From assembly GCA_017461235.1 (NCBI GenBank), contig JAFTYU010000029.1, forward strand, positions 1 to 49,510: DNA of 49,510 bases. Reading direction: 5' to 3'. The position numbers and the translations under genes are program-made. How positions within the stretch are numbered: position 1 is the first letter of the stretch; each line of letters starts with the position of its first letter. This DNA is from Clostridia bacterium. GTDB taxonomy: Bacteria; Bacillota; Clostridia; Oscillospirales; Acutalibacteraceae. Positions 1 to 49,510 of the stretch are shown in pieces. Below the pieces are notes generated by a model. It made no database searches. It was not told the DNA's origin and was given only the letters and a program-made list of their open reading frames with translations.

Positions 1-162
1 AAGAATTTATATAAAGATTAATTTGCGGATTTGCGCGTTTGCTCATCTCGCAGTACTTTTGTACAGCTTCGCTTCGCAATTCACGCAACTCCATCAAATT
101 TCTTTAAAGAATTTATATAAAGATTGCTTTGCTGATTTGCGCATTTGCTCATCTCGCAGTAC
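1..162. repeat. pair of 56-bp direct repeats
   Basis: Bases 1-56 and 107-162 are the same 56-bp sequence with four mismatches (52/56 identical), both beginning AAGAATTTATATAAAGATT and ending CTCATCTCGCAGTAC. The period is 106 bp. The first copy starts exactly at the window edge, so the array may continue to the left. No protein is encoded here. It may be a dispersed intergenic repeat; the function is unknown. Confidence 0.8.
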
Positions 163-173
163 CCACAAAAAAT

Positions 174-205
174 AAATGAACTCACTTCGGTGAGTTCATT
201 TTTGT
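174..205. terminator. bidirectional rho-independent terminator
   Basis: A 12-bp perfect stem (174-185 with 190-201) closed by a TTCG tetraloop is followed by T residues on the plus strand and preceded by an A-rich tract that gives a U-tract on the minus strand. The stop codon of the minus-strand AraC gene (196-198) lies inside the stem. It should end that gene and any gene reading in from the left. Confidence 0.85.
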
Positions 206-1410
206 TTTCTGAATTCATTCGGTGTCTTGCCCGTATATCTTTTGAATATTTTGGTAAAATAGTTTACGTCAAGTATTCCGCAATTCTGTGCAATCTGTTG
301 CACCTGCAGATTTGACGAGAGTAACAGTTGCTTTGCTCTCTCGGTGCGGTGCTTGTTTACGTATTCTGTCAACGGCATACCCGTTTCTTTTTTGAACAGC
401 GATGACAGATAACTCGGTGTTACACCGAGCGTGTTTGCAAGGTTTTTCAGGCTAAGGTCTGCGGTGATGTCAGCATCAATGTGTAAAATCGCCTTTTGAA
501 TTAACAGCGAATAATTCTTCTGGGAGTGTTTGTTAACAAGGCGGCAGTATTTTTTAATCATATAGTAGAACAAATCGTCAATTTCATCCATATTCTCAAG
601 TGCTTCTATTTTATGGGCGAAGTCAGATGAAACACTGTCTATATATAAAATGTGAACCGACCCTTGTTCTGCTGCCTTTCTTAAAAGAGTGTTGAGAATA
701 ATCATAAAGTTTTTTGCGTTGCGCAAGGGGTCGGGGATGCGCGTTTCAAGTGATGCGCTTGGCTTGATGTTTGTAAAAAGCATCTCTGCTTTATGGAGCA
801 AGCCCTGCGATACCGCATCCATAAGAGAGTTTTCAGCCTTGTAACGTCTTTCAAGCATTTGTATAGTCATAAGCGGATCGTCGTTTTTATCATTGGTAGT
901 GTTTTTGTTATAAAATGAACTATCGGATAATTGTGATATGGTTTGAACTTTTATTTTGAAATTTTCAAGTGCGCCGTAAAGGTTTTCGCAAAGACAGTTC
1001 ACGAGAGTCATAACCATACCGTCGTCGTATAAATAGGGGACTATGGAAAAATAGTTTTGTATCTGTTTTTCGACATCTTTTGAAAAACCGTATTCCAGAG
1101 ATTTTTTTGAAATACTCTCTTTTGTTACAATGTTTTTTGTGTATGGACCCACAATCAGCACAGGATTATCTTGTGCATCTGGCAAGGGTATGAAAATATA
1201 GTTGCAAAAGAAAGGATCAACAATTTTATAAACAACGTTAGGTTCTGTGTTTATATTGAAGAGCTCCTCGTAATCTTTCTTAAGATGAAGAAATTCACGG
1301 ATTCCCATATCTACCGTTAAAGGCAGCTCTTTTTTTGTAACAATTGTTGTTTTTATTTTGCTTCTTTCAATAACTTGGGTAAAAAAATCGAGTTCTTTTT
1401 TATAAAACAT
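196..1410 (-). CDS. AraC family transcriptional regulator
   Basis: A 404-residue regulator. The last ~100 residues form a typical AraC double helix-turn-helix: LANTLGVTPSYLSSLFKK is the first helix-turn-helix, and the second ends in the family signature around NYFTKIFKRYTGKTPNEFR. The N-terminal ~290 residues are a sensor region without a recognisable cupin motif and with no membrane segment. The gene is divergent from the sugar transporter at 1626 and the GH2 enzyme at 3207, so it most likely controls them in response to their sugar; this is inferred from position. The ATG is preceded by GAGAGG. Family assignment is firm; the inducer is unknown. Confidence 0.93.
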   Translation of the reverse strand: MFYKKELDFFTQVIERSKIKTTIVTKKELPLTVDMGIREFLHLKKDYEELFNINTEPNVVYKIVDPFFCNYIFIPLPDAQDNPVLIVGPYTKNIVTKESISKKSLEYGFSKDVEKQIQNYFSIVPYLYDDGMVMTLVNCLCENLYGALENFKIKVQTISQLSDSSFYNKNTTNDKNDDPLMTIQMLERRYKAENSLMDAVSQGLLHKAEMLFTNIKPSASLETRIPDPLRNAKNFMIILNTLLRKAAEQGSVHILYIDSVSSDFAHKIEALENMDEIDDLFYYMIKKYCRLVNKHSQKNYSLLIQKAILHIDADITADLSLKNLANTLGVTPSYLSSLFKKETGMPLTEYVNKHRTERAKQLLLSSNLQVQQIAQNCGILDVNYFTKIFKRYTGKTPNEFRKQK

Positions 1411-1447
1411 AACGTACCTCTCAACTAATATTTACCTTGTTATCCAT

Positions 1448-1476
1448 ATTATCGTATAATTTTTATGAAAAATCAA
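1448..1476 (-). promoter_or_regulatory. sigma-A-type promoter for the AraC gene
   Basis: On the minus strand, TTGATT (1471-1476) is followed after 17 bases by GATAAT (1448-1453), 38 bases before the AraC start codon. Matches to consensus are partial but the spacing is ideal. Confidence 0.5.
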
Positions 1477-1516
1477 TATTTATATTAAAATATTACTATA
1501 AAAAGCAAAAATAATA

Positions 1517-1570
1517 CTCACAAAAATTGAGTTTTTATAATAAAATTGATTTGTAAAAAGGATTTGTGAG
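1517..1570. promoter_or_regulatory. candidate operator and -10 element for the transporter-GH2 operon
   Basis: An exact 8-bp inverted repeat, CTCACAAA (1517-1524) and TTTGTGAG (1563-1570), flanks a perfect TATAAT (1536-1541) that has no good -35 box. A second ACTCA/TGAGT inverted pair lies at 1516-1532. A weak -35 with flanking repeats fits an activator-dependent promoter, possibly controlled by the divergent AraC protein. The role is inferred. Confidence 0.4.
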
Positions 1571-1625
1571 TTTTTGACAAAAAATTCCTGACAAATCCCA
1601 AAAATATATGAATAAGGAGAAAATT

Positions 1626-3143
1626 ATGGCAAAGAAATCTAAATTAGATGCTAATGGCTATCGCAAGTTTGGTATGAGAGATAAGCTTGCTTATGCCGCC
1701 GGTGACTTTGGTTGTAATATGAGCTTCGCTCTTAAAGGCACCGTTCAGACCTTCTGGTTGGTCTATATGACAATGGAGACAGGTTTATTATCAATTCTTC
1801 TCTTGCTTGTTCAGGCTTGGGATGCTATCAATGACCCGATTATCGGTAGTATCATTGACAATGATAAGAGAAATTACAAAAGAGGTAAGTTCAAAACTTA
1901 CATCCTGATTGGTGCAATTGGCTTGTTGGTTGCAGGCGCAGCAGTATTCCTTCCTTTCCCCGGAGCCAACACTGTAGTTAAGGCTATTTTATTCGTTCTC
2001 GGTTACATTATCTGGGATGCTTGCTACACTATTGCAAACGTACCTTACGGTTCAATGCTTTCTCTCATTACAGAAGATACCGGCGAACGCGCACAGCTTT
2101 CAACATGGCGTTCTATCGGTTCAATGTTCGGTAACATTGTTCCTATGGTAATTCTTCCTATGATTATCTGGCAGAAGGTTACTTACAATGGCACAGGCGA
2201 TTATCACACCAATCCTTTAACAGGTGAGGCTTACAAAATCGGTGATGCTGTTCTTGATCCTCTTACCGGTAAACAGTTTGAAACACTTTTAGGTGAACGT
2301 GTTTTCTGGGCAGCACTTATTATGGGTGTTCTTGGCTTTATCGCATTTATGTTTATGATAAAGACAACTACTATCCGTGTTGACGAGAATTCTGTTAAAA
2401 CAAATGAAGGCGGCGGAAAATTCAATATTATCGCTTCTTTCGGTAAATTTATGAAAAACCGTCCCGCAGTAGGTGCAACTATTGCCGCTATGGGTATGTT
2501 CCTTGGTATGCAGTCCGCAACAACCGCAAACACAATTATGTTTGCAACCTACTTTAACAATGCTGCTATGTCAGGTCTTGTTACAGCAATCGGATTCCTT
2601 CCCATGGTTATTTTCATTCCCTTTATTAAACCCCTTGTTAATAAGTTTGGTAAAAAAGAGGTTTCTGTTGTTGGTTCTGTTGTAACTCTTGTTGGTGCAG
2701 GTGTTATGATGGTATTCCCCACAGTAGAGAATCGTGATATAGCTTTACTTGTTTACCTTGTAGGTCTTGTGCTCTTCGGTATCGGTATGGGTGTTTATTC
2801 CTGTATTTCATGGGCTATGATGAGTGACGCTATCGAATACAACGAGTGGAAATTCGGTACTCGCGAAGAGGGTACAGTTTACTCACTTCACTCATTCTTC
2901 CGTAAACTCGCACAGGGTGTTGGTCCTTCAATCGTATTGCTTATAATGGGTGCTTTAGGCTATCAGGAGGAACTCGGCACAATCGGTCAGAGCTTCCAGA
3001 CATCCAAGAATATGTGTTGGTTGGTAGCGGGACTCTATCTCTTTAGTGCAGTATTACAGTTCATCGGTATTGCATTGGTTTATAACCTTGACAAGAAAAA
3101 GGTTGATACAATGACTGCAGAGCTCAAAGCAAAAAGAGACTAA
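1626..3143 (+). CDS. GPH-type sugar:cation symporter (MFS)
   Basis: A polytopic transporter of the glycoside-pentoside-hexuronide family (MelB/XynP-like). The family hallmark QAWDAINDPIIGSIIDN lies in the second membrane helix region, and about 12 hydrophobic segments are visible along its 505 residues. The start is placed at ATG 1626, because AAGGAGA (1614-1620) sits five bases upstream; an in-frame ATG at 1608 would put this site inside the gene. It is followed after 63 bp by a GH2 beta-galactosidase, so the substrate is probably a galactoside or related oligosaccharide that is cleaved after import. The exact substrate cannot be read from the sequence. Confidence 0.9.
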   Translation: MAKKSKLDANGYRKFGMRDKLAYAAGDFGCNMSFALKGTVQTFWLVYMTMETGLLSILLLLVQAWDAINDPIIGSIIDNDKRNYKRGKFKTYILIGAIGLLVAGAAVFLPFPGANTVVKAILFVLGYIIWDACYTIANVPYGSMLSLITEDTGERAQLSTWRSIGSMFGNIVPMVILPMIIWQKVTYNGTGDYHTNPLTGEAYKIGDAVLDPLTGKQFETLLGERVFWAALIMGVLGFIAFMFMIKTTTIRVDENSVKTNEGGGKFNIIASFGKFMKNRPAVGATIAAMGMFLGMQSATTANTIMFATYFNNAAMSGLVTAIGFLPMVIFIPFIKPLVNKFGKKEVSVVGSVVTLVGAGVMMVFPTVENRDIALLVYLVGLVLFGIGMGVYSCISWAMMSDAIEYNEWKFGTREEGTVYSLHSFFRKLAQGVGPSIVLLIMGALGYQEELGTIGQSFQTSKNMCWLVAGLYLFSAVLQFIGIALVYNLDKKKVDTMTAELKAKRD

Positions 3144-3154
3144 TATTAAAATGT

Positions 3155-3183
3155 TAAGTGTCCGGCAAATTGTCGGACACTTA
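3155..3183 (+). other. intercistronic hairpin
   Basis: TAAGTGTCCG (3155-3164) pairs perfectly with CGGACACTTA (3174-3183) and the stem can extend inward. The run after it is mostly A rather than T, so it is a poor terminator. It may stabilise the transporter message or lower expression of the GH2 gene. Confidence 0.5.
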
Positions 3184-3206
3184 TTTAAAAAAGGAGAAAA
3201 CAATTT

Positions 3207-5456
3207 ATGAGAAACATTGTTAACATTAACAGAAAATGGGCTTTCTCGAAACAGGCAACATCAGTTCCTACCGAACTTCCCGCCAATTGGGATTGGGTGA
3301 ATGTGCCTCATTCATGGAATGCTATCGATGGTCAGGACGGCGATAGCGACTTTTTCCGCGGAACTTGTTACTATGTAAAAAAACTTGATAAAATGGACCT
3401 TCCCGAAACAGACAGATATTACCTTGAAATCAAAGGTGCAAATTCATCTGCAGACGTTTACCTGAACGGAAAAAATCTTGCCCATCACGATGGCGGTTAT
3501 TCAACCTGGCGTGTTGATATTACTGATTCTCTTGATGTCACTAACCTTTTGGTGATTGCAGTTGATAACTCTGAAAATCAAACTGTTTATCCGCAGTTTG
3601 CTGACTTTACTTTCTACGGCGGTCTTTACAGAGATGTTAATATTATCTGTGTTAATGAGAGCCACTTTGAGCTTATGCATCACGGCGGCCCCGGTCTTAA
3701 AATCACACCTGCTGTTGAAGGCGCAGATGCTAAAGTTGAGATTGAAACATGGGTTAAGAATTTCTGCGACTATCAGGAGATTAAATATACAATCAAATCC
3801 GCTTGCGGCAAGGTTGTTGCTGAAACCGTAACAACTGATACAAAAGTAACGCTTGATATTAAAGACGTTCATCTCTGGCACGGTAAAAAAGACCCTTATC
3901 TTTACACCGCGGAGCTTGAACTCCTTAGTGACGGCAAGGTTCTTGATAACGTTTCATCACGTTTTGGTTGTCGTACCTTTAAAATTGACCCTGATAACGG
4001 CTTTATTCTTAATGGTGAGGAATACCCCTTACGCGGTGTATCACGCCATCAGGACCGTTGGGGCTTCGGTAACGCTCTTCTTCCCGAGCATCATAAAGAA
4101 GATATGGATTTAATCTGTGAGGTTGGTGCTACAACCATCCGTCTTGCTCACTATCAGCATGACCAGTATTTCTATGACCTTTGTGACGAACGCGGTCTTG
4201 TAATCTGGGCTGAAATTCCATATATTTCAAAGCATATGCCCACAGGTCGCGAAAACACGATTTCACAGATGAAGGAACTTATAATTCAGAACTATAACCA
4301 TCCTTCAATTGTTGTTTGGGGACTTTCAAACGAAATTACAATGCAGGGCGACAGTGATCCCGACCTTCTTGAGAACCATAATATTCTTAACGATATGGCT
4401 CACGAAATGGATAAAACAAGACTTACAACTATGGCAGCAGTTTCAATGTGCGATATTGATAGTCCTTATATCCAGATTCCCGATACTGTATCATATAACC
4501 ATTACTTTGGTTGGTATGGTGGCGACACCACAATGAACGGCCCCTGGTTCGATAATTTCCACGCAAAATACCCCAATATTCCCATCGGCTGTAGCGAATA
4601 CGGTTGCGAAGCACTTAACTGGCACACATCCAATCCTCAGCAGGGTGACTACACCGAAGAATATCAGGCGTACTATCACGAAGAACTTATTAAACAGTTC
4701 TTCTCAAGAAAATATATGTGGGCAACTCACGTATGGAATATGTTTGACTTTGGTGCAGATAGCCGTAACGAAGGCGGCGAAAACGGTCAGAACCATAAAG
4801 GTCTTGTAACCTTCGACCGTAAGTACAAGAAAGACTCATTCTATGCATATAAAGCTTGGCTTTCCGATGAAAAGTTCGTTCATATCTGCGGTAAACGTTA
4901 TATTGACAGGGTAGAGGATGTAACAAAGGTTACTGTATATTCCAACCTTCCCGAAGTTGAGCTTTTCGCAAACGGTAAGAGTCTCGGTAAGGTTGAGAGT
5001 GCAGAGCATTTCTTCTATTTCGATGTTCCCAACGTTGGCGAAACAGAGCTTGTTGCAGTAGCAGGTGATTATAAGGATACATCAAAAATCCGAAAAGTCG
5101 AAAAATTCAACGATGAATACAGACTCCGCGAAAAGGGTGCTATTCTTAACTGGTTCGATATTACAGAGAAAGAAGGCTACTTCTCACTTAATGATAAGCT
5201 TTCCGATATTATGACTTCAGAAGAAGGCAAGCAACTCTTTATGGGTCTTATGGCAGGCGCAATGAAAGCCCAGAAGGATAACAGTATGATGGGTGATATG
5301 GGTGCCGAGATGGTAAGCGGTCCTATGATGCAGATGTTAGGCAGTTTTACCGTTATCCGTCTTACAAGCCTTATGGGTGCTGCAAATCTTAAGTTCACAA
5401 AGGAACAGCTTTTAGGACTTAACGCCGCACTTAATCAGATTAAAAAGCCTGAATAA
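3207..5456 (+). CDS. GH2 family beta-galactosidase
   Basis: A 749-residue GH2 enzyme with sugar-binding jelly roll (~1-150), immunoglobulin-like domain (~160-255) and TIM barrel (~260-570). The acid/base is E376 in WGLSNE and the nucleophile E464 in GCSEYG. GVSRHQDRWG is typical of the beta-galactosidase branch. There is no signal peptide, so it acts in the cytoplasm on sugar imported by the upstream GPH transporter. GGAG lies about ten bases before the ATG. The last ~90 residues form a methionine-rich helical tail ending in LNAALNQIKKPE, which is not part of the classical GH2 fold; similar tails occur on other Firmicute glycosidases from memory, with unknown role. Beta-glucuronidase is a less likely alternative. 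Confidence 0.9.
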   Translation: MRNIVNINRKWAFSKQATSVPTELPANWDWVNVPHSWNAIDGQDGDSDFFRGTCYYVKKLDKMDLPETDRYYLEIKGANSSADVYLNGKNLAHHDGGYSTWRVDITDSLDVTNLLVIAVDNSENQTVYPQFADFTFYGGLYRDVNIICVNESHFELMHHGGPGLKITPAVEGADAKVEIETWVKNFCDYQEIKYTIKSACGKVVAETVTTDTKVTLDIKDVHLWHGKKDPYLYTAELELLSDGKVLDNVSSRFGCRTFKIDPDNGFILNGEEYPLRGVSRHQDRWGFGNALLPEHHKEDMDLICEVGATTIRLAHYQHDQYFYDLCDERGLVIWAEIPYISKHMPTGRENTISQMKELIIQNYNHPSIVVWGLSNEITMQGDSDPDLLENHNILNDMAHEMDKTRLTTMAAVSMCDIDSPYIQIPDTVSYNHYFGWYGGDTTMNGPWFDNFHAKYPNIPIGCSEYGCEALNWHTSNPQQGDYTEEYQAYYHEELIKQFFSRKYMWATHVWNMFDFGADSRNEGGENGQNHKGLVTFDRKYKKDSFYAYKAWLSDEKFVHICGKRYIDRVEDVTKVTVYSNLPEVELFANGKSLGKVESAEHFFYFDVPNVGETELVAVAGDYKDTSKIRKVEKFNDEYRLREKGAILNWFDITEKEGYFSLNDKLSDIMTSEEGKQLFMGLMAGAMKAQKDNSMMGDMGAEMVSGPMMQMLGSFTVIRLTSLMGAANLKFTKEQLLGLNAALNQIKKPE

Positions 5457-5467
5457 TAAAAAATAAT

Positions 5468-5515
5468 GCACAGTTACAAAAGCTTTACTTTTGTAACTGT
5501 GCGCTTTTTATTTTA
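5468..5515. terminator. bidirectional terminator between convergent genes
   Basis: A perfect 15-bp stem (5468-5482 with 5488-5502) with a five-base loop is followed by GCTTTTTATTTT, and on the other strand by a run of T and A. It separates the GH2 gene from the convergent small membrane protein gene. Confidence 0.88.
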
Positions 5516-5951
5516 AGTTGGGATAATACTTTTTCAAATAATGTGTTGTTTTTTTGTTTTTCGCTATAGTTCCGTGCATGAAAAACATTCTTTTTCTTTT
5601 TGAATAATAAATTATTTCATAAGAATCTAAATGAGTGTTTTCTGTCGGCTCTTCGTAACTTGTTATAACTGACTTAATATTTTCCCAATATATAGTTTCT
5701 TTTGGTCCCCAGAAGTATTTAATTATTACGTTCTTTTCAGAAAAAGTATAACTGAACGGTGTTATGAAAATGCCAATAACTTCGCCAAGAAGAATAATTA
5801 TCATCATTATCGGCAGATAAATTTCTTCAAAGATATTCATTAGTATAATGAAAAATAAAAAAGTAAATACAGGGGTAATAACAAAGCCCCAAAAACGCTT
5901 GTTAAAAACAGTTGCAGTTTCGCAATTATTGTCAAATTTTCTTCCGGGCAT
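5508..5951 (-). CDS. small two-helix membrane protein
   Basis: A 147-residue protein with two hydrophobic segments (~20-40 and ~45-65) joined by a short charged turn, followed by a soluble C-terminal half of beta-strand character (EKNVIIKYFWGPKETIYWEN). This layout resembles bacterial PH-like/YcxB-type membrane proteins, but I cannot assign a family. It starts 19 bp after the CE15-like esterase gene and is probably cotranscribed with it. The function is unknown. Confidence 0.65.
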   Translation of the reverse strand: MPGRKFDNNCETATVFNKRFWGFVITPVFTFLFFIILMNIFEEIYLPIMMIIILLGEVIGIFITPFSYTFSEKNVIIKYFWGPKETIYWENIKSVITSYEEPTENTHLDSYEIIYYSKRKRMFFMHGTIAKNKKTTHYLKKYYPNLK

Positions 5952-5970
5952 ATAATCACCGCTAAATCAT

Positions 5971-7005
5971 TTAGTGTTTCTTTATAAATTCTATGAGTCT
6001 TAACCAGTCTGTACGGCTGAAGTAGTGAAGACCTTTTCTCATATGGTAGCCCACGTCGCCGTCGAAAAATTTATCATCAATCTGCGGCGGTCTGTCTTCA
6101 TATACAAAGGGGTTATTGAACGCAGGGCTCGCCGCTACACAAGCGAGCATTTCTGAGATCGGGTCTGCCCATCTGTCTTCTGATGCACTTCCTATAAGAA
6201 CATTTCGCGGTGCAATTGAGGCTATCAGGTAGTGTTGGTCGAAAGGCATACTCTGTTCGTTGTTATAATATTTTTTGTAATTATCACAGAACCAGAAACT
6301 GAAACGATCCAATATATCTGCCACTCTTTCGCCACCCGGTGCAGTACCGCGGGCAATAGCCGCACCACTGCAACCTGAGTCGTTTGAATATGAAAAAGCA
6401 AATCGCTCATCTGTTGCACCTGCAAAAAGTGCGGTTTTACCGAGTCTTGAATGACCGCAGACAACAGAATGCCTGAAATCAAGTTTATCACCAAGGGTTT
6501 CGGCGTAGTCAAGTACGCGGTGTGCTGCCCAAGCCCACATAGCAATTTTACCGCAGTCTGTAGGCTTGTTACGTTTACCGTTTTCAAAGAGAATTCCTGC
6601 AAGACCGTCCGTGAAATCATCCTTGTCATTTGTTACATCGTTATAATAAACCGAAAATACCGCAAATCCGTTATCAACAAGTTCTTCTGTTGGCATATAT
6701 CTGTCGGGATTTTCACTACGGAAATTTATATGAACAAAGAAGGGGAGATTTTTATTTTCCACGGGAATTGTTGCAAGGAACGGAAATGAAAACTCTTTGC
6801 CGTTAACAGTGCAGTTAGCGGTTATTCTGTTGCAGAATGCGTTACCTGCACAAAAGTTGGGAATAACCTTTTCTTCGATATCAAACGTGATTTTTTCGGG
6901 CTTTGGCGGAATATAGCCGAATAATTCGCTTTGTATAATTTCGAGCATTTCTTCTCGGGGTAAAAGCTCGGGAACATTTCTCTCTTTTAAGATTTCTGAA
7001 AGCAT
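5971..7005 (-). CDS. CE15 glucuronoyl-esterase-like alpha/beta hydrolase
   Basis: A 344-residue serine hydrolase. The nucleophile elbow GHSRLGKTALFAGATDERF (S186) and the following NDSGCSGAAI are characteristic of carbohydrate esterase family 15, which cleaves 4-O-methyl-glucuronoyl esters linking xylan and lignin. The C-terminal HMRKGLHYFSRTDW carries the likely catalytic His. The start is set at the ATG at 7005 because AAGGAG (complement of 7014-7019) lies eight bases upstream; a longer frame adds 17 unsupported residues. No signal peptide is visible, which is unusual because characterised CE15 enzymes are secreted. It may act on imported uronate-ester oligosaccharides, or on other esters. 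Confidence 0.82.
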   Translation of the reverse strand: MLSEILKERNVPELLPREEMLEIIQSELFGYIPPKPEKITFDIEEKVIPNFCAGNAFCNRITANCTVNGKEFSFPFLATIPVENKNLPFFVHINFRSENPDRYMPTEELVDNGFAVFSVYYNDVTNDKDDFTDGLAGILFENGKRNKPTDCGKIAMWAWAAHRVLDYAETLGDKLDFRHSVVCGHSRLGKTALFAGATDERFAFSYSNDSGCSGAAIARGTAPGGERVADILDRFSFWFCDNYKKYYNNEQSMPFDQHYLIASIAPRNVLIGSASEDRWADPISEMLACVAASPAFNNPFVYEDRPPQIDDKFFDGDVGYHMRKGLHYFSRTDWLRLIEFIKKH

Positions 7006-7027
7006 AAACTCAACTCCTTGTAATAAC

Positions 7028-7056
7028 AGTATAATACTACGGACGTAAAAAGACAA
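7028..7056 (-). promoter_or_regulatory. sigma-A promoter for the CE15-like gene
   Basis: Minus-strand TTGTCT (7051-7056), a 17-base spacer and TATACT (7028-7033) lie just upstream of the ribosome binding site of the esterase gene and directly after the gdhA terminator. Confidence 0.6.
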
Positions 7057-7061
7057 GAAAA

Positions 7062-7095
7062 AAAGACTCTACATCATTTCTGCGGTAGAGTCTTT
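7062..7095 (-). terminator. gdhA terminator
   Basis: An 11-bp perfect stem (7062-7072 with 7085-7095) is followed on the minus strand by TTTTTCTT. It lies ten bases after the gdhA stop codon. Confidence 0.85.
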
Positions 7096-7104
7096 CGTAA
7101 TTAA

Positions 7105-8448
7105 TTAAAATATACCCTGAGCCATCATTGCATCTGCAACCTTAACGAAGCCTGCGATGTTAGCGCCTGCAACAAGGTCGTAGCCGAGCCCGTATTTCTC
7201 TGCGGCTGCAGCAGAGTTGTCGTGGATATCCTTCATAATCTGTTTGAGCTTTGCGTCAACTTCTTCTGCAGTCCAGCTGTATCTCATTGAGTTCTGGCTC
7301 ATTTCGAGTGCAGATACTGCAACGCCGCCTGCGTTAACTGCCTTAGAAGGAGCAACTGCTTTGCAGTTTTCTTTAAGGTATTCGAGAGCATCGTTTGTTG
7401 TAGGCATATTTGCTACTTCAATGTAGTAGGGAACGCCGTTTTCAACAAGCTTCTTTGCTTCATCCATATTGATTTCGTTCTGCGTAGCACAAGGCATAGC
7501 AACGTCAACTTTTACTCCCCAGGGCTTCTGACCTGCATGGAATTCAACGCCGAATTTGTCAGCGTAATCCTGAACTTTGTCACGACCTGATGCACGCATT
7601 TCGAGCATATAGTTGATTTTTTCTTCTGTTACGATACCGTCTTTGTCGTAAACGTAACCGTCAGGGCCTGAAATTGTAACAGGCTTACCGCCAAGCTCTG
7701 CAATTTTCTTTACAGCACCCCAGGCAACATTACCGAAACCTGAAATAGCAAATGTTTTGCCCTTGATATCTTCGCCGAAATGCTTGAACATTTCAACTGC
7801 GTAATATGTAGCACCGTAGCCTGTTGCTTCGGGTCTGATAAGTGAACCGCCGTATGAAAGACCTTTACCTGTAAGAACGCCGTTTTCAAAAGCACCGCGG
7901 ATTCTTCTGTATTGACCGTAAAGATAACCGATTTCTCTTGCGCCTACGCCGATGTCACCTGCAGGAACGTCAACGTCGGGACCGATGTGTCTGTAAAGCT
8001 CAGTCATAAAAGCCTGGCAGAAACGAAGGATTTCTGCATCACTTTTGCCTCTGGGGTCAAAGTCGGAACCGCCTTTACCGCCACCGATGGGAAGACCTGT
8101 AAGACTGTTTTTGAAGGTCTGTTCAAAAGCAAGGAACTTCATAATGCCGATGTAAACTGAAGGATGGAAACGAAGACCGCCCTTATAAGGACCGATAGCG
8201 CCGTTAAACTGAACACGATAACCTGTGTTAACGTTAACCTTGCCGTTATCATCGACCCATGTAACACGGAAAGAAATCTGTCTTTCGGGCTCAACCATTC
8301 TTTCGAGCAAAGCACTTTCTTCGTACTCGGGGTGTTGCTCAATAACAGGTGCAAGAGAGTTTAAAACCTCTGTAACTGTCTGGACAAACTCCGGTTCATT
8401 GGCGTGTTTTTTAGCAACAGCGTCAATAGTGTTCTGAATATAACTCAT
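7105..8448 (-). CDS. gdhA: NADP-specific glutamate dehydrogenase
   Basis: A 447-residue enzyme that interconverts 2-oxoglutarate plus ammonium and glutamate, the main ammonium assimilation route in many gut anaerobes. The substrate-binding segment PIGGGKGGSDFDPRGKSD with the catalytic lysine, the DIGVGAREIGYLYGQYRR stretch of hexameric bacterial enzymes, and the dinucleotide-binding ISGFGNVAWG are all present. The length matches the ~445-residue class. The start is ATG 8448, preceded by AAAGGAGA; an upstream extension of 18 residues lacks support. It is a single-gene unit with its own promoter and terminator. Confidence 0.97.
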   Translation of the reverse strand: MSYIQNTIDAVAKKHANEPEFVQTVTEVLNSLAPVIEQHPEYEESALLERMVEPERQISFRVTWVDDNGKVNVNTGYRVQFNGAIGPYKGGLRFHPSVYIGIMKFLAFEQTFKNSLTGLPIGGGKGGSDFDPRGKSDAEILRFCQAFMTELYRHIGPDVDVPAGDIGVGAREIGYLYGQYRRIRGAFENGVLTGKGLSYGGSLIRPEATGYGATYYAVEMFKHFGEDIKGKTFAISGFGNVAWGAVKKIAELGGKPVTISGPDGYVYDKDGIVTEEKINYMLEMRASGRDKVQDYADKFGVEFHAGQKPWGVKVDVAMPCATQNEINMDEAKKLVENGVPYYIEVANMPTTNDALEYLKENCKAVAPSKAVNAGGVAVSALEMSQNSMRYSWTAEEVDAKLKQIMKDIHDNSAAAAEKYGLGYDLVAGANIAGFVKVADAMMAQGIF

Positions 8449-8539
8449 ATAAATATCTCCTTTGTCGAACCGTAACAACCGGGTTATGTAGCAAAAATAC
8501 AAGAAAATTAATAAAGTTGTACAACTCGGCTAATATTAT

Positions 8540-8568
8540 GTTGTATATTTTATACTAATAAATGTCAA
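8540..8568 (-). promoter_or_regulatory. putative gdhA promoter
   Basis: A perfect TTGACA (complement of 8563-8568) is followed after 17 bases by TACAAC (complement of 8540-8545). The -10 is weak. It is the best candidate in the 380-bp region upstream of gdhA. Confidence 0.5.
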
Positions 8569-8824
8569 ATTGCAATAAATTTATGGTGTGAAAATCAAAT
8601 ATTGTAGGTATAAACAAAAATGAATATTTTAATAAAATCATTTTTTTGCAAAAAGTTGAAACGATGGGCGTGAAAGCCCGGTGAATAAGGGTTCACATTG
8701 TTTTTTGTTTAACAAACCACAGCGTTTTTGTTGGTTTGTTTGCACTTTTTGTGAATAAAACAGTAAAATATATGTGTTAATAATGACGTGTATTCACTAC
8801 TTTGCAAATCTATACAAGTTTTTA
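8569..8824. other. non-coding region with small hairpins
   Basis: This part of the gdhA-GH51 intergenic region has no gene-like frame. It holds GGGC-GTGAAA-GCCC (8666-8679), GTGAA-TAAGGG-TTCAC just after it, and a 9-bp inverted repeat AACAAACCA/TGGTTTGTT (8711-8719 and 8732-8740). These could be operators or parts of a leader for the arabinofuranosidase operon. I recognise no known riboswitch. Confidence 0.35.
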
Positions 8825-8854
8825 TTGAAAAGCTGAATGTTTTTGTGATATGAT
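8825..8854 (+). promoter_or_regulatory. extended -10 promoter for the GH51 operon
   Basis: TTGAAA (8825-8830), an 18-base spacer ending in TGA, and TATGAT (8849-8854) form a good sigma-A site with an extended -10. GAGGTG follows at 8872, giving a very short 5' leader. Confidence 0.65.
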
Positions 8855-8882
8855 TAATTAAAATCTTCGCAGAGGTGATTTT

Positions 8883-10355
8883 GTGGAAAAATATCTCATT
8901 AACCCAAATCAGAAAATTTCAAGGATAAGTAAAGATATATACGGTACTTTTTCGGAGCATCTCGGCAGATGTATCTATGAAGGCACTTTCGTCGGTGAAG
9001 ATTCTCCCATACCCAATGTTAACGGTATGCGCAAGGACGTTGTTAATGCGCTTAAAGAAATGGGACTACCCGTACTCCGTTGGCCCGGTGGTTGTTTTGC
9101 GGATGAGTATCATTGGCAAGACGGTATCGGACCAAAGGAAAACCGCAAGAAGATGATTAACACCCATTGGGGCGGCGTTGTTGAGGATAACTCCTTCGGT
9201 ACTCACGAGTTTTTTGAGCTTTGTGAGCAAATCGGTTGTGATGCTTACGTTAACGGCAATATGGGCAGCGGTACTGTTCGAGAGATGAGCGAATGGATTG
9301 AATATATGACCTTTGACGGGCTTTCACCTATGAGCGAATTGCGCAAAAAGAACGGAAGAGAAAAGCCCTGGAAGGTTAAATATTTCGGCGTGGGTAACGA
9401 AAACTGGGGGTGCGGCGGCAATATGCATCCCGAGTATTACGCCAATGAATATCGCCGTTATCAGACATACGTGCGTGACTATGACCCCGACAACCGTGTT
9501 TACAGAATCGGTTGCGGTGCAAGTGATTTTGATTTTAATTGGACTGCCGAAGTTATGCGTATCGCCGGTAACAAAATGAACGGCATTTCATTACATTATT
9601 ACACCATTCCCGGCAACTGGGCGAACAAAGGTAAAGCCACAGATTACACCGATGAAGAGTACTATACAACTATTGCCAAGGCATACAGAATGGAAGAGCT
9701 CGTACGCCGTCATACCGAGATTATGAACCGCTATGACCCTGATAAAAGAGTTGATCTTATCGTTGACGAATGGGGTACGTGGTTTGATGTTGAAGAAGGC
9801 ACAAATCCCGGTTTCCTTTACCAGCAGAGCACACTTCGCGATGCTCTTGTGGCAGGTCTTACGCTCAATATTTTCAACAAGCATTCTGACCGTATAAAAA
9901 TGGCGAATATTGCACAGACGGTAAATGTTCTTCAGTCTGTTATTTTCACAGATGGTGAAGATATGCTTCTTACACCTACATATCATATCTTCAAAATGTT
10001 CAAATCCCACGCTGAAAATACACTTTTGGGAAGTTATATCACATCAGGTTATATCGATGAAGGTAAAAAAACACCCGTTCTTACGGAAAGTGCATCGTTA
10101 AGTGATGACGGAACTATTGTTTCGACCATATCCAACGCATCTCTTTGTGATAAGGCAGAAATCAAATGTCAGATTGCGGATTTCGCCGCCTCTGAAATTA
10201 AAGCGGAGATTGTAACAGGCAATGCAAGGGATTATAATACTTTTGAAAATAAAGATGCTGTTAAAACTATTGATTTTTATGACTTTACTGTAACAGCAGA
10301 CGGCTTTATTGCAAATGTTCCGCCTTGCAGTGTTGTTAAGTTTATTATTAAATAA
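8883..10355 (+). CDS. GH51 alpha-L-arabinofuranosidase
   Basis: A 490-residue retaining glycosidase that releases terminal arabinofuranose from arabinan or arabinoxylan fragments. Acid/base E173 lies in [10 protein letters not shown] and nucleophile E296 in [10 protein letters not shown], both diagnostic for GH51, followed by a C-terminal beta-sandwich. The start is GTG at 8883, five bases after GAGGTG. No signal peptide, so it is intracellular. It overlaps the next gene by one base (TAATG) and probably shares an operon with the small Cys-rich protein and the MFS transporter. Confidence 0.94.
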
Positions 10356-10621
10356 TGAGTCGCGAATGTAAAAAATGCCTTCTTCTCGAAAGTGCAGAAG
10401 GTGATATTCTGAAAGATATTCAGGAGAAAATAACTAAACTTTCTCCACAGGAAAAATGTGAGCAAGCCGAATACGAAAAACGTCTTGAGCTGTGCAAGGC
10501 TTGTGATAATCTTGTTTCGGGCGTATGTATGAAATGCGGGTGCTACGTCGAGTTCCGTGCGGCTTTTAAAAATCAGAAGTGTCCCGATGTGAAGGATAGA
10601 AAGTGGAAAAAATGTCAATAA
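10355..10621 (+). CDS. small cysteine-rich protein (DUF6171-like)
   Basis: An 88-residue protein with eight cysteines: two near the N-terminus (CKKC), and CKAC and CMKCGC in the middle that look like a zinc ribbon, plus later single cysteines including the penultimate residue. It resembles the clostridial DUF6171 family from memory. The start overlaps the GH51 stop (TAATG), indicating translational coupling. It has no membrane segment. The role is unknown; metal binding is inferred from the Cys pattern. Confidence 0.75.
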   Translation: MSRECKKCLLLESAEGDILKDIQEKITKLSPQEKCEQAEYEKRLELCKACDNLVSGVCMKCGCYVEFRAAFKNQKCPDVKDRKWKKCQ

Positions 10622-11814
10622 AAAATAACTATAATCATACTGTTTTTGCGTGTTACTTCGGTTACGTGGTGCAAGCCATTGTCAATAATTTTGCGCCGCT
10701 GTTGTTTTTAACATTCAGAAATGAGTTCGGTATTCCTTTAGAAAAAATCACATCTTTAATCACAATCAACTTCCTTTTTCAGTTAGTTGTGGACGTCATA
10801 GCCGCCAAAGTTGTGGATAAAATCGGTTACAGAAAATGTATTGTAGCGGCGCAGCTTTTTTCAGCGCTCGGTATTGCAGGTATGGGCTTTTTACCGCAAC
10901 TTTTCTCCGACCCGTATTACGGATTGCTGATTTCAATTCTTCTTTATGCTTTAGGTGGCGGTCTGATAGAGGTCCTTGTCAGTCCCATTGTGGAGGCTTG
11001 CCCCATAAAGAACAAAAAAGCGGCAATGAGCCTGCTGCATTCATTTTATTGCTGGGGACACTTGTTTGTGGTTCTTTTGTCAACTTTGTTCTTTACGTTG
11101 TTCGGCATAGAAAACTGGCGGATACTTGCCCTGATGTGGGCAGTTATACCGTTCCTTAACACCTTCTATTTTGCAGTTGTTCCCATAGCACCGCTGACTG
11201 CGGAAGGGGAGCAGGTACCTCTTAAAAAGCTTTTCAGTTCAAAAGTTTTCTGGCTTTTCATACTTGTTATGGTTTGCGCCGGAGCTTCTGAGCAGGGAAT
11301 GAGTCAATGGGCATCAGTTTTTGCAGAAGCAGGTCTTAAGGTTTCAAAAACGGTTGGTGACCTTGCAGGACCGAGCCTTTTCGCAGTGACAATGGGTATT
11401 TCACGTGTGGTTTACTCAAAAATAAGCGAGAAGGTAAATCTTACGAAATATATGACCGCCTGTTCGGTGCTTTGCATAATATCTTACGCAATCGCATCTT
11501 TTTCAGGTAATGCGGCATTTTCGTTGGTCGGTTGTGCAATGTGCGGTTTTGCGGTCGGGGTTATGTGGCCGGGAGCATTTTCTCTGGCTTCGGAAACCTT
11601 CCCCAAGGGCGGTACGGCTATGTTCGCGTTTCTTGCGTTGGCAGGGGATTTCGGTTGCTCCTTCGGTCCGTCTGTTGTAGGTGTGGCGACTGATTTTCTT
11701 GATGATGATATAAAACGCGGTGTGTTTGCGGCAGTTGTTTTTCCTGTGCTAATGATTGTGTCTGTTTTGTCCATGTCTGCGTTAAAAACCAAAAACAAAA
11801 AACAAATTAATTGA
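10603..11814 (+). CDS. MFS transporter (FucP-like)
   Basis: About 400 residues with twelve hydrophobic segments and the loop KVVDKIGYRKCIV typical of the MFS helix 2-3 motif. The sequence is closest in style to fucose-permease-like sugar transporters. The start is ambiguous: GTG 10603 has AAGGA six bases upstream, while ATG 10612 begins MSIKNNYN; either overlaps the preceding gene by 10-19 bp. Its place after GH51 suggests transport of arabinose-containing sugar, but the substrate is not visible in the sequence. Confidence 0.85.
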   Translation: MEKMSIKNNYNHTVFACYFGYVVQAIVNNFAPLLFLTFRNEFGIPLEKITSLITINFLFQLVVDVIAAKVVDKIGYRKCIVAAQLFSALGIAGMGFLPQLFSDPYYGLLISILLYALGGGLIEVLVSPIVEACPIKNKKAAMSLLHSFYCWGHLFVVLLSTLFFTLFGIENWRILALMWAVIPFLNTFYFAVVPIAPLTAEGEQVPLKKLFSSKVFWLFILVMVCAGASEQGMSQWASVFAEAGLKVSKTVGDLAGPSLFAVTMGISRVVYSKISEKVNLTKYMTACSVLCIISYAIASFSGNAAFSLVGCAMCGFAVGVMWPGAFSLASETFPKGGTAMFAFLALAGDFGCSFGPSVVGVATDFLDDDIKRGVFAAVVFPVLMIVSVLSMSALKTKNKKQIN

Positions 11815-11817
11815 CAT

Positions 11818-11857
11818 AAATATCGCAAACGAACCTGTTCGCTTGCGATATTTTTAA
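11818..11857 (+). terminator. rho-independent terminator
   Basis: An 11-bp stem (11818-11828 with 11843-11853) extended after one mismatch by a further 5-bp stem, then TTTTT. It ends the GH51 operon immediately after the transporter stop codon. Confidence 0.85.
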
Positions 11858-11877
11858 TAAAAAAGGAATTATAATTA

Positions 11878-11906
11878 TTGTATTATGTGTGCATTTGTGC
11901 TAAAAT
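11878..11906 (+). promoter_or_regulatory. extended -10 promoter
   Basis: TTGTAT (11878-11883), 17-base spacer ending TGC, and TAAAAT (11901-11906) precede the transporter gene at 11939, which has GGGGGT as ribosome binding site. Confidence 0.6.
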
Positions 11907-11938
11907 GAACTATAAGTATATATTTAGGGGGTCGTTTT

Positions 11939-13708
11939 ATGAGCCGGGGAGGAAAAACCTCTCTTAAAACCAAAGTCGGTGGGTTTGTATCTGAAGTAAA
12001 AACCCATTGGAAAACACCTGCAGAGGGTAACTATGTTCCTTATAAGGAATATAAGGACGTCGTTATCGGCGTAGGTGCCAACTATACAGGAACAAAAACA
12101 CTTGAATACATAGGTTTCTGGTCAAGCTGTTTCCTGATTATGCACCATTACAAATTGCCGTATCTTACATTCTCGGTTATAGGTCTTCTTAATATGCCAC
12201 TCGGTTATGTTTCGGCACTTATTTGGTGGTACGTATGTGATAACCTTGGCTTTTTACCGAAAAAGACTGAACGGAAAGTTTACCTGGCTTACGGGCTTAT
12301 GATGGCGTTTGGTATTGCGTCAATAATATTTGACTTTTCAAAGGTTTTTGACCAGTCGGGTTCTTTCATTACTATTCTCAACAGTTTTGAAGGTATGAAT
12401 GCCACGGCGTGCTTTAAGACGTTCGGAACACATTTCCTATATACCGGTTGGGTGGGCGCACGTAACATCTTCTGGCGTAAAAAGCTTATACCCAAATACG
12501 GCAGATATAAATACAGCCTTTATTGCGATGTTATCCCCAAGTGCGTAATGGTTATTCTTATCGGTTGGCTTCCCGTTTACAATATCGGCGATGTTGCAAC
12601 ACGTGTATGGGTCGCAAACCTTCTTTTTGCTACATATAACGTATTCGGTTTCGGTAATGTTCTTGAGCAATGCACGAAACTTATAAGCCCCAATTTACAG
12701 GAAAGAATTCTTGTTCGTAGTTATCCCGTAAAGCTTTCACATATTTTTAATTCCATTCTTGCCATTATTCTTCCTGCAATCGTAGGAATGCTTCGCCACG
12801 AATGGGCAGACATCAATTTCTACAGGTTTGTTATTCCCATAACCTTCTGCATTTCTGCTGCGTGTACAATGTACCTTTCGGGAAGAATTAAAGAGAGAAT
12901 ACCGCAACCGCCTATTGAAAAGAAGGTTCAGATTAAATTCTGGGACGGTATGTTGGGTGTTCTTAAAAACAAATATCTTCTTATAAATACAGTTGTTGGT
13001 CTTATTGACTCTCTCGGTAACGGTATGCTTCCGTTTGCAACTATTCTTTATTTCTACACATTCCGCCTGAGCGGTCTGCCTTATTCATTGTTAGTTGCGC
13101 TTATTTCCTTCGCAGGTACACCGCCCGACTTGTTGTCACCATATTTCCTTAAGAGATTCTCATATAAACAGATTATGATATTCTATCAGCTCAGCCGTGC
13201 AATAGGTAACGCAATTATAGCCGTTGCAATGTGGACTCTTGGCGATAATCTTGTTCTTTGCGGAACAATCTGTGTTGTTGTTCTTTTCTTTATGGAAATG
13301 ACTAAAACCGTTCCTACAACTGCAGGTCACGATATGAATATCCGTATCGGCGATTATCAGATGTATCTGTCAGGTGAGCGTCTTGAAAGCTTCGCAGGTA
13401 TATTTGGTTGGTTTACGGGCCCGATTACATCATTTGTAGGACTTATTATTCCCATTTTCCTGCTTAAGTACGGTTTTAACAGTAACTGGGAGATTCTTTT
13501 CTTTGACGGTTCGAGAAGCAATATAGTTGTTGTGCCGATTATCGTTGATGCAATCGGATTCTTCCTTATGACAATACCGTACCTTTTCTGGGATTACGAT
13601 AATAAGAAACAGAATATGGTTATGGAAGTTCTTAAACGACGTGCAGAAGTTACGGAACAGAAAGCCAAAGAAGAAGGCGTTTCCGTAGCAGGCGTATATA
13701 AAGGTTGA
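11939..13708 (+). CDS. large MFS-type membrane transporter
   Basis: A 589-residue polytopic protein with about twelve hydrophobic helices, a hydrophilic N-terminus of ~60 residues and a charged C-terminal tail (VLKRRAEVTEQKAKEEG). It looks like a divergent member of the GPH/MFS superfamily. No enzyme for a sugar lies next to it. Instead a membrane LRR protein follows after 14 bp and a zinc-ribbon membrane protein after that, so the three may work together at the membrane. The transported molecule cannot be inferred. Confidence 0.75.
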   Translation: MSRGGKTSLKTKVGGFVSEVKTHWKTPAEGNYVPYKEYKDVVIGVGANYTGTKTLEYIGFWSSCFLIMHHYKLPYLTFSVIGLLNMPLGYVSALIWWYVCDNLGFLPKKTERKVYLAYGLMMAFGIASIIFDFSKVFDQSGSFITILNSFEGMNATACFKTFGTHFLYTGWVGARNIFWRKKLIPKYGRYKYSLYCDVIPKCVMVILIGWLPVYNIGDVATRVWVANLLFATYNVFGFGNVLEQCTKLISPNLQERILVRSYPVKLSHIFNSILAIILPAIVGMLRHEWADINFYRFVIPITFCISAACTMYLSGRIKERIPQPPIEKKVQIKFWDGMLGVLKNKYLLINTVVGLIDSLGNGMLPFATILYFYTFRLSGLPYSLLVALISFAGTPPDLLSPYFLKRFSYKQIMIFYQLSRAIGNAIIAVAMWTLGDNLVLCGTICVVVLFFMEMTKTVPTTAGHDMNIRIGDYQMYLSGERLESFAGIFGWFTGPITSFVGLIIPIFLLKYGFNSNWEILFFDGSRSNIVVVPIIVDAIGFFLMTIPYLFWDYDNKKQNMVMEVLKRRAEVTEQKAKEEGVSVAGVYKG

Positions 13709-13722
13709 TGGGGGTGAGTTGA

Positions 13723-14952
13723 ATGAGTAAAAAAGAGAAGAAACAAAATAAAGTCAATGATTTGCAGGATACCGTTAAACTCGATATACCCGAAGATGAA
13801 ATATGGACTTATCAGGTTCCGGGTCTTGCTGCACCTCATATCAACAAACCCTACAAGCACTATAATTTAAAAAAGGCAGTATTTGTTCTTGTGATTATTG
13901 TAGCGGTTTCACTTTCGATGTTCTTCAGTGTTCTGGCTTTGCAGAACGATACCTTTGAATATAACGAAACTTCATCGGGAATAGAGTTCTCGAAATTCAG
14001 TAACACAGGCTATCTTTATGAACTGGATATTGACTATGTTTGCGATATTGAGTACATTGCAGGTAACAATGACCCTAACACAAACTTCAAGGTTGTTAAG
14101 GATACCGCAAAGCCCATAACCTCCGTCAGACAATTTACGCTGAACTGTGACGATAAAATAAGAACTATCAATATCGGTGCGAATGTAGAGTTTGTCGATA
14201 CCAAGGCTTTTTACTCCTGTTGGGCGTTACAGAATATTGAGGTTGACGAGAATAATCCCAACTACTGTGATGTTGACGGCGTTCTTTACAATAAAGATAA
14301 AACAGAAATTCTTTGTTATCCCTGTGACCACGACGAATATTTACGACAAAAATACGGTTATGAAAAAGAGCTTTTCACGGAAGAAATCACACCTGAATAT
14401 CAGAAGGATATCCAGACCTATGTAGTTCCTTCCACAGTTAAAAAGATTGGTGAAATGTGCTTTAACTATGCAAATCTCAGAGTGATTTATTTACCTGAAG
14501 GTCTTGAAACTATTGAAACATTATCAATCTTTAAGCTCCATGAGCGTAAAAACGAGTGGGAAACAACACCGTCACTTACAAATATTTATTCTTATAAATC
14601 AGATGCTGTTTCAGATACTCGTTTTACAGATGAAAAGGCTCTTGGCGAAGTTTATAACTCTTTGCCCGAAGGACTTCTTTATATAGGCTCTGATGCAATG
14701 AGCTACAATCAGGCACTTTCATATGTTTATATTCCCGATAGTGTTACCCACATCGGTCACCATGCTTTCTGGGACACTGTTTATAAAGAAGGCGATGAAC
14801 TTAAGGGTGTTTCCTGTATAAATGTATCTAAAAAAGAAGATGAGTTTGACTCGACTGTTGAAACAGGGCAGGAATGGTGTCCCAAATACGATCATTTGTT
14901 ATTTAAAAAGACGGTGGATGTAGTTTATTCAGCTGAAAGAGAAACTAAATAA
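13723..14952 (+). CDS. membrane-anchored BspA-type LRR protein
   Basis: A 409-residue protein with a hydrophilic N-terminus (~48 residues), one transmembrane helix (~50-70, KKAVFVLVIIVAVSLSMFFS) and an external domain. The external part contains degenerate leucine-rich repeats of the BspA/LRR_5 type, for example YVVPSTVKKIGEMCFNYANL and YIPDSVTHIGHHAFW, interrupted by insertions. The ATG follows GGGGTGA at 13711. It sits 14 bp after the transporter and is presumably cotranscribed. A type II orientation with the LRR outside is inferred from the charges. Possible extracellular ligand binding; function unknown. Confidence 0.78.
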   Translation: MSKKEKKQNKVNDLQDTVKLDIPEDEIWTYQVPGLAAPHINKPYKHYNLKKAVFVLVIIVAVSLSMFFSVLALQNDTFEYNETSSGIEFSKFSNTGYLYELDIDYVCDIEYIAGNNDPNTNFKVVKDTAKPITSVRQFTLNCDDKIRTINIGANVEFVDTKAFYSCWALQNIEVDENNPNYCDVDGVLYNKDKTEILCYPCDHDEYLRQKYGYEKELFTEEITPEYQKDIQTYVVPSTVKKIGEMCFNYANLRVIYLPEGLETIETLSIFKLHERKNEWETTPSLTNIYSYKSDAVSDTRFTDEKALGEVYNSLPEGLLYIGSDAMSYNQALSYVYIPDSVTHIGHHAFWDTVYKEGDELKGVSCINVSKKEDEFDSTVETGQEWCPKYDHLLFKKTVDVVYSAERETK

Positions 14953-14983
14953 GTTTTTGGCTTTTTGAAAGAGAGGGACGTGT

Positions 14984-15604
14984 ATGTTTTGTATTAAATG
15001 CGGTTTTGAATTAGCGGATGGCGTTTATATCTGTGAAAACTGCGGTGCAGATATGAACGATGAGATAAGAATATCTTTGAATGCTGATGCAGAGCCGGTC
15101 ACTCAAGCTGTTGAAGCAGAGATAATCGATGAAGTAAAAAACGATTGCTCACACCCTTATAACACTATGGATTATGAAAACGATATTGCTGCCAAAAAGC
15201 AACTCAAAAAGGCACGTCGCCTTTCTGATGCGGCTTTTGGTACGGGTATAGCTGCGGTAGGTTTTATTATACTCGGTGTTGTATTGTTTCCGCTTTTCTG
15301 GTTCTTGTGGTTTGTGGCATTTATGTTGGGGATTTCATCATTTGTGCTTTCTTTCTTATCCGGCCGCGCAATGTACGAGTTCGCATACAATGATTTGTAT
15401 GCTGTTCAGATTAAAAAGATAAAAATTACATACAGAAAAGGCAAAATAGCCGCCGTTATATCAATGATTTCTGCTGTTGTTGGCTTGGCTGCAGTAATAT
15501 TCACCCTGCATTATTTTGTGACTGTGTTAATGCAGAGTGACTTTACCGAAGCGGTTCAATTGCTGTGGAATTTGGTTACGGATGCAGTAAGTAAAATATT
15601 TTAA
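14984..15604 (+). CDS. zinc-ribbon membrane protein
   Basis: A 206-residue protein that opens with a zinc ribbon (MFCIKCGFELADGVYICEN CGADM; cysteine pairs spaced CxxC and CxxC), then an acidic linker, then three or four hydrophobic segments in ~75-200. This architecture is common in Firmicutes and has no assigned function. It is the last gene of the 11939-15604 unit and is followed by a terminator. Confidence 0.75.
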   Translation: MFCIKCGFELADGVYICENCGADMNDEIRISLNADAEPVTQAVEAEIIDEVKNDCSHPYNTMDYENDIAAKKQLKKARRLSDAAFGTGIAAVGFIILGVVLFPLFWFLWFVAFMLGISSFVLSFLSGRAMYEFAYNDLYAVQIKKIKITYRKGKIAAVISMISAVVGLAAVIFTLHYFVTVLMQSDFTEAVQLLWNLVTDAVSKIF

Positions 15605-15610
15605 ATTCAC

Positions 15611-15657
15611 AAAAAGTTACTGAAGAATCGAAATGTTTCTCCGGTAACTTTTTTGTT
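15611..15657 (+). terminator. rho-independent terminator
   Basis: AAAAAGTTAC (15611-15620) pairs with GTAACTTTTT (15644-15653), followed by further T residues, directly after the zinc-ribbon gene. Confidence 0.75.
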
Positions 15658-15714
15658 TTCGCCTTTAAAACCGGGGTGCAACAAAATGTGTCGGACGTTT
15701 TTTAGGTGAAAATA

Positions 15715-15743
15715 TTGTTTTTTATAGATGTTTGTGATTATAT
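15715..15743 (+). promoter_or_regulatory. putative promoter of the XRE gene
   Basis: TTGTTT (15715-15720), a 17-base spacer ending TGA, then TTATAT (15738-15743). GTGAGGTGAG follows just before ATG 15762. Matches are moderate. Confidence 0.4.
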
Positions 15744-15761
15744 GTAAGTGAGGTGAGCTTT

Positions 15762-15887
15762 ATGGCAAAAATATCGAAAAATATTAAAAAATTAAGAGCT
15801 TCTGCCAATATGAGTCAGGAGGCTTTGGCCGAAAAACTTTTTATCTCACGTCAAGCGGTTTCCTCTTGGGAAAATGACAGAACATAA
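15762..15887 (+). pseudogene. XRE helix-turn-helix fragment cut by an in-frame TAA
   Basis: ATG 15762 with AGGTGAG upstream opens a perfect XRE/HTH_3 domain (LRASANMSQEALAEKLFISR, then QAVSSWENDRT) that is stopped by TAA at 15885-15887. The same frame continues PDIEMLEKLAIVFNTSIEEL, the rest of the HTH domain. The expected residue at the stop is Gln (WENDRTQPDIEML is the usual family wording), and CAA to TAA is a single C-to-T change. The DNA-binding part is therefore separated from its membrane domain unless the stop is read through, or is a base-call error. Confidence 0.88.
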
Positions 15888-15899
15888 CCCGATATAGAA

Positions 15900-17213
15900 A
15901 TGCTTGAAAAATTGGCGATTGTTTTCAATACTTCTATTGAAGAATTAATATACGGTGAAAAAAGAAAAACTATTCTCGAAAACGAAGAACCAAAACGTTC
16001 GAACCGTATGCTGATAATTATTTTTTCTGTGTTGGGTTCTGTTTTCGTTGGTGTTGGTCTTGTACTGTTTTTAATTTACGGTTGGTTCGAATTTAGTATA
16101 GTAATAAAAAGTATACTTGGTATCTTGCCCATGCTTATAGGTCAGGGTGTAGGCGTATTTACGTTTTTTAAAAAAAGAGAAAGTGTTGCTTGGTGCGAGG
16201 GTGCTTCAGCGTTATGGAGCATTGGTATTATTTCGACAATAGCACTGTTTAACGGTATTTACGAGATAGAATTATCCCTATGGCTACTGTGTAGTATTAT
16301 GATGGTTTTGTTACTGCCCATTATATATCTTTTTAATTCTGTTTCGCCGTTATTACCGTATTTTTTCTTGTCTGTTTTCGGTTGTTGTACTTCTGAGAGT
16401 ATTTGGTTGGGCGTGTTCGGTTGCGTAATTACGATTGCCGCAATAATTCCTATAATAATATTAAACCGAAAAAATCAGGGTTCTTTCAAACAAGCTTATC
16501 GTATCTGGATAGCAACACTCGGTATTTTTGCAGCGGTTATAGCTTGTACCGTGAGAATTCAGTCGGTGGAATATTGGTTGCAGAGTAGTGCATTTGTTCT
16601 TGTTTTTGGGTTCTTTACAGGACTCTTAGCTTTTTCAAAAAAGCATTCTTTAGCAGAACCATTTTATATACTCGGTTCTTTGGGGTCTTTAGTGACACTT
16701 ATAATTCTTTGCTTTTTTGAGACACCATTATTTTGGTTTGAGAGTGATATGCTAACTTCAGTTTCATTCTGGGGCGAATTGCTTTTCAAAGGTTATTTTT
16801 CAGTACTCTTTATAGTATTGGGTATATTTTTCGGTCGTGATACTTTTGCTAAAAATTATGAGAAAATTATATTGTTAATAACGAGTGTGATAGGCGTAGT
16901 TGCTACACTTGTAACTTGTGACAATTTTCCTGTTCTTGCTTTCATTCTTGCTATGGTTCAGTCGGTAACTTACATTGTTTACGGTTCAAGAAATAATAAA
17001 TTCTTTGACCTGAATATAGGTCTGTTGGCACTTTTTGTATTAATGTTCCGCGTTTTATTTGTTTTTGATTTGGATTTAATCGCGGCGGGTGTTCTTTTCT
17101 TTGGCTTTGGTGCAACATTGTTGGTTGTTAACCTGATAATCATAAAAAAGAGTAAAAAAGCAAAATTAAAGGCAGGAAACACAGATAATACCGGAGGTGA
17201 TTTGAATGCGTAA
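15900..17213 (+). CDS. DUF2157-like membrane protein, downstream part of the broken XRE gene
   Basis: Open for 437 residues from ATG 15900, four codons after the in-frame TAA. The first ~20 residues are the end of the HTH domain, followed by about ten hydrophobic helices with a pattern resembling DUF2157 (GVGVFTFFKKRESVAWCEGA, then IISTIALFNGIYEIE). No ribosome binding site precedes 15900, so this is best read as the C-terminal part of a 484-codon XRE-membrane gene. The intact fusion would be a membrane-tethered regulator. It overlaps the following gene by 8 bp. Confidence 0.75.
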   Translation: MLEKLAIVFNTSIEELIYGEKRKTILENEEPKRSNRMLIIIFSVLGSVFVGVGLVLFLIYGWFEFSIVIKSILGILPMLIGQGVGVFTFFKKRESVAWCEGASALWSIGIISTIALFNGIYEIELSLWLLCSIMMVLLLPIIYLFNSVSPLLPYFFLSVFGCCTSESIWLGVFGCVITIAAIIPIIILNRKNQGSFKQAYRIWIATLGIFAAVIACTVRIQSVEYWLQSSAFVLVFGFFTGLLAFSKKHSLAEPFYILGSLGSLVTLIILCFFETPLFWFESDMLTSVSFWGELLFKGYFSVLFIVLGIFFGRDTFAKNYEKIILLITSVIGVVATLVTCDNFPVLAFILAMVQSVTYIVYGSRNNKFFDLNIGLLALFVLMFRVLFVFDLDLIAAGVLFFGFGATLLVVNLIIIKKSKKAKLKAGNTDNTGGDLNA

Positions 17214-17850
17214 GAAATTAGGAGGAATATTACTAATAGGTTTATGTATCATCCAACTTCTTGGCGTTGGCGTAATGCTTTTGTATCAACGGGTGTCATT
17301 GGATAATTTAAAAGAAAAAGGTGTTTTGGTAACACTGAAAATTGATACGGTATGGTATAACGAAGATGGACTTTACGCCGAGTTGAATGTTGATTCTATT
17401 CATCCCTTGGCATTTCCGGGCGATAACTATTTAGTTTTTGAAAATGTGAAAAATCAGAAGTATTCAAATTATTATATTTCAAAAACAAAGCCTGAACATG
17501 ATGCATATATTACATACAAGGAAATCTATGAGTTAAATAATGTGTTAATAGAAAAAAACTATGAAATTGGCGAGAAATATGGCTGGTTGACAATATATGA
17601 TCGCGAAAATGAAAGCGTCAATATATACAATGGTTATTGCGAGGGTCCTGAAACAGATGCTTATGCGTTGATAAGGGTTTATAAAGGTGAGTTTCAATTA
17701 GAAAATATTTATATTTCAGGTTATCCTATTGAGAAATATGCAAAACTCTGTATTGAAGATAAAATTGATTTGTCCCGTTATGAATTTAATTACGATTATG
17801 ATTTCGATTTTGATGATTCATACGATGACATAATTGATGTAGTTAACTAA
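17206..17850 (+). CDS. membrane-anchored protein, GDYXXLXY-like
   Basis: A 214-residue protein with an N-terminal hydrophobic helix (GGILLIGLCIIQLLGVGVML) and a soluble remainder ending in a very acidic tyrosine/aspartate tail. GGAGGTGA lies just upstream of ATG 17206. DUF2157 genes are often followed by a short membrane protein of the GDYXXLXY family; the FPGDNYLVFEN stretch here is only a loose match, so the family name is tentative. Cotranscription with the preceding gene is likely from the 8-bp overlap. Confidence 0.55.
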   Translation: MRKKLGGILLIGLCIIQLLGVGVMLLYQRVSLDNLKEKGVLVTLKIDTVWYNEDGLYAELNVDSIHPLAFPGDNYLVFENVKNQKYSNYYISKTKPEHDAYITYKEIYELNNVLIEKNYEIGEKYGWLTIYDRENESVNIYNGYCEGPETDAYALIRVYKGEFQLENIYISGYPIEKYAKLCIEDKIDLSRYEFNYDYDFDFDDSYDDIIDVVN

Positions 17851-17893
17851 AAAACTCCGTGTTTCTCTCAAAATGAGAAACACGGAGTTTTTA
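17850..17893. terminator. strong bidirectional terminator
   Basis: A perfect 17-bp stem (17851-17867 with 17875-17891) flanked by A and T runs lies between two convergent operons and serves both. Confidence 0.92.
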
Positions 17894-19207
17894 TTGTATA
17901 ATATCTTCTAATTCATTATTAATATTATCTTTGTAATACGAATTGTCCGAAAGCTTTGCAAATTTATCACAACCAAAACTCATAAGGAATGATGCTGAAT
18001 TTTTATTAAGAGTTATATTTGAAACAAAAATTTCTGTTTCGGGAGCGTTACCGAAAGCCCCAAACATAAAATCCACACCATTGCAGATTTTGTTTTGCGT
18101 AATGCCTACCAGAGTCTTTAAATTATCAAAGCTTGCTTTTTCAATGTTTAGTTTTTCTGCCTTTTCTTCATCTGAAAGGGTAGATTCTTTTATGCTCTTA
18201 AGATTGCATTTAATTCTATTGCTTGTTTCGGTGCATTTTTTAGTTTCTTGATTTATTAAGTCTGTTAAAACATTGATAAGACCGAGCTTTTGCGAAATAT
18301 TAAGTTCCTTTGCATCTTTTATAATTGATTCCGTTGTTTTTTGCTCTAAAATCAATTTCAGGTCGAAAACCGTGTTTAGTTTTTTATAAACTGCATAGAA
18401 ATCTGCAAAGTCACGGGTAACTTCGGGTGATTGAAGGTATTGTTCTATTAATTCCGTTTCGGTTTCAATGCCCTTGCGGTCATAAAGGCACATTATTCTT
18501 GACAAATCTTCCCAACCGCGCGCCGTAACAAAGCGTTTACCGGCAGGTGTGTTTTCGATGTTATAAAAGCTGTTGCTTTTGATATCAAGATAGGTAATTA
18601 TTGCAGGGTGAACGTTGTTATTAACAGCGTATTCGCGCCATATTCCGTAATCAGGCTCAACGTCAATCTTCTTTATTCTGTCAAGGGTTGCAATGTCGTA
18701 TTCCCTTACCGATTTATTGTATTCAGGTGGATTGCCTGCGGTAATAATGACCCATCCTTCGGGTACCGTGTGCGAACCGAAGCTCTTGTATTGCAAAAAG
18801 CGAAGCATTGAAGGGGAGAGTGTCTCGGAAACACAGTTGATTTCATCTAAAAAAAGAATACCTTCTTTTTTACCTGTTTTTTCAATGTAATCATAAACTG
18901 ATGCGAGAATCTCACTCATAGTGTATTCTGAGACGTCGTATTCTTTGTCACCGAATTTCTTTTTTGTGATAAAAGGAAGACCTATAGCACTTTGCCTTGT
19001 GTGATGTGTCATAGAGTAAGACACGAGTCCTATGCCCATCTCGCTTGCTATTTGTTCCATAATCGCGGTTTTGCCTATACCGGGCGGACCATAAAGGAAA
19101 ACGGGACGTTGTTTTTCAACAGGTATAATAAAATTGCCGTTTTCGTCTTTTTCAAGGTAGGCGATAACCGTGTTTTTAATGTGTACGGTTGCATTTTTAA
19201 TATTCAT
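17891..19207 (-). CDS. MoxR-like AAA+ ATPase
   Basis: A 438-residue AAA+ ATPase of the AAA_5/MoxR type. Walker A is GPPGIGKTA (40-48), Walker B is GILFLDEIN with D121/E122, sensor 1 is in TAGNPPEYN (N159), and the arginine finger candidate is R177 in TLDRIKK. A helical lid and a C-terminal region of ~150 residues follow. MoxR ATPases typically work with VWA proteins as metal-insertion or complex-remodelling chaperones; here the VWA partner is the first gene of the same unit. The ATG follows GGATGA and starts four bases after the LRR gene stop. Confidence 0.9.
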   Translation of the reverse strand: MNIKNATVHIKNTVIAYLEKDENGNFIIPVEKQRPVFLYGPPGIGKTAIMEQIASEMGIGLVSYSMTHHTRQSAIGLPFITKKKFGDKEYDVSEYTMSEILASVYDYIEKTGKKEGILFLDEINCVSETLSPSMLRFLQYKSFGSHTVPEGWVIITAGNPPEYNKSVREYDIATLDRIKKIDVEPDYGIWREYAVNNNVHPAIITYLDIKSNSFYNIENTPAGKRFVTARGWEDLSRIMCLYDRKGIETETELIEQYLQSPEVTRDFADFYAVYKKLNTVFDLKLILEQKTTESIIKDAKELNISQKLGLINVLTDLINQETKKCTETSNRIKCNLKSIKESTLSDEEKAEKLNIEKASFDNLKTLVGITQNKICNGVDFMFGAFGNAPETEIFVSNITLNKNSASFLMSFGCDKFAKLSDNSYYKDNINNELEDIIQ

Positions 19208-19211
19208 ATAA

Positions 19212-20462
19212 TCATCCTATATCATTGAAAAAATTTTCGATTTCCGTAAATCCTGTTTTTTCTTTCTTTTTTGTTAACATTTGTTGCAAATTACCGAATT
19301 TGTTTTTTGATGCCGTTTCATAAAGTGTTGTGTATTCATCTGTTGAGAGTGTGCAGTTTTCGATTATGTATTTTAAAGCATCCTCTTCATTTTTCTCTAC
19401 AGTGAACATTGCTGCATAAAAGACTTTTTCATTAAGTGCTTTTTTATATAAAATTTCTGCTTCGGAGTTTAAGTCTGTGGGATAAGTCAGTCTGTAAAGA
19501 GCGATTAAGGGCTTTTCGTGTTCATCGGCTCTTTCAAATTGTTCATCGTATTTTTTGAAATTAAATCTGCCATGTTCAATAAGAAGTTCGCTTCTGTCCG
19601 TGTAGCTGTAATAACGCTCGCTTATAAATAGCTTTATGCCTTGTTCCGACAAAGAAAGGATATGTGCAAAACAGGTTTTATCTGCATTTCTTCTTTTATA
19701 ATCAAGTGTGTTTTCAAAGCCGAGTGCGAGTTTTTTTATTCCCTGCGGGACTATAACCGTGGGGCACAAAGGGTATTCTGCTTTCTGCATAAAGCTCGAA
19801 GAAAACATCGTTCCCGTAATTGTCGGCAAAACGCATGGCGTTTCGGGAAAAACAGCCGCGCCTATGTAATCGGGATTACCGTTAAATATAACATTTGTTA
19901 ATGCATTGCAATGGTCAAAGCATTTGTCGCCGATGTAAGAAAGTGCTTTGGGGAAGGTGAGTGTTTTCAGACTAAAACACCGCTTGAAGGCCTTGTCCTT
20001 AATTGTTTTGATATTTTCGGAAAAAACAATTTCTTTTAAATTGATGCAACCGCTGAAGGCACTTTCTTCAATTGTTTCAATGCTGTCAGGCAAAACAATT
20101 TTTTCAATGGAAACACAGTTTTCAAACGTGTTTTGGGGTATTGCTTTTAATCCTTGCGGCAATCGTATTGTTTTTAATTTTTTACAGTCTTTAAAAACAG
20201 AAGTGCCTAAAGCTTTTACAGAAGGGGGAAGGTCGATTTTTTTGAGTGCGGTGCAGTTTGTAAAAGCCGAATCACCGATGCTTTTTAGGTTGTTGTGGAG
20301 AGTGATGTTTTCAAGATTTGAACAACCACTAAAGGCGGAGTGTTCAATTTTTTTAACCGTAAAACACAATTCCACACTTTTCAGAGTGTGGTTGAAAGCA
20401 AATTTTCCGTTTTTAATTACAGGCGCAAAGCACTTTATGGCTTTAACAGCGGAACGTTTCAA
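19212..20462 (-). CDS. cytosolic BspA-type LRR protein
   Basis: A 416-residue protein without signal peptide or membrane segment. Residues ~22-205 are about eight 23-residue LRR_5 repeats (for example ALKKIDLPPSVKALGTSVF and SIEKIVLPDSIETIEESAF). The rest (~230-416) is mainly helical and charged, with helix pairs reminiscent of ankyrin-type repeats, ending in FTEIENFFNDIG. The start codon is TTG at 20462, with GGGAGAGA inside the end of the VWA gene. It lies between the VWA and AAA+ genes with four-base gaps on each side. Most BspA-type LRR proteins are secreted, so a cytosolic one inside a MoxR-VWA unit suggests a recognition subunit. Function is inferred. Confidence 0.85.
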   Translation of the reverse strand: MKRSAVKAIKCFAPVIKNGKFAFNHTLKSVELCFTVKKIEHSAFSGCSNLENITLHNNLKSIGDSAFTNCTALKKIDLPPSVKALGTSVFKDCKKLKTIRLPQGLKAIPQNTFENCVSIEKIVLPDSIETIEESAFSGCINLKEIVFSENIKTIKDKAFKRCFSLKTLTFPKALSYIGDKCFDHCNALTNVIFNGNPDYIGAAVFPETPCVLPTITGTMFSSSFMQKAEYPLCPTVIVPQGIKKLALGFENTLDYKRRNADKTCFAHILSLSEQGIKLFISERYYSYTDRSELLIEHGRFNFKKYDEQFERADEHEKPLIALYRLTYPTDLNSEAEILYKKALNEKVFYAAMFTVEKNEEDALKYIIENCTLSTDEYTTLYETASKNKFGNLQQMLTKKKEKTGFTEIENFFNDIG

Positions 20463-20466
20463 AAAA

Positions 20467-21870
20467 TTATCTCTCCCGAAGGTCGTTTTTATCTATATAC
20501 AGGGGCGTTGCCCATACAGGCAGACGGCTTTTATCAAAGCCGTTATCGTGTATAATAAATGCATTTTTATATGACGGTGTTTTTTCGGGATATTTTCCGT
20601 CACCGTCAGTAAAATAAATTATACCGTTAAAATGTTTCTTATTTGTTAAATTGTCAAATATATTGTCTGCGTAATTAAACACGGGTGTAAAATCAGTGCC
20701 GCCGAAACCGTGAAGTGTGATATTGCTCATATAAGCTTCAAGCTCCCGTTGGCTTTTAATAACGGCAATATCTTTGATTTCATTGTCACACTGAATAATA
20801 TGTATCTCAAAATCTTTTTTGAAAAAGTCTGTTGCCTTTAAAATTGAACAGGTCTTTTTGATGAAGCCTTCAACAAGGGGACCCTTAACCGAGCCCGATG
20901 TATCAATAGCAATAATCAGTTTTATGAGCTTGTTGTTTTCTATATATTCCAAAGGCTCTATAAGGGGTATATTGTCATATAGGCGAAGACCGTATGTGTA
21001 GTAGATGTAGTCGAATTCATCATCGTTTATTTCAAGTGCTTCATTCTCTTGCAAAAAACTTGCAAGCAAATCCGCGTAATTGAACTTTTCCTGTGTCACA
21101 CTTTTTAAAATCTGCAGACCGTTGCCCGATGATATGCCGTACTGACCGGCGAATAATGCAGAATCCCGTAAAATCTGATTTGTAGTTTCCTTCCATTGAT
21201 TTTGAAAATCACTATGTGAGTTTGCAACATCCGAAAGTTTTTCTCCGTTTTCCTGATACTGCCCCTGACGGTCATCCTGCATTTTGTAAATAGAGCGCGC
21301 TTCAACTTCAATGGTGTCATCGTCATCTTCCGCAGAATAGAGAGCGTTTTTGTACCAGATGTTATGATTATCAGCGTAAAACAACTCTTTGTAAATATCA
21401 ATCCGGGGGTTGTCGGCTTTTTCATCAAGGAGATAGTAATATATATTTTCCGCCGTGAAGCTTTTTATTTCTTGTGAAAGGTCGGCAATAACCTTGCTCT
21501 CAACGTCTGATTTTTCTGTTTTCGAGCAATGAATATTCAAATCATTAATTATTTTTTCAACACATATATCACAGGCAAGATCCCATAACTTTTTGTTCTT
21601 GAAGTTGGTTGACCATATATGTAAAAACATACAGTGCAACAGGGAATGTAAAACAAGTCTTGTAACCTCGCTGTTGCTTTTGGTGTATTTGCGGCAGATA
21701 TCCGCAGGCTCAAAGAAAAACGTGCATCCGTCAATGCAGTTGCAGTTTTCTTCCGTATAGGAGATACTCTCAATTGCCCTGATAAAGGATGGTAACTCTC
21801 TGCAAATATCTTTTTTTGTTTGTTCAATTATTCTCAATGCAATTGAAGCCGTTTTATTTGTTTCGGGCAT
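20467..21870 (-). CDS. VWA protein with degenerate metallopeptidase-like domain (DUF2201-like)
   Basis: A 467-residue protein. The N-terminal domain (~1-130) has the shape of the DUF2201 putative metallopeptidase, but the zinc motif reads H75-S-L-L-H79 with a further H84, so the catalytic Glu of HExxH is Ser. An acidic linker (~150-225) leads to a C-terminal VWA domain with intact MIDAS: D323/S325/S327 in DTSGS, T392 in GGTDF and D421 in FTDGDG. The VWA domain should bind a divalent metal and partners. AAGGATG precedes ATG 21870. It is the first gene of the VWA-LRR-MoxR unit. Confidence 0.88.
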   Translation of the reverse strand: MPETNKTASIALRIIEQTKKDICRELPSFIRAIESISYTEENCNCIDGCTFFFEPADICRKYTKSNSEVTRLVLHSLLHCMFLHIWSTNFKNKKLWDLACDICVEKIINDLNIHCSKTEKSDVESKVIADLSQEIKSFTAENIYYYLLDEKADNPRIDIYKELFYADNHNIWYKNALYSAEDDDDTIEVEARSIYKMQDDRQGQYQENGEKLSDVANSHSDFQNQWKETTNQILRDSALFAGQYGISSGNGLQILKSVTQEKFNYADLLASFLQENEALEINDDEFDYIYYTYGLRLYDNIPLIEPLEYIENNKLIKLIIAIDTSGSVKGPLVEGFIKKTCSILKATDFFKKDFEIHIIQCDNEIKDIAVIKSQRELEAYMSNITLHGFGGTDFTPVFNYADNIFDNLTNKKHFNGIIYFTDGDGKYPEKTPSYKNAFIIHDNGFDKSRLPVWATPLYIDKNDLRER

Positions 21871-21895
21871 AGGGTATCACATCCTTGCGTTTCAG

Positions 21896-21913
21896 TGTCG
21901 GCTATTGTCGGCT
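21896..21913 (-). promoter_or_regulatory. 8-bp direct repeat upstream of the VWA-LRR-MoxR unit
   Basis: TGTCGGCT occurs twice (21896-21903 and 21906-21913) with a 10-bp period, one DNA helix turn, starting 26 bases upstream of the VWA start codon. This is a typical layout for a regulator site. No clear sigma-A promoter is visible in the 82-bp gap. Confidence 0.35.
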
Positions 21914-21920
21914 TAAATAC

Positions 21921-21944
21921 AAGCACTGTCATAGGGCAGTGCTT
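21921..21944 (-). terminator. hairpin after the GH5 gene
   Basis: AAGCACTG (21921-21928) pairs with CAGTGCTT (21937-21944), eight bases after the GH5 stop codon. The U-tract on the minus strand is weak (GTATTTA), so termination may be partial and the downstream VWA unit could receive read-through. Confidence 0.5.
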
Positions 21945-21952
21945 GCGAAAAA

Positions 21953-23419
21953 TTAAAATTCTATTGTTACGGTCTGTTCGCCGATATCGGTTTTGATTTC
22001 AATATCATACCCGATGTTACCGGGAAGTTCAATGACTTTATATTTTCCGTTGCACTCGATTTTTTCGGGCTTTTTATCAACGTAAATAACTGTGGGTACC
22101 TTGAACTTCTTTTCCTGGTTGTATTTTAAAGTGAATGTCCGGTTATCAAAATCATATTTGTATGAAATGATTTCACCTGTAACAGCCTTGGGACGGGGAC
22201 GGGTAAGAACCTTCATAAAATCCTGTTTAAGGATATCGTCAAAATAGCACCAATATGTGTTGCTCCACTTATAGCTGTCGAATTTATCCTGTAAAAATCT
22301 TATGTGGGGATACCATCCGTCACCTTCGGCACAGGAGCCCCATTCGCCGACTATACACGGTACGTTGAGTCTTTCCTGCGTAACCCTGTGTTGGTCAAAA
22401 ATCATACCTACACGGGAGTTGCTTGCGTATTTATAAGCAGGGGTATCAACCATAAGGTCATATGCGTGGGGAGCGAAAACCTGCATTTTTTCTCTTTCGC
22501 CGTTAACCTGTACAGGCGTGTTGCAGCAAGGGATACCCATATTTGAGTAATAGTTGTTTTCTATAAACATAGCACCCCTGTCAGTAACTTCACGCACCGC
22601 GGCTGCCATTTTGCTTACAAAGGGTGAATAACGCTCCGTGTCAAAACGTTTTACGATATCATCACAGTCACTTGTGATTTTACGAAGCACTTCGCCTGTG
22701 TATTGGTCAAGAACACGTATTTTTTCAGACCCAAGACCTTGTTTTATAAGTTCTTTTTTATCAATCTGTGAGTCTTTTAAGGTCGTTTTGGCAACGCCTT
22801 TAATTATAGTTCTGAATATCCTTCCGCCATCTGCACCGGGGAAAGGTTCATTTAAAAAGTCGTAACCGAAAAGAGCGGGCTTATCTTTAACTGCTTTAAC
22901 AAGTGTTTTCCACATATCTGCATAATAGTCCTGTAAGCCTTTTCGGTTGTATTTAGTGTTAGCCCAGAAATTGTCGAATGCTCGGAAACAAGCGTTACCG
23001 TAGAAATAGGGTTCTGCCCACACCGCAATCTGCTTTCTGGGAACATATTTGTCTGTTAAGGTTGCCCAACGGGGGGCACCGTCACCATAACAATGTGATG
23101 AATAAACGTCCTGGTGACAGTCAAGATATGCATAAATTCCGTATTCTTCACACTTGTCAAGGAATCTGCCCAAATCTGCAATAAGCTGTCTGTTATAACG
23201 TCCGGGAACAGGCTCCATAGCGCACCATGTGAAACCGAGCCTTATCATATCGTAACCCCTTGCCCTGAATTCTTCAAAGGGGAAGGTATCGGGATTGTAA
23301 CCGTAAGAAGGGTTCTCTTTATCAAAATCTTTTTTGTCAACAACGTTCATTCCGCTGAATATGCGTTCTCTGCCGTGTTCGTCAACAAAGCGCATACCGT
23401 CAATTGTTATTTTATCCAT
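21953..23419 (-). CDS. GH5 glycosidase, endoglycoceramidase-like
   Basis: A 488-residue (beta/alpha)8 glycosidase. Acid/base E191 in DFLNEPFPG and nucleophile E359 in VGEWGS match GH5, and the wording around NEPFPG and the long loop after it resembles endoglycoceramidase-type GH5 members that cleave glycan-ceramide bonds. A small C-terminal beta domain (~405-488) follows. There is no signal peptide, unlike known secreted endoglycoceramidases, so an intracellular glycoside with a non-sugar aglycone is an alternative substrate. AGGAG precedes the ATG. It lies 27 bp after the phosphoesterase gene and probably shares its promoter. Confidence 0.8.
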   Translation of the reverse strand: MDKITIDGMRFVDEHGRERIFSGMNVVDKKDFDKENPSYGYNPDTFPFEEFRARGYDMIRLGFTWCAMEPVPGRYNRQLIADLGRFLDKCEEYGIYAYLDCHQDVYSSHCYGDGAPRWATLTDKYVPRKQIAVWAEPYFYGNACFRAFDNFWANTKYNRKGLQDYYADMWKTLVKAVKDKPALFGYDFLNEPFPGADGGRIFRTIIKGVAKTTLKDSQIDKKELIKQGLGSEKIRVLDQYTGEVLRKITSDCDDIVKRFDTERYSPFVSKMAAAVREVTDRGAMFIENNYYSNMGIPCCNTPVQVNGEREKMQVFAPHAYDLMVDTPAYKYASNSRVGMIFDQHRVTQERLNVPCIVGEWGSCAEGDGWYPHIRFLQDKFDSYKWSNTYWCYFDDILKQDFMKVLTRPRPKAVTGEIISYKYDFDNRTFTLKYNQEKKFKVPTVIYVDKKPEKIECNGKYKVIELPGNIGYDIEIKTDIGEQTVTIEF

Positions 23420-23446
23420 AAAATATTATTCTCCTGTATGGTAAGA

Positions 23447-24661
23447 TTATTTTGTCTTAACTGTTGTATTAACGGGTTCGGAATATGTATCCCAGAAAGA
23501 GCCTGCAATAAGCTCTATGTTGTATTGTGTGTCAGCCTTCAGATCGTCAAAAACAACAGAAAGTGTTTCAGGCATATTATAAAAATAATATTCACTCCAT
23601 ATTTTTTTCTGCTTGACTATGAGACCGTTCTCTGCTTCCTTAATAACAATTTTGTAATCGTTTACGTATTCTTTCTTGACTTCAGCCTGGGGGAAAGTAA
23701 CCTTAAAGCCGTTTTCGGTAACGTCACTTACGGTGATTTTTGCTTTATCATCAAACCAAGGGGCTTCTGTTGTTTTGTAACGAGCATCGGTGTATTTAAA
23801 AGAGTCAACGTTCCACGGCTCGTCAATTTCCCATACAAAGGGGAAGAAATTATCTGTAAGTACGTCGTAAGGATAAATACGAACAGCACCTTCTGCGTTG
23901 GCTTCAACTATGAGCATCTGTGCGCAATCTGCCTTATTGGGTGGCACCGTGCCGTAGTATTTGTCGAATTCGTCTAACTCAAAGTATGAGAGAGAACCTG
24001 TGCCAAGGCAGGTGAAATGTCTTTGGTGAATTGAACGGGGATCATTTATCGGTACGTGCGAGTGTCCTGAAAAGTCGATTACCTGAGGATAGTCCATCAA
24101 TGTGGGAATAAAGGCTTCATCTGCCCAGTATATACTGCCTGAAACCGTATCTGTAAGATGCGGATGCTGGAAGAAGAAAATAGGCTTTTTCGGGTCTTTT
24201 TCTCTGGCAATTTTTAACTCCTTGCTTGCGTATTCTACCTTATCGTGGTCATATTCGCAACCGTGTGAAGAGCTCATAGTAATAAAGTGAAAACCGTTGA
24301 TTTCAATGTGGTTATCAACAGGTATTCCGAACACTTCACCAAAAAGCTTATATGCCGCCTCAACGCCGTTGCCGTGGTATTCATGGCTAGCCATATTGAG
24401 CATATATTTTGTTTCGGGCTTAAGGTTATTATCAAGTGTTGCCTTGAATTTTCTCATCTGCTTTTCTGTGCCTGAGTTTGCAAAGTCACCGTCAGCAAAA
24501 ACACCGTCAAGTTTTTTGTATGTAGGGTGTGATTCTGCCAATCTGTAAGCAATTTTAATCGCTTTTTCCATACGTTCTTCTTCAACGCAATGTTCGTCCT
24601 TGTAGTGAACATCACTGACCACCATGAATCTTAAAACAGGATTAAAATCTTTTTGTAACAT
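23447..24661 (-). CDS. calcineurin-like metallophosphoesterase with FN3-like C-terminus
   Basis: A 404-residue protein. The metallophosphoesterase core (~10-290) shows SDVHYKDE, DGVFADGDFANSG, FFQHPHLTDT and FSGHSHVP. The usual GNHE motif reads ASHEYHG, so the conserved Asn is Ser, which may change activity. Residues ~315-404 look like a fibronectin type III domain (DYKIVIKEAENG, then LKADTQYNIELIAG). The start is ATG 24661 with GGAGG seven to eight bases upstream; an eight-residue longer frame is less likely. No signal peptide. It precedes the GH5 gene in the same transcript, hinting at joint work on a phosphorylated or lipid-linked glycan. Confidence 0.82.
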   Translation of the reverse strand: MLQKDFNPVLRFMVVSDVHYKDEHCVEEERMEKAIKIAYRLAESHPTYKKLDGVFADGDFANSGTEKQMRKFKATLDNNLKPETKYMLNMASHEYHGNGVEAAYKLFGEVFGIPVDNHIEINGFHFITMSSSHGCEYDHDKVEYASKELKIAREKDPKKPIFFFQHPHLTDTVSGSIYWADEAFIPTLMDYPQVIDFSGHSHVPINDPRSIHQRHFTCLGTGSLSYFELDEFDKYYGTVPPNKADCAQMLIVEANAEGAVRIYPYDVLTDNFFPFVWEIDEPWNVDSFKYTDARYKTTEAPWFDDKAKITVSDVTENGFKVTFPQAEVKKEYVNDYKIVIKEAENGLIVKQKKIWSEYYFYNMPETLSVVFDDLKADTQYNIELIAGSFWDTYSEPVNTTVKTK

Positions 24662-24699
24662 AAAATTTGCCTCCGCAGTAATCAAAATACATCACTTTA

Positions 24700-24728
24700 A
24701 TTTTATCATTACAAGTTGTATAATTCAA
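24700..24728 (-). promoter_or_regulatory. promoter of the phosphoesterase-GH5 operon
   Basis: Minus-strand TTGAAT (24723-24728), a 17-base spacer ending TGA, then TAAAAT (24700-24705): a good sigma-A site with extended -10. Confidence 0.65.
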
Positions 24729-24807
24729 TCGTAAAAACAAACAATTACTTATAATAAAATATGTTAAAAAGTTTCATATTTATATTTATTTTTCTTTTTA
24801 TCTATGA

Positions 24808-24813
24808 TATAAT
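24808..24813 (+). promoter_or_regulatory. extended -10 element
   Basis: TGATATAAT contains a perfect TATAAT (24808-24813) with an upstream TGA extension. The -35 region is AT-rich without a clear TTGACA. It drives the DUF1858-trmK operon. Confidence 0.6.
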
Positions 24814-24841
24814 ACAAAAAAACAAAAAAGGAGTTTTTATT

Positions 24842-25042
24842 ATGCAGATTACTAAAGATACAGTTATCGGCAATATTCTTGACGAAGCACCCGATACAGC
24901 ACCTTTTTTCCTTGAAATGGGCATGCATTGCTTAGGTTGCCCGGCATCAAGAGGCGAAACAGTTGAAATGGCTTGTATGGTTCATGGTGTTAATGCAGAT
25001 GAGCTCATTGCCAAAATCAACAAATTCCTTGCCGAAAAATGA
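24842..25042 (+). CDS. DUF1858 protein (hybrid-cluster-associated redox disulfide type)
   Basis: A 66-residue protein with the DUF1858 signature, including MGMHCLGCPASRGETVEMAC, in which the CxxC pair could form a redox disulfide or bind metal. The start is ATG 24842, eight bases after AAAAGGAG; the longer hydrophobic upstream frame covers the promoter and is not real. Such proteins accompany hybrid cluster proteins in anaerobes. It overlaps trmK by four bases (ATGA). Confidence 0.88.
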   Translation: MQITKDTVIGNILDEAPDTAPFFLEMGMHCLGCPASRGETVEMACMVHGVNADELIAKINKFLAEK

Positions 25043-25716
25043 GTGTTAATCTCACACCGAGGCTTTCTGCTGCCGCATCTCTTGTGAGAGGCGGCGGCAT
25101 TATTGCAGATATCGGTACCGACCACGGTTATCTGCCGGTTTACCTTGTTCAGACTGGAAGGGTTAAGGGTGCAATTGCGGCGGATATAGGCAGGATGCCG
25201 TTACAGAATGCCGCAAAAGCTATCGAACATTACGGCATGACGGATAAAATTTCATTGCGCCTTTCTGACGGATTGTGTAAGTTTACGCCGGATGATGCGC
25301 AGGAATTCGTTTTTGCAGGTATGGGCGGTACGTTGATTGCCGAAAAATTATCTGAAACTCCCTGGATAAAAAACAAAGATTTGCATTTTGTTTTTCAGCC
25401 ACAAAGCAGGGCTGAAGATTTAAGAAAATTCCTTTTTGAAAACGGCTTTTGTATCAATAAAGAGATTGCTACCCACGAAGGCAGGCGGCTCTATATAGCA
25501 TTTGATGCAGTTTATACGGGCGAAACACGCGAGTTTACATACGCTGATTGCTTTATAGGTGAATTGCCCCGTTGTGAAGATGCGTTTAAACATCTGACCC
25601 ATCAGGTTTCTCGACTTCGCGAAAAACACGACGCGTATATGAAGTGCGGCAGATGTGACGAGGCGCAGGAGCTCTTTGAAACGATCAAAAAAATTGAAGG
25701 TTTTATAAATGATTGA
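25039..25716 (+). CDS. trmK: tRNA (adenine(22)-N1)-methyltransferase
   Basis: A 225-residue class I SAM-dependent methyltransferase that modifies A22 in the D-arm of tRNA. The SAM-binding motif is GGGIIADIGTDHGYLPVYL, and the catalytic region VFAGMGGTLIAEKL is typical of TrmK/YqfN. It has the usual neighbour, a Nif3/YqfO-like gene, two genes downstream. Start overlaps the DUF1858 stop. Confidence 0.94.
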   Translation: MSVNLTPRLSAAASLVRGGGIIADIGTDHGYLPVYLVQTGRVKGAIAADIGRMPLQNAAKAIEHYGMTDKISLRLSDGLCKFTPDDAQEFVFAGMGGTLIAEKLSETPWIKNKDLHFVFQPQSRAEDLRKFLFENGFCINKEIATHEGRRLYIAFDAVYTGETREFTYADCFIGELPRCEDAFKHLTHQVSRLREKHDAYMKCGRCDEAQELFETIKKIEGFIND

Positions 25717-26248
25717 AACAATTTCACAAATAATAGGATTCGGCGGTGCAGGACTTAATTTTTTGTCTTTTCAGCAACGCAAGCGCAGTCGTATAATCGG
25801 TGTACAGATTGGTGCTGCAGTTCTTTTTATAATTCATTACATACTTTTGGGGATTGACGGTGACGGAGAGGCTTTCTCAGGTGCGGCGCTTAATTTTATA
25901 GGACTTCTGCGCTCCGTTGTTTTTATAAATAACCACAAAAAGTGGGCGAAAAGCCCCGTTTGGCTTGCAGTCTTTGTTGCTATAAGTGTGGTTGCCGCAA
26001 TATTGACGTGGGAAGCGTGGTATTCTGTTTTGCCTTCAGTTGCCATGATTCTTACGACCGTCAGTTATTGGATGAAAAATGAAACTAAAATAAGACTTAT
26101 AACATTCCCCAGTTCTCCGTGCTGGCTTGTATATAACATAATTGTAAAATCAAGTGCAGGTATCATAACCGAGTGTATTGTTATGACATCCCTTATTATC
26201 GCAATTGTAAGATACGATATTCTCAAGAAGGAAAAGGTGAAAGAATGA
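25709..26248 (+). CDS. YgjV-like inner membrane protein
   Basis: A 179-residue protein with five or six hydrophobic helices. The N-terminal FLSFQQRKRSRIIGVQIGAA is characteristic of the YgjV family. It overlaps trmK by 8 bp and the Nif3-like gene by 4 bp, so it is cotranscribed with both. The function of the family is unknown. Confidence 0.85.
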   Translation: MIETISQIIGFGGAGLNFLSFQQRKRSRIIGVQIGAAVLFIIHYILLGIDGDGEAFSGAALNFIGLLRSVVFINNHKKWAKSPVWLAVFVAISVVAAILTWEAWYSVLPSVAMILTTVSYWMKNETKIRLITFPSSPCWLVYNIIVKSSAGIITECIVMTSLIIAIVRYDILKKEKVKE

Positions 26249-26988
26249 AGGTTAAAGATGTTTATGATTTTCTCGATTTTATAGCACCGTTCAATACTGC
26301 GGCGCAGTGGGATAACTGCGGACTTTCAGTGGGCTCTTTTGACAGTGATGTATCAAAGATACTTGTAGCCCTTGACGTTACGGACGAAGTAATTGATGAA
26401 GCACTTAAAATCGGCGCAGAACTTGTTGTAACACACCATCCTTTGATTTTTACGCCTGTTTCACAGGTTGAAAGCAAAAGTCTTTTATATAAAGCCGTAA
26501 AATCAGGTGTTAATTTTATTTCATCACACACCTGCCTTGATAGCGCAATCGGCGGTGTCAACGATTGTCTTGCTGATAAAGCGGGTATTAAGAATATTTG
26601 CACAACATCTGTTGACACTTGTCTTAAGGTGGGTGACATTGAGCCATGCACACCTTCCGTGTATGCACATAAGCTGAAGGAGGCCTTAGGCGGTAAAATT
26701 GCTTTTACTGATAACGGTAAAACAATAAGCAAAATTGCATTTTGTTCAGGCGGTGGCGGTGATTTTATAAACGCCGTTGCTGATTTAGGGGTTGATGCTT
26801 TCCTGACAGGTGAGGCAAAGCATCACGAGTATCTTGAAGCAAAACGTTCGGGCATAGCTCTTTTTGCTGCAGGGCACTATGAAACGGAAGTTGTGGTTTG
26901 TGAGTTCTTGAAAAAAAGTCTTGAGCTGCAGTTTGAGAATACAGAAGTAGTTGCATTTGAAGGTAAAGCACCTGTAAATTATATTTGA
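26245..26988 (+). CDS. Nif3-like dinuclear metal centre protein
   Basis: A 247-residue Nif3/YqfO-type protein, in the short form without the central insertion. Metal ligands lie in THHPLIF, SSHTCLDSAIGG and GHYETE, with QWDNCGLSVG near the N-terminus and TGEAKHHEYLEA before the last ligand. The start is ATG 26245 (ATGA overlap with the YgjV-like gene), with GGTGAAAG upstream. Homologues are often described as GTP cyclohydrolase-like or of unknown function. Gene order trmK-nif3 is conserved in Firmicutes. Confidence 0.92.
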   Translation: MKVKDVYDFLDFIAPFNTAAQWDNCGLSVGSFDSDVSKILVALDVTDEVIDEALKIGAELVVTHHPLIFTPVSQVESKSLLYKAVKSGVNFISSHTCLDSAIGGVNDCLADKAGIKNICTTSVDTCLKVGDIEPCTPSVYAHKLKEALGGKIAFTDNGKTISKIAFCSGGGGDFINAVADLGVDAFLTGEAKHHEYLEAKRSGIALFAAGHYETEVVVCEFLKKSLELQFENTEVVAFEGKAPVNYI

Positions 26989-26998
26989 GTGAGTTAAT

Positions 26999-28735
26999 AT
27001 GGCATTAGACGGAATGTATTTGAGTTTTCTCGTTTCGTCGGTAAACGAATTACTGACAGGCGCGAAGGTTGATAAAATTCACCAACCCTCAAAAAATGAG
27101 ATGGTGTTCATAATGCGGACAAAGGGCGGTATGCCTAAGCTGTATTTTTCAGCGGATGCAAACAGTCCACGTTTTGCCGTGGTTGATAAAACACCTGAAA
27201 ATCCACAGAATCCACCTATGCTTTGTATGCTTTTCAGAAAACGCCTTGTGGGAGCTACACTACTCGGTGTGGAGCAGTACGGTCTTGACAGAATAGCATT
27301 TTTCAATTTTGATGCAACCAACGAAATAGGCGATAGGGTAAAATTGACTCTTGCGGTGGAAATAATGGCGCAACACAGCAACGTTATACTTTTTGACGGT
27401 GATAACCGTATTGTGGATGCTTTAAGACGTGTTGATAGTGAAAAATCATCTTATAGACTTGTTTTGCCCGGTGCACAGTATAAATTACCTCCGGCACAGG
27501 AAAAACTCGATTTGAGAAATGTTGAACCTTCTGAAGTCTGTGATGCGGTTTTACGACATGTGAACGTTAAATTGGCATCTGCAATATTGAAAACCCTGCA
27601 GGGCGTTTCACCGGTGCTTTCAAGGGAGTTGGCGTTCAGAGTCTGTGGGGATGATAAAGGTGTAGGCGAGCTCTCCGGAACAGAAAAAATGAATCTGTTG
27701 TGCGAGCTGAGTGCCTTGAAAACAGTTCTTGTAAACGGAAGAACTCAACCTACAATGGTTCTTGATGAGTCGGAAAAGCCTATGGAATTTTCCTTCATAC
27801 CCATTACCCAGTACGGCGCTGGGTTCAAAACGATAGAAAAAGAAAATGTTTTCAGTCTGCTTGAAGGCTTTTATTCCGAACGTGACCGCCTTCTTAGAAC
27901 GCGTTCCAAAGGCGCAGAGTTATTTAAAACTCTTGAAAACTTAATTGAAAGAACTGCACGAAAACTCAATAATCAACAAGATGATTTAAAGAAATGTGCA
28001 GACAGAGAAAATATACGTATCAATGCAGAGCTTGTGACTGCCGCGCAGTACAGACTTCAAAAAGGCACAAACGTTTATGAGGTCGAAAATTATTATGATA
28101 ACAATAATATTGTAAAGATTTCCGTTGACCCTGCACTTTCTCCGTCGCAGAATGCACAGAGATTATATAAAGAATACCGCAAAGCCTGTACCGCAGAAAA
28201 TATGCTGATAAAACTAATTGAAGACGGGGAGCAGGACCTTGCGTATCTTGAAAGTGTCCGTGACCTGCTCCAAAGGTCAACACTTGAAAGAGAGTTCGGC
28301 GAAATAAAAGATGAACTCATTTCACAAGGTTTTATCAAACCGGGAAAAAACGGTAAAAAACAAATGAAAAAACAGGCACTCGCACCCCTTGAATTTAAAA
28401 CGAGTCAGGGACTTACTGTACTTGTGGGCAGAAATAATATACAGAACGATAAGCTTACATTTAAAACAGGGCGTAAGGGTGATATATGGCTTCACGCACA
28501 GAAATGCCCCGGGTCACACGTTCTGCTTCTTGCGGATAACGGTGAAGTGCCTGATGATGCAATAGTAGAAGCCGCTGAAATTGCCGCATATTACAGTTCG
28601 GCAAAAGACAGTACAATCGTAACGGTGGATTACACCGACGTTAAGAATATTAAAAAACCTAACGGCGCAAAGCCCGGTTTTGTGGTTTATTACACTTACT
28701 ATTCCGTTAACGTAAAACCTAAAAACAAAGAGTAG
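26999..28735 (+). CDS. rqcH: NFACT family protein, RqcH
   Basis: A 578-residue Rqc2/FbpA homologue that recruits Ala-tRNA to stalled 50S ribosomes to add C-terminal alanine tails. The NFACT-N domain (~1-200) carries VDALRRVDSEKSSYR with the conserved D and R residues; a coiled-coil middle (~290-430) and the NFACT-R domain (~455-575, GRKGDIWLHAQKCPGSHVLL) follow. It starts 10 bp after the Nif3-like gene, with GAGTGAG upstream. A typical terminator follows. Fibronectin binding reported for homologues is a secondary property. Confidence 0.95.
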   Translation: MALDGMYLSFLVSSVNELLTGAKVDKIHQPSKNEMVFIMRTKGGMPKLYFSADANSPRFAVVDKTPENPQNPPMLCMLFRKRLVGATLLGVEQYGLDRIAFFNFDATNEIGDRVKLTLAVEIMAQHSNVILFDGDNRIVDALRRVDSEKSSYRLVLPGAQYKLPPAQEKLDLRNVEPSEVCDAVLRHVNVKLASAILKTLQGVSPVLSRELAFRVCGDDKGVGELSGTEKMNLLCELSALKTVLVNGRTQPTMVLDESEKPMEFSFIPITQYGAGFKTIEKENVFSLLEGFYSERDRLLRTRSKGAELFKTLENLIERTARKLNNQQDDLKKCADRENIRINAELVTAAQYRLQKGTNVYEVENYYDNNNIVKISVDPALSPSQNAQRLYKEYRKACTAENMLIKLIEDGEQDLAYLESVRDLLQRSTLEREFGEIKDELISQGFIKPGKNGKKQMKKQALAPLEFKTSQGLTVLVGRNNIQNDKLTFKTGRKGDIWLHAQKCPGSHVLLLADNGEVPDDAIVEAAEIAAYYSSAKDSTIVTVDYTDVKNIKKPNGAKPGFVVYYTYYSVNVKPKNKE

Positions 28736-28744
28736 TGTTGTTTT

Positions 28745-28774
28745 AAGAGTCGCCGATTAAGGCGACTCTTTTTG
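28745..28774 (+). terminator. rqcH operon terminator
   Basis: A perfect 10-bp stem (28745-28754 with 28761-28770) with six-base loop and a T-run. Confidence 0.9.
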
Positions 28775-28907
28775 CTATTTTATTCGGCGATAAAAACAAA
28801 CAACAAGCCTTCTTTTTGTGAAATGCTACAAAGATGAAGATCTGGTGAGATTTTTAATATTTTCGTTCGTTTAATAAGTGAAAAGATATTTTAAAGGAGG
28901 TTGTATT

Positions 28908-29765
28908 ATGACAACAAAATCCAAATTAAAGAGAATATTAGCCTTTGTTATTGCTGTGATGACATTGATTGTATCTGTGTCGGCAGTAAATGCTGTGCCG
29001 GAACAGGAGAAAAACGCTGTTGAGCAAAAACAGACGGACATTCAGGTGAACACACCTTCGAATACTATTACTACATATTTCCACGAGGAAACAGGTACTT
29101 TTATTGTAAAAGGTACGGGTGTTGTAAATGGTTTGTATCCCATAGATTGGGATGCTGTGTGGCCTTGGGTGACATCAGCTGTGAATAACACCACAATAAA
29201 ACACGTTGTTATCGGCGAAGGTATAACGAATATCACAAACAGCTTTAACGGGTTAGAGAATCTTGTGAGTGTCGCCATTCCCGAAGGTGTTACAAATATT
29301 TCAAACAGTTTTATGGAATGTACAAGTCTTACAAGTGTTGATTTCCCTGAATCGCTCAAGGAAATTGCTTACTTTTCTTTTGCATCGTGTACCAGCCTTA
29401 AAAATATTACTTTCAAAAACAAGGTCAGAATTTTTGGCGATAGAATAGGTGCACCGTTTTATGGTTGCTCCGCACTGGCGGAATTAAATTTACCCGGTGG
29501 ATCATCCTTGCAGAACGCCTTTTCTGATTGCAGCTCTTTGAAAAACGTATATATCGGCAAAGAGGGTGCCACTATCTATCCACCTGATGAACCAATGGAT
29601 ATTGAAGACAACTGCCTGTATTGCTTTGACGATTGTCATCCTGACCTTAAGCTTCACTACGTTGAAGGTACGTTGGAGTGTTATGATTTCGTGATCTTGT
29701 GGGATGAGGTAATTGTTGAAAATATGCCTGAAAAATCACCCTTACTGTTGAAAAGAATGGCATGA
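28908..29765 (+). CDS. secreted LRR protein, N-terminal part of a frameshifted LRR-FN3 gene
   Basis: A 285-residue frame starting at ATG 28908, seven bases after AAAGGAGG. A signal peptide (KRILAFVIAVMTLIVSVSAVNA) is followed by a BspA-type region: a beta stretch with FIVKGTG, then about five LRR_5 repeats (SVAIPEGVTNISNSFMECTS). The last ~11 codons after the PEK at ~29727 are out of frame. If the A5 run at 29731-29735 had six A, the frame would continue PEKITLTVEKNGMNVNWDG into the FN3 frame below. The gene is therefore one LRR-FN3 protein of about 530 residues split by a one-base deletion, or a sequencing error. Confidence 0.85.
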   Translation: MTTKSKLKRILAFVIAVMTLIVSVSAVNAVPEQEKNAVEQKQTDIQVNTPSNTITTYFHEETGTFIVKGTGVVNGLYPIDWDAVWPWVTSAVNNTTIKHVVIGEGITNITNSFNGLENLVSVAIPEGVTNISNSFMECTSLTSVDFPESLKEIAYFSFASCTSLKNITFKNKVRIFGDRIGAPFYGCSALAELNLPGGSSLQNAFSDCSSLKNVYIGKEGATIYPPDEPMDIEDNCLYCFDDCHPDLKLHYVEGTLECYDFVILWDEVIVENMPEKSPLLLKRMA

Positions 29766-30499
29766 ACGTAAACTGGGACGGTAAAACAGCTGCAGGAGTG
29801 TACCATATTTATCGCAAAGCCAAAGGTGATAAGAAGTGGACTAAAATTGCCGATACAGAACTGACTTACTATGTTGATGGCACGGTTGAAAGCGGTATCG
29901 AGTATGCATATCTTATTAAGGTGGATGAAGATACAGATACTTTAACATCATCATATACAAGGTTTATGGGGGCTCCCGTTATTAAATCTGCTACACAGAC
30001 CACAACGGGTATAAATATCACATGGGATAAGGTTGGTGGCGCAACTAAGTACAGAATTTACCGCAAGACAGGGTATAACGGAAAATGGACTAAACTTGCC
30101 GACGTTACAGGTACAACCTACAAGGACAATAAAGCAAGCAGTAATGTGCGTTATTATTACACCGTAAGGGCTTTCGGTAAAACGGGTTATAGCGATTGTG
30201 ACAAATCACACCCCTATGCAATCTATCTTAAAACGCCTAAAATAACTTCTGTTAAAAAAGTAAGCAATGGTGTTAGTATCGATTGGGAAAAAGTAGGTTG
30301 TAGTGGTTACTATGTTTACAGAAAAGAAGCCGGTGGTAAATGGATAGTGATAAGCAGACCGGCGTCAAGTACCACAAATTATGTGGATAAATCCGCTAAA
30401 AAGGGCGTTCAGTATTATTACACCGTAAGATCATATGCGTGGGATATGAGCGAGTGTATAAAGAGCGAATACAAGTCCGCCGTGAAATTCAAGTATTAA
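29762..30499 (+). CDS. FN3-repeat protein, C-terminal part of the frameshifted LRR-FN3 gene
   Basis: A 245-residue frame with three fibronectin type III modules, each with a GVYHIYRKA- or YRIYRKTG-like strand, KWTKIADV and a YYYTVR strand near the end. It has no signal peptide and no good ribosome binding site, and the first FN3 strand (KITLTVEKNGMNVNW) begins upstream of its ATG. This shows it is the continuation of the preceding frame. The domain order matches the intact gene at 30545. No sortase motif is visible. Confidence 0.85.
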   Translation: MNVNWDGKTAAGVYHIYRKAKGDKKWTKIADTELTYYVDGTVESGIEYAYLIKVDEDTDTLTSSYTRFMGAPVIKSATQTTTGINITWDKVGGATKYRIYRKTGYNGKWTKLADVTGTTYKDNKASSNVRYYYTVRAFGKTGYSDCDKSHPYAIYLKTPKITSVKKVSNGVSIDWEKVGCSGYYVYRKEAGGKWIVISRPASSTTNYVDKSAKKGVQYYYTVRSYAWDMSECIKSEYKSAVKFKY

Positions 30500-30544
30500 A
30501 AAATGAAACGTAGAAAAGAAATATTGTTATTGGAGGGGCGTGTA

Positions 30545-33500
30545 ATGAAAAGAATTATAAAGAGTAGTTTATCAATCGTTCTCGTTCTGACCATAGTGTT
30601 GAGTTCTTCAATAGCAGGGCTCGGGAAACTTGATTTCAGTGGACTGTTTGCGGTTAAAGCTAAGGCAGCGGATAGCGGAGTTTGTGGCGAAAATGCCGTG
30701 TGGACATTTTCCGGTGATACCATGACCATAAGCGGTACAGGTGTAATTACCCATGATCCCGATATGCAGAAACGGTTATACTATGATACTAAAACTATCG
30801 TTATAGAAGAGGGTATAACCGGTATAGGTGATTATGCTTTTGGTAAAAATTGGAATTTAAATTCTGTATTAATTCCCGCAACTGTTACAACAGTGGGCTT
30901 AAATGCTTTCATTGAGTCCAAAAATCTTAAAGAGATTCATATAACTGATTTGGCGGCATGGTGTAACATTGATTTCAAAAACGAAAAAGCCAATCCTTTG
31001 ATAAGAGCAGACAATTTGTATCTTAACGGAGAGTTGGTTGAAGGTAGGGTTATAATTCCTGCGGGCGCTTTCAGAATAGCTTCATATGCTCTGAATTGCC
31101 CCAATATAACGTCCGTTGTTATTCCTTACGGCGTGACGGAAATCTGCGATTTTGCTTTTGCACATAGCGAAAACCTTGTTTCTGTTACTATACCCGATAG
31201 TGTTGTAACCATAGGAAATTCGGCATTTTATTACTGTAAAAAGCTTTCGGAAATTACTATTCCTGACAGCGTTACAACTATTGGTAAGTCTGTTTTTTGT
31301 AACTGCTACGCTCTGAAAAGTGTTACGCTTTCAAAAAATATTACTGTCATTGCCGAAGACACTTTCAGTAATTGCGGTAGTCTTGAAACAATCACGATTC
31401 CCGATAGTGTAAAAAGCATAGACGAGTTTGCTTTTTCGTATTGCACAAGTCTTACGAATATTAATTTCTGTGAAGGTTTGGATAGCATAGGTTCTTGTGC
31501 TTTTTATAATTGCATAAGTCTTACATCCGTTGTATTACCTGATGGAATGAAAAGTATTGGTAGTTCTGCATTTGAAAGCTGCCGAAATCTTAATTCAATC
31601 ACCATTCCGTATAGTGTAACATACATTGGAGTGTCAAGCTTTTATGGAAGTAAATATTATTTTGACATAAGTAACTGGGAACAAGGGTTTCTTTATATAG
31701 ACAATCATCTTGTTAGGGTAAATAGTGAGAATACAGGTGATTGTGAAATAAGAGATGGTACAAAAACAATTGCAGGAGATGCATTCTCTTACTGCAGAAA
31801 AATTACCTCAATCAAAATCCCTGATAGCGTGGTCAGTATAGGAGACGGTGCTTTCGAATATTGTGAAAGTATAGAGACAATTACGCTTCCTGACAGTGTA
31901 ACATATCTTGGCAGATCAGCTTTTAAAGATTGTGTTAATTTAAGCTCTGTAGAATTATCCGACAGTGTAACTAGTATCGGATCTTATGCATTCAGCAATT
32001 GTACGAGTCTTGAAACAGTTACTATTCCTGACAGTGTAACAAGTATAAGCTCATATGCATTCAAAGGATGCACAAGTCTTGTATCTGTCACGTTGCCGGA
32101 CACTCTTACTGATATTGACAAATATGTTTTTGAAGACAGTCTTTACTATGACAATGGTGATAATTGGGAAAATGATGTTCTTTACATCGGTAATCATCTT
32201 ATAGAAGCAAAAACCTCCTTGTACGGTCAATATGATATAAGGGATGGTACAATATCAATTGCGGCATCTGCTTTTGATAATTGTGCTGAGTTGATTTCTG
32301 TTAAAATCCCTGATAGCGTAACCAATATAGGTGAAACTGCTTTTCTGGATTGCATCAAGCTTAAATCGATAACAATTCCCGGCAACGTATCGACCATAGG
32401 TAAGTATGCTTTTGCGGATTGCGTTGACCTTGTATCGGTTACGGTATCGGATGGTGTAATGAGTATTGGTGAAAGTGCTTTCAAAAATTGTGATTTGCTA
32501 TACTCAATTACAATACCTGATAGCGTAACAACCATTGAAGATTTTGCTTTGGGTTATGATAACGGTACGGTTCAAATTAAGGATTTTGTCGTTTGCGGAA
32601 AACCGGGCACTATTGCAGAAACTTATGCAAATGAAAACGGTTTTACTTTCGTTGATTCGGCGCATACCCATATATCAACCGATTGGAAAACAATTAAGGA
32701 ATCTACGGTAGATATCGATGGCGTGAAAATAAAGGAGTGTACTGTTTGTAAAACTGCACTTGAAACAGAGATTATTCCGCAACTTACACCCGCGGCACCG
32801 ATGGTGAGTGTTAGGACTTCTACTCGTAGTATTTCATTACGATGGAAAAAGGTTTCAGGTGCGGATGAGTATATTGTATATCGTCGAGAATACGAACCAG
32901 AAGCCAAAAAATGGAGCGGTTGGACGAGACTTGAAGATGGTTTGACAGAATCAGGCGATTATGATGATGTTTACTATTATGATAAAAATTACGATATTAA
33001 TCATTATGATGATTACAGTGCAAAATCAGGTACGTATTATATCTATACGGTAAGGGCAGCTAACGAAGTAGGGTGCGGTCCATATACATCAACCGAAAAA
33101 CTTTATTTCCTTGAAGCACCTAAGATAACCTCCCTTGAACATGATTGTAACAATATAACCATAAAATGGAAAAAGGTTGACGGAACAAAAGCGTATATCG
33201 TGTATCGTGCGAACATGCATAACTATGGTAACGGATGGCAAAAAATCGATACTACCAAAGGCACGTCGTACGTTGATAAAAGTGCTAAGGTTGGAGAGCA
33301 CTATAAATATACGGTAAGGTCATATAATGGTTCATACATATCGTGGTTTTATGATTATAACGAGATAACAATGCTTACTTCACCGAAGCTTAAGAGCGTT
33401 TCATGTTCTAAGGATGGTGCAACGGTTAAGTGGGATAAGGTGAAGGGCGCAGATAGTTATTATGTGTATCGCAGAGAGTATGATGCTAAGGCTAAAAAGT

Positions 33501-33937
33501 GGAGCGGTTGGACTCGAATTGGTGATATTTATAATACATCATATGTAGATAAAACTGCAAAATCAGGTACATATTATATCTACACCATAAAAGCAAAGGC
33601 GGGGGCGTGGAATCATAGTGATTACAGCTCATACGACAAAACCGGTCTCAAACTTTATTTCCTTGCCACACCGTCACTTAAGAGTGCTACAAGTACGAAA
33701 TCGGGCGTGAAGCTTCAATGGAACAAAATAAGCGGTGCCACCGGCTACATTGTATATCGCAAAACGGGTAATGGCAGTTGGACTAAAATTGCAACAGTCA
33801 AGGGTAGCGGAAAAACTGTCTATCTTGACAAAAGCGCCAAGAAGGGGATAACCTACACCTATACCGTAAGAGCTTATTACGGTTCATCAAAAAGCAGTTA
33901 CAATGCAAAAGGGTTATCAATAAAAGACAAATATTAA
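30545..33937 (+). CDS. large secreted LRR-FN3 surface protein
   Basis: A 1130-residue protein. Start ATG 30545, seven bases after GGAGGGG. Signal peptide ~1-40, then a BspA-type opening (CGENAVWTFSGDTMTISGTG), roughly 25 LRR_5 repeats of ~23 residues with the core IPDSVTSIGSYAFSNCTSL, two of them followed by NWE-containing insertions, a HTH-WKTIKESTVDIDG / CTVCKT spacer (~725-765), and four FN3 modules (~770-1130). There is no LPXTG anchor, SLH domain or membrane tail, so how it is retained is unclear. Host or microbe surface binding is the usual suggestion for such proteins. It lies 45 bp after the frameshifted paralogue. Confidence 0.88.
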   Translation: MKRIIKSSLSIVLVLTIVLSSSIAGLGKLDFSGLFAVKAKAADSGVCGENAVWTFSGDTMTISGTGVITHDPDMQKRLYYDTKTIVIEEGITGIGDYAFGKNWNLNSVLIPATVTTVGLNAFIESKNLKEIHITDLAAWCNIDFKNEKANPLIRADNLYLNGELVEGRVIIPAGAFRIASYALNCPNITSVVIPYGVTEICDFAFAHSENLVSVTIPDSVVTIGNSAFYYCKKLSEITIPDSVTTIGKSVFCNCYALKSVTLSKNITVIAEDTFSNCGSLETITIPDSVKSIDEFAFSYCTSLTNINFCEGLDSIGSCAFYNCISLTSVVLPDGMKSIGSSAFESCRNLNSITIPYSVTYIGVSSFYGSKYYFDISNWEQGFLYIDNHLVRVNSENTGDCEIRDGTKTIAGDAFSYCRKITSIKIPDSVVSIGDGAFEYCESIETITLPDSVTYLGRSAFKDCVNLSSVELSDSVTSIGSYAFSNCTSLETVTIPDSVTSISSYAFKGCTSLVSVTLPDTLTDIDKYVFEDSLYYDNGDNWENDVLYIGNHLIEAKTSLYGQYDIRDGTISIAASAFDNCAELISVKIPDSVTNIGETAFLDCIKLKSITIPGNVSTIGKYAFADCVDLVSVTVSDGVMSIGESAFKNCDLLYSITIPDSVTTIEDFALGYDNGTVQIKDFVVCGKPGTIAETYANENGFTFVDSAHTHISTDWKTIKESTVDIDGVKIKECTVCKTALETEIIPQLTPAAPMVSVRTSTRSISLRWKKVSGADEYIVYRREYEPEAKKWSGWTRLEDGLTESGDYDDVYYYDKNYDINHYDDYSAKSGTYYIYTVRAANEVGCGPYTSTEKLYFLEAPKITSLEHDCNNITIKWKKVDGTKAYIVYRANMHNYGNGWQKIDTTKGTSYVDKSAKVGEHYKYTVRSYNGSYISWFYDYNEITMLTSPKLKSVSCSKDGATVKWDKVKGADSYYVYRREYDAKAKKWSGWTRIGDIYNTSYVDKTAKSGTYYIYTIKAKAGAWNHSDYSSYDKTGLKLYFLATPSLKSATSTKSGVKLQWNKISGATGYIVYRKTGNGSWTKIATVKGSGKTVYLDKSAKKGITYTYTVRAYYGSSKSSYNAKGLSIKDKY

Positions 33938-33942
33938 AAATA

Positions 33943-33982
33943 AAAAAATGTTCAACCACATTTTTGTGGTTGAACATTTTTT
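33943..33982. terminator. bidirectional terminator
   Basis: A perfect 18-bp stem (33943-33960 with 33965-33982) with loop TTTT, A-rich on the left and T-rich on the right, between the LRR-FN3 gene and the convergent GH36 gene. Confidence 0.92.
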
Positions 33983-33983
33983 G

Positions 33984-36164
33984 TTAGTTTTCTGCTATTA
34001 AATGCACTCTGAACGACACACCGTCACCATGTGGTCTGTGGGTAAGGTTAAGTCCTGCATTCATAAGGTATGCACCGCTGTAAACCTCGCCTGTTTCTTC
34101 GATTTCATAGCGTTTTTCCGGGTCTAGACCTTTGAGCCTTAACATAAAGAACTCGTCATAAAGGCGCTTGATTTCAACAACCGTTACGAGAGCTTCGTTT
34201 TTGTCTTCTGAAACGAACTCCCAAGCAACGTGGAATTCATTTTCAAAAGGTGTTATAAGCCTGTAAAGGTCACCGTAGTGTATAACATCGTAATATTTGT
34301 GGTAAAGAGCAATCTGGTCTTTGATTTCCGCAATTTCTTCGGGGGTCAGCTTGTCGGGATCAAGCTCGTAGCCGAATGAACCCCACAGGGCAACATTCAT
34401 TTTTGTTTCGTACCCTGTTCGTCTGTTTGCGGAAACGTGGGCACCCATAGTTGAAGCAGGATAGCACATAGATGTACCAAACTGTATTGTAAGTCTTTCA
34501 ATGGGGTCTGTGTTGTCGCTGGTCCATATCTGCGGTGAATAATAAAGCATACCGGGGTCAAAACGTCCGCCGCCACCGGAACAGTTTTCAAGAAGAATGT
34601 GGGGGAAGTCAGTTGTGAGTCTGTCCATAATCTCGTACGTGCCGAGAACGAAACGGTGGAAAACTTCACCTTGCTTTTCAGGCGGGAGCTCAGCACAGGA
34701 AACTTCAGTAAGATTTCTGTTGAAATCCCATTTAACGTAATCAATATTGTTGTTGGAAAGTATATCGTACATCATTGAGTAAATGTGGTCTCGCACTTCC
34801 TTGCGTGAGTAGTCAATAACATACTGTGTACGGGCGATAGATTTATCTCTGCCCTCGGTGTGTAAGCACCAGTCGGGGTGAGCTCTGTATATGTCTGAGT
34901 CGGGTGAAATCATTTCCGGCTCGAACCAGATACCGAACTTAAGACCGCAGTCGTTTACTTCTTTTATAAGTCCGGATAAACCTTTTTGTAACTTGTATTC
35001 AGCAACGTACCAGTCACCTAAAGAGCTGTTATCATGGTCACGCTTGCCGAACCAACCATCGTCCATAACGAGCATTTCAAGACCAATATCTTTAGCGTGC
35101 TTTGCAAAGGAAACAAGCTTGTCGTGGTCAAAGTTCATACCTGTTCCTTCCCAGTTGTTTATAAGAAGGGGACGTTTTGCCTTTTTCCATTTTCCGCGAA
35201 CAAGGTTATTTGCGTAAAGTCTGTGGAAAGTACGGCTCATTTCACCTAACCCTTCGTTAGTGTAGACCATAACTGCTTCGGGTGAATAGAATTCTTCACC
35301 GGGAGCAAGGTGCCAGCTGAATCCTTCGGGGTTGATACCCATAACGAGCCTTGATGAACAGAACGCATCTACTTCAACGTCAATTGAAAAGTTACTGCTG
35401 TAAACAAGATTAAAGCCGTAACACTCGCCGTAATCTTCATTTGTACCTTTTTTTACGAGTGCCGTGAAGGGGTTGTGGTTGTGGCTTGAAGAGCCACGTT
35501 TACTTTTAATTGACTGTATTCCGCGGTGAAGGGGATATCTGTCAAGACTTCTTTCTTTAACCCATCTGCCGTAAAGGTCAAGCATATCGTAATCGTTACC
35601 GGGCAAATCAACACAGAGTGAGTGAACGGTATCAATATAAAAAGGCTTGTCTGATGCGTTTTCAACCTTAACGCGTCTGGTGATAGCGCCGTAATCCTTG
35701 AAAACCGTATAGATAAGTGTAACTTTTGCTCCTGTAACCTTATCTTCGGTAACAACTTCAAGAGTGTCGGCTTCGCTTTCATCGTTAAGGTATAAAGACG
35801 GCATACCCGGAATGGGCTTTTTACCGCTGTATATTTCGTGACTGACGTATCTTAAATCTGTAACCTTGTTGCCATCGCTGTTTTTAACGGCAAAAGCAGA
35901 CAAACGGAAATCACCTGCACCGAAGGTGGAATATTCAAGGGGCGTAACGTCGGGGGAAAAATTGAAAACTCTCGCAGATGGACTATCGGGGCAGAATGAT
36001 GCGAACCCGGGTCTTATGCGCAGCTGTTCAACGTCGGTGTCGGGGATAGGCGCACCGTAATAATAATGAACGAGATAATTGCCTTCAAAAACACCGAAAA
36101 TGTAAGTGGATGTTTTTGAGTCAAGCTTGAAGGTTTTTGTGTTTTCGATATATTGGATTGACAT
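33984..36164 (-). CDS. GH36 alpha-galactosidase
   Basis: A 726-residue enzyme of typical length for bacterial GH36 (AgaA/RafA type), removing alpha-1,6-galactose from raffinose-family sugars or galactomannan fragments. The nucleophile is D480 in VKWDFNRNLTE and the acid/base D550 in WTSDNTDPIERL; NCSGGGGRFDPGM lies between them. No signal peptide, so it is cytoplasmic. It starts three bases after the aldo/keto reductase gene and shares its promoter at 37328. Confidence 0.96.
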   Translation of the reverse strand: MSIQYIENTKTFKLDSKTSTYIFGVFEGNYLVHYYYGAPIPDTDVEQLRIRPGFASFCPDSPSARVFNFSPDVTPLEYSTFGAGDFRLSAFAVKNSDGNKVTDLRYVSHEIYSGKKPIPGMPSLYLNDESEADTLEVVTEDKVTGAKVTLIYTVFKDYGAITRRVKVENASDKPFYIDTVHSLCVDLPGNDYDMLDLYGRWVKERSLDRYPLHRGIQSIKSKRGSSSHNHNPFTALVKKGTNEDYGECYGFNLVYSSNFSIDVEVDAFCSSRLVMGINPEGFSWHLAPGEEFYSPEAVMVYTNEGLGEMSRTFHRLYANNLVRGKWKKAKRPLLINNWEGTGMNFDHDKLVSFAKHAKDIGLEMLVMDDGWFGKRDHDNSSLGDWYVAEYKLQKGLSGLIKEVNDCGLKFGIWFEPEMISPDSDIYRAHPDWCLHTEGRDKSIARTQYVIDYSRKEVRDHIYSMMYDILSNNNIDYVKWDFNRNLTEVSCAELPPEKQGEVFHRFVLGTYEIMDRLTTDFPHILLENCSGGGGRFDPGMLYYSPQIWTSDNTDPIERLTIQFGTSMCYPASTMGAHVSANRRTGYETKMNVALWGSFGYELDPDKLTPEEIAEIKDQIALYHKYYDVIHYGDLYRLITPFENEFHVAWEFVSEDKNEALVTVVEIKRLYDEFFMLRLKGLDPEKRYEIEETGEVYSGAYLMNAGLNLTHRPHGDGVSFRVHLIAEN

Positions 36165-36167
36165 ATT

Positions 36168-37298
36168 TTATTCTCCTTTGGAAAGTCCTGCAGGTTTTTT
36201 CAACATTTTCGGGATATTTATTTTTTGCGGACATTTTTCTGAACAAGCACCGCACTCTATACAGTTGTGGGCACGCATTTCTTCGGGGATAAGGTCGTAT
36301 TCTTTGTTGAAATCAACCTTTTCACGGGTTTTATTATATTCATTATACGCTTTGAAGCACGCGGGAATATTAACACCGGCAGGGCATGTTTCAACACAGT
36401 ATTTGCAATCTGTACAGGGTACGGCAAAGTTCTTTCTGAAAAGAATATTGGCTTTTTCAATTGCGTCTTTTTCTTTATCTGAAAGGGGTTTGCACTCTGC
36501 AAAGGTTTTTAAGTTGTCTTCAACCTGCTCATATGTGCTCATACCGCTCAGAATAGTCAGTACACCGTGAAGCTCAAGGTTGAAACGCATTGCGTATGAT
36601 GCTGCCGATGCATCACCCAATTCTGCGAAAACAGCCTTTGCTTCATCGTTGAGTGTATGTAAAGAGCCACCGCGTACAGGTTCCATTATAATGCAAGGAA
36701 TGTTTCTGTCTTCAAGAGCTTTGTAGTATGATTTTGCGTTGTCAGCTTCCCAATCGTAGTAGTTAATCTGTAACTGGGCAAAGTCCCACTCGTATTTATC
36801 GAGCAGCTCAATAAAAAACTCCAGATCGCCGTGGAATGAAAAACCAAGATGTTTTATTTTACCTGCTTTTTTCTGTTCCTTGAGATATTCATAGGCGTTT
36901 GCGCTGTCAAAAACCTTCCAGATATCTCTGTTCACGCTGTGAAGAAGATAGAAATCAAAGTAATCAACACCGCATTTTTCCAACTGTTCGTTGAAAAGCT
37001 GCTCAGGTGTTGCATTTTTTTCTTTAATTACCCAGCCGGGGAGTTTTGTTGCAAGGCAATAACTCTCTCTGGGATATCTGCTCAGAGCCTCTTTTGCGAA
37101 GGCTTCCGAATCACCGCCGTGGTAAACATAGGCTGTGTCAAAATAGTTAACACCCGATTTTACGGCGAGATCAATAAGTCTGAACGCCTCATCGCGGTCG
37201 ATAGTTTCTTCGCCTTCTTTGGCTTTAGGAAGCCGCATAAGACCGAAGCCTAATTTTGAAATTTGTCTTCCTATAGAAGGAAAATCGCTGTATTGCAT
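36168..37298 (-). CDS. aldo/keto reductase with C-terminal 4Fe-4S domain
   Basis: A 376-residue protein: AKR barrel (~1-280) with D54 and Y59 in NYFDTAYVY, K85 in ATKLPG and H120 in YLLHS, then a ferredoxin-like domain with CTDCKYCVETCP and CIECGACSEKCP, enough cysteines for two 4Fe-4S clusters. This fusion is common in strict anaerobes and may exchange electrons with ferredoxin. GGAGG lies upstream of ATG 37298. First gene of the unit with GH36; the substrate is unknown, possibly a sugar-derived aldehyde or keto compound. Confidence 0.92.
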   Translation of the reverse strand: MQYSDFPSIGRQISKLGFGLMRLPKAKEGEETIDRDEAFRLIDLAVKSGVNYFDTAYVYHGGDSEAFAKEALSRYPRESYCLATKLPGWVIKEKNATPEQLFNEQLEKCGVDYFDFYLLHSVNRDIWKVFDSANAYEYLKEQKKAGKIKHLGFSFHGDLEFFIELLDKYEWDFAQLQINYYDWEADNAKSYYKALEDRNIPCIIMEPVRGGSLHTLNDEAKAVFAELGDASAASYAMRFNLELHGVLTILSGMSTYEQVEDNLKTFAECKPLSDKEKDAIEKANILFRKNFAVPCTDCKYCVETCPAGVNIPACFKAYNEYNKTREKVDFNKEYDLIPEEMRAHNCIECGACSEKCPQKINIPKMLKKPAGLSKGE

Positions 37299-37327
37299 AA
37301 AAAAACCTCCGAAAAGTGTTTGGAATA

Positions 37328-37356
37328 ATTATACAATACAACGATTTGTTTTACAA
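37328..37356 (-). promoter_or_regulatory. promoter of the aldo/keto reductase-GH36 operon
   Basis: Minus-strand TTGTAA (37351-37356), exact 17-base spacer, perfect TATAAT (37328-37333), 30 bases upstream of the start codon. A strong sigma-A candidate. Confidence 0.75.
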
Positions 37357-37363
37357 GAACATA

Positions 37364-38284
37364 TTAAAAGGTTGTTTCAATATTTTTTATGCAGTTTTCG
37401 GGAGAGTATCTGAATGTGTCAATGTGACCTTCATTCAGGAAATAATGTGGCTTTTTGCGTGGGTATTCCGCATCAAAGGAATCAACAATAATAAGCTTGA
37501 ATTTCATTTTTTCGGGAATAATGCTTTTTATAAAAACGCTTGTATGCTGACCTTCGGTTACATTTGGTGTGTACTCGGCAAGACCTGAAAGATTAGGTGT
37601 CAGTTCAACAAAAACACCATAGTTTTCAATACTTCTTACAATGCCGCTGACAGTTTCACCCACGTTGAAAAAACGTGCGTTTTCTTCCCAGGTGCCGAGT
37701 AACTCTTTGTGTGTCAGGGTCACTCTGCCGTAATCATCAAAGCTTTTAATTATAACTTTTATATTGTCACCTGTTGAAAACCTTACGGACGGGTGCGGAA
37801 TTCGCGAAACGGAAATGTTGTCAATGGGTAAAAGTCCGTTTATACCGCAGCCTATATCGCAAAAAACGCCGAAGTTTTCGATGTGCGTAACCTTTGCATC
37901 AATGATGTCCCCGGGCAGAAATTTACTGATAACGTTTTCTGTAAAATCAGTTTGCAGCTTTTTTCGGCTTAATATTGCCAGCTTGCCGTCAGCAGTTTCT
38001 TTTATTTCATCAATAATAAACCTTACGGGTTTGTTGACTCTTGCAATTATAGCTATGTCCCGTGTTGTGCCTTCCGAGATACCTATGGCACATTCTTCAC
38101 GTGGGATGATGCCGTGTATAAAACCGAAATCGATATGTAAATTATGTTCGCAGTCGCAGTAGTTCACACGTTGCTCCAAGGGTGTTTTTTCGTAGTAAGC
38201 TTTCGTGAAGCTTTCGATTGATGAAAGGCAGAGCTTGTTTTCCTTTGTGTTTATAAGGAAACCTTCCGGAAGATATGACATCAT
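37364..38284 (-). CDS. S1 RNA-binding domain protein
   Basis: A 306-residue protein with two clear S1 domains (~125-195, GDIIDAKVTHIENFGVFCDI; and ~205-270, GETVSGIVRSIENYGVFVEL). The N-terminal ~115 residues may form a further degenerate S1-like fold (GIIPREECAIG). The start is ATG 38284, six bases after CAGGTG; a GTG three codons upstream overlaps this site. It is divergent from the DUF951-prfA operon, a setting that fits an RNA or translation role, but the exact function is unknown. Confidence 0.85.
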   Translation of the reverse strand: MMSYLPEGFLINTKENKLCLSSIESFTKAYYEKTPLEQRVNYCDCEHNLHIDFGFIHGIIPREECAIGISEGTTRDIAIIARVNKPVRFIIDEIKETADGKLAILSRKKLQTDFTENVISKFLPGDIIDAKVTHIENFGVFCDIGCGINGLLPIDNISVSRIPHPSVRFSTGDNIKVIIKSFDDYGRVTLTHKELLGTWEENARFFNVGETVSGIVRSIENYGVFVELTPNLSGLAEYTPNVTEGQHTSVFIKSIIPEKMKFKLIIVDSFDAEYPRKKPHYFLNEGHIDTFRYSPENCIKNIETTF

Positions 38285-38320
38285 AATATTCACCTGTTTT
38301 CATTTATTTTTATCTTGCTC

Positions 38321-38349
38321 TTTAATTTTATGTAAAAGTATGTTACAAT
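38321..38349 (+). promoter_or_regulatory. extended -10 promoter of the DUF951-prfA operon
   Basis: TTTAAT (38321-38326), 17-base spacer ending TGT, TACAAT (38344-38349). Confidence 0.5.
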
Positions 38350-38379
38350 ATTTCATAATTTTATTTTGGAGGGATATTT

Positions 38380-38571
38380 GTGGACGTCCGCGTTGGTGAT
38401 ATTTTAGAAATGAAAAAGCAACATCCCTGCGGAGCAAAACAGTTTTACGTTCTGCGCTCGGGAATGGATTTTCGTTTGCGTTGTTGCGGATGTGAACGCG
38501 AATTTCTGATTCCCCGTGTTAAGGCGGAGAAAAATATAAAAAAGATAATCAGGGAGAATATCGATGCTTGA
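38380..38571 (+). CDS. DUF951 family protein
   Basis: A 63-residue protein with the DUF951 pattern: [16 protein letters not shown] near the start, and CCGCE in the second half, likely a zinc-binding site. The start is GTG 38380, five bases after GGAGGGA. It overlaps prfA by 8 bp. DUF951 proteins are widespread in Firmicutes, with no firm function; the linkage with translation genes is suggestive. Confidence 0.9.
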
Positions 38572-39634
38572 TAAACTTGAACAGGTTGAGACGCGCTTCG
38601 ATAGGGTTAATGACCTTATCTGTCAGCCCGAAGCCGTGTCTGACCAGAAAAAATACGCGGAACTTATGCGTGAATTGAAGAATTTAACGCCTATTGTTGA
38701 AGCCTTCAGAGAATATAAAAACGCTGTTGAAAACGGCGAGGCGGCAAAAGAGATGCTGTCGGAGCACCCTGATAAAGAGCTTCAGGAAATGCTTGAACTT
38801 GAAATTGAAGAAAGTAAGGAAAAAGCACAGGCGCTTACTGAAAAGCTTAAAGTTTTACTTCTTCCCAAAGACCCTAATGATGATAAGAACGTTATTATTG
38901 AAATCCGTGCAGGTGCAGGCGGGGAAGAAGCGGCGCTCTTTGCAAACTCACTTTTCAGAATGTACTCAATGTACTCTGAAAGCCGCGGCTGGCATCCCGA
39001 AGTTCTTTCTGTCAACGAGACGGGATTAGGGGGCGTTAAAGAAATCAGTTTTATGATTGAAGGCGACGGAGCTTATTCCCGTTTTAAATTTGAAAGCGGC
39101 GTTCACCGTGTACAACGTGTTCCCGAAACCGAATCAGGTGGCAGAATCCATACGTCTACCGTGACCGTTGCAGTCCTTCCCGAAGCGGAAGATGTGGATA
39201 TTGCAATTGACCCTACGGAGCTGCAGATAGATACTTACCGTTCAAGCGGGGCAGGGGGTCAGCACGTTAATAAAACTGAGTCTGCCATAAGAATCACACA
39301 TATTCCGACAGGGACTGTTGTTGAGTGTCAGGATGAACGCAGTCAGCACAAAAACCGTGAACGGGCAATGAAAATTCTTCGTTCAAGACTTCTTGATGCA
39401 GAGCGTGAAAGACAGAGTGCGGAGATTGCTGACGAAAGGCGCTCTCAGGTCGGTACAGGTGACAGAAGCGAAAGAATAAGAACCTATAATTTCCCGCAAG
39501 GGCGTGTGTCAGACCACCGCATAGGTCTCACACTTTATAAAATTGAAGCAATTTTAAACGGCGATATTGACGAAATTATTGATTCACTTATAACTGCCGA
39601 TACTGCCGAAGAATTAAAATCATCAGAGGAATAA
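38564..39634 (+). CDS. prfA: peptide chain release factor 1
   Basis: A 356-residue class I release factor reading UAA and UAG. The codon-recognition tripeptide is PET (187-189, in the RF1 PxT position) and the catalytic GGQ is at 231-233 in [12 protein letters not shown]. Length and motifs are standard for RF1. It follows DUF951 with an 8-bp overlap and is followed two bases later by the threonylcarbamoyl-AMP synthase gene. A prmC gene is not next to it here. Confidence 0.97.
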
Positions 39635-39636
39635 TT

Positions 39637-40665
39637 TTGAATACAGAGCTTGTTAAAATATCCGTTACAGACGGTGAACAGAAATATATAAAAGCCGCCG
39701 ATTATTTAAAGGGTGGTCAGGTTGTAGGTATGCCTACTGAAACCGTTTACGGTCTTGCGGGCAATGCCTATTCACCCGATGCGGTAAAAAGAATATTTGA
39801 AGCTAAAGGAAGACCACAGGATAATCCGCTTATAGTCCATATCTCCGAGTTTTCACAGCTTTATGAACTTGTCAGCGAAGTTCCCGACAAGGCTAAAAAA
39901 CTGGCTGATGAATTCTGGCCCGGACCTTTAACAATGATACTTCCTAAATCCGATAAAGTGCCGTTGTGCGTTACTGCAGGGCTTGATACTGTTGCGGTAA
40001 GATGTCCTTCACATCCCGTAGCGAGAAGGTTGATTGAGATTTCGGGTATGCCGCTTGCGGCGCCTTCCGCAAATCTTTCCGGCAAGCCCAGTCCCACAAA
40101 GGCTGAGCACGTTTTTGAAGATTTAAACGGCAGAATACCTATGATAATTGACGGTGGTGAATGTGACGAAGGTGTAGAGTCAACTGTAATTACCCTTGCA
40201 ACACCTGTCCCTAAATTGTTGCGCCCGGGTAATGTGACCTTATCACAGCTTAAAAGTGTACTTGGGGATGTTCAGGTAGATAATGCCGTTCTCAATCCCT
40301 TGAAAGCGGATGAAAAAGTGTCTTCACCGGGGATGAAATATAAGCATTATTCACCTGAAGCGGAGATTATCCTTGTCAGGGGTTCTTATGAGTCCTTTAA
40401 GAACTATGTAAACGGATTTTCAGGTGAAAACATTTATGCTATGGTATTTGACAACGAGGGCGAAGGGCTTTCTGTTCTTTCAATAAAGTACGGAAAGGAA
40501 GATTATAAAAACCTTGCCCATTCCTTGTTTGACTCCCTTCGTGAGCTTGATAAAAAAGGCGCACAAAAATGTTTTGTAAGATATCCTGACGAAAATAACG
40601 ACGATAACCTTGCGGTTTTAAACAGACTCCTTCGTGCTGCGGGTTTTAAGGTGATAGATGTATGA
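39637..40665 (+). CDS. ywlC: L-threonylcarbamoyladenylate synthase
   Basis: A 342-residue Sua5/YwlC-type enzyme that makes threonylcarbamoyl-AMP from threonine, bicarbonate and ATP for the t6A37 tRNA modification. The YrdC domain (~15-205) has MPTETVYGLAG and PSANLSGKPSPTKAEHV; the C-terminal Sua5 domain (~230-342) follows the linker SSPGMKYKHYSP. The start is TTG 39637 with AGAGGA six bases upstream, and no ATG fits. It overlaps coaE by four bases. Confidence 0.95.
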   Translation: MNTELVKISVTDGEQKYIKAADYLKGGQVVGMPTETVYGLAGNAYSPDAVKRIFEAKGRPQDNPLIVHISEFSQLYELVSEVPDKAKKLADEFWPGPLTMILPKSDKVPLCVTAGLDTVAVRCPSHPVARRLIEISGMPLAAPSANLSGKPSPTKAEHVFEDLNGRIPMIIDGGECDEGVESTVITLATPVPKLLRPGNVTLSQLKSVLGDVQVDNAVLNPLKADEKVSSPGMKYKHYSPEAEIILVRGSYESFKNYVNGFSGENIYAMVFDNEGEGLSVLSIKYGKEDYKNLAHSLFDSLRELDKKGAQKCFVRYPDENNDDNLAVLNRLLRAAGFKVIDV

Positions 40666-41246
40666 AAAAACTTGTTGGTCTCACAGGTAAAACGGGTGCA
40701 GGTAAATCTACTGTCAGTGAATATCTCTCCAAAAAGGGTGCATATGTTATAGATGGAGATATTGTTGCAAGAGAAGTTCTTGATACCGATAAATATCTGA
40801 TACCGGCACTCGGGTCGGCTTTCGGGGATATTTTTAATAGCGATGGCTCTTTGAATCGCAAAAAAATTGCCGCTGCCGCTTTTTCGTCACCTGAAAATAC
40901 CGCAAAATTAAATTCAATTATGCATCCGGCTATCAATAAAGCCATTCATTTTAAAGCAGATAAGGCGTTCGGTTCACACGATGTTGTTATTGTGGATGCC
41001 GCGGCTATAATTGAGTCCGGGTTTGCCGATGAGTGCGATGTTTTGATTGTGGTTACAGCACCCCTACAAGTGCGGAAGGAACGTATAATCAAGCGTGATA
41101 ATTTATCAGAAAAAGATGCAATGATTCGCATAAACGGTCAGAAAGACGATGCTTTTTACAACTCAAAAGCCGATTTCATTATAAACAACTGCGAACCGTA
41201 TATTTTGTCGGAAGAACTTGCTGCTGTTGAAAAGGAGCTTTTTTAG
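40662..41246 (+). CDS. coaE: dephospho-CoA kinase
   Basis: A 194-residue P-loop kinase for the last step of coenzyme A synthesis. Motifs: GKTGAGKST near the N-terminus, DGDIVAREVL, and a LID region with RIIKRDNLSEKDA. Length matches CoaE. ATGA overlap with the preceding gene. Confidence 0.94.
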   Translation: MKKLVGLTGKTGAGKSTVSEYLSKKGAYVIDGDIVAREVLDTDKYLIPALGSAFGDIFNSDGSLNRKKIAAAAFSSPENTAKLNSIMHPAINKAIHFKADKAFGSHDVVIVDAAAIIESGFADECDVLIVVTAPLQVRKERIIKRDNLSEKDAMIRINGQKDDAFYNSKADFIINNCEPYILSEELAAVEKELF

Positions 41247-41249
41247 TCA

Positions 41250-41843
41250 GTGAAAGACAGAACAAAGAATATTATCAAACTAAGCTTTGCCGTATTGATA
41301 TTGCTGGTGGTTTCGGTTATAATAACAGTTAATTCAGTCAGTCTTGTGCTTCAGACGGTTTATCCGCGCGAGTATTCCGATTTGATTGAGAGCTATGCCG
41401 AAGCGTATGATATTGATAAATCGTTGCTTTATGCACTTGTTGAATGTGAAAGCGGCTTTGACAAAAATGCCGTTTCGTCCGTAGGTGCTAAGGGGCTCAC
41501 TCAGATAACACCTGAAACTTTTCAATGGCTTCAGACTAAAACGGGCGAAGACTATACGGATGATGCACTTTTTGAGCCTGAGATTTCAGTTAAATACGGT
41601 GCATTTTTCTTAAGTATGTTGCTTGATGAATTCGGTGACACCAAAACAGCGCTTGCCGCATATCATGCAGGAAGAGGGAAAGTCAACGAATGGTTAGATA
41701 ATACGGAATATTCATCCGACGGCAAAAAACTTGATGAAATTCCTTTTGAAGATACCGCTTTATACGCCGGTAAGGTTATGAAGGTGCGGGAGTGGTATTG
41801 TAAAATTTATAAAATGGAGGATACACAAAATGGCAACATTTGA
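41250..41843 (+). CDS. membrane-anchored lytic transglycosylase (SLT)
   Basis: A 197-residue protein with an N-terminal membrane anchor (~10-30) and a soluble lytic transglycosylase domain. The catalytic Glu is E67 in CESGF, with GAKGLTQITPET following, and AYHAGRG in the C-terminal part. It cleaves peptidoglycan between MurNAc and GlcNAc outside the membrane. The start is GTG 41250 with AAGGAG about 13 bases upstream. In the same operon as coaE; overlaps the aminopeptidase gene by 14 bp. Confidence 0.92.
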   Translation: MKDRTKNIIKLSFAVLILLVVSVIITVNSVSLVLQTVYPREYSDLIESYAEAYDIDKSLLYALVECESGFDKNAVSSVGAKGLTQITPETFQWLQTKTGEDYTDDALFEPEISVKYGAFFLSMLLDEFGDTKTALAAYHAGRGKVNEWLDNTEYSSDGKKLDEIPFEDTALYAGKVMKVREWYCKIYKMEDTQNGNI

Positions 41844-43221
41844 TGAACTTAAAAATGAACTTTTTTATAAACCCAAACATGCGGTAAATGTTATAACAGA
41901 GTCAGAAGTTACGAAAGCGGATGCTTTCTGTGAGGGCTATAAACAGTTCCTTAACGGTGCAAAAACAGAGCGAGAGGCAACCGAAATCGTGAAAAACGAT
42001 GCAATCAACCGCGGTTTTGAAGAATTTGACCCCTATAAGCAATATAAAGCAGGCGATAAGGTTTATTACGTTAACCGTGATAAATCAATAATTCTTGCAG
42101 TCATCGGTAAAAAAGGTCTTAATGAAGGCGTAAAGATTGCTGCTGCTCATATTGACTCACCACGACTTGACCTTAAACCAAACCCCCTTTATGAAAGTGA
42201 TGAGTTGGCTCTTTTTAAAACTCATTACTACGGCGGTATTAAAAAATATCAATGGGTTGCGATACCTTTAGCACTTCACGGTGTTGTTGTTAAAGCTGAC
42301 GGCTCAAAGGTTACAGTTAAAATCGGTGAAGAAGAAGGAGAGCCCAGGTTTGTTATTTCCGATATCCTTCCCCATCTTGGTGCGGAACAGGGTAAACGCA
42401 CTCTTTCTGAAGGTATTCAGGGTGAAGAGCTCAATGTTATCGTTGGCAGCCGACCTTTCAGAAATGATGAGGGTAGTGAGCTTGTCAAACTCAATATACT
42501 TAAGCTTCTCAACGAAAAATACGGTATAAAAGAAGCTGATTTCCTTAGTGCGGAACTTGAAGTTGTGCCTGCATTTAAAGCGGATGATATAGGCTTTGAC
42601 CGTGGTCTTATCGGTTCATACGGTCACGATGACAGAGTGTGCGCATATCCTGCGGCTATGGCGGCTTTTGATACCGAGAATCCCGATTATACGGTTATTA
42701 CCGTTCTTACAGATAAAGAAGAAACAGGCTCTGACGGTAATACAGGCTTGCAGTCATCTTATCTTAAATATTTTATTGCCTATCTTGCAAAGGCTAACGG
42801 ACTTGATGTTTTTGAAGTTCTTTCAAAGAGTGAATGTCTTTCTGCAGACGTTAACTCGGCTTACGATCCTACATTCAATTCTGTTTTTGAGAAGAACAAT
42901 ACCTCGTATCTTAACAAAGGTGTTGTTATTACAAAATACACAGGCTCGCGCGGAAAAGGCGGCACAAGTGATGCTTCCGCAGAGTATATGGGCAAAATCA
43001 GAAGAATGCTTGATGAAGACGGTATCGTGTGGCAGATTGGAGAGTTGGGTAAGGTTGATGCAGGCGGTGGCGGAACGGTTGCTAAATATATTGCAAACCT
43101 TGATGTTGACGTTGTTGATCTTGGTGTTCCCGTTCTTTCAATGCACGCTCCGTACGAGGTCGTTTCAAAACTTGACGTCTATATGGCGTACCGTGCGTTC
43201 TGTAAGTTTTTTAAACAGTAA
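41830..43221 (+). CDS. M18 family aminopeptidase
   Basis: A 463-residue zinc aminopeptidase of the M18 (aspartyl aminopeptidase) family. Metal and catalytic motifs are AAHIDSPRLDLKP, GHDDRVCAYPA, DKEETGSDG and the C-terminal LSMHAPYEV. ATG 41830 follows GGAGG. It is cytoplasmic and probably trims peptides taken up or produced by proteolysis. The last gene of the housekeeping run with good coupling. Confidence 0.95.
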   Translation: MATFDELKNELFYKPKHAVNVITESEVTKADAFCEGYKQFLNGAKTEREATEIVKNDAINRGFEEFDPYKQYKAGDKVYYVNRDKSIILAVIGKKGLNEGVKIAAAHIDSPRLDLKPNPLYESDELALFKTHYYGGIKKYQWVAIPLALHGVVVKADGSKVTVKIGEEEGEPRFVISDILPHLGAEQGKRTLSEGIQGEELNVIVGSRPFRNDEGSELVKLNILKLLNEKYGIKEADFLSAELEVVPAFKADDIGFDRGLIGSYGHDDRVCAYPAAMAAFDTENPDYTVITVLTDKEETGSDGNTGLQSSYLKYFIAYLAKANGLDVFEVLSKSECLSADVNSAYDPTFNSVFEKNNTSYLNKGVVITKYTGSRGKGGTSDASAEYMGKIRRMLDEDGIVWQIGELGKVDAGGGGTVAKYIANLDVDVVDLGVPVLSMHAPYEVVSKLDVYMAYRAFCKFFKQ

Positions 43222-43250
43222 GTTTATAAGTTGAAGAAAAGGTGTTTAAA

Positions 43251-43904
43251 ATGAAAATAAAGTTTAAATTTCTTTCACTTTTCCTTTGTTTAATTGTGGT
43301 GTTCTGTTCATTTTCAACAGTTGCTTTTGCTGAAGGTGAAAACGGCGAAGCTGTTTTAGGTGATATTGACGGCAGTGGTACTGTTGATACTCAGGATGCA
43401 CGAGATATTCTCAAAATGGCAAGCGGGATTATTGAAACGGATTTGGCAATTGCCGATATGAACGGTGACGGCATTGTGTCAATTGACGATGCTACACAGG
43501 CTCTTATTAAAGCTACCAATATCGGCGGCGTGGTTATCCCTAATAAGAACGGTGATAACTATCTCTCTGATGATCCTGATAATGAGTTTATTAAACTTAT
43601 TGCATCTACCTATAACGTGGATACAAAGGCTCTTGTTGCGATTTATTCAGTACCCGATAGCGGAACTAATTATGTTCTGCAATTTAAAGCAAGCGGTCTT
43701 TTGAATAAAACTTATGAAAAGAGTCCTGATAATCTTTACAGGGTTTATCATATCGGTCTTGCACCCGAGAGAACAATCAGTTATACAAGCGGTAACCTTG
43801 TTACAGGTAACTTTAATTGCAGCGGTGCGGAAGGTATGCTTGTTTTCAACCTGGTTCAGACAAAGGTTATGACACAGTATCCCGATTATTTTGAAGGCGT
43901 TTAA
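43251..43904 (+). CDS. secreted dockerin-domain protein
   Basis: A 217-residue secreted protein. Signal peptide (~1-27, LSLFLCLIVVFCSFSTVAFA), then a type I dockerin with two calcium-binding repeats, GDIDGSGTVDTQDARDILKM and ADMNGDGIVSIDDATQALIK, and a C-terminal domain of ~115 residues that I do not recognise. The start is ATG 43251, with AAGGTG eight bases upstream. No scaffoldin or cohesin gene is in the window. Dockerins bind cohesins, so the C-terminal domain may be displayed on a surface or scaffold complex. Confidence 0.85.
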   Translation: MKIKFKFLSLFLCLIVVFCSFSTVAFAEGENGEAVLGDIDGSGTVDTQDARDILKMASGIIETDLAIADMNGDGIVSIDDATQALIKATNIGGVVIPNKNGDNYLSDDPDNEFIKLIASTYNVDTKALVAIYSVPDSGTNYVLQFKASGLLNKTYEKSPDNLYRVYHIGLAPERTISYTSGNLVTGNFNCSGAEGMLVFNLVQTKVMTQYPDYFEGV

Positions 43905-43910
43905 TTAATA

Positions 43911-43943
43911 AAAAGCCGATGCTCACACGGCATCGGCTTTTTT
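43911..43943. terminator. bidirectional terminator
   Basis: A perfect 12-bp stem (43911-43922 with 43930-43941) and T-run, between the dockerin gene and the convergent P-type ATPase gene. Confidence 0.9.
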
Positions 43944-43950
43944 ATGCTTT

Positions 43951-46029
43951 TTAATATTTTGCTTTTTTTGACCTTGTGATTGAAGCGAGCTTTTCAGAAA
44001 TTAAAAATGAAAAAAACGCGAAAGCAAGGCTCAAAGCGAATTCTGAAAAAGATAGAGATTCAAGGTTCAGTATTGTGTTCAGAGGCGAGTAAATAACAGT
44101 TATACATAACGCCATATTGAACAGTATAAATATTGCGCAGGTTTTGTTGTGAGTAATCTTCGAAAGAGTTTTTGTGAAGCTTTTACCAAAATCAAGGTTT
44201 GATAATATCAAAAAGATATTTGAAAGCATAATGACACTCATACCGAAGCTGCGTGCCGTATTGGTGTTACAAAGGTTGGCTTTAACCATAACGACGTAAG
44301 GGATAAATGAAAAAACGAATAAAACCACGCCTTGCAGAACACTTGATAACAGCATTTTCTTTGATAGTATGTTTTCATATTTTCCCCGTGGCGGTAAATT
44401 CATTATGTCCGCGTTTGCAGGCAGACTCTCAAAAACTATTGAACAGGTAGGGTCAATGAGCATTTCCGTTAATGCAATGCCTGTCGGTAATAAAAATATT
44501 GATGTTGCCTGCAGATTTAAAACAGGCGAAAACAAAGCCGAAAGTATAATCGGCAGATGTATTGTTATAAGATAACAGACAGATTTTTGTATGTTTCTGA
44601 AAATTCGTCTGCCGTCTTTTATTGTTTTGGTTACGGTGGATAGTCGGTCGTTTGTTAAAACAATGTCAGCGACATCCTTTGCGTTTGAAGAACCGCCCAA
44701 TCCCATTGCTATACCAACGTCAGCGCATTTTAATGCGGCGGTATCGTTTATTCCGTCACCGAGCATTGCAACAGTTTCGCCACTTGCCTGAAGTGCTTTG
44801 ATTACCATTGTTTTTTGTTCAGGGGTGATTTCTGAAAATACCGATGCAGAAAAGACCTGCTTTTTGAAATCATCAAGCCCCGAGCCGCTTTCGTTTATTC
44901 CTTTACAGATATTTTCTGTGGATATGCCTGCTTGTTGCGCTATACTTTCAGCGGCTTTCACGTTATCTCCTGTCAGCATAATAACGCGTATTCCTGCATT
45001 TTTGCATTTGTTTATAAATTCTTTTGCGCCTGATTTCAAGGTTTCTTCTCCTGACAGAGAATCTTTACAGGTCAATGTTCCTGTTTTATCAATACAGATA
45101 ACAGATACACAGCCGAGAGTTTCGACGCTTGATATATTACGGATTGTTGCATTATTCTTTGTAAGGCGCAGAGTTCCCATACTGAAAAATACTGTTAAAA
45201 CAACAGGAAGTTCTTCGGGGATTGTACCCATAGCAAGGGATATACCTGATAAGACACTTCCTGCAAGCTTTTGTGAAAGGTCAGTGCTCGTGTCCGTTAT
45301 AAAAGTCAGGATAAAGGTTATTACGCAACATATCAAGGCTATTGCCGTACATCTTTTAACTAATCTGTTTATGTTTTGTTGCAGTGGTGATTTTGACGGC
45401 AATGCAGACATTGCCGCTTTTACGGTTTTGCCGTATTCGGTGTTTTCACCCGTGGCTGTAACTTGCATTTTTCCGTGTCCGCTTACAGCAAAAGTTCCTG
45501 CATAACACTTGTTATTACGGCAATAATTACTATTGTAATCTTCATTGTCGATTGGTTGTTTTTGGCAAAAGTCGGCTTCTCCCGTCAAAGAAGATTCATC
45601 TGTGAATAAAGATGAACATTCTGTTATAAGTCCGTCTGCCGCAATTTTTGTGTCCGGATTTATAATAACAATATCGTCGGGAACGATGTTTTCCGTTTTA
45701 ATTTTCTTTTCGATGCCGTCGCGCAAAACTACAGCGGTATCGGGAGCAAGAGAATTAAGACTCTTTAAGCTTTTGTCGGTGCGTCTGTTTTGAAAAATTT
45801 CAGTGGCGGTTACGGCACAAACAAAAAACAGCATAACAATGCCGTCTTTAAATTCGCCTGTAAAAAAGCAAATAAAAGAACATATAATAAGAAATCCGAA
45901 AACAGGTTCTTTTAAGGTTGATATTATATTATTTGCCAATCCTTTATTTTTTTTAGTATTTACGGTATTTTTACCGTAAAGCTTAAGCTTTTCTTCTGCT
46001 TGTTTGGTTGTAAGACCTTTTGGGTTCAA
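43951..46029 (-). CDS. P-type cation ATPase lacking the nucleotide-binding domain
   Basis: A 692-residue P2-type ATPase-like membrane protein. Present: actuator motif SSLTGEA (~147-152), membrane motif MGTIPEELP (~268-275), phosphorylation site D314 in CIDKTGTLT, MLTGDN (353-356), MLGDGIND (424-429) and the C-terminal membrane domain. Missing: the N domain. Only 32 residues separate DKTGTLT from TGDN, where P2 ATPases have well over 100, including the KGA ATP-binding region. The DNA between is continuous and in frame. The start is TTG 46029 with GGGGTG upstream. Either it is inactive, takes another phosphate donor, or works in another way. Confidence 0.85.
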   Translation of the reverse strand: MNPKGLTTKQAEEKLKLYGKNTVNTKKNKGLANNIISTLKEPVFGFLIICSFICFFTGEFKDGIVMLFFVCAVTATEIFQNRRTDKSLKSLNSLAPDTAVVLRDGIEKKIKTENIVPDDIVIINPDTKIAADGLITECSSLFTDESSLTGEADFCQKQPIDNEDYNSNYCRNNKCYAGTFAVSGHGKMQVTATGENTEYGKTVKAAMSALPSKSPLQQNINRLVKRCTAIALICCVITFILTFITDTSTDLSQKLAGSVLSGISLAMGTIPEELPVVLTVFFSMGTLRLTKNNATIRNISSVETLGCVSVICIDKTGTLTCKDSLSGEETLKSGAKEFINKCKNAGIRVIMLTGDNVKAAESIAQQAGISTENICKGINESGSGLDDFKKQVFSASVFSEITPEQKTMVIKALQASGETVAMLGDGINDTAALKCADVGIAMGLGGSSNAKDVADIVLTNDRLSTVTKTIKDGRRIFRNIQKSVCYLITIHLPIILSALFSPVLNLQATSIFLLPTGIALTEMLIDPTCSIVFESLPANADIMNLPPRGKYENILSKKMLLSSVLQGVVLFVFSFIPYVVMVKANLCNTNTARSFGMSVIMLSNIFLILSNLDFGKSFTKTLSKITHNKTCAIFILFNMALCITVIYSPLNTILNLESLSFSEFALSLAFAFFSFLISEKLASITRSKKAKY

Positions 46030-46298
46030 ATTAACACCCCGTTCTATAATCGTTATAATGCAAAAATTCCGCAGAACAATTACTGTCCCGCAGAAGTCTC
46101 AGTGATATTTCTGCTGCTCGTAGTGAGCCCGATGCAAATGCATCTGTCAGATTTAATAACAGTTGATTTCTTTGCATAATATTCAACGGATGTAAATTTG
46201 TTACAATTTTGTTTACAAAAATTTCATAAAAAATAATTCACAATCCTTAATTCTTATTTGTATTAGTATTGGATAAAGTTTTGAATAGAGGTGATATG
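46030..46298. other. non-coding region upstream of divergent ATPase and sigma factor genes
   Basis: No gene-like frame. It contains a small palindrome GATGC-AAAT-GCATC (46131-46144) and an AT-rich stretch (46194-46260) with TTGTTA/TTGTTT -35-like boxes but no convincing -10. An ECF-type autoregulated promoter could lie here; I see no clear consensus. Confidence 0.3.
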
Positions 46299-46802
46299 GT
46301 GTCAGGTAACAAAAAAGAATTTTCCAACGAGTACATTAAAGAGCTTGTTGAAAAATACGGCGTTATGTTGTTCAGAATATGCTACTGTATCCTTTGTCAT
46401 CGCGATGATGCCGAGGATGCCCTTCAGGATACTTTTCTGAAATATCTGACCAAATCACCCGAGTTTGAAAGCAAGGAGCACGAAAAGGCGTGGCTTATAA
46501 AAGTAGCAACTAACACAAGTAAAAATATGGTGTTGTTGAAAAAACGTCGAAAAACCGTTGATCTTGATGAACTCAACAGTATCGGTATTGAAGATGCTGA
46601 TACAGAAGTGTTTGAGTCGATTATGGCTTTGCCCGTTAAGTATAAAATAGTAATGACACTTTATTACATAGAAGGTTACAGCTCTAAGGAAATTTCAAAA
46701 ATTGTGAGCGTCTCGCCTGATGCGGTACGAAAAAGATTGCAAAAGGGAAGGGAGCTTTTAAAGTCGGAGATTGAAAGGTGTAATGGATATGAATTCAAAT
46801 AA
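46299..46802 (+). CDS. ECF-type RNA polymerase sigma factor
   Basis: A 167-residue sigma-70 family member with region 2 (HRDDAEDALQDTFLKYLT) and region 4 (MTLYYIEGYSSKEISKIVSV, then DAVRKRLQKGRE). The start is set at GTG 46299, five bases after GAGGTG; the nearby ATG 46296 and TTG 46269 fit the ribosome binding site less well. It overlaps the next gene, a small membrane protein that might be its regulator. ECF sigma factors typically respond to envelope stress; two lipid-type genes follow. Confidence 0.9.
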   Translation: MSGNKKEFSNEYIKELVEKYGVMLFRICYCILCHRDDAEDALQDTFLKYLTKSPEFESKEHEKAWLIKVATNTSKNMVLLKKRRKTVDLDELNSIGIEDADTEVFESIMALPVKYKIVMTLYYIEGYSSKEISKIVSVSPDAVRKRLQKGRELLKSEIERCNGYEFK

Positions 46803-47019
46803 TTATTATGTTGATGAATATTCACGATTAGTTAATCGTATTACTTATGACAGCAATAATTTTGACGCCCTTGCTCAGAAGGTTTATGACAAAGCTTCTG
46901 TGTCGCAGAATGATAATGTGAAATTAATTATCGCGGGGGTTGCTGCTGTAACGCTTGTTGGGGTTGGCGTTAAGTTTGTTATGGACCATAAAACTAAAAT
47001 GAGGGGGATTAAGAAATGA
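46789..47019 (+). CDS. small single-pass membrane protein
   Basis: A 76-residue protein: soluble N-terminus (~45 residues), one transmembrane helix (~48-66) and a basic tail (DHKTKMRGIKK). The start ATG 46789 lies eight bases after AAAGGTG inside the sigma factor gene; ATG 46783 is closer and less favoured. It overlaps the sigma factor by 14 bp and the acyltransferase by 4 bp. Position suggests an anti-sigma role, but no known anti-sigma domain is visible, and the basic tail favours a cytoplasmic C-terminus. Confidence 0.65.
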   Translation: MNSNNYYVDEYSRLVNRITYDSNNFDALAQKVYDKASVSQNDNVKLIIAGVAAVTLVGVGVKFVMDHKTKMRGIKK

Positions 47020-47645
47020 GTAAGAAAAATAAAAAGGTGGACAAATCTAAATATCCGCTTATATATAGAGTTTTCCGACCTTTGTATTTTGTTTTTACGG
47101 GTATTTTTCGCCCTCGTATAATAGGTAAAGAAAATATTCCTAAAAAAGGCAGGGTTGTAATTGCGGGTAATCATATGTTTGTTCTTGACCCCATTCTTGT
47201 TGCAATTTCAACTTGGCGTTGCATTCATTTTTTAGGTAAATACGAAATATTCAAATATAAATTTACAAACTGGTTGTTTACAAGTGCCGGTGTAATTCCC
47301 GTACACCGCCAGAGAAAGGACCATAACGCTCTTGTGTCTGCCGAGGAATATCTTGAGGCTGACCAGGCGGTAGCTCTTTTTCCCGAAACAACAATTATTA
47401 AGCCTGAGGGTGTACAGTTATTGCCCTTTAAAATCGGTGCAGTTAAAATTGCGTATGATACCAAAGCACCAATTGTACCCTTTACTATTAATGGCAGTTA
47501 TATTCCCTTTAACGGCAGACTTGAAATAATATTCCACGAGCCGTATTACATACCGGACGGCGCCGACCTTGCAGTGGAAAATGATAAATTACGAGAAAGG
47601 GTGCAGAGTAAACTGACTCCGCATAAAGGTAAATGGTCATTTTGA
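47016..47645 (+). CDS. PlsC-like 1-acyl-glycerol-3-phosphate acyltransferase
   Basis: A 209-residue acyltransferase with the catalytic HX4D motif in GNHMFVLDP (the acyl-transfer His-Asp pair), followed by FPETTIIKPEG where most PlsC proteins have FPEGT. The latter motif is thus altered from the usual Gly-Thr. A hydrophobic segment lies near the N-terminus. It starts with an ATGA overlap and overlaps the following acyl-CoA ligase gene, so the pair probably works on a common lipid. The substrate may differ from ordinary lysophosphatidate. Confidence 0.85.
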   Translation: MSKKNKKVDKSKYPLIYRVFRPLYFVFTGIFRPRIIGKENIPKKGRVVIAGNHMFVLDPILVAISTWRCIHFLGKYEIFKYKFTNWLFTSAGVIPVHRQRKDHNALVSAEEYLEADQAVALFPETTIIKPEGVQLLPFKIGAVKIAYDTKAPIVPFTINGSYIPFNGRLEIIFHEPYYIPDGADLAVENDKLRERVQSKLTPHKGKWSF

Positions 47646-49366
47646 AAAACTATTCTGTTGAAAAAAATCCGTTGTATAAATATATTAACGAAAACAGCGT
47701 ATATGGATTTGATATTCCCGACGTTTCTATGTTCGGTATGGTACAGATTTCTGCCCAAAGTCATCCCGATGCACCGGCTTATGAATATTTCGGTACAAAA
47801 TGTACTTATAAACAGCTTATTGAACAAATAGAGAAGACTTCATCAGCATATTTTGATTTAGGTGTGCGCAAAGGCGATATTGTTACAATCCTTATGCCCA
47901 ACACACCCGAAGCGGTTGTGAGTATATATGCTTTGAACAGGCTGGGTGCCGTTTCAAATATAGTGCATCCGTTGTCTTCTCAGGGTGAGATTAAACATTA
48001 TATTAATTCATCAAAAAGCAAGTTTTTACTTGCAATAGATTTGTGTTGCCGTAAGGTTTCGGAAATTATAGATGAAACTCAGCTGGAAAAGGTTATTGTA
48101 GCATCTGCAGGGGAATCAATGCCCATCCTGATGAAAACGGCATATTCATTGACTAATAAGAACAAAAACAGCTATTCAAAAAGCGACGTCAGATACATTT
48201 CGTGGCGCAATTTTATTAAAAATTCCAAATCAACGGTTAAACCTTATATGCCTACAGGTGATAAAAATAAAAAGGTTGCGATTATCCTTCACAGCGGCGG
48301 TACAACCGGTACACCCAAGGACATAATGCTTTCGAACAATAATTTCAATGCTTTTGGTGTGCAAGCGGTTATAACATTGTATGACGTCAGCGTCGGTGAT
48401 AAAATTTTAGGTGTATTGCCCATATTCCACGGCTTCGGTCTTGGTGTATGTGTTCACGTATGCTTCTGCTTCGGTGCATGCTCGGTACTTATACCGTCAT
48501 TTGATGCTAAGAAATTCGGTTCTATTATTAAAAAACATAAACCCACAATGCTGTTTGGTGTACCCACACTCTATGAAGCAATGATTAAAGCCGAAGGAGT
48601 TGAAAAACTCGACTTTTCATTTCTTAAATATGCCGTCAGCGGTGGCGATACGTTGCCTAAACCGTTGGAAGATAAGGTTAACGCTTTTCTGTCATCCCAT
48701 AATTCCGACGTGCGTATATGCGAAGGCTACGGTATGACCGAGGGTCTTGCGACTTTGAGCTTGTCTGTTTATGACGGGTATAAGTCAGGCACTATAGGCA
48801 AACCGCTTATAGGTAACGAGATGTGCGTTGTTACACCCGGCACAAACGATGTTTTACCTGCGGGCGAAGAAGGGGAGTTGTGCGTATGCGGACCTACCCT
48901 TATGATAGGTTACAGAGAAAACGATGAAGAAACCGCCCTTGCACTCCGTGAGCACGCAGACGGCAAAATATGGCTCCATACAGGTGATATGGCGGTTATT
49001 GATGAAGAAGGTTTTGTTCATTACAGATTAAGAATAAAACGTCTTATAATTTCATCGGGCTATAACGTCTATCCTACACAGATTGAAAAGGTGATTGAAG
49101 AATTACCCGAAGTGGATAAATGCGCCGTTGTAGCAATGCCCCATCCTTATAAAAAAGAGGTGGCAAAAGCCTATATTATTTTAGCAAAAGGCGTGGAAGG
49201 TAATTCGTTTACACTTGATAAAATTCGTCAGCACTGCAAAAAGAATCTTTCGCACCACAGTGTGCCTTATAAATATCAGTTCGTCAAAGAATTACCCAAA
49301 ACACCCTACGGTAAAGTGGATTTTATGAAGCTTCAAAAGGAATCCGAAGAAGTTACCGCAAAATAA
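47633..49366 (+). CDS. AMP-dependent acyl-CoA synthetase-like enzyme
   Basis: A 577-residue ANL superfamily enzyme. The P-loop ILHSGGTTGTPKDIML, YGMTEG, HTGDMAVIDEEGF and the C-terminal TPYGKVDF with the catalytic lysine are all present. It activates a carboxylic acid to an acyl-adenylate, and then usually to acyl-CoA. It overlaps the PlsC-like gene by 13 bp. The first codon is uncertain: ATG 47633 has AAAGGT too close, and TTG 47642 is an alternative. A fatty acid or lipid precursor is the likely substrate given the neighbour. Confidence 0.92.
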   Translation: MVILKNYSVEKNPLYKYINENSVYGFDIPDVSMFGMVQISAQSHPDAPAYEYFGTKCTYKQLIEQIEKTSSAYFDLGVRKGDIVTILMPNTPEAVVSIYALNRLGAVSNIVHPLSSQGEIKHYINSSKSKFLLAIDLCCRKVSEIIDETQLEKVIVASAGESMPILMKTAYSLTNKNKNSYSKSDVRYISWRNFIKNSKSTVKPYMPTGDKNKKVAIILHSGGTTGTPKDIMLSNNNFNAFGVQAVITLYDVSVGDKILGVLPIFHGFGLGVCVHVCFCFGACSVLIPSFDAKKFGSIIKKHKPTMLFGVPTLYEAMIKAEGVEKLDFSFLKYAVSGGDTLPKPLEDKVNAFLSSHNSDVRICEGYGMTEGLATLSLSVYDGYKSGTIGKPLIGNEMCVVTPGTNDVLPAGEEGELCVCGPTLMIGYRENDEETALALREHADGKIWLHTGDMAVIDEEGFVHYRLRIKRLIISSGYNVYPTQIEKVIEELPEVDKCAVVAMPHPYKKEVAKAYIILAKGVEGNSFTLDKIRQHCKKNLSHHSVPYKYQFVKELPKTPYGKVDFMKLQKESEEVTAK

Positions 49367-49380
49367 ACAAAAATAAACAT

Positions 49381-49405
49381 CCACCCGCCAAGCGGGTGGT
49401 TTTTC
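49381..49405 (+). terminator. rho-independent terminator
   Basis: CCACCCGC-CAA-GCGGGTGG followed by TTTTT, 14 bases after the end of the acyl-CoA synthetase-like gene. Confidence 0.92.
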
Positions 49406-49406
49406 A

Positions 49407-49501
49407 TATGCGGGCATAGCCCTATGCTCTTCGCGTATGCGTAAACGCATAAGTACGGTCTGCCAGTTGCGTAAGATTGTTACTTGCTACCCGTAAACGG
49501 G
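49407..49501. repeat. palindrome-rich repeat-like region at the right edge
   Basis: Non-coding sequence with three small hairpins in 90 bases: GGGC-ATA-GCCC (49412-49422), TATGCG-TAAA-CGCATA (49436-49451) and CCCG-TAAA-CGGG (49490-49501). Two share the loop TAAA. It looks like the start of a dispersed palindromic element; the window ends inside it. Confidence 0.5.
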
Positions 49502-49510
49502 CCGTATCCA

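Follow-up and report, generated by a model that had tools for sequence, protein, structure and literature searches.

A MoxR-VWA gene pair in Clostridia is steadily linked to a gene for a predicted cytosolic leucine-rich repeat protein

Results

We analysed a window of 49,510 nucleotides from a Clostridia bacterium (contig JAFTYU010000029.1, the whole stretch of DNA considered here) and compared one of its gene groups with related loci. As judged from sequence and genome comparison, a conserved genetic module is made up of a MoxR-like ATPase, a VWA protein and a leucine-rich repeat (LRR) protein predicted to be cytosolic, and the steady partner of its VWA gene is the LRR gene. The unit, found in some Clostridia, looks like a recognition-guided machine that combines a remodelling motor, an adaptor and an intracellular LRR protein.

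All on the minus strand, the three genes follow one another head to tail, four bases separating each stop from the next start; their extent and spacing are as originally described. They encode the VWA protein (467 aa, 20467..21870), the LRR protein (416 aa, 19212..20462) and the MoxR-like AAA+ ATPase (438 aa, 17891..19207). The LRR gene had been described as starting with a TTG within the VWA gene. This TTG is found instead at 20462-20460, after the VWA stop codon TAA (20469-20467), and is preceded by GGGAGAG, a likely ribosome-binding site; the whole junction spans 20460..20479 on the minus strand, and its stop/TTG layout is also kept at locus L034. Comparison with the closest relative gave dN/dS values of 0.07-0.15 for all three genes (one pair, with a dS of about 1.25-1.3).

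The VWA domain matches PF09967 (DUF2201) with 46.7 bits (cut-off 26.4, 4e-12), and the N-terminal metallopeptidase model PF13203 scores below its cut-off (20.3 versus 23.2, 5e-4). We read the protein as a degenerate DUF2201_N (putative metallopeptidase) domain followed by a DUF2201 VWA domain with a complete MIDAS, at which it ends without a fused effector domain. The MIDAS, predicted to be intact, is so throughout the close clade: DxSxS is present in 56/56 VWA proteins, TDG in 55/56, and the threonine in all 56 (40 detected by pattern, the other 16 by reading). The window protein contains HxxxHxxxxH, but the Glu of HExxH is absent, and this catalytic residue is lost in all 55 readable VWA proteins of the close clade. 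Thus, by its sequence, the VWA partner carries a metallopeptidase domain without the catalytic Glu of an active DUF2201_N. Canonical DUF2201-MoxR pairs, found in related genomes and in phages (PHROG 1314 and 1297), likewise have homologous VWA and MoxR proteins encoded by adjacent genes. They differ in that 6 of 10 sister pairs (and one viral pair) retain the Glu, in having an SNF2 helicase upstream at 3/3 loci tested, and in having no LRR match at any of the 10 sister pairs, several of which were read only with little flanking sequence or at the end of a contig. Searches of solved structures with the VWA profile returned no useful relative.

The assignment of the third protein as a MoxR-like AAA+ ATPase was borne out by PF00004 and PF07728, both over cut-off. 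In an alignment of 18 sequences (A1), the ATPase-motif columns are invariant or nearly so; we take these columns to be the Walker A, Walker B and sensor-region residues. The C-terminal region is less conserved, since residues 1-257 are 94% identical to the L034 protein and the remainder 74%. The bpMoxR model matches weakly (21.1, cut-off 27), as do the PADLOC models, which recover the ATPase core only. Solved structures are mostly generic AAA+ proteins, midasin being the top phmmer match.

The LRR protein consists of BspA-type LRRs (residues ~20-205; PF13306, 178 bits, 7e-53), a linker and a helical, perhaps ankyrin-like C-terminal domain (~300-416; 19215..19559, minus strand, the first row of alignment A3). 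It shares its repeat family with BspA-type LRR_5 surface proteins. Its highest 19-residue hydropathy, determined by a hydropathy scan and not by a signal-peptide predictor, is 0.99, which argues against a signal peptide or a membrane helix. The other three window proteins matched by the LRR profile reach 2.2-2.9; the operon protein differs from them in lacking their signal or membrane segment and in having a C-terminal domain of its own. It is therefore predicted to be cytosolic, as originally proposed, rather than secreted or anchored.

The C-terminal domain is common to the wider family (A3). Its similarity to ankyrins is weak, and its profile gives no significant match to the ankyrin-like protein of the divergent locus L095. 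Of 394 genomes, 40 carry this C-terminal domain, and 39 of these belong to the 46 with this MoxR. Because the C-domain and third-component profiles were built from members of the same loci, they recover these loci by construction, and it is the absence elsewhere that is informative; the third-component profile picks up ordinary LRR_5 proteins as well. A C-terminal [FY]-x-[LF] (FDL-like) tail is found at 38/54 loci, compared to 36/1409 other ORFs, a background that includes unselected open frames; it is missing at 16/54, among them the window's own. The length of the LRR part differs widely. In the largest clade it is short: L062 and L101 each have a single Pfam stretch, of 50-70 residues. At 13 of the 54 loci a search by similarity to the LRR part of the window protein misses the third gene, which the full-length profile recognises. 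In genome G476 the LRR_5 matches lie only elsewhere in the genome. Occasional fusions join the LRRs to BRCT or to DUF4132, and none of the operon LRR proteins scanned with Pfam was assigned an enzymatic domain.

A same-strand LRR-type gene lies within 6 kb at 53 of the 62 close-clade MoxR loci, and at 53 of the 56 where a VWA gene adjoins MoxR. These loci come mostly from one order, with a few from elsewhere in the phylum, and being related by descent they are not independent trials, which the Fisher p-values calculated here leave out of account. Three loci with a partial MoxR (G289, G405, G483) were left out of the counts; L094 and L095, which are divergent, were treated separately. The original prediction had named MoxR-VWA pairs that mostly lack the LRR gene as the result that would speak against it; the opposite was found. 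Its placement of the LRR gene between the other two holds in the window, but is a minority order across loci, where LRR-VWA-MoxR is commonest (37 loci plainly so). On a quick MoxR tree the order changed at least seven times with linkage retained, although the well-supported branches alone force fewer changes. Where MoxR is encoded elsewhere in the genome, the LRR gene stays beside the VWA gene in 4/4 VWA-bearing genomes, two of which are from one genus. As for exceptions, the 19.5 kb of sequence read at L100 contain VWA and MoxR but no LRR gene; L041 lacks one nearby, but has another LRR gene with the C-domain elsewhere in its genome; and the divergent L095 encodes its ankyrin-like protein in place of the LRR protein.

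The distribution of the unit is patchy, with 15 positive genomes among 200 in the family, 46 among 394 in the order and 7 among 398 in the phylum. A check for defence-gene neighbours, suggested originally, came back blank for the window, where PADLOC at 1e-5 gave no match for 10 neighbours. A recurrent fourth gene was rejected, the widest family cluster among 548 flanking ORFs spanning 11 of 64 loci. Read from their sequences, the wider flank clusters resemble ABC-transporter, MATE-like and response-regulator families. A phage origin was considered and rejected, as an IMG/VR scan with the window protein returned nothing and one with A1 a single distant relative (26%). The seven closest phage-collection matches are unverified scaffolds of 4-15 kb from human faecal samples from Mexico, which we take to be bacterial DNA; six of them carry an LRR-type gene, one of the six being a short, weak match. 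Plasmid matches (15 records) are all distant.

Discussion

MoxR-VWA pairs are widespread, and for most of them we know of no target. We hold with moderate confidence that the present unit is a three-subunit, ATP-driven remodelling machine, in which a MoxR-VWA pair works with a cytosolic LRR protein as its recognition or adaptor subunit. MoxR would form the motor ring, and the VWA protein might be seated on it in the manner of NorQD or CbbQO. With its inactivated metallopeptidase domain and its MIDAS, the VWA protein may grip the C-terminal domain of the LRR protein and, in most members, the [FY]-x-[LF] tail as well. The LRR surface would then choose the target protein, and hydrolysis of ATP could pull on or twist either this target or the LRR subunit itself. 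A recognition role fits the LRR protein, for which a client role is equally possible; the short LRR part of the largest clade is small for a sensor and counts against the recognition model.

Published MoxR-VWA pairs bind their targets via the MIDAS (PMC4660213, PMC13036017); CbbQ-CbbO and NorQ-NorD combine a MoxR motor with a target-binding MIDAS VWA protein. These are, however, two-component systems that act on a known enzyme, whereas here a third, LRR-type subunit is conserved. A system-specific third component joins MoxR and VWA in the ternary conflict systems (VMAP, iSTAND, FtsH, beta-propeller; Kaur et al., 2020, PMC7159879), which are likewise patchy. iSTAND2 and TERNS3 (PMC8195603) are further examples with the third component encoded alongside. 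The systems of these two papers are described mostly in multicellular prokaryotes, whereas the present unit occurs in Clostridia, has LRR_5 repeats plus an unnamed C-domain as its third component, and in the window lacks an effector fused to the VWA protein. A search of the two papers finds LRR only in a reference (PMC7159879), and leucine-rich repeats in two places, for another system and in a reference (PMC8195603). We found no description of an LRR third component of a MoxR-VWA system in the literature searched, in agreement with the original view that the combination is undescribed. E. coli YehI-YehL-YehP (DUF4132, MoxR, VWA) also has MoxR and VWA near DUF4132, to which the LRR partner of L038 is fused, but membership of this system was rejected, as the present clade's own MoxR and VWA profiles give no significant match to YehL and YehP.

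The alternative that deserves most attention, possible if rather doubtful, is that the LRR protein is the client and MoxR-VWA a dedicated chaperone that assembles, activates or dismantles it, comparable to CbbQO and rubisco or NorQD and NO reductase. Such a client would be no less in line with the tight linkage and the conserved C-terminal tail; the rubiscos served by CbbQO bear a C-terminal motif (PMC4660213), and it is with VWA and not with MoxR that the LRR gene stays when the two split. A client might less readily account for the highly variable LRR length, the ankyrin-like protein at the same position in L095 and the lack of a Pfam enzymatic domain. That the unit is instead an anti-phage ternary system like VMAP or iSTAND, with the LRR protein as invader sensor, appears distinctly improbable. 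Its patchiness, the neighbourhoods that change between loci, the fusions to BRCT and DUF4132 and the SNF2 helicases adjoining the sister pairs, the helicase parts of which match several defence helicase models, are in line with such a function; the three window proteins, however, have no effector domain, PADLOC yielded only the weak ATPase-core matches and nothing in the neighbours, selection on the LRR gene is purifying and not diversifying (in the one pair compared), and the viral scan gave only its one distant relative.

Adjacency by chance, or hitch-hiking in genomes rich in BspA-type LRRs, might be suspected from the 79 LRR_5 matches in the genome of the window. We reject it, because the C-domain is almost confined to genomes with this MoxR, because in all four genomes with a single LRR_5 match (among 33 counted) this match is the operon gene, and because, by a rough count, the number of the 33 genomes in which an LRR_5 gene would adjoin by chance is 0.84 when 4 gene slots are allowed and 2.31 when 12 are, a range to be held against 53/62 loci since the 33 were chosen among genomes having the unit. 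The probability left to it is close to nil.

The recognition model can be taken further, although we regard this as unlikely: the unit might be a bacterial, modular counterpart of NLR-type receptors that surveys the cell interior, with an LRR or ankyrin-like sensor, a pseudo-peptidase VWA coupler and an AAA+ motor as separate proteins, the sensor being swapped between lineages and the C-terminal docking tail kept. As the module is small, it lends itself to direct reconstitution. A dedicated LRR partner would offer a handle on how MoxR-VWA pairs choose their targets, and the unit suggests what cytosolic BspA-type LRR proteins might be used for, and provides a testable case of a peptidase domain that may have turned adaptor.

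Results

The three genes of the unit lie on the minus strand in the transcription order VWA (21870-20467), LRR (20462-19212) and MoxR (19207-17891), with four bases between each stop codon and the next start. The VWA protein matches Pfam DUF2201 and, below threshold, DUF2201_N, the LRR protein matches LRR_5 and the MoxR protein AAA/AAA_5. Coordinates, strand and domain matches thus bear out the unit, and the VWA protein has a complete MIDAS, as the original prediction had it. The LRR gene starts with TTG, preceded by GGGAGAG. This start had been placed inside the VWA gene, which is wrong, since the TTG comes after the VWA stop codon. The same layout is kept in L034, a locus of an Oscillospiraceae MAG.

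Hydropathy analysis found no membrane segment in the LRR protein, in agreement with its supposed cytosolic location, whereas the window's three further LRR proteins each have one. Among 66 candidate third components eight passed the hydropathy limit; in our reading, four do so in the C-terminal domain (C-domain), two near over-extended starts, one is an opposite-strand LRR gene and one lies at a contig end. Elsewhere in the window, at 28878-33937, a 245-aa protein lies between two LRR_5 proteins whose N-termini are signal-like; GH85_C is matched by the 245-aa protein and by the 1144-aa LRR protein. Moreover, a 589-aa membrane-like protein without Pfam match (11939-13708) has a relative in locus L039, also close to a MoxR-VWA-LRR unit.

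A search of 200 genomes of the family with the MoxR protein (threshold 1e-10) matched 21, of which 15 have a MoxR of the clade close to that of the window and six only a MoxR class that is about 25% identical. A profile built from 18 MoxR sequences and searched at 1e-40 matched 46 of 394 genomes of the order and 7 of 398 of the phylum, the window's genome being included in each. We read 62 close-clade and two divergent loci, excluding three partial MoxR matches, and assigned LRR-type genes with a profile that covers the whole third protein. At 53 of the 62 close-clade loci such a gene lies no more than 6 kb from MoxR and in the same orientation. The gene triple therefore recurs in related genomes, an LRR-type gene being present within these limits at 53 of the 56 loci where the VWA gene adjoins MoxR. 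In L099 it lies 8.6 kb from MoxR. The LRR part of the window's protein matched at 41 of 54 LRR-type loci and the C-domain at 42; only L035 fell below the limit for both. In genome G476 the LRR_5 model matches outside the operon only. Within the genus, where VWA genes were found by PF13203 at 1e-5, the LRR gene is in the short flank at 14 of 15 loci with this VWA type, three of which (L138, L142, L143) repeat loci counted before; at the fifteenth it appears once the flank is widened. Unverified 'Bacteriophage sp.' human faecal scaffolds (MT83xxxx records, L117-L123) also carry the module and are probably bacterial DNA.

Could this linkage be due to chance? Gene order is clearly LRR-VWA-MoxR at 37 loci and VWA-LRR-MoxR or VWA-MoxR-LRR at others. 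It changed at least seven times on a quick MoxR tree with 17 open forks, whose well-supported branches taken alone force fewer changes. When LRR_5 matches were counted in 33 genomes at 1e-5, four genomes (G119, G477, G554, G318) had a single match, in each case the operon gene. MoxR stands alone at six loci. In four of these genomes, two of them from one genus, the VWA gene was found elsewhere, each time adjoined by the LRR gene; in the other two no VWA match was found. Since the LRR-VWA link persists when MoxR is elsewhere, this suggests that VWA, not MoxR, is the direct partner of the LRR protein.

The C-domain profile matched 40 of 394 genomes, 39 of them among the 46 with this MoxR. The exception, G551, has a weak match inside a 1237-aa frame, and neither MoxR nor VWA was found in the 16 kb read around it. 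Seven MoxR genomes gave no C-domain match: G332 and G506 have a divergent MoxR without LRR gene, G432 and G484 have LRR partners in which the domain went undetected, the MoxR matches of G289 and G405 are partial, and the locus of G248 is on a 4.8-kb contig. Genome G047 has a locus without LRR gene (L041) and a lone C-domain LRR gene (L148, 5639-6994), which may act in trans with it.

Over its C-terminal ~115 residues the window's LRR protein aligns with shorter LRR proteins of other families; by profile, the nearest solved structures to this region are ankyrins, a weak match (best E 0.0016). A C-terminal tail such as FDL, YDL, FEL or FVL occurs at 38 of 54 loci, versus 36 of 1409 other ORFs. 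By this pattern 16 loci lack it, including L034, L036 and the window's own. YKL and YVL endings likewise occur in proteins of G957 (L149). The LRR protein is fused to BRCT in L057 and L058 and to DUF4132 in L038. The L058 region holding BRCT also matches the PADLOC model PDC-S48. In Leptospira, LRR proteins that carry WGR and DUF4132 domains have been described (PMC11674859). In two divergent MoxR-VWA loci, L094 and L095, other proteins occupy the place of the LRR gene: the third component of L095 is ankyrin-like, with sub-threshold ankyrin matches, and ends in YDL; neither of two L094 proteins has a YDL-type ending.

Judged from sequence, having an LRR partner coincides in this clade with loss of the catalytic Glu. 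The Glu of the metallopeptidase motif HExxH is replaced in all 55 readable close-clade VWA proteins, and ten sister MoxR-DUF2201 pairs of related genomes mostly keep it (HE..H in six, HQ in three, HL in one) and gave no LRR match in the stretch read, several having short flanks or a contig edge. An SNF2 helicase gene (1158-1316 aa) lies upstream of all three sister pairs tested (L052, L053, L055), and the helicase part matches several defence helicase models; these HExxH-type MoxR-DUF2201-SNF2 loci are possibly a separate conflict system.

Discussion

The MoxR-VWA ternary systems described in PMC7159879 and PMC8195603 have third components other than the LRR type, and PMC10907252 mentions neither leucine, LRR nor Clostridia. 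Literature on MoxR with leucine-rich repeat/BspA, DUF2201 or COG3864, in a coverage that excludes most subscription journals, yielded no such system. For CbbQO, PMC4660213 describes a VWA protein that binds rubisco via MIDAS and an acidic residue, with CbbQ as the motor. For NorQD, PMC13036017 describes a VWA finger that enters the ring, with twisting of the VWA protein proposed. By analogy, the VWA protein of the present unit would hold the LRR protein, which would either present a target or be the target itself.
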